Source: a virus. From it: a stretch of 23,933 bases of DNA. Both the position numbers and the translations under genes were made by a program. The DNA lies in the IMG/VR virus record IMGVR_UViG_3300030108_003438, positions 1 through 23,933 of that record; one strand, 5' to 3'. Shown one piece after another: positions 1-23,933 of the stretch; position 1 is the stretch's first letter; each line of letters opens with the position of its first letter. Below the pieces are notes generated by a model that was not told where the DNA came from, ran no database searches, and saw only the letters and a program-made list of their open reading frames with translations.

Positions 1-1
1 A

Positions 2-877
2 TTTCAACAAATAGACTTTACATTATCTAACTCCGTACAGCAGCTTATCAATCTTAAAATGATGTTAGAGCAAACAGCTGGACAAATATCTGGCGTATCA
101 CCTCAACGTGAAGGTGCTGTTGGTCAATATGAATATGTAGGAAACGTACAGCGTAGTGTTGTGCAATCTGCTACAATAACTGAAAGTTGGTTCTATTCAC
201 ATTCACAAGTTAAGAAAAGAGTCTTTGAAAAAGTTTGTAATCTTATGAAAGTATCCTGGGCTAATGGTAAAAAGTCATCATACATATTAGCTGATGGTGC
301 GTATAAATTTTTATCTATTATGCCAGATGTTTCATTACAAGACTATGGTATATTTATTGGAGACTCTGGTAAAGATGATGCTATGCGTCAACAACTACAA
401 GGTATTGCACAAGCTGCTTTACAAGGTGGTCAGGCTACATTACTTGATATTATAAAAGTAATAAAAGCAGATACCTTTACAGAGGCAGAACATATACTTG
501 AACGTGCTATGGAAGAGATTAAGAAAGAACAAGCTGGACAAGCACAACAACAACAAGCTATGATGGAGGCACAACAAGCTGCATCACAAGCTGAGTTTGA
601 AAGACAAGTACAACTTGAACAAATTAAAAACCAAGCTAAAGTTGAGGTTGCTAGAATACAATCAGAAACAGATCTTAAAATAGCAGATATGAAAGATGAT
701 TTAGCTAGAGAAACAACTGATGTTGCACATAATGTTAAGAATAAACAAATATTTTTAACAAAAAGAATGGAAACAGATGAAAAGAAAAATTTAAGTAAAG
801 CACAAAAAGAATCTGAAGAAACATCTGTAAGTCCGCAGCGAAAAGAAAGAGTGCAAAATATAATTAAAAAATCTTAG
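2..877 (+). CDS. Portal protein, C-terminal part (5' end outside window)
   Basis: The reading frame is open from base 2 with no stop, so this is the last 291 residues of a longer protein; the ATG at 59 is internal. The portal is the dodecameric ring through which DNA is packaged and ejected. I recognise the crAss-like portal C-terminus from the segment ISGVSPQREGAVGQYEYVGN followed by an ITESWF helix and a VKKRV helix (about 30-85 residues into the visible part). Next come a beta-like segment ending in DYGIFIGDS, a helical LAQAAL-type region, and a long Gln/Glu/Lys coiled coil (about residues 180-280) with a QAQQQQ run. The context fits: a scaffold-like gene and the capsid gene follow. The coiled-coil tail is typical of portals that protrude into the capsid. 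The family assignment is from memory of the motif pattern. Confidence 0.82.
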   Translation, partial: FQQIDFTLSNSVQQLINLKMMLEQTAGQISGVSPQREGAVGQYEYVGNVQRSVVQSATITESWFYSHSQVKKRVFEKVCNLMKVSWANGKKSSYILADGAYKFLSIMPDVSLQDYGIFIGDSGKDDAMRQQLQGIAQAALQGGQATLLDIIKVIKADTFTEAEHILERAMEEIKKEQAGQAQQQQAMMEAQQAASQAEFERQVQLEQIKNQAKVEVARIQSETDLKIADMKDDLARETTDVAHNVKNKQIFLTKRMETDEKKNLSKAQKESEETSVSPQRKERVQNIIKKS

Positions 878-885
878 TATATTTG
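878..885 (+). promoter_or_regulatory. Possible Bacteroidetes -7 element upstream of the scaffold-like gene
   Basis: TATATTTG matches the TAnnTTTG -7 consensus of Bacteroidetes primary-sigma promoters and starts right after the portal stop codon, 26 nt before the ATG at 912. No TTG is present at the expected -33 position, and the sequence is AT-rich, so a chance match is quite possible. Confidence 0.28.
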
Positions 886-911
886 CAAATTAGGGAACAA
901 ATTATAAAATT

Positions 912-1958
912 ATGTCAGAAGAACAAACAAACTTAGTTGAGGAAGCAGCATCTGCAGAATCAACAACACAAGAACAAGAAACAGTAGAAACAGCAGCAAC
1001 TGAATCAACTGAAGAAAAAAAGTTTGATCCATTAGCTTTTGCTAGTGATCAAATGATGGAACAGTTTCAAGGAAAGTATAATGAGGAAGCTGCAGAAAAA
1101 GTAGAAAATGCACAATCAGAAGAAACAGAAGAATCGACTGATGGATTTTCTTGGGACAGTATTGAAACTGAACAAAAAGAACAAGCTCAACAAGTCCAAG
1201 AAGATGAAGACTGGGATGTCGATCCTCAGCCCGAAGCTGCTAAAGAAACTGAAAGCGTACAGGAGACTGGAGAATTAGACTGGTCTAAGTTTGCAAAAGA
1301 ACTTGGAATACAAGGAGCAAGCAAAGAAGATATTATAAAAGCGTTAAACTCACCATTTGTTGATCAACCAAATAATGAAGCTATTGGTAGAATGAATCAA
1401 TATCTAAATATGAATGATAGAGAATTGATTGGAGCTGAAATGAAAACAGATGGTATGGAAGACTTTGAAATAGAAGAAGCTATTGATAAAATGGAAGATT
1501 CTGGAGTTATGAAACGTGAAGCATATAGAATTAGAAGACAGCTTAAACAAGCTATTGAGCAAGAAAAAACAAAATTCTATAAGCAAAAACAAGAAGAAGA
1601 AATGTCGGCTAAAGAAAAAGTCGCAAGAAATAAAAAAGAATTACAAGGTCACTTAAAAAGTTTAGATACTTTTATGGGTGGTCGTGTAACTAAAGGCCAA
1701 GCGCAAGAGGCCTATAAGTATATTACGTCAGGTAAAATGGCTGAGGATATTTGGAACTCTCATGACAATGCTTCTGAGGTTGCTATGTTTATGCTATTTA
1801 AAGACAAATTTGCTAAAATTTTGCGTAATCAAGGTTTGGAAGATGGTAAAGCATCGATACTAAATGATATTACCTCACCAAGTCTTAGCAGTAAGTCAAG
1901 ACCAAAAACTTCTATAAAGAAGAGTGGATTTGATCCTGCTGCATTTATGAGAGAGTAG
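912..1958 (+). CDS. Putative capsid scaffolding protein
   Basis: A 348-residue protein encoded between portal and major capsid genes, the usual place for a scaffold that guides prohead assembly and is later lost. The first ~120 residues are very acidic and rich in Glu, Gln, Thr and Ala, so probably disordered. Residues about 155-250 are strongly helical and charged (coiled-coil-like). The C-terminus is basic (SKSRPKTSIKKSG) and ends in FDPAAFMRE. The motif FDPxAF occurs twice, at residues 38-43 (FDPLAF) and 340-345 (FDPAAF). The basic helical C-terminus resembles capsid-binding tails of other scaffolds. The ATG at 912 follows an A-rich leader without a Shine-Dalgarno sequence. No protease domain is visible in it. 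Function is inferred from position and composition, not homology. Confidence 0.6.
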   Translation: MSEEQTNLVEEAASAESTTQEQETVETAATESTEEKKFDPLAFASDQMMEQFQGKYNEEAAEKVENAQSEETEESTDGFSWDSIETEQKEQAQQVQEDEDWDVDPQPEAAKETESVQETGELDWSKFAKELGIQGASKEDIIKALNSPFVDQPNNEAIGRMNQYLNMNDRELIGAEMKTDGMEDFEIEEAIDKMEDSGVMKREAYRIRRQLKQAIEQEKTKFYKQKQEEEMSAKEKVARNKKELQGHLKSLDTFMGGRVTKGQAQEAYKYITSGKMAEDIWNSHDNASEVAMFMLFKDKFAKILRNQGLEDGKASILNDITSPSLSSKSRPKTSIKKSGFDPAAFMRE

Positions 1959-2023
1959 CTTTACAAATACAATAGGGCGATGCCCAAAGTTACGTGAAAA
2001 TACTCTGGATAATAAAATAGTGT

Positions 2024-2046
2024 TTAATATTTAAAATTTAGAAAAA
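2024..2046 (+). promoter_or_regulatory. A/T-rich translation leader of the capsid gene
   Basis: The 14-mer TTAATATTTAAAAT (2024-2037) sits 9 nt before the capsid ATG and recurs exactly at 4062-4075, 8 nt before the ATG of the 187-residue gene. Bacteroidetes genes commonly use unstructured A-rich leaders instead of Shine-Dalgarno sites, so this is probably a strong initiation region. No recognisable promoter lies in the 88-nt gap before it. Confidence 0.45.
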
Positions 2047-3618
2047 ATGGCTAAGGTTTATACTGGAACTTATGGTTCTGGAACAACTCCTGAGAATGCT
2101 TTGAACACAGCACTATTGCAATACCCAGAGATTGCAAAAACGTTGATTCAACAGTATCCTCGTTATTCAGCGACTTACCTTATGGAAAGAACAGGTCGCT
2201 TTGCACAAGAAAAAGTCCTAGGTGATAACTCTTTCGAATGGAAGGTTATGGGACGTTATAACGCTCCAACACTTTCAGCTGGTTGGATTTCTACAGATGG
2301 TGTAACATTCGTAGGATCTACTGCTAATAGTGGTGCTTCAACTGCTTCAGGTACTGCGGTAGCTGCTGCTGATGCTGACGGAGACGTTATCTATTTAAGA
2401 GGTGATGGTGACACTTCAGGTCGTACACCAAATTTCTTAAACAAATTTGATATGGTTAGATTCCAATCTGGCGCTGTTGGTCTTGTATTAGAAGATCCAA
2501 CTGCTTCAACTGCACAATCTACTGCTAATGGTGGTATTACTGTAACATCTGCATCTTTTGATATTAAAATCGAAATGATTGATGGTACTGCTAATCCATT
2601 ACAATTAACAGATGTTCATGCAGATGCAATTTTTGCATCAATTGGTTCTGCCTTCCCTAACGGATCTAATGGATCTGATGTAGGTGAAAACTATGTATAT
2701 CCTTCTACTTACAAAAATTACCTTACGACTTCTCGTAAGAAAATTTCTGTATCTGGAAAAGATATTACAGATATTATGTGGATTGAAAACAATGGACATC
2801 GTCTTTGGTACTTTACTAAAGAGCAAATGATGATGGATGAGTTTATGTATCAGCAAGAATTACAAAGATGGTATGGACGTAAGTCTATTACTAATGAGTC
2901 TTCTTCTGTAGCTCGTCCAAGTGCATTGACTTCTAGTCTTAGCGGAACTTCAGGAAGCATGGCTACTTCAGTTATTACTGGAGATGGTTTATTAGCTCAA
3001 ATTGACTCTTCTAACCAAGCTACTTATACTTTAGGTGCTTTAACTGAAGACATCATTACTGAGTTTTTAGCTAAGTTATCTTTGAATACTACACAAGCTG
3101 AAGGAAATGAGTTTGTTGTATTTACTGGTACTGAAGGTCGTTTAGCATTCCACAAAGCAATGAAAGAATTAGTGATCGCTCCATCTGGATCGTTTACTGG
3201 TGGATCTATGGTAGGTGTAAATGGTGATGTTCAGCTTGGTGCTAACTTTACTTCTTACATGGCTATGGGTAATAAAATTACTATTGCTTACTGTCCTGTA
3301 TTTGATGATGCGAATTTACATTCAACTGCATCAGGTACAAATGCTTTTGGTGACAACAGATTAAAAGAGTCTGCAAAAATGGTATTCCTTGATTTCGGTA
3401 GAACAAGTGGTGTTTCTAACATCGAGCTTGTTACTAAAGGAGCTGAAGGAACAAACCGTTCATTTATCAAGAAGTATGTAGCTGGTATGATTAATCCATA
3501 CGATCAATCATCTATGATGGCTGCAAATGCTGATGATAAGTTTGAAGCTCACGTTTTATCTGAGTCTGGAATTATAGTTCGTAACCCGTTATCTTGTGGA
3601 ATCCTTTCTGCAGCATAA
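2047..3618 (+). CDS. Major capsid protein (crAss-like/HK97-fold candidate)
   Basis: A 523-residue protein that forms the icosahedral shell. Supporting features are its place after the portal and scaffold-like genes, its length, an N-terminal helical region (YPEIAKTLIQQYPRYSATYL, residues ~27-46), and a C-terminus IIVRNPLSCGILSAA of the type I associate with crAss-like capsid proteins. A region rich in Ala, Ser, Thr and Gly (residues ~85-190) looks like an added surface domain. Residues ~215-280 hold a helix with the DEFMYQQELQRWYGR pattern. Codon use differs from its neighbours: 11 of 17 Arg codons are CGN, while most neighbouring genes use mainly AGA, as expected for a very highly expressed gene. 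The ATG at 2047 follows an A-rich leader. No cleavage site can be assigned. Confidence 0.8.
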   Translation: MAKVYTGTYGSGTTPENALNTALLQYPEIAKTLIQQYPRYSATYLMERTGRFAQEKVLGDNSFEWKVMGRYNAPTLSAGWISTDGVTFVGSTANSGASTASGTAVAAADADGDVIYLRGDGDTSGRTPNFLNKFDMVRFQSGAVGLVLEDPTASTAQSTANGGITVTSASFDIKIEMIDGTANPLQLTDVHADAIFASIGSAFPNGSNGSDVGENYVYPSTYKNYLTTSRKKISVSGKDITDIMWIENNGHRLWYFTKEQMMMDEFMYQQELQRWYGRKSITNESSSVARPSALTSSLSGTSGSMATSVITGDGLLAQIDSSNQATYTLGALTEDIITEFLAKLSLNTTQAEGNEFVVFTGTEGRLAFHKAMKELVIAPSGSFTGGSMVGVNGDVQLGANFTSYMAMGNKITIAYCPVFDDANLHSTASGTNAFGDNRLKESAKMVFLDFGRTSGVSNIELVTKGAEGTNRSFIKKYVAGMINPYDQSSMMAANADDKFEAHVLSESGIIVRNPLSCGILSAA

Positions 3619-3635
3619 CACAATACTTTTATATT

Positions 3636-3938
3636 ATGGCAAATAGATGTTTTTTATTCGCAGCTGATTCTACAGCTGATATGGTTTGTATAGATAGCGA
3701 TAGAGTAACTGATTTAGAAGTTACTAATGCTACTACGGTTTCTATTAACTATGGTACAAATCAAAATGGTGATGGAAGTATTGTACTTGGTGTTACTAGC
3801 GGTAAAGCTGACGATGTTGTAAAAGAGTTGGGTAGAATTATTCTTCAAGGCGTTGGTGTAATTACTATTGCAGATGATGTTAGTAGTATTTATGCTGTTG
3901 ATGGAATTGAAGAAGTAGATTCAATTGCACACTCTTAA
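3636..3938 (+). CDS. Small structural protein, probable capsid-associated
   Basis: A 100-residue protein starting MANRCFLFAAD. I place the start at the ATG at 3636, 17 nt after the capsid stop, rather than at an upstream alternative codon inside the capsid gene. The sequence alternates short beta-strand-like segments (ATTVSINYG, GSIVLGV, GVITIADD) and is acidic, with no membrane segment or catalytic motif. Position right behind the capsid gene and a similar, expression-adapted codon use suggest a minor capsid or decoration protein. I do not recognise the family. Confidence 0.6.
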   Translation: MANRCFLFAADSTADMVCIDSDRVTDLEVTNATTVSINYGTNQNGDGSIVLGVTSGKADDVVKELGRIILQGVGVITIADDVSSIYAVDGIEEVDSIAHS

Positions 3939-4083
3939 TAACTGAATTTAACGATTAGAGAGGGGTGAAAGGCATACATGCAAACGTTCTCTGAGTAACC
4001 CCTCAATAATCACTTAACTGGTATTAACGGAAGAGAAGCTTAAACGGTAATACCTTAATTATTAATATTTAAAATAAATAGAA
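3939..4083 (+). ncRNA. Structured untranslated segment before the 187-residue gene
   Basis: This 145-nt gap holds two inverted repeats. The first pairs GAGGGGT (3960-3966) with ACCCCTC (3998-4004), with a smaller GCAT/ATGC repeat inside the loop. The second pairs GGTATTA (4020-4026) with TAATACC (4048-4054) across a 21-nt loop. Neither is followed by a T-tract, so they are not classic terminators. They could be a 5' untranslated region, an mRNA stabiliser or a processing site between capsid and decoration genes. I cannot tell whether a separate RNA is made. No tRNA signature is seen. Confidence 0.4.
4062..4083 (+). promoter_or_regulatory. A/T-rich translation leader of the 187-residue gene
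   Basis: Second copy of the 14-mer TTAATATTTAAAAT (4062-4075), 8 nt before the ATG and followed by ATAGAA. The match with the capsid leader in both sequence and spacing points to shared use as an efficient initiation region for two abundant structural proteins. Confidence 0.45.
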
Positions 4084-4647
4084 ATGGCTTTGAAATTTGA
4101 TTTTAGTAAATTACGTTCAGCAGTTAAAAATTTTACAGTTGGTACAGATGTAACAAATGGAACTTTAACAGCTGGCGAAGAGGCAAAATTTACGCCTCAC
4201 ATGAGACTGGCTAGACCAGTAGAAGCAATTAATAATGTTGCTGCTGTGACTAGAACTTTAACTACTGTAGAGTCTGGAACATTGTTTACATTAGACATGT
4301 CTGCTGTTGACAATAATGTTACCATAACTTTACCTGCTGCATCTAGCTCTGCTGGTGTATACTTTGACTTCTGCTTTTTAGTAGATAGTGACGATGATGC
4401 AGATTTTATATTAACTACTGGTGCTGACGCAGTAGATTTTTATGGAACTATAGCTCATGGTGCTGCTAATAGTACAGCTAGAGATATAGATGGTGATGCT
4501 TCTAAGTTAACTATTGACGGAAGTGCTTCTCAAGACCTAGAAGGTATGAGAATAACTTGTTTGTGTGATGGTGCTAACTGGCATTTAACTGGATACAACA
4601 CTGTTGCTATTGCAACTGCTAGTGTAGTATTATCTGCAAGTGCATAA
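4084..4647 (+). CDS. Probable capsid decoration or head-fibre protein
   Basis: A 187-residue protein with a short basic N-terminus (residues 1-20) that could anchor to a capsid, followed by a beta-rich body. Residues ~79-96 (VTITLPAASSSAGVYFDF) and ~154-171 (GMRITCLCDGANWHLTGY) follow a pattern I know from phage fibre and decoration domains: strand, 'ITLPA', Gly-x-Tyr-x-Phe, and a closing 'DGxxWhhxGY'. The C-terminus is a run of small hydrophobic residues (VAIATASVVLSASA). It lies after the capsid genes and before a terminator, with a leader like that of the capsid gene, so it is probably abundant. Exact family not identified; a tail-associated role is less likely given its position. Confidence 0.6.
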   Translation: MALKFDFSKLRSAVKNFTVGTDVTNGTLTAGEEAKFTPHMRLARPVEAINNVAAVTRTLTTVESGTLFTLDMSAVDNNVTITLPAASSSAGVYFDFCFLVDSDDDADFILTTGADAVDFYGTIAHGAANSTARDIDGDASKLTIDGSASQDLEGMRITCLCDGANWHLTGYNTVAIATASVVLSASA

Positions 4648-4664
4648 TTAACAATTTGAGTAAA

Positions 4665-4683
4665 GGAGGGGCTTGTCCCCTCC
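4665..4683 (+). terminator. Hairpin terminator after the capsid/decoration block
   Basis: A perfect 7-bp GC-rich stem, GGAGGGG (4665-4671) with CCCCTCC (4677-4683), encloses the loop CTTGT and is followed by the U-rich stretch ATTATTCTTATATTT. It starts 17 nt after the stop of the 187-residue gene. This is the most convincing terminator in the window. Confidence 0.75.
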
Positions 4684-4703
4684 ATTATTCTTATATTTGC
4701 AAT
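4673..4703 (+). promoter_or_regulatory. Bacteroidetes-type promoter for the 67-residue gene
   Basis: A -7 element TATATTTG (4692-4699) matches TAnnTTTG and ends 4 nt before the ATG at 4704. A possible -33 TTG (4673-4675) lies in the loop of the preceding terminator with a 16-nt spacer, slightly shorter than usual. Because the -7 element normally ends a few bases before the transcription start, the predicted start falls at or beside the A of the ATG, giving a leaderless message. Confidence 0.5.
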
Positions 4704-4907
4704 ATGAATTTAGTTCAGTATTTAAAAAGTTTAGATCCAGAGGGATTTAAAAAAAAGGTTAGGGAGGAAAAACAAAGTAAAAAAGAAAGATTCTTTATTG
4801 GAGGACAAAGTGGCTTCAAATGGAATACACACTCTGGCAATAAAACATGGATAGAAAATGGTAAAATTGTCAAAGAAAAAAAAGGTAAGAAATTACCACC
4901 AAAGTAG
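4704..4907 (+). CDS. Small basic protein of unknown function
   Basis: A 67-residue Lys-rich protein, MNLVQYLKSLDPEGFKKKVR at its N-terminus and ending KKGKKLPPK. I chose the ATG at 4704 because an upstream TTG start would place the terminator hairpin inside the gene, while the ATG lies 4 nt behind a promoter -7 element. The middle (FIGGQSGFKWNTHSGNKTWI) contains aromatic and Gly residues that could form a small fold; the ends are strongly positive, which would allow nucleic acid or scaffold-like contacts. It heads the second transcription block, ahead of connector genes. I do not recognise the family. Confidence 0.55.
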   Translation: MNLVQYLKSLDPEGFKKKVREEKQSKKERFFIGGQSGFKWNTHSGNKTWIENGKIVKEKKGKKLPPK

Positions 4908-4933
4908 GGAGTATTAATTTAATAACTATAAAA

Positions 4934-5620
4934 ATGAAACACACAGTTTTAATAAAAGCAAAAAACCCAGGTAAGTTTAACTATTGTAAGTTTTCTACTT
5001 ATACTGGTCGTGGAGGTTCTAAGATCTCATTAAAAACATTAGACGGAGAAGTATCTACAGGATATGAAATGTTTAGTGCTATCGTAGCATTAGATTTAAA
5101 TGATGAGTATGATAAAAGAGTATTTGATTTTCTTAAAGATCATCCATTAGTAAAAGGGGGTAATTTTGTTTTAGAAGATTTATCAGCTAATGAAAGAAAC
5201 GCAGCTGAAATGTCTTTAGCAAAAGCAGATGCTGTAACTGCAGCAGCTACATTAAGCAAAAAAGAAATAGAAGACTTATGTCACTTAATTGGATTGCATG
5301 GTGATTGGGATGATAACATACGTAAAGCAAAAATTATTGGATATGCTAGCGACAACCCAAATAGATTTCTAGATGCGTTAGATGATAAGGATGCACCAAT
5401 AAAAATATTTATTAGAAAATGTTTATCTAAAGATATTTTTGCAAGAGTAAATGGAGTGTATAAGTATGGTACAGCAACTATTGGCTTAACAGAAGATCAA
5501 GCTGTATTATGGGTAAAAGATAACGCTGATATACACGCATTACTTAAAAACCAATTACGAGGCAATGTGGTAGAAGAAGTAGTAGAAGAAATTGTTGAAC
5601 CAGAAAAAGAAAGTAAATAA
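4934..5620 (+). CDS. Structural-module protein of unknown function
   Basis: A 228-residue protein. The N-terminal third looks like alpha/beta (HTVLIKAKNPGKF... then DKRVFDFLKDHPLVKGGNF, residues ~60-78). Residues ~105-205 are helical with LSKKEIEDLCHLIG and a Lys-rich stretch. The tail is a short acidic repeat of Val and Glu (residues ~212-226). Its stop overlaps the next start by one base (TAATG), so it is likely co-translated with the 213-residue connector protein. That context suggests a head-completion or neck role, but no motif allows a firm call. Confidence 0.55.
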   Translation: MKHTVLIKAKNPGKFNYCKFSTYTGRGGSKISLKTLDGEVSTGYEMFSAIVALDLNDEYDKRVFDFLKDHPLVKGGNFVLEDLSANERNAAEMSLAKADAVTAAATLSKKEIEDLCHLIGLHGDWDDNIRKAKIIGYASDNPNRFLDALDDKDAPIKIFIRKCLSKDIFARVNGVYKYGTATIGLTEDQAVLWVKDNADIHALLKNQLRGNVVEEVVEEIVEPEKESK

Positions 5621-6261
5621 TGAATATACAAGAAGCTCATGATTTGATGGATTTGCTATTAGATAAAGCAGATCAACCATATTTTACAGAAGATGAAAAA
5701 AATATGTTTTTAGATCAAGCCATAGCTTCTTTTATAAATTATCATTATGCAACTTTTGATCAAGAACAAGTGTCTAGAGATGCTTTAATGTATTTTACAG
5801 CTAACTTAGTTGATTTTGATTCAGATAATGAAAATTGGATTGGTAATTCTATGACTTTGCCTGAAAACTATGTTCATTTAATACATTTTAGGATATCTTA
5901 TGATGGTGGTCCATTTAGGGCAGCAAAAATTATAGGAACAAAAGATTTTTGGGATTTAGAACATTCAAGTGATCCTTTTAACAAACCAATAGAAACAAGT
6001 CCATATTGTTATGTAAGAGATCCGCAAGGTGCAACTCCAAAAATATATTTTAGACCAATAGCAACTATAGGATCAGTTGATGCTGTATGTATTGTATTTA
6101 GAGATCATCATGATTGTTTTAGTGATGATAATAACAATACTGTAAGAGAAATATATCAACGAGAAATTATTGATATAGCAATAAGAAAAATGACAGGAAA
6201 TATTGAAGGAGCTAATATTGAGTTCCAACAGATTGAAGCAGAGCAAAGCAAATCAATATAA
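5620..6261 (+). CDS. Probable head-tail connector (ring/adaptor) protein
   Basis: A 213-residue protein. It starts with a helical region of the type seen in head-tail adaptors (IQEAHDLMDLLLDKADQPYF, then DEKNMFLDQAIASFINYHY, residues 3-43). A beta-rich part follows with TLPENYVHLIHFRISY (residues ~79-94) and a KIYFRP strand. It closes with a helix (IYQREIIDIAIRKMTGNIEG, residues ~178-197). This helix-strand-helix layout and the 'LP.dYvHL' signature match connector proteins that dock under the portal in crAss-like and P22-like podoviruses. It lies between a TAATG coupling to the 228-residue gene and a terminator region. Family assignment is by pattern only. Confidence 0.55.
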   Translation: MNIQEAHDLMDLLLDKADQPYFTEDEKNMFLDQAIASFINYHYATFDQEQVSRDALMYFTANLVDFDSDNENWIGNSMTLPENYVHLIHFRISYDGGPFRAAKIIGTKDFWDLEHSSDPFNKPIETSPYCYVRDPQGATPKIYFRPIATIGSVDAVCIVFRDHHDCFSDDNNNTVREIYQREIIDIAIRKMTGNIEGANIEFQQIEAEQSKSI

Positions 6262-6275
6262 AGAGCTTTTTGCTC
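6241..6275 (+). terminator. Hairpin spanning the stop codon of the 213-residue gene
   Basis: GAGCAAAGC (6241-6249) pairs with GC-TT-TTTGCTC (6265-6275), leaving two bulged T residues. The stem starts inside the last codons and closes just after the TAA. It could end or stabilise the upstream transcript. A shorter alternative hairpin, GAGC/GCTC around TTTTT, uses the same 3' arm. Confidence 0.4.
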
Positions 6276-6281
6276 CCTGCG

Positions 6282-6327
6282 CAATAATAGGCTATATCAT
6301 CTTAGGGTGTGAGGCCTATTGTTGTTT
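6282..6327 (+). terminator. Probable terminator before the 299-residue gene
   Basis: CAATAATAGGC (6282-6292) pairs with GCCTATTGTTG (6314-6324) as an 11-bp stem with one G-U wobble. The loop is 21 nt, and TTTAAT follows. The loop is long for a classic intrinsic terminator and the T-tract short, but the position between two genes and right before a promoter supports a boundary role. Confidence 0.5.
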
Positions 6328-6356
6328 AATAGAAGATTTTAGATTACTTTTGTAGT
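6322..6356 (+). promoter_or_regulatory. Bacteroidetes-type promoter for the tail gene block
   Basis: TTG (6322-6324) and TACTTTTG (6345-6352) match the -33 and -7 (TAnnTTTG) elements with a 20-nt spacer, within the normal range. The -7 element ends 4 nt before the ATG at 6357, the same spacing as the promoter at 4692-4703, so the transcript should be leaderless or nearly so. The -33 TTG is the last part of the preceding hairpin's 3' arm. Confidence 0.6.
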
Positions 6357-7256
6357 ATGGCTACATTAAATGAAATAGTATATAATATTAAAAGTATTGC
6401 CAATGGTGGCAATAGTGATACTGAGCAAGATTTAAGCTCTAGACAAGTTAAATTTTGGGTACACTATCATAGAGCAAAGCTGTTAAGACAATTAGCAGCA
6501 AGCGGTAGACAGTTGCCTAGTATATGTTTTCAAAATTTTAATGCTAGACAAAACATGGATTATTTTATGAAAGATACTGAATGGGAAACATATGTAGTCG
6601 CAAACACAGCATCTTCATCTGAACTTTTAGTTTTATCTGATAGAACTGCACAATTATCAAATTATACATTTACTCATCCTGTAACTTTTAATGAAGATTT
6701 TTATGGTAGAGATTTTTTTAATTTCGATGTATATGAAGATAATGATGAATATGGCAGATTTATAATAAAATATCCACAGCTTTTAAATATTAATAATAAT
6801 TTTGGTTTTAAAGAATTATATTTAAAATACGGACAATATAGTGCTAATCAAAATCATGCACCTATAGCAGTTCCTGTTGTTTCAAAAGATGAAGTGATAA
6901 ATAAAAAATTTAATCGATTTAGTAATGCAGTGTCACCAGCAGCATATATAGATATGTATTCAGAACCAACAGGGCAAGTTGTAGTTATACAGCAGCTTAG
7001 AAGTGTTTTTAGAGAATCTGTTGGTGGTTATACAGATCCGATACAATATAGAGTCTATGCTAATGTGTGTTTACAAAATCCAACTGAGTTACCTGGTTGG
7101 ACTGATGACGATATATATCCAATACCACAATATTTGGTGCAGGATTTAACACAAAGTGTATTACAAGAACTACAAGCACAATTAGCAGTACCAAGCGATA
7201 GAATATCAGACAATGCAGATACAGCAAAACTTGTACAGCAAAAAGTACAAAGATAA
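6357..7256 (+). CDS. Head-tail connector/ring protein (crAss-like structural family)
   Basis: A 299-residue protein. Its N-terminus MATLNEIVYNIKSIANGG plus SSRQVKFWVHYHRAKLLRQ (residues 27-45) is a signature I associate with crAss-like phage proteins of the portal-proximal ring and tail assembly. Beta-rich segments follow (residues ~60-240). Near the C-terminus is a helix with QYLVQDLTQSVLQELQAQLA (residues ~257-276). It is the first gene after the promoter at 6322-6356, and the next gene overlaps it by 44 nt. No membrane segment or signal peptide. The role is inferred from remembered family pattern and position among connector genes. Confidence 0.6.
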   Translation: MATLNEIVYNIKSIANGGNSDTEQDLSSRQVKFWVHYHRAKLLRQLAASGRQLPSICFQNFNARQNMDYFMKDTEWETYVVANTASSSELLVLSDRTAQLSNYTFTHPVTFNEDFYGRDFFNFDVYEDNDEYGRFIIKYPQLLNINNNFGFKELYLKYGQYSANQNHAPIAVPVVSKDEVINKKFNRFSNAVSPAAYIDMYSEPTGQVVVIQQLRSVFRESVGGYTDPIQYRVYANVCLQNPTELPGWTDDDIYPIPQYLVQDLTQSVLQELQAQLAVPSDRISDNADTAKLVQQKVQR

Positions 7257-7677
7257 ATATGATACAGCAAGAGATATTTATAATAATATAAAAAATCTTG
7301 TTAGCATTAAAGGAGAGTGGTTAAAGGGGCAAAAAAAATATAGAACAAAGAAACTAGATTACAAAACCTATTATGCGGTTATATCTAGATTCTTTGAAAT
7401 ATTGATAAGGGATGTTGTTTTAAGAAATGAGTTAATTCATTTACCATGTGATCTTGGATATGTATACTTAGATAAAAAAGAACACAAAAGAGCATTTCAT
7501 TATCGAGTAGATATAAATGAATCTAATAAAAAAGGTAAACTTGTAAAATATAAAGTACCTATATTAGATGATTATTACTATAAAATAGTTTGGAAAAGAC
7601 CAAAAAAATATAGTAAATGTAAAATTATGCCACTAGGCAATTTTAAAAAACAAATAAATAAATTAAAAACAACATAA
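7213..7677 (+). CDS. Conserved small basic protein of the neck/tail gene cluster
   Basis: A 154-residue protein rich in Lys and Tyr, starting within the last 44 nt of the previous gene; no later Met is available near the N-terminus. The core FFEILIRDVVLRNELIHLPC followed by DLGYVYLDKK (residues ~60-89), and a later YYYKIVWKRP (residues ~121-130), follow a pattern (helix, 'LP-x-x-LGYhhh', then a 'Y-x-W' segment and basic tail) that I recall from crAss-like phages in the same place between ring proteins. Its biochemical role is unknown to me. The overlap suggests translational coupling with the 299-residue gene. Confidence 0.55.
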   Translation: MQIQQNLYSKKYKDKYDTARDIYNNIKNLVSIKGEWLKGQKKYRTKKLDYKTYYAVISRFFEILIRDVVLRNELIHLPCDLGYVYLDKKEHKRAFHYRVDINESNKKGKLVKYKVPILDDYYYKIVWKRPKKYSKCKIMPLGNFKKQINKLKTT

Positions 7678-7678
7678 A

Positions 7679-8140
7679 ATGGCAGATACTGATATTAACG
7701 CAGCCTCGCTTACAGTAACAATTACGGAAGCTTTAGGTGTTGGACATGATGTAACAGCAGACATAAGAGATTTTGCACAAACATTGACGCATACATTTAC
7801 CTCTATTGCTAATGTTTCAAAAAGAGTTATGAAGTTAGAAAATACTAATTTAACAGAAGTTGCTACTTTTGGATCAGGAGAATCGGTAGGAACTTTTAAA
7901 AGAGCATCTGTAAAATATATACGAGTTACTAATTTAGATGGCACAGATGCTTTGCAAGTTGGTTTAGATGATGAAGACTCAGATGCTGCTTATACATCTT
8001 TAGCTCCAGCTACTAGTATCATGTATACTGGAACAACAGTAGAAGGTGGGAATGGAGGAACAACTTTAGATAATGCAACTGCATTAAAAGTAAAAGGGGT
8101 AGCAGGACATCAATTAGAAGTGTTTATAGCTTCTGTTTAA
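7679..8140 (+). CDS. Small beta-rich structural protein
   Basis: A 153-residue protein starting 1 nt after the previous stop codon. Acidic and rich in Thr, Val and Gly, it has repeated beta-strand-like segments: residues 10-17 (SLTVTITE), ~81-100 with KYIRVTNLDGTDALQVGLDD, and a C-terminal strand HQLEVFIAS. The 'hhRhTNLDGTDxLxVGL' part looks like a beta-sandwich subdomain used in virion decoration proteins. Its position between connector genes suggests a neck or tail decoration. No family identified. Confidence 0.5.
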   Translation: MADTDINAASLTVTITEALGVGHDVTADIRDFAQTLTHTFTSIANVSKRVMKLENTNLTEVATFGSGESVGTFKRASVKYIRVTNLDGTDALQVGLDDEDSDAAYTSLAPATSIMYTGTTVEGGNGGTTLDNATALKVKGVAGHQLEVFIASV

Positions 8141-8151
8141 AATAATATATT

Positions 8152-9156
8152 ATGCATGTACCAGTAAATAGAGTATTTAATAATGTAGCACGTAATTTAG
8201 GTTTAGCTAACTATAGTAATAATATAGAAACTTGGGCTGAATGGGCTTTTGAAGCTGAACAATATATAGGCAGTAATAAAACATTTCTTGAAAAAGAAAT
8301 AACATATCACAATGCTTTACCAGCAAAAGCAACAGCAAAAATCGAATTTGATGAAAATCCTGCTGAAAAATCTTTTATTAAAATAAATGATATAAGATTT
8401 ACTTTTAGAACAATAGCTAATGTTATTGATAATGATGATACTATAATTGGTATTGGAGTTAACTTAGATACAACATTAGGAAATTTTGTAGATAAATTAA
8501 ACAACTCTTATTATTATGGTGTTAAAGGTATTAAGGTTGAACATAGCACTGGCGATAGTTTTATTACATTATCAGCTGGAAGATCTGGAGATATAGGAAA
8601 TAATATTACATTAGAAACAAATGGAGTTGGAAAAATTACAAAGTTTTTTTCTGGTGGTAAAGAAAGAATACACAATAAACAAATAAAATTACCTAATAAT
8701 ATGGTAAAGCTTTTAAGTATTAGAGCTGGAGATAGTATACTAACACCAACAAGTTCTAAATTTAAAAGTAGAGTTTCTGATCAATTAAATAGATATTATA
8801 TTAATGGTAATAGAGTTAATTTTTCTGCAGATTATACAAATGAAGATATTGTAGTAAGTTATTTAGCTGTTCCTTTAGGATCAGAAGGATACCCAATGAT
8901 ATTGCAAGGACATGAAGAGGCAATAGCTTTTTATATAATGTGGAAATATAAATCAGTTGGATATTATGCTGGAGAAGTTCCTCAATATATAGTTAAAGAT
9001 TTAGAAAGAAGATGGTATCAATTATGTGCTAAAGTTAGAGGTGATGACAATATGCCTAACTCAGCAGAGCTTTTAAAAATTGGAAAGTTATGGAATGCTC
9101 GTGTGCCAGTTACATCACACAATCCACCACTTTATGATGGTTTAAATAGTTACTAA
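8152..9156 (+). CDS. Ring/tail-tube adaptor protein with an inserted beta-domain
   Basis: A 334-residue protein. Residues 1-53 and ~174-323 together resemble the crAss-like ring (tail tubular-like) protein. They comprise an N-terminal helix with TWAEWAFEAEQYIG; strands KQIKLPNNMVKLLSI (177-191) and YYINGNRVNFS (215-225); PLGSEGYPMI (241-250); a helical stretch through YYAGEVPQYIVKDLERRWYQ; and a final KIGKLWNARVP. Between them (residues ~55-172) lies an extra Gly/Thr-rich beta segment with IKINDIRFTFRT, a DTTLGNFVDKLN helix and GRSGDIGNNITLETNG, of the kind found in other phage tail proteins. The stop overlaps the next start (TAATG). Ring role by pattern; domain insertion is an inference. Confidence 0.65.
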   Translation: MHVPVNRVFNNVARNLGLANYSNNIETWAEWAFEAEQYIGSNKTFLEKEITYHNALPAKATAKIEFDENPAEKSFIKINDIRFTFRTIANVIDNDDTIIGIGVNLDTTLGNFVDKLNNSYYYGVKGIKVEHSTGDSFITLSAGRSGDIGNNITLETNGVGKITKFFSGGKERIHNKQIKLPNNMVKLLSIRAGDSILTPTSSKFKSRVSDQLNRYYINGNRVNFSADYTNEDIVVSYLAVPLGSEGYPMILQGHEEAIAFYIMWKYKSVGYYAGEVPQYIVKDLERRWYQLCAKVRGDDNMPNSAELLKIGKLWNARVPVTSHNPPLYDGLNSY

Positions 9157-12100
9157 TGGCAGGACAAAAAAGTAAAGCAACAGGTTTTTCAAAAGGACTT
9201 ATTAGTGATGTAGATCCTAGATATCAGTTAGAAGGATCATACAGAGATGCTATGAATGTAAAGCTTGTAAACAATGAAGGCACAACTTTTACAATAGAAA
9301 ATATAAATGGCAATAAACAAGTAGTAGATTTAGATGATATAGCTAAAGATTTTTTAGATAGTTATATTCCAGGAGGAACTAGTGGTGTTCCAAACAAATA
9401 CTTTCAAGACATAGGAGGAAAACCTTTTGATGTTGGTGATTCAGCTGGAAACAATGTGCCTATGCGTGGAGCAGCTAATATTGTGGGACATTTTTCATTT
9501 AAAAATCAATTATTTTTAATTGTTTGCGGCTATATTGGTTACGGAGAAACATTTGGATCAACGGCTACAGGAGATTTTAGAACAGCATTTTTTCTTTTAG
9601 ATTTTAATGATAAAGGAGAAGTTATGAAGTGTACTGATATGAGAGTGGCATATAATCCTACAAGCGGTGTCAATCAATTTCCAAATTTAAATATGGATCC
9701 CTTAGTAAAATGTAGGGTAGAAGGCATTATAGAAAATGAAGCAATATCAAGAGTATATTGGACTGATAATATTAATCCCCTTAGAACTTTAAGTTTAAAA
9801 GATCCAGACATACATACAATGGAGCCACAAGAGCTTGATATTATACCAAAATCTAACCATAGTCAAATTGTTGTTACACAAATGATTAGTGGTAATTTAA
9901 GAGCAGGTGTTTATCAATATTGTTATAAATATCAAACTGATACAGGTGCAGAATCTGGAATCTCACCTTTTAGTAATATGTATCATATATCTAATTCTAA
10001 TAGTCAATCTTATACAACATATTCAGGTAGTCCAGCTGGTGAAATATCTACAGATGGTTTTAACTGTAAAGTTTCAAATTTAGATGATAGATATGATTCA
10101 ATAAAAGTTTTTGCTTTATATTATCCAACAGAAAATACACCTCCATTAGTTGGTGAAATTGGTGTTTTTGATATCAACAATAGTAATGAAGCGTTTTTTT
10201 CACATACAAGTTTTAATGAATCTATAGATGATGGTGTAGCACAAATACTGATACCATCAAATACATGGGATATATGTAAAGATATAGCAATAAAAGATAA
10301 TGTATTATTTGCAGCTAATCTTCGTAGTAAAAAAAATTATATATCTGAAAAAGAATGGAATGTAAAAATACTTAGATATAATATTGATTCGAATCAAGGA
10401 ATGTTAACTTGTAATGATGATACTGTATTTGATTACTATATAAATAGTAGCACAAATAGTGTTTATAATATTGATGATGTAGTTACAGGAGATTCGGTTC
10501 GTAGTAGTGCAGCAAATACAGGATATACATCTGTTAATCTTGCCTCGGATAATAACCATATTGCACACAGATATTTACCAACAAAAGCACAAGATGTACA
10601 ATGGAAAGATGGTGATTTTGATGGTGGCACTGGAAGTAATGTTTATGATAATAAAGATCGAAGGGTATTAGGCGGTGCTAGTTATGGTTATTACGGTACA
10701 TCAGATGGAGCTCCAGCTACAAATCTTTTAGGAGGTGTTCAAATGTCTTTTAGGCAAGTACCAAAGGTGGCTGATAATATTGATAATAGAGGTGGAAATA
10801 ATGATGGTAGTTCTATTTTCTTTGCAGCACAAACTGTTAATGAATCTATACAAACAGATAATTTAGTTGGAAATTCTGGTGCAACAAATAATACTGATAC
10901 AGAATATGTAGCAACTATGTCTATGGGTGCTAATAAAGATCCAATGGCAGCAGGAACAAAAAGAGGATATCAAAGGGGAGAAACATATAGATTTGGAGTT
11001 TTGATTTATGATCTTAACGGTGATCCTGGTAATGTTCTTTGGATGGGTGATATACAAATGCCAGACCATCATGATATAAACTGGGAGTTAGATTTAGACG
11101 CTACTCAATTAGGTCGTGATGCGGCTAATAGCAATACAGTATATAGGCAAAATCCTTTAGTACAAGATTATAGATTATCATCAAATGGTAGTGCTGTTGT
11201 ACCAGGATCTTCTGTTATGTATGATAACTCTACAGATAATTCTAATCATAAACAAGATCCATTTACTCCAGAAGGGATTGCTGGACTACATGTAACATTT
11301 GATTTAGCAGTTGATTTTACTTTTAAAATTCCTGCACATGTTAGAGAAAAAATATCAGGATTTAGAGTTGTTAGAGCAGAAAGAACAGAATCTGATCGTA
11401 GTATTTTACAATCAGGATTAGTAAATCAAACAATAAACTATGGTGATCCTGATAATCAATCTAATGGATATATTACTTCAACAGATGCAACTATATTTGC
11501 AGATCCCGTAGAACAAGGAGATACAGATATTATTACAGCTGATGAGGTTTGTGAGGTATATGATACAAATTTAAATGGATATGTTGGAATATCATGTGGA
11601 TCCAATATGGTTATAGGACAAGCTTCTAATTTAAATAGATATCTAAATGAATGCGATGCAGCATCTAATGGAAATTTTCATTCTCATTCGGGTGAATTTG
11701 GAAGTTTACAATACTACGTAAGAAATACAGACCCCTCACAAGGCAATTCTCCTTGGCACAGATTTAGTGGTTTTCAAAGAAAAGTTGGAGTTTTATATTC
11801 ACCAGATAGTGCATTTGGTGTAAGACCATATAGTCATAGATCAGAATCTTTTATTAGAGTTCAATCAGTATTAAAATTATATGATCAAAGAAGATATGAT
11901 CATCATGATATGAATACAAATGCTGATGGAAGATTATCTTGGGGATATGCTACAACTGCTTATTCAAATGGAGGTATAGCAACAATTGCTACAGCCCAAA
12001 ACTATGATAATTTACATTTTTCAACAAGAAAAGAAACAGATTCTGCTAATTCAGCAGGAGTTATGGTAGGAAAATGTTATGTATTTGATACTTATTATGC

Positions 12101-14984
12101 ACACTATATAACAAATTATAGCAATTATAATTCTTTATCAAATAGTACAGGAGCTTTATATGTTAGAAATCATGGATCTGTAGATAATAATGATATGTTT
12201 GCTTCTTCCTATCAACCTGGTGGAGTAACACAACCAACTGATGATCCTCTTTTTACCTCTGATTTTGGTGGTGGTGCACAAGACATTCAAGGTGGTAGTG
12301 TTCAAAAAACATTAAGATGGATTACTAGCATATCAAATTCAAAAGAAATTGGTGATGGAGAGTTTGTAGGTAAAGGATTTTTTTCAGATAATGATGGAAA
12401 TGCTAGTGATGAGTATCCATGGAATAGAGGGTTTTCTAATTTTGCTTTAGGCAAATACTATTGGAATGGTGCTAGTGCATGGAAATCTTATGCAAAATTT
12501 GGAAAAAATATAGATGAAAACGATGACTATTCATCTATTAGCACTGTACAAATGGGAACAAGATCAATACTACTTTATAGTATGACTAATTGGACAGGTG
12601 TAAAAGATGTTGGATATGTTTGTGATGCTAATGATTTTACTCGTAATAAAATAAATAATCCACTAATAATTAATAATAATAGTACAGATCATAGAATGGA
12701 TGACACATATATTCCTTACTATAATTATGTAAATATTGTAATTGCAAATGATGGACAATATGGTGGAAGAAATCAAGCAGCTATAAATTCAACAAGGTGG
12801 ATTATAGCTGGTAATTATCATCCGATAAACATTCAAAATCAACATCAACACAGTACAGTTTTTGGTGGAGATACATTTGTAAATTTATATTCACATCAAA
12901 TTACAACATGTCCATTTCCAGAAAAATCTTTTGCAAAATGGTTAGTATTTCCTGTAGAGTCAGTTGTTAATACTGATATGAGAGGTGGATATCATTTAGG
13001 AGCAAATGATCATATAGAGGGTTTTGATCAACAAACACCTCCATTTAGTAATGATTGGCTATATAATGCAACATATTCTCAACAAAATAATCTAAAAAGT
13101 TTTTTAACTATTGATGAAGAAGATGTTACAGTAACAGAATTACCTAATGAAATAGCTTATTCAAAAACAAAATTATCAGGTGATCAAACTGATGCATTTA
13201 GAGTTTTTCCAATATTTAATTTTTACGATGTTGAAGCAATATATGGTCAAATAAATAGAATTATTAATTATAATAATGAAATACATTTTTTCCAAGAAAA
13301 AGCTTTTGGACAATTACTTGTAAATCCAAGAACATTTATATCAGATGCTAGTGGTGTACAATCTTTATTTACAGGATCTGGTGATACTATAGAATCACAT
13401 CAATATATATCTGTAAAATATGGTACAAAACATATGCATAGTGTTATAGCTAGTGAAAGAAATTTATATTTCTTTGATGTAGATTTTGCAAAGTTTTTAA
13501 AATATGGAACAGATAAAAAACTTGTATCTATATCAGATGATTTAGGAACAAAAGATATATTTGAAAGAGCTTGTAAATATGGTAGATTAAAACTAGAAGA
13601 TAGATATCATAAGCATCCAAGAGTAAGTTTACAAGATATGCCTTTATATTTTATTGGTATACATGCTGGTTTTGATTATTTTGAAAATACTTTATATATG
13701 ACCTTTTTGGATAGACTATCTATAGATGAACTTGACAGGGCTAACTATCCAACAGGAAAATATATAGTTAATGTAAATACTCCAGCTGATAGTGCTGGTG
13801 CTTACAGTATAGATCCAGAAGATCCTAATAAAGTAAGTCAAGATGGTTTTTCTACTAGAGCTATTTACAATACTACAATAGCTTATAGTGAAGATTTAGA
13901 CGCTGTGATAAGCAAATATTCATGTTATCCGCAACAATGGATACAACATCAAGGATCTTTGTATACTCCAAAAAGTAGATTACCTTGGTTTGCATACGAT
14001 AGCAATGGTAATATTGATCATGGTTATCATCATTCTACAACATCATCACCTGTATTTGGGGCATCATTAATTGGTTCATATGGCAATATTCCTAATTTTA
14101 AATACAATATGGCTAATTATATATTTTATTCACATGAGCTTAGTAGAGGATCTGTACAGTTGTGGAAATGGAACGATGAAGATGTAGACAAAACAGTATA
14201 TTTTGATGATGTTTTGTTACACGCTGCAGATGATAGTTCAAACCCAACAGATAATACTTTTGATGCTACAATAGGTTATCCTTTAGTAATGAAAGTTATT
14301 AACTCTAGTACTTTTTTAGATGATAATGGAGATTATAATGGAGGTTTACAATTAATAGATCTAGGTGATGCTGATGGAACTAATGTAGAATTTAAAACTG
14401 ATGCAGGTGTTGTAATTGGTGAATATGACACAACAACACAAATAGTTACAATTATAAATGATACTAGTTTAAGTTCAGGAACTTTATTAAAAAGTGATGC
14501 ACCTATTGGTGAGGCAAAAGTTATTCACAAATCTTATGTTGAAAAAGTAATTAACGATTTACCACAAGAAAATAAAAAGTTTGATAACTTAAATGTAGTT
14601 AGCACAGTAGGTAAATTAGACAGGGAGTTTAAAAATTTATACGGTCAAGGTAATAAACTTCTAACACAAAGAGGTATACAATCAACTGATTCAGGTGTAT
14701 ATTTTGAATCTTTAGAATTTGTAACTGATTTTGTGCAATCGGGTTTAATAGATATTGCAACTAACGATAGACCTACTTATCCAACACAAACAGATTTTAC
14801 AGATGTGTTACATAAATATAGAGAGGGAGTTTTAAGAATACCGCTTCGTTATTCTAATGTTGGAGATGGTGAAACAAATCCAAGAATTACAGGAACGTAT
14901 TTAAGAGTAAGGGTATCAGCAAGAACCACAGAAAAATTTAATATATTTGCAATATTGGCAAAATACAGAAAATCTTATAACTAA
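9156..14984 (+). CDS. Giant tail protein, crAss-like stabilization/muzzle type
   Basis: A 1942-residue protein, the largest in the window, likely the end of the short tail that plugs the DNA channel and opens on infection. Signatures I recall from the crAss-like 'stabilization' family appear in order. They are FSKGLISDVDPRYQLEGSYR (11-30) followed by DAMNVKLVN; LRAGVYQYCYKYQTDTGAES (~248-267); YRFGVLIYDLNGDP and WMGDIQMP (~610-636); RIINYNNEIHFFQEKAFGQL and VNPRTFI (~1368-1395); HQYISVKYGTKHMHSV (~1415-1430) followed by YFFDV; and a C-terminal RIPLRYSN ... TYLRVRVS ... FAILAKYR. It is beta-rich, with many Asn/Asp-Gly turns and no membrane helix. The middle, about residues 640-1350, does not match anything I recognise and may be lineage-specific. 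Both ends are joined to neighbours by TAATG overlaps. Confidence 0.72.
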   Translation: MAGQKSKATGFSKGLISDVDPRYQLEGSYRDAMNVKLVNNEGTTFTIENINGNKQVVDLDDIAKDFLDSYIPGGTSGVPNKYFQDIGGKPFDVGDSAGNNVPMRGAANIVGHFSFKNQLFLIVCGYIGYGETFGSTATGDFRTAFFLLDFNDKGEVMKCTDMRVAYNPTSGVNQFPNLNMDPLVKCRVEGIIENEAISRVYWTDNINPLRTLSLKDPDIHTMEPQELDIIPKSNHSQIVVTQMISGNLRAGVYQYCYKYQTDTGAESGISPFSNMYHISNSNSQSYTTYSGSPAGEISTDGFNCKVSNLDDRYDSIKVFALYYPTENTPPLVGEIGVFDINNSNEAFFSHTSFNESIDDGVAQILIPSNTWDICKDIAIKDNVLFAANLRSKKNYISEKEWNVKILRYNIDSNQGMLTCNDDTVFDYYINSSTNSVYNIDDVVTGDSVRSSAANTGYTSVNLASDNNHIAHRYLPTKAQDVQWKDGDFDGGTGSNVYDNKDRRVLGGASYGYYGTSDGAPATNLLGGVQMSFRQVPKVADNIDNRGGNNDGSSIFFAAQTVNESIQTDNLVGNSGATNNTDTEYVATMSMGANKDPMAAGTKRGYQRGETYRFGVLIYDLNGDPGNVLWMGDIQMPDHHDINWELDLDATQLGRDAANSNTVYRQNPLVQDYRLSSNGSAVVPGSSVMYDNSTDNSNHKQDPFTPEGIAGLHVTFDLAVDFTFKIPAHVREKISGFRVVRAERTESDRSILQSGLVNQTINYGDPDNQSNGYITSTDATIFADPVEQGDTDIITADEVCEVYDTNLNGYVGISCGSNMVIGQASNLNRYLNECDAASNGNFHSHSGEFGSLQYYVRNTDPSQGNSPWHRFSGFQRKVGVLYSPDSAFGVRPYSHRSESFIRVQSVLKLYDQRRYDHHDMNTNADGRLSWGYATTAYSNGGIATIATAQNYDNLHFSTRKETDSANSAGVMVGKCYVFDTYYAHYITNYSNYNSLSNSTGALYVRNHGSVDNNDMFASSYQPGGVTQPTDDPLFTSDFGGGAQDIQGGSVQKTLRWITSISNSKEIGDGEFVGKGFFSDNDGNASDEYPWNRGFSNFALGKYYWNGASAWKSYAKFGKNIDENDDYSSISTVQMGTRSILLYSMTNWTGVKDVGYVCDANDFTRNKINNPLIINNNSTDHRMDDTYIPYYNYVNIVIANDGQYGGRNQAAINSTRWIIAGNYHPINIQNQHQHSTVFGGDTFVNLYSHQITTCPFPEKSFAKWLVFPVESVVNTDMRGGYHLGANDHIEGFDQQTPPFSNDWLYNATYSQQNNLKSFLTIDEEDVTVTELPNEIAYSKTKLSGDQTDAFRVFPIFNFYDVEAIYGQINRIINYNNEIHFFQEKAFGQLLVNPRTFISDASGVQSLFTGSGDTIESHQYISVKYGTKHMHSVIASERNLYFFDVDFAKFLKYGTDKKLVSISDDLGTKDIFERACKYGRLKLEDRYHKHPRVSLQDMPLYFIGIHAGFDYFENTLYMTFLDRLSIDELDRANYPTGKYIVNVNTPADSAGAYSIDPEDPNKVSQDGFSTRAIYNTTIAYSEDLDAVISKYSCYPQQWIQHQGSLYTPKSRLPWFAYDSNGNIDHGYHHSTTSSPVFGASLIGSYGNIPNFKYNMANYIFYSHELSRGSVQLWKWNDEDVDKTVYFDDVLLHAADDSSNPTDNTFDATIGYPLVMKVINSSTFLDDNGDYNGGLQLIDLGDADGTNVEFKTDAGVVIGEYDTTTQIVTIINDTSLSSGTLLKSDAPIGEAKVIHKSYVEKVINDLPQENKKFDNLNVVSTVGKLDREFKNLYGQGNKLLTQRGIQSTDSGVYFESLEFVTDFVQSGLIDIATNDRPTYPTQTDFTDVLHKYREGVLRIPLRYSNVGDGETNPRITGTYLRVRVSARTTEKFNIFAILAKYRKSYN

Positions 14985-16618
14985 TGGCATATCGTGATAT
15001 AAATCAATTTTTAAATCAGTATGGAAACGTAATAAATCCATCTGGTACAACAGCAGATAAAATACAACAAGTAAATAATAGGACTTTTACAACTCCTTAT
15101 GGTGGGGTTGTAAATCCTGCAATAGACTACAGTACAGCAGAAATGATGAATCCTGCAATTATGAATCCACTTGACTATACGGTATCTCCTGGTATAGGTG
15201 AATCATTAATGAGTGGATTACAAAATGTAGGAATGGGAACACAATTACTTGGATCTAAATTTGGTAGTTCAACAGTTGGACAAAGTTTATTTGGAAAAGG
15301 GTTTGGAAGTGGGCCAGGAACAGCAGCTGGTAATCCGTTTACACAAAACGTTTCTGCAAACCCATCATTTATTCCAGAAGTAAACGTAACTCCTGCTGGA
15401 GAGTTTACTCCTTTAAATGTTGGACAACAAGCTAGTAATTATTTTAAAAACATAAAATCTGGTAGCGTAGCAGCAGGTTTGCCAACATATTTAGCAGGTA
15501 GATTAGTTAGAAGTGCATTTGACGATGATGATCCAACCACATTTACAGCTGGTGAAATGCTTGGAGCTGGTATATCAGGTATAGGTGCAGGATCTGCAAT
15601 AGCAGGAATGATACCAGCTGCAAGTCCATTAGCTGCATTAGGACCTTATGGATGGTTAATAGGATTAGGTATTTCTTTATTTGGAGGTAAAAGAAAAAGA
15701 GATAAGGCTAGAAAATTACAACGTGAGTACGAACAAAAAATAGAAGAAAGAAATCAAAAAATAATTGATACTTATAGAGATTCTGTAACAGAAGCTAAAG
15801 AAGCTAGAGATAGACAAGAAGCAGAACAAAGATACTATCAAAGAACAGCAGGTTATAATAATCCTTATGGCACTGGCAACTTTAGATACGGAAGTATGGA
15901 AAAAGGTGGTAAAGTTCCTAAATATTTTTTAGGAGGATTAATTAATTCAGTGGTAAATGTTATTGATAGTGCTGTTGGTGCAGTAGGTGATGCTGTTGGT
16001 GGTGTTGCTGGTGGATTAACGAATTTATTTGGTGCTGGTGCTGATGCTGCTAGTGATATTGTAATGGGCGCTTTTGGAGCAGGATCGGATATTTTACAAG
16101 GAGCTACCGATCCAGTATTTAATATTGCTCAAGATGTAGCTGGCGCTACTATTGATCCAGTTATGGATAATATTGGTAGACCAATTCTAGATCAGTTTGG
16201 TCAAGCTACAAATACAATTTTTCAAGGTGTTGTTATACCAGGAATTGAAGGTACTTTAGATGTTGCTGGAGATGTAGTAGATTTTGGTGTTGATGTAGTA
16301 ACAGATGTTACGGAAGAGGTAGGAGAAAATGTTGTATTTCCTGTTATGGATTTTGTTGGTGATTTTGCTACAGGTTTTGGTGAAGATTTAATTGATATAT
16401 TTAGTGGACCAGATTTACAAATGCCACCAATACCAGAAATTCAAGCACAACCAGCAGGTCCAGTTGCTATACCAAAAATAAAAACAATTGGTGGATATGG
16501 GCCTGGATCATTAGCCACTAATCCTTATGGATTATCAGGAGGATCAGGATCAGCAGGATTTATTAGTGGTAAACAAGATGAAAAAGAAAATATTTATCAA
16601 CAAGCAAATATAAGTTAA
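14984..16618 (+). CDS. Internal virion protein with hydrophobic and amphipathic segments
   Basis: A 544-residue protein, first of a run of probable ejected proteins. Residues ~189-234 form a Gly/Ala-rich hydrophobic segment with a central PYGWLIGLGISLFGG that could span or insert in a membrane. It is followed by a basic KRKRDKARK patch and a charged coiled coil (~235-290). The motif MEKGGKVPKYFLGG (305-318) precedes a long series of Gly/Ala/Val/Asp repeats (~318-475) such as DPVFNIAQDVAGATIDPVMD and DVAGDVVDFGVDVV, predicted amphipathic. The C-terminus is Pro/Gly-rich. This composition is typical of phage proteins that travel with DNA and form a channel across the cell envelope. The family is not recognised; function is inferred from composition and position. 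Confidence 0.55.
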   Translation: MAYRDINQFLNQYGNVINPSGTTADKIQQVNNRTFTTPYGGVVNPAIDYSTAEMMNPAIMNPLDYTVSPGIGESLMSGLQNVGMGTQLLGSKFGSSTVGQSLFGKGFGSGPGTAAGNPFTQNVSANPSFIPEVNVTPAGEFTPLNVGQQASNYFKNIKSGSVAAGLPTYLAGRLVRSAFDDDDPTTFTAGEMLGAGISGIGAGSAIAGMIPAASPLAALGPYGWLIGLGISLFGGKRKRDKARKLQREYEQKIEERNQKIIDTYRDSVTEAKEARDRQEAEQRYYQRTAGYNNPYGTGNFRYGSMEKGGKVPKYFLGGLINSVVNVIDSAVGAVGDAVGGVAGGLTNLFGAGADAASDIVMGAFGAGSDILQGATDPVFNIAQDVAGATIDPVMDNIGRPILDQFGQATNTIFQGVVIPGIEGTLDVAGDVVDFGVDVVTDVTEEVGENVVFPVMDFVGDFATGFGEDLIDIFSGPDLQMPPIPEIQAQPAGPVAIPKIKTIGGYGPGSLATNPYGLSGGSGSAGFISGKQDEKENIYQQANIS

Positions 16619-16619
16619 G

Positions 16620-17687
16620 ATGAGTGATAGATCAGAAAAAATGGTAAAGTTTGGATTAAAGGCAAGTATGCTGCCAAATTATATTAATAGTTTAATAGGT
16701 ATGATTAATCCAAATTCAATTGGCTTTATACCAGAAAACAAAACATATGAAGCTTTTATTGAAAAAAATGATAATAATACATATTCAGTAAAAATTGGAT
16801 TTTCTGTACTTGATACAGTTAAAAGTTTAGATAAAGCAAAAAAAATAAAAAGAGATCAACCACCTTTAGCTGCAAAAACTGTACAAAATATGATCAAAGA
16901 AGATTTTATTAAATTTGAAAAACTAACACAAAATAAAATAGATTCAGATTATGGTAAAGGTGCGTATTCTAAATTACCAATAAAAAGTCAATTTGTGTTA
17001 CAAGATTATGTAAGAACTGGTCATTCAAACAATAAATCATTTTTTGATGCAGTTGTAAAAAATGATTATAAAGAAGCTATGAAAAATTATATTAGACCAG
17101 GCATAGGGCAACAAAATGAATTTTTTAAAAATGTAATGTTTGCAGGTCCAGTTGATAAAAATGATTTTGCAAACACCAATCAAGTAAAAAGATTTACAGA
17201 AAATATGTTGGATAAATTATATCCAAACATGAAAGATAATCAAGAGCCTTCAGGTTTTGTTGCAAATGATAAAACAAGAAAACAAAATGTTTATGAAGAT
17301 GCAAAAATGAAAGCAGAAAAGGGCGGTAAGGCTGATGTTGTTGCTGAATTTACAGGTGGTGAACTTGTAAACAATAGAGAAGAAGAAATGCGTGAAGAAA
17401 TGAAAAAAGGCAATAATGAAAAAGCTGCAAAAATATTTAAAGAAGAAGCTAACAATCCAAAAAATATAACTCCTGGTGCAGCAAGTCATAAAAAGAATCC
17501 ATTACCTGTGGCAGCTGATGGAACTGTTATGGATAAAAATGGTAAAGATACAGGTGTAAAAGCAAATCCAGGTGCTGGTGTATATGATCATATTAAAGAT
17601 CAATATAAGCCTGGTATGTCTACAAAACAAGTTATAGATATGATTGTAAAAAATCATAAGAAGTGGAAAAAAAATAACATGGATTAA
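16620..17687 (+). CDS. Internal virion protein, possible degenerate lysozyme-like domain
   Basis: A 355-residue protein starting 1 nt after the previous stop. Residues ~43-66 (YEAFIEKNDNNTYSVKIGFS, then VLDT) resemble the beta region of GH24-type phage lysozymes. Residues ~117-170 (LPIKSQFVLQDYVR, SFFDAVVKNDYKEAMKNYIR, NEFFKNVMF) resemble their helical lobe. I cannot place the catalytic Glu with confidence, so it may be inactive. The C-terminal part has a second recognisable pattern: EKGGKADVVAEFTGGELVNN (233-252), a charged helix, NITPGAASHKKNPLPV (282-297) and GAGVYDH (318-324). The last region resembles segments I have seen in other marine-phage structural proteins. The stop overlaps the next start (TAATG). 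Lysozyme call is tentative. Confidence 0.45.
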   Translation: MSDRSEKMVKFGLKASMLPNYINSLIGMINPNSIGFIPENKTYEAFIEKNDNNTYSVKIGFSVLDTVKSLDKAKKIKRDQPPLAAKTVQNMIKEDFIKFEKLTQNKIDSDYGKGAYSKLPIKSQFVLQDYVRTGHSNNKSFFDAVVKNDYKEAMKNYIRPGIGQQNEFFKNVMFAGPVDKNDFANTNQVKRFTENMLDKLYPNMKDNQEPSGFVANDKTRKQNVYEDAKMKAEKGGKADVVAEFTGGELVNNREEEMREEMKKGNNEKAAKIFKEEANNPKNITPGAASHKKNPLPVAADGTVMDKNGKDTGVKANPGAGVYDHIKDQYKPGMSTKQVIDMIVKNHKKWKKNNMD

Positions 17688-19210
17688 TGCGAACAAAATC
17701 TAATGAAAGATATCAAGAAGATGCACTTAGACTTTTTAGAAGTATGGGTTCATTTGGTGCTACTGGTAGACTTACTACGGGTGAAGAAGGCAATACACCT
17801 AATATAATAAATGAAATATTATCTACTTATACAAACAAGGCTGATTTAAAAGCTTTAGAAGAAGCATACGAAAAAATATATTTAGAAAGCGGTACTATAG
17901 ATGATTTGTTATCTAAAAATCCTGAAGGTAAAGTAACTTTTGCACAAGGCTTAAAAGGTGAGTTTTCAGGACAAGAGGCTTTAGTAAAAAGACTAAAAGG
18001 TTTAGCTAAAGGCGAAAAAGGATTGTCTTTGTTAGAATTAGATCTTAAAGATGAGGGTAGAGAGTTAACTGTTGTTGGTGAATTTACAGGAGTACAAAGA
18101 CCATTTAAAATATATACAGAAGCAAAAAAAGATAAACCAGATTTAGATCCTAGATTAGCAGAATATCAAAAGTATATAGATAATTTACCTGATGATGATC
18201 CTGCTAAAACAAGTTTTATAAATCAACCTGCAGGACTGATGTCTGTAGAAGATGAGTTAGCTAAGTATAAAGATAATGATGCTTTACTAAAAGCATATAA
18301 TGATGGTGAGCTATCACCTGAAGCTACATCTTATATGGATATGCTTACAAAAAATGTAAATCAAACATATGAAGATAATATACCAACAGGACAAGGAGAA
18401 GATGATGAGATAGTTTCTAATGAAATGTTAGATCAAAATAATAATGGTATACCAGATTATATAGAAGCTCCACAAGAAGACACAATAGTTGATCAACCAA
18501 AAAATATGCAACAACCAAACTTTTTAGATAAACTTGGAAAAGTTGGTATGGATATTAGCAGAACGCTTGGTTTAGTACAGCAAATAAGAAATCAAATAAA
18601 AGGACCAGATGATTTAATGTTAGCTGCATTAGGTGAAAAAGCTTTTATTGAATCAATGAAACAAGTTCCACCAACAAAAATACCAGGCCTATCTAATCAA
18701 TTTAAGGCACATTTAGAACAAACAAAACAATTATCTAAAATGGGTTTTAGCCCAGAAGAAGCAAGAAAGGCAAGATTAGATATTGATAATGCATATAAAA
18801 AAGGTTTAGAAAATTCTGTTAGGGGAACTGCGGGAGATAGAGCTAAATTTTTAGCTATGTCTGGTGTTTTAGACACAGCAAGAGCTAGTGCTCTATTAGA
18901 TTTTGCAGCAAAAGATGCTGAGCTTAATAGACAAAATCAAGATAAATATGCAAAAGCATTATCATTTGCAGAAGAATTTGAATTAAATAAATCTAGAGCA
19001 GAGCAAACAGCAGATTTACAAATGGCATTAGAAAATAAAAGAGGTGCATCAAATTTTGCAAGTAAAGTATTTAGTTCGCTACAAGAAAGATCTGCATCAA
19101 GAACAACATCACCATATCACTACCAACTAACATCAATGCTGCAAGATGATATATATGGAGGTGGAAATAATATTACACAATTTACTACACCAGGAATAAC
19201 AAAAAGCTAA
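17687..19210 (+). CDS. Helical internal virion protein with a calcium-binding-like motif
   Basis: A 507-residue, acidic and mostly helical protein. Residues 249-260 read DQNNNGIPDYIE, close to the D-x-D/N-x-N-G-I-P-D-x-x-E loop of calcium-binding thrombospondin-type-3/dockerin-like repeats common in Bacteroidetes proteins. It lies in a Gln/Asp-rich linker between an N-terminal part and a C-terminal helical part (~275-460) with strong coiled-coil character (FSPEEARKARLDIDNAYKKG; ALSFAEEFELNKSRAEQ). The end is Thr/Ser/Gly-rich. It is coupled by TAATG to genes on both sides. Place in the series and composition suggest an internal or ejected protein. No enzymatic motif is visible. Confidence 0.5.
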   Translation: MRTKSNERYQEDALRLFRSMGSFGATGRLTTGEEGNTPNIINEILSTYTNKADLKALEEAYEKIYLESGTIDDLLSKNPEGKVTFAQGLKGEFSGQEALVKRLKGLAKGEKGLSLLELDLKDEGRELTVVGEFTGVQRPFKIYTEAKKDKPDLDPRLAEYQKYIDNLPDDDPAKTSFINQPAGLMSVEDELAKYKDNDALLKAYNDGELSPEATSYMDMLTKNVNQTYEDNIPTGQGEDDEIVSNEMLDQNNNGIPDYIEAPQEDTIVDQPKNMQQPNFLDKLGKVGMDISRTLGLVQQIRNQIKGPDDLMLAALGEKAFIESMKQVPPTKIPGLSNQFKAHLEQTKQLSKMGFSPEEARKARLDIDNAYKKGLENSVRGTAGDRAKFLAMSGVLDTARASALLDFAAKDAELNRQNQDKYAKALSFAEEFELNKSRAEQTADLQMALENKRGASNFASKVFSSLQERSASRTTSPYHYQLTSMLQDDIYGGGNNITQFTTPGITKS

Positions 19211-21207
19211 TGGACGCATACGGATATAACGCATTAAGTGGATTTTTAGGATCTTCAAATATTAAACAGCAAAGAGCTGAAGAATTGAGATATTTGCAAG
19301 CTATACGTAATTTGCAAATACAAAGACAAAATGAGGAAAACGCGTTAGAACAACAAAATCAACAATATTTAGATGCTGCCTTTAATGCTGCGGTAGAACT
19401 TACAACAGGTCCAAATGCAAGACAAAAAGATTTATTAGATTTACAAGAACTATCACAAAACTTACTTGATCCTATTAATGAAAAAATTAGAATGGCAGGT
19501 AGTTTACAAAAAGCACAAAGACTTGGTATTAGTGAAGATATAAGAAACTATCAATATAAACTGTTAAATAATGATAAGGTGTTTCAAATGAAACAAAACC
19601 AAGTAGCTTTGCAAAATATTATTGCAGCACAAGGAGATCCAAAAACAGCACATTTAATTCCTCATAAAGATTTAGAATCACTTAATAATTGGAGAGCAGA
19701 AAAATCAGATGTTATTACATATCGTGGACAGTTAAATGGAAAACTAGATACAGAGTTTGTTAATGAAGAGTCAGTAGAGGTTCCAATAGATCTTACAAGT
19801 TATATATCTAAAAATGTACAAACACTACTAGCGGATTATCAATATCATGTTTCAGATGATCCAAATGCAGAACAAATGGTACAAGATGCAATAAATAATC
19901 CATTTGGTATTGCTATGCAGGCATATGCAAGAAAAAGATTAACACAAGATCCAAACTATGATCCAAATATAAAATTTGGTACAGCTGAAATTGAAACAGG
20001 TTTTGTAGATGAGTTAATTAATACAAAAGATTTATTATTTCCAAGCACTGGTTTACGTGCAGCAGAGTTACAAAATGCAGGCGGTTTTAGAAATTATGTA
20101 GAAACACAGGGATTACTGCCTGAACTAGAGGGTAGGTTTACAATTGATGAAAATAATAGAAATTTATTATCAAAAGGTTCGTATACTGCGGATGTAGCCG
20201 CACAATTATTTGTAAATAAACCTGAACAATATGAAAGATTCCTAACTGCAGGTTTAGGTAATAATTTATATGTTGATAAAGATGGGTTTAAGTTAAAAAT
20301 AGAAGGTAATGAACAAATGCTCAATACATTATTTAATAGTGTTGGAGCTTCTATGAAGGGTGATGTTCCTTTTGTTGATACTTTTTCAGAAGATATGAAA
20401 ATTAGAGGTGTCTTTTTAGGTATGAAAGCTACATTTACAAATAAAGATACAGGACAAACAAGAGAAAAATTATTAATGACAGGTGCAAGAGATCTTGATC
20501 CTACAAACAGAAAAAAATATATAGATGAATTATTAAAAGAAGTAACTGGTGAGGAGACTGCAACATTTAGACCAGCTTATATATTACAACTTGAAGAACC
20601 TGATATCTTAGGTTTAGAAGGTGCTAGTTCTTTTGGAGACACTGTTCTTAATATACCAACAGATAGTGATATATTCTATAAAGAAATTAAAGTTAAAACA
20701 GCTGAATTTAGACAAAGAGGGACAGATGAAGAATATGATAAAGCTTTGTCTAATGCTAGAAACTATAATGCACAAGTGACTGCTAAAAAAGAAGCATTAG
20801 ATCGTAAAGGTGAAGCTATTGACAAAACAAATAAAGCATTAGATGAAATGTATGCTGGAAACATGAGTGGAGGGTTTAAAGCTTTAATGAATCAATTTGA
20901 AATACCTTTTAGATCAATAGCTAATACAGGTGAAATACCTAGACAAATGGTGCCCTATTTAATGTCTGATATGTTTAGTGTAGCAAATCAAAAAGGTGGT
21001 GATTTAAATACAAATGTTGTTAATTTATTGCAAGGATTTTTTGATAAAAAAAATGGTTTAGAGGCAAAAATGCCAGAATATTTTAATATATTGAAGTCTG
21101 GTAATGTATCTGCATTAATGGATTGGCATAGAGAAAATTCTACCGAACAAGACTATAAAAGAAAGAAAACTAATTTTCGACTTTGGCAAAAATATTTTAG
21201 AAACTAA
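19210..21207 (+). CDS. Large internal virion (cargo-type) protein
   Basis: A 665-residue protein with a Gln-rich coiled-coil N-terminus (residues ~17-65: KQQRAEELRYLQAIRNLQIQ, RQNEENALEQQNQQYL), a central mixed alpha/beta part (~130-470), and a helical C-terminal part with KALDEMYAGNMSGGFKALMN (~547-566) and a basic end (YKRKKTNFRLWQKYF). Arg codons are nearly all AGA (about 5 CGN of 32), unlike the capsid gene. Length and position after the giant tail protein fit the large cargo proteins packaged in crAss-like virions. I recognise no domain and cannot assign a function. TAATG overlap at both ends. Confidence 0.5.
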   Translation: MDAYGYNALSGFLGSSNIKQQRAEELRYLQAIRNLQIQRQNEENALEQQNQQYLDAAFNAAVELTTGPNARQKDLLDLQELSQNLLDPINEKIRMAGSLQKAQRLGISEDIRNYQYKLLNNDKVFQMKQNQVALQNIIAAQGDPKTAHLIPHKDLESLNNWRAEKSDVITYRGQLNGKLDTEFVNEESVEVPIDLTSYISKNVQTLLADYQYHVSDDPNAEQMVQDAINNPFGIAMQAYARKRLTQDPNYDPNIKFGTAEIETGFVDELINTKDLLFPSTGLRAAELQNAGGFRNYVETQGLLPELEGRFTIDENNRNLLSKGSYTADVAAQLFVNKPEQYERFLTAGLGNNLYVDKDGFKLKIEGNEQMLNTLFNSVGASMKGDVPFVDTFSEDMKIRGVFLGMKATFTNKDTGQTREKLLMTGARDLDPTNRKKYIDELLKEVTGEETATFRPAYILQLEEPDILGLEGASSFGDTVLNIPTDSDIFYKEIKVKTAEFRQRGTDEEYDKALSNARNYNAQVTAKKEALDRKGEAIDKTNKALDEMYAGNMSGGFKALMNQFEIPFRSIANTGEIPRQMVPYLMSDMFSVANQKGGDLNTNVVNLLQGFFDKKNGLEAKMPEYFNILKSGNVSALMDWHRENSTEQDYKRKKTNFRLWQKYFRN

Positions 21208-23933
21208 TGGCTGATATTAACGAAACACCACAAGAAGGCATTGATCAGTATGATGCTGGTATGTCTACAGATCCCTTTGCTGCATTTTCTGCTGCGGTAG
21301 ATAATAGAAATCGATTAGAGGATCAAAGAATTAGTGAGATAGGTGCAAGACAATACGCACAAAATACAAATGCAGGAATGGAAAGGGAAGCTGGTTTAGT
21401 TCCAGAAGGTGTAGGTATGGATCCAAATGTATACTCTGCACCTACATTTAGTGCTCCTGACATAGCTATACCGATAGGAGGTTTAGTTGGTTCTTTTGGA
21501 GGACCTACGGGTACTCTTGCTGGTGCTGCAGTTGGTGCAGGTATATCACAAGCTCTTGGATCAGAATCACAATTATCAAGAAGTATAGCTGCAGGTACTG
21601 GTCAACTAATAGAAGGAACAGGAGATACATATGAATTTCTTAAAGCAGCTGTAACTCCATGGGACGAAGATGTAGATCAAAAAACAACTATTGGAGATTT
21701 TTTACAAAGAAAAGGATCAGAAATACAAAATAAAAATCAAGTATTTATACCTGAAGAAATGAAAAATGTTGGTTGGGCACAATTAGCTGATCCAAGATTT
21801 TGGGCTACGGATGTGGCAAAACTATTACCATATTCTATGTCTTTCTTTTTACCAGCAGGTGCTGCAGCAAAATCAATTAGATTATTATTAAACTCTAATA
21901 AAGCATACAAAGCAGCGAGAACATTAGGTGTAGGCGAAAAATTATATAAACCAGTAATATCAAAAGCAACCAAAAGACAAGCTAAAAGAAGAGGTTTGCA
22001 AGAAGGTGAAGAGTTTGCAAAAATGGAAATGCGTAAAGGCATTGATATTGCTACTGCTTCTATTGGTGGTGGTGTAGGTGGTAACTTTGCAGAAGGTGCT
22101 TTTGTAGCAGGAGAAACTATGCAACAGGCTTTAGCGGATGGTTTAACTCCACAAGAAGCACAAGCTGCAGCAACGCAAGTATGGAAAGATAATACAAACT
22201 GGATTGCAGCTGATGTAGCACAATTTGGTCTTGTATTTGGAGGGTTAGGTAGATTAGCGGCTGGCTTTAGACGTATACCAAAACCTATGCCTTTTGCACA
22301 AAAAATTGCACCATTTATTCAAGCTACTGCTACTGGATCTATAGAGGGTGTTGCTGAACAATATCAGGAAGTATATCAAGAGTGGATTAAAAATAGAGCT
22401 ATTGCTGAACAAAAGGGCGAAGACTATATGACTTATACTGAGTTTTTCAAAAGTCCTGAAATGTTAGATGTTCGTGTTTCTGCATTTGCTTTAGGTGCTA
22501 CGATGGGTGCTAGAGGGGGTTATGTAGATGCTATAGCAGAAAGAGACTATCAAATACAAGAGCAACAAACAAGACTCGGTGATTTGATGGATGTAAATAA
22601 ATTTGAACAAGCACAATCTATGCGTAAAGACATTATAGCGTATACTGTTATAGATAGTAATGGTAATGCTGTATTAGCTAAAAGTCGTGTAGAAAGAATG
22701 GTTGCTGAAGGTCAAATGAAAGAAGAAGTTGGGCTACAACTAATAGAAGCTATAGAGCAGTATGAAGATATTTATGAATCTTCACACAAAGGCAATCGTC
22801 TATCACAAGCAGGTAAAAGACAAATATTTTTATCACGTGTTGAAATAGCAGAAAGAGAAGCAGCTATTGAAAGATCTAATGAAAGTAGAGAAGAAGAATT
22901 AAAACAAGTTGAACTAGACATTCAAGATGAAACATTGCTTGAGCAAACAAAACAAGAAATAAATGATAACTTTGATAAAGAAGTAAATATTTATAATCAA
23001 GAAATTCAAGAGTTTAAAGATCTTATACAAAATTTAGCAACAGTAAAATTAGGTAAACTTACTAAAGACAAAACAAGAGTAAAAAGATCTTCTGTTGGAT
23101 TAACGCCTAAACAGTTTAAAGAGTTTACAACCGAAGGCAGACAAGAAGAAAAAGATAAACCAGGTATAATACAAAGAGCTACAGAGGCTGTAACAAAAGG
23201 TGTTAAAGCTGTAGCTAAGGGAGTTGGAAAAGCTGTGCAAACAGTAAGAGAACAAGGTGTAAAGGAAGCAGCTACAAAAACAATAAAATCTGAACCAGCA
23301 CAAAAGTTGTCTAATTTTTTTAGAACACAAATAAAAAAAGGAACAAACTTTACAAAAAAATATTTAGATAAAGTTTCTCCAGGTGCATCACAAAAAATAG
23401 AAGATAGGATTAAATCTTTTAGAGAAGAACTTGGCGAAAGATTACCTACTAAAGAAGAGGCAAAACAAAAAGCATCTGAAATTGTAGATAGTATTAAAAA
23501 AAGAGATTTAACAGGTGCAACCACTGCTGTTATAAATGAAATAAAATCTTTTGTTGAAAATAAAATAAAAGACAGTTCTATAGGTGAAACTTTATCAGAT
23601 GTTGTAAAGTCAGCAAAAGCTAAGATTGATGCTAAAACAGAAGAGTTACAGGAACGTACAGAAAAAGTTAAAGAAACTGCAAAAGAAACTGCAAAAGAAA
23701 CAGAAACTGTAGATAAAGCTAAAGATTCTATAACTCCTGATAAAATACAAAATCATAAAAAAGCAAAGTATGCTAATAATAAAGAAATGGTAGAAAAAGG
23801 CAAGCCTATACTTTCTTCTACAAATACAGGAACTGTTGGTGGTGTTAGATATAGATTTAAAATAGAAGAGTTTGAAGATGGCACTATGTTGTTTAATGTA
23901 AGTGAGTTAGATAAAGGGGATCTACCAGTAAAA
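21207..23933 (+). CDS. Very large internal virion/polyvalent-type protein (3' end outside window)
   Basis: An open frame of 909 codons runs to the window edge without a stop. The start ATG overlaps the previous stop (TAATG). Residues ~83-115 (Gly/Ala-rich, IPIGGLVGSFGGP, LAGAAVGAGI), ~205-225 (LLPYSMSFFLPAGAAAKS) and ~280-300 are hydrophobic and could enter membranes. Residues 377-393 contain GSIEGVAEQYQEVYQEW, a Gly/Glu/Gln helix of the kind I recall from large polyvalent phage proteins. From ~500 to ~830 the protein is a Lys/Glu coiled coil that grades into Ala/Lys-rich amphipathic repeats (QRATEAVTKGVKAVAKGVGK; KETAKETAKETETV). The last visible residues (GGVRYRFKIEEFEDGTMLF) look like the start of a new beta domain. 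Probable ejected protein; downstream domains are unseen. Confidence 0.55.
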   Translation, partial: MADINETPQEGIDQYDAGMSTDPFAAFSAAVDNRNRLEDQRISEIGARQYAQNTNAGMEREAGLVPEGVGMDPNVYSAPTFSAPDIAIPIGGLVGSFGGPTGTLAGAAVGAGISQALGSESQLSRSIAAGTGQLIEGTGDTYEFLKAAVTPWDEDVDQKTTIGDFLQRKGSEIQNKNQVFIPEEMKNVGWAQLADPRFWATDVAKLLPYSMSFFLPAGAAAKSIRLLLNSNKAYKAARTLGVGEKLYKPVISKATKRQAKRRGLQEGEEFAKMEMRKGIDIATASIGGGVGGNFAEGAFVAGETMQQALADGLTPQEAQAAATQVWKDNTNWIAADVAQFGLVFGGLGRLAAGFRRIPKPMPFAQKIAPFIQATATGSIEGVAEQYQEVYQEWIKNRAIAEQKGEDYMTYTEFFKSPEMLDVRVSAFALGATMGARGGYVDAIAERDYQIQEQQTRLGDLMDVNKFEQAQSMRKDIIAYTVIDSNGNAVLAKSRVERMVAEGQMKEEVGLQLIEAIEQYEDIYESSHKGNRLSQAGKRQIFLSRVEIAEREAAIERSNESREEELKQVELDIQDETLLEQTKQEINDNFDKEVNIYNQEIQEFKDLIQNLATVKLGKLTKDKTRVKRSSVGLTPKQFKEFTTEGRQEEKDKPGIIQRATEAVTKGVKAVAKGVGKAVQTVREQGVKEAATKTIKSEPAQKLSNFFRTQIKKGTNFTKKYLDKVSPGASQKIEDRIKSFREELGERLPTKEEAKQKASEIVDSIKKRDLTGATTAVINEIKSFVENKIKDSSIGETLSDVVKSAKAKIDAKTEELQERTEKVKETAKETAKETETVDKAKDSITPDKIQNHKKAKYANNKEMVEKGKPILSSTNTGTVGGVRYRFKIEEFEDGTMLFNVSELDKGDLPVK

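Follow-up and report, generated by a model that had tools for sequence, protein, structure and literature searches.

A beta/alpha domain gained by ring protein R1 in a clade of uncultured crAss-like phages may reshape the virus collar

Has a neck ring protein of an uncultured crAss-like phage taken up an additional domain, and if so, what might that domain do on the virion? We analyzed an IMG/VR virus record of 23,933 bases (called the window here, at its full length), whose + strand encodes a cluster of crassvirus structural genes. The cluster contains the MCP (2047-3618, +), a probable third ring protein in the R3/R4 position (5620..6261, +), ring protein R2 (6357..7256, +; PF25702, E 2.2e-11), an IHF-like gene labeled from its position and named by no family search (7213-7677, +), a gene for a 153-aa protein (g153; 7679..8140, +), R1 (8152..9156, +), and the muzzle protein (9156..14984, +; PF25731, E 1.1e-118). 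The third ring protein is assigned from a gene order matching that of phiCrAss001; a Pfam search with its product gave no match, and its HMM cross-matches R1 weakly. The 334-aa product of 8152-9156 matches CrAss_Ring_1 (PF24228) in two stretches with E 4.7e-20 and 72.5 bits, against a curated cut-off of 27. Its gene sits between the R2 and IHF-like genes and the muzzle gene, as expected for crassvirus ring protein 1, and the order follows gp40-gp42-gp43-gp44 of phiCrAss001, except for g153 in the window and a homing endonuclease in phiCrAss001. The open reading frame thus encodes R1 specifically. It shares with phiCrAss001 gp43 (PDB 7qog, 7qoi) the Pfam family, the core fold, and the position before the muzzle gene, and the family and fold matches agree with the original prediction, which took the host of the insert to be a crAss-like ring protein. 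By analogy with this homolog, R1 would form a dodecameric ring adjoining the portal (PMC10172136).

The original prediction had placed the insert at codons 55-172, which correspond to positions 8314-8667. The motifs it quoted ('IKINDIRFTF', 'TLGNFVDKLN', and 'GRSGDIGNNITLETNG') are all present in the frame, and the flanks read as it claimed, '...ITYHN' on the left and 'IHNKQIKLP' on the right. Alignment with gp43 and with L139, a relative that lacks the segment (such proteins and contigs are called bare below, and those with it carriers), shows that the pure insertion spans approximately residues 53 to 171, with the insertion point between residues 52-53 and 171-172; in the feature list, the accessory domain covers approximately residues 54-172 (8311..8667, +). 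At this site L139 is continuous, reading 'TFVKRTATLNIVNKQASLPND' where the window reads 'TFLEKEITY[insert]RIHNKQIKLPNN', and its 'TFVKRTATLNIVNKQASLPND' aligns ungapped with 'YVDKIETIDIKEYRGELPCD' of gp43. Since the bare proteins are ungapped across the site, about 119 residues were gained at one point and none were lost. Relative to gp43, which has 236 aa and no insert, window R1 is expanded by about 118 residues within the sandwich's first beta segment.

Structural models agree with this placement. For R1, an AlphaFold model based on 25 relatives reaches a mean pLDDT of 73.9, with ten-residue blocks over the insert at 72-93 and a poor C-terminus of about 35 residues, and the insert modeled alone reaches 86.9. 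When the insert is skipped, 173 residues of the core superpose on phiCrAss001 R1 (7qoi_FS, Z 13.2, 3.9 A; 7qog_B, Z 12.9), with both phiCrAss001 rows far above the remaining ones, and the core consists of helices plus an outer beta-sandwich, as in gp43. The flanks therefore superpose on a ring protein (Z 13.2) and the insert folds separately (pLDDT 87), as had been anticipated; the opposite expectation, that residues 55-172 are integral to the core, is contradicted by a core that superposes without them. We conclude that residues ~54-171 are a genuine domain insertion into R1.

Using only the C-terminal R1 core as query, and so blind to the insert, we took the best 80 of 100 loci and found the insert present in 54 and absent in 26. 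One more carrier came from another search, giving 55 carrier contigs, and the insert is missing from all 13 R1s that came from annotated crAss-like phages (phiCrAss001 and phi14:2 among them). Relatives without the segment thus exist, as they would not if it belonged to the standard fold. When a tree was built from the core with the insert removed (a quick tree, with phi14:2 on a long branch), the carriers fell on one side of a single branch (SH-aLRT 99), nested among bare proteins. This topology indicates one gain, and on the core sequences the insert was acquired once, in the ancestor of one clade of uncultured crAss-like phages. Conversely, the segment could be ancestral and integral to the R1 fold, with the bare relatives having lost it. 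All close relatives do carry the segment, but the nesting of the carriers as one clade among bare proteins and the superposition of the core on gp43 without the insert make this history highly improbable. Carriers and bare relatives share IMG sample numbers (L026 and L133 with L137 in 3300030107, L126 with L145 in 3300030329, and L005 with L153 in 3300044267), so habitat alone does not account for the distribution of the insert. When bacterial genome contigs were scanned for R1, no relative turned up, and hence there was no host link.

Selection on the insert differs in degree from that on the core. Among close relatives, dN/dS is 0.19-0.37 in the insert and 0.03-0.07 in the core (Nei-Gojobori, few changes), mean identity across 25 sequences is 40% versus 73%, and the insert varies more in length. 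By these sequence measures, the insert is under purifying selection and evolves faster than the core; it appears to be kept but change-tolerant, as expected for an exposed domain. The higher dN/dS and length variation would also suit a passive passenger without selected function, an explanation we regard as barely credible given the purifying selection and the fact that no loss of the domain was found in any carrier lineage here. With 55 carriers, 26 bare relatives, 13 bare annotated R1s, and this selection, the insert is not a chance pattern.

We compared the insert with known folds and sequences. Its best solved fold matches are accessory domains of contractile sheaths, led by that of A-1(L) (8kee_C, Z 9.5, 101 residues, 3.3 A) and followed by those of PhiTE, Milano, Mu, 7-7-1, and Bas63 (Z 8.0-8.9); a Z near 8 can be common, yet sheaths consistently take the top rows, with the match at the same place. 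Lower matches include residues 138-249 of T7-type nozzle proteins (Z 7.5-8.1), flagellins and FliD (about 5-7), and T4 gp11 (6.0). We dropped a reading of the T7 gp12 match as a fiber dock; residues after Y146 have been placed in the nozzle tip in the published work. Among predicted viral proteins, the best matches are proteins of uncultured phages and of RcTitan (E 1.7e-7 to 4e-6), one of them named a major tail protein.

The window's own insert sequence alone retrieved nothing useful from Pfam, PHROGs, the phage collection, or PDB sequences, nor did insert profiles retrieve anything useful from PDB sequences. Only with diverged members of the insert family as queries did we reach phrog_28344 (E 1.2e-6); tail-tube proteins of Rhodobacter phages were then matched too, though weakly. 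Using hhalign, a 25-row insert profile scored 63-69 against three tail-tube modules over 95-96 columns (probability 97%), compared with 13 or less in 21 controls; with the complete RcMeacham tail tube, it scored 80.7 across 110 columns. The insert is thus, as judged from profile comparison, a sequence homolog of modules in Rhodobacter-phage tail-tube proteins. The same procedure detected no sequence homology to the Mu gpL sheath (11.8, equal to shuffled controls). Together, the tail-tube homology and the fold-similar sheath and nozzle domains bear out the original description of the insert as a modular domain seen in unrelated phage tail proteins.

These relatives resemble the insert to different extents. 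The modules of the RcMeacham and RcSpartan tail tubes, of a family related to phrog_28344, are homologous over 95-110 columns and, like the insert, are extra modules on a tail ring-forming protein, but their host protein is a siphophage tail tube rather than a podophage ring such as R1. The RcSpartan protein (L075:2348-4561) carries two tandem copies of the module near its N-terminus. Contractile sheath accessory domains (A-1(L), Mu, Milano, PhiTE) share the fold with the insert (Z 8-9.5 over 79-101 residues), whereas their host fold differs from R1 and, for Mu gpL, sequence homology is undetectable. For such a domain within a phage tail protein, phage XM1 provides a published precedent, a FliD-like insertion domain in its sheath (PMC10457771), which we liken to the insert from its published description; it sits in the sheath, and the insert in a neck ring. 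The beta domain of the T7 adaptor gp11, called a 'fiber dock' (PMC6702177), corresponds in position to the outer beta-sandwich that R1 itself possesses; the insert is an extra domain atop this sandwich and not the gp11 beta domain itself.

Such relatives could mean that the insert is a surface decoration or adhesin, an outward domain that binds a host or environmental polymer or shields the neck, with no role in collar assembly. Homologous modules occur in tail tubes, siphophage tail tubes bear decorating domains, similar folds are peripheral in sheaths, nozzles, and the flagellar cap, and the insert evolves fast. We nevertheless consider this account somewhat unlikely, as the domain is conserved in the whole clade and changes in the neighboring ring protein R2 suggest structural contact.

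In carriers R2 is 293-357 aa long, whereas most bare relatives have an R2 of 216-250 aa, with two exceptions at 276 and 285. R2 of every insert-clade locus is about 70 aa longer than that of most bare relatives and phiCrAss001 gp40. The extra segment lies near the first beta segment of R2, with no similarity to the R1 module apparent. Pairwise distances of the insert and R2, after removal of the core, muzzle, and IHF-like components, are correlated across 24 loci (partial r 0.44, permutation p 0.0005), and the partial correlation is 0.71 in the 16 clade-A loci (range reported 0.44-0.72); both sequences are fast and partly saturated, which may inflate these values, and the distance pairs are not independent. 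Insert divergence tracks R2 but neither the muzzle protein (partial r 0.01, i.e. about 0) nor the IHF-like protein. This co-variation points to contact between the insert and R2.

The upstream gene g153 is a further companion of the insert. It lies directly upstream of R1 in all carrier contigs and at that site in 0 of 26 bare contigs, and one or two diverged homologs occur elsewhere in the structural or lysis region of several bare genomes. The insert, the R2 enlargement, and the upstream g153 map to one branch, so their co-occurrence counts as one event. Distances of g153 are nearly uncorrelated with those of the R1 core (r 0.11), which, with its constant position in the clade, suggests that g153 has been swapped between genomes. 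Distance co-variation (r 0.06, p 0.22) also lends no support to a partnership of g153 with the insert beyond that of neighboring genes.

Where would the domain stand on the virion? The phiCrAss001 rings are stacked dodecamers whose subunits consist of helices and a beta-sandwich, and R1 together with R2 holds the fiber hubs (PMC10172136); in T7 gp11, the channel is lined by helices, and the beta domain serves as a fiber dock (PMC6702177). Because the insert lies in the first segment of the sandwich, with this geometry it should stand outside, and its placement on the outer surface of the ring, as the original prediction had suggested, is likely by analogy. R1 gained its tail-decoration-type beta/alpha domain of about 118 residues once, in the clade ancestor; the domain entered the first beta segment of the outer beta-sandwich at one site and left the ring fold undisturbed. 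We propose that twelve copies, following phiCrAss001, would decorate the outside of the portal-adjoining ring and most likely pack on R2, the ring below, which is enlarged in the same clade. The result might be a thickened collar over the R1-R2 seam, the site of the fiber-docking hubs in phiCrAss001. Such a collar would probably be a binding surface for appendages (fibers or small virion proteins, perhaps g153), a neck stiffener, or both. R1 identity, the split between bare and carrier proteins, the outer-tail fold matches, the enlarged R2 and its co-variation with the insert, and the hub position lead us to this model; we give the thickened R1-R2 collar, with an outward R1 domain packed on an enlarged R2 and possibly serving appendages, slightly less than an even chance.

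Co-variation with R2 would also suit a stabilizing clamp, in which the domain mainly links R1 to R2, the portal, or the capsid vertex and makes the neck stronger but docks nothing, in place of the disulfide stitching reported for phiCrAss001. Only one cysteine, C292, is present in window R1, which reads 'LPNN' where most gut R1s have 'LPCD'. However, the 'LPCD' cysteine is mostly missing in bare environmental relatives too, so that its loss is unlinked to the insert, and we think a clamp unlikely. A bolder version of the collar model, in which the insert, the enlarged R2, and g153 jointly form a new fiber collar doing the THA/THB job of gut crassviruses, with the module captured from another phage's tail gene, seems to us quite doubtful. 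THA/THB hubs were not found in carriers, where, as among bare relatives, most contigs are incomplete, so that absence carries little weight. Nor did they turn up in bare relatives, two Suoliviridae, or phi14:2, although Steigviridae positive controls matched; a carrier-specific replacement of the hub is therefore unsupported.

According to these results, a core component of the crAss-like phage neck is a site of domain insertion, and the extra domain probably reshapes the virus collar. The 55 contigs with the insert and the 26 without it, separated by one gain, constitute a natural experiment. The results also connect the neck ring of a short-tailed phage with accessory modules found in long and in contractile tails, mark the R1-R2 seam, which holds fibers in phiCrAss001, as a remodeled surface, and offer a concrete entry point to the hosts and attachment of uncultured relatives. 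One targeted full-text search of open-licence papers found no description of the insert. Beyond the original prediction, the analysis adds that the domain was gained once, that 26 relatives are bare, that the module is homologous to tail-tube modules, that R2 is enlarged and co-varies with the insert, and that g153 lies upstream.

R1s of four Suoliviridae (L064, L069, L070, and L073; cr10_1, cr4_1, cr55_1, and cr56_1), 307-321 aa long, carry in another loop, after a 'TGSF/TSSF/TNSF' motif, an extra segment that differs from the insert and is roughly 65-80 aa long, so R1 has taken insertions at two places. Read with table 11, the R1 frames of L069, L071, and L073 (cr4_1, cr130_1, and cr56_1) are interrupted by in-frame stop codons, consistent with stop-codon recoding in these phages.
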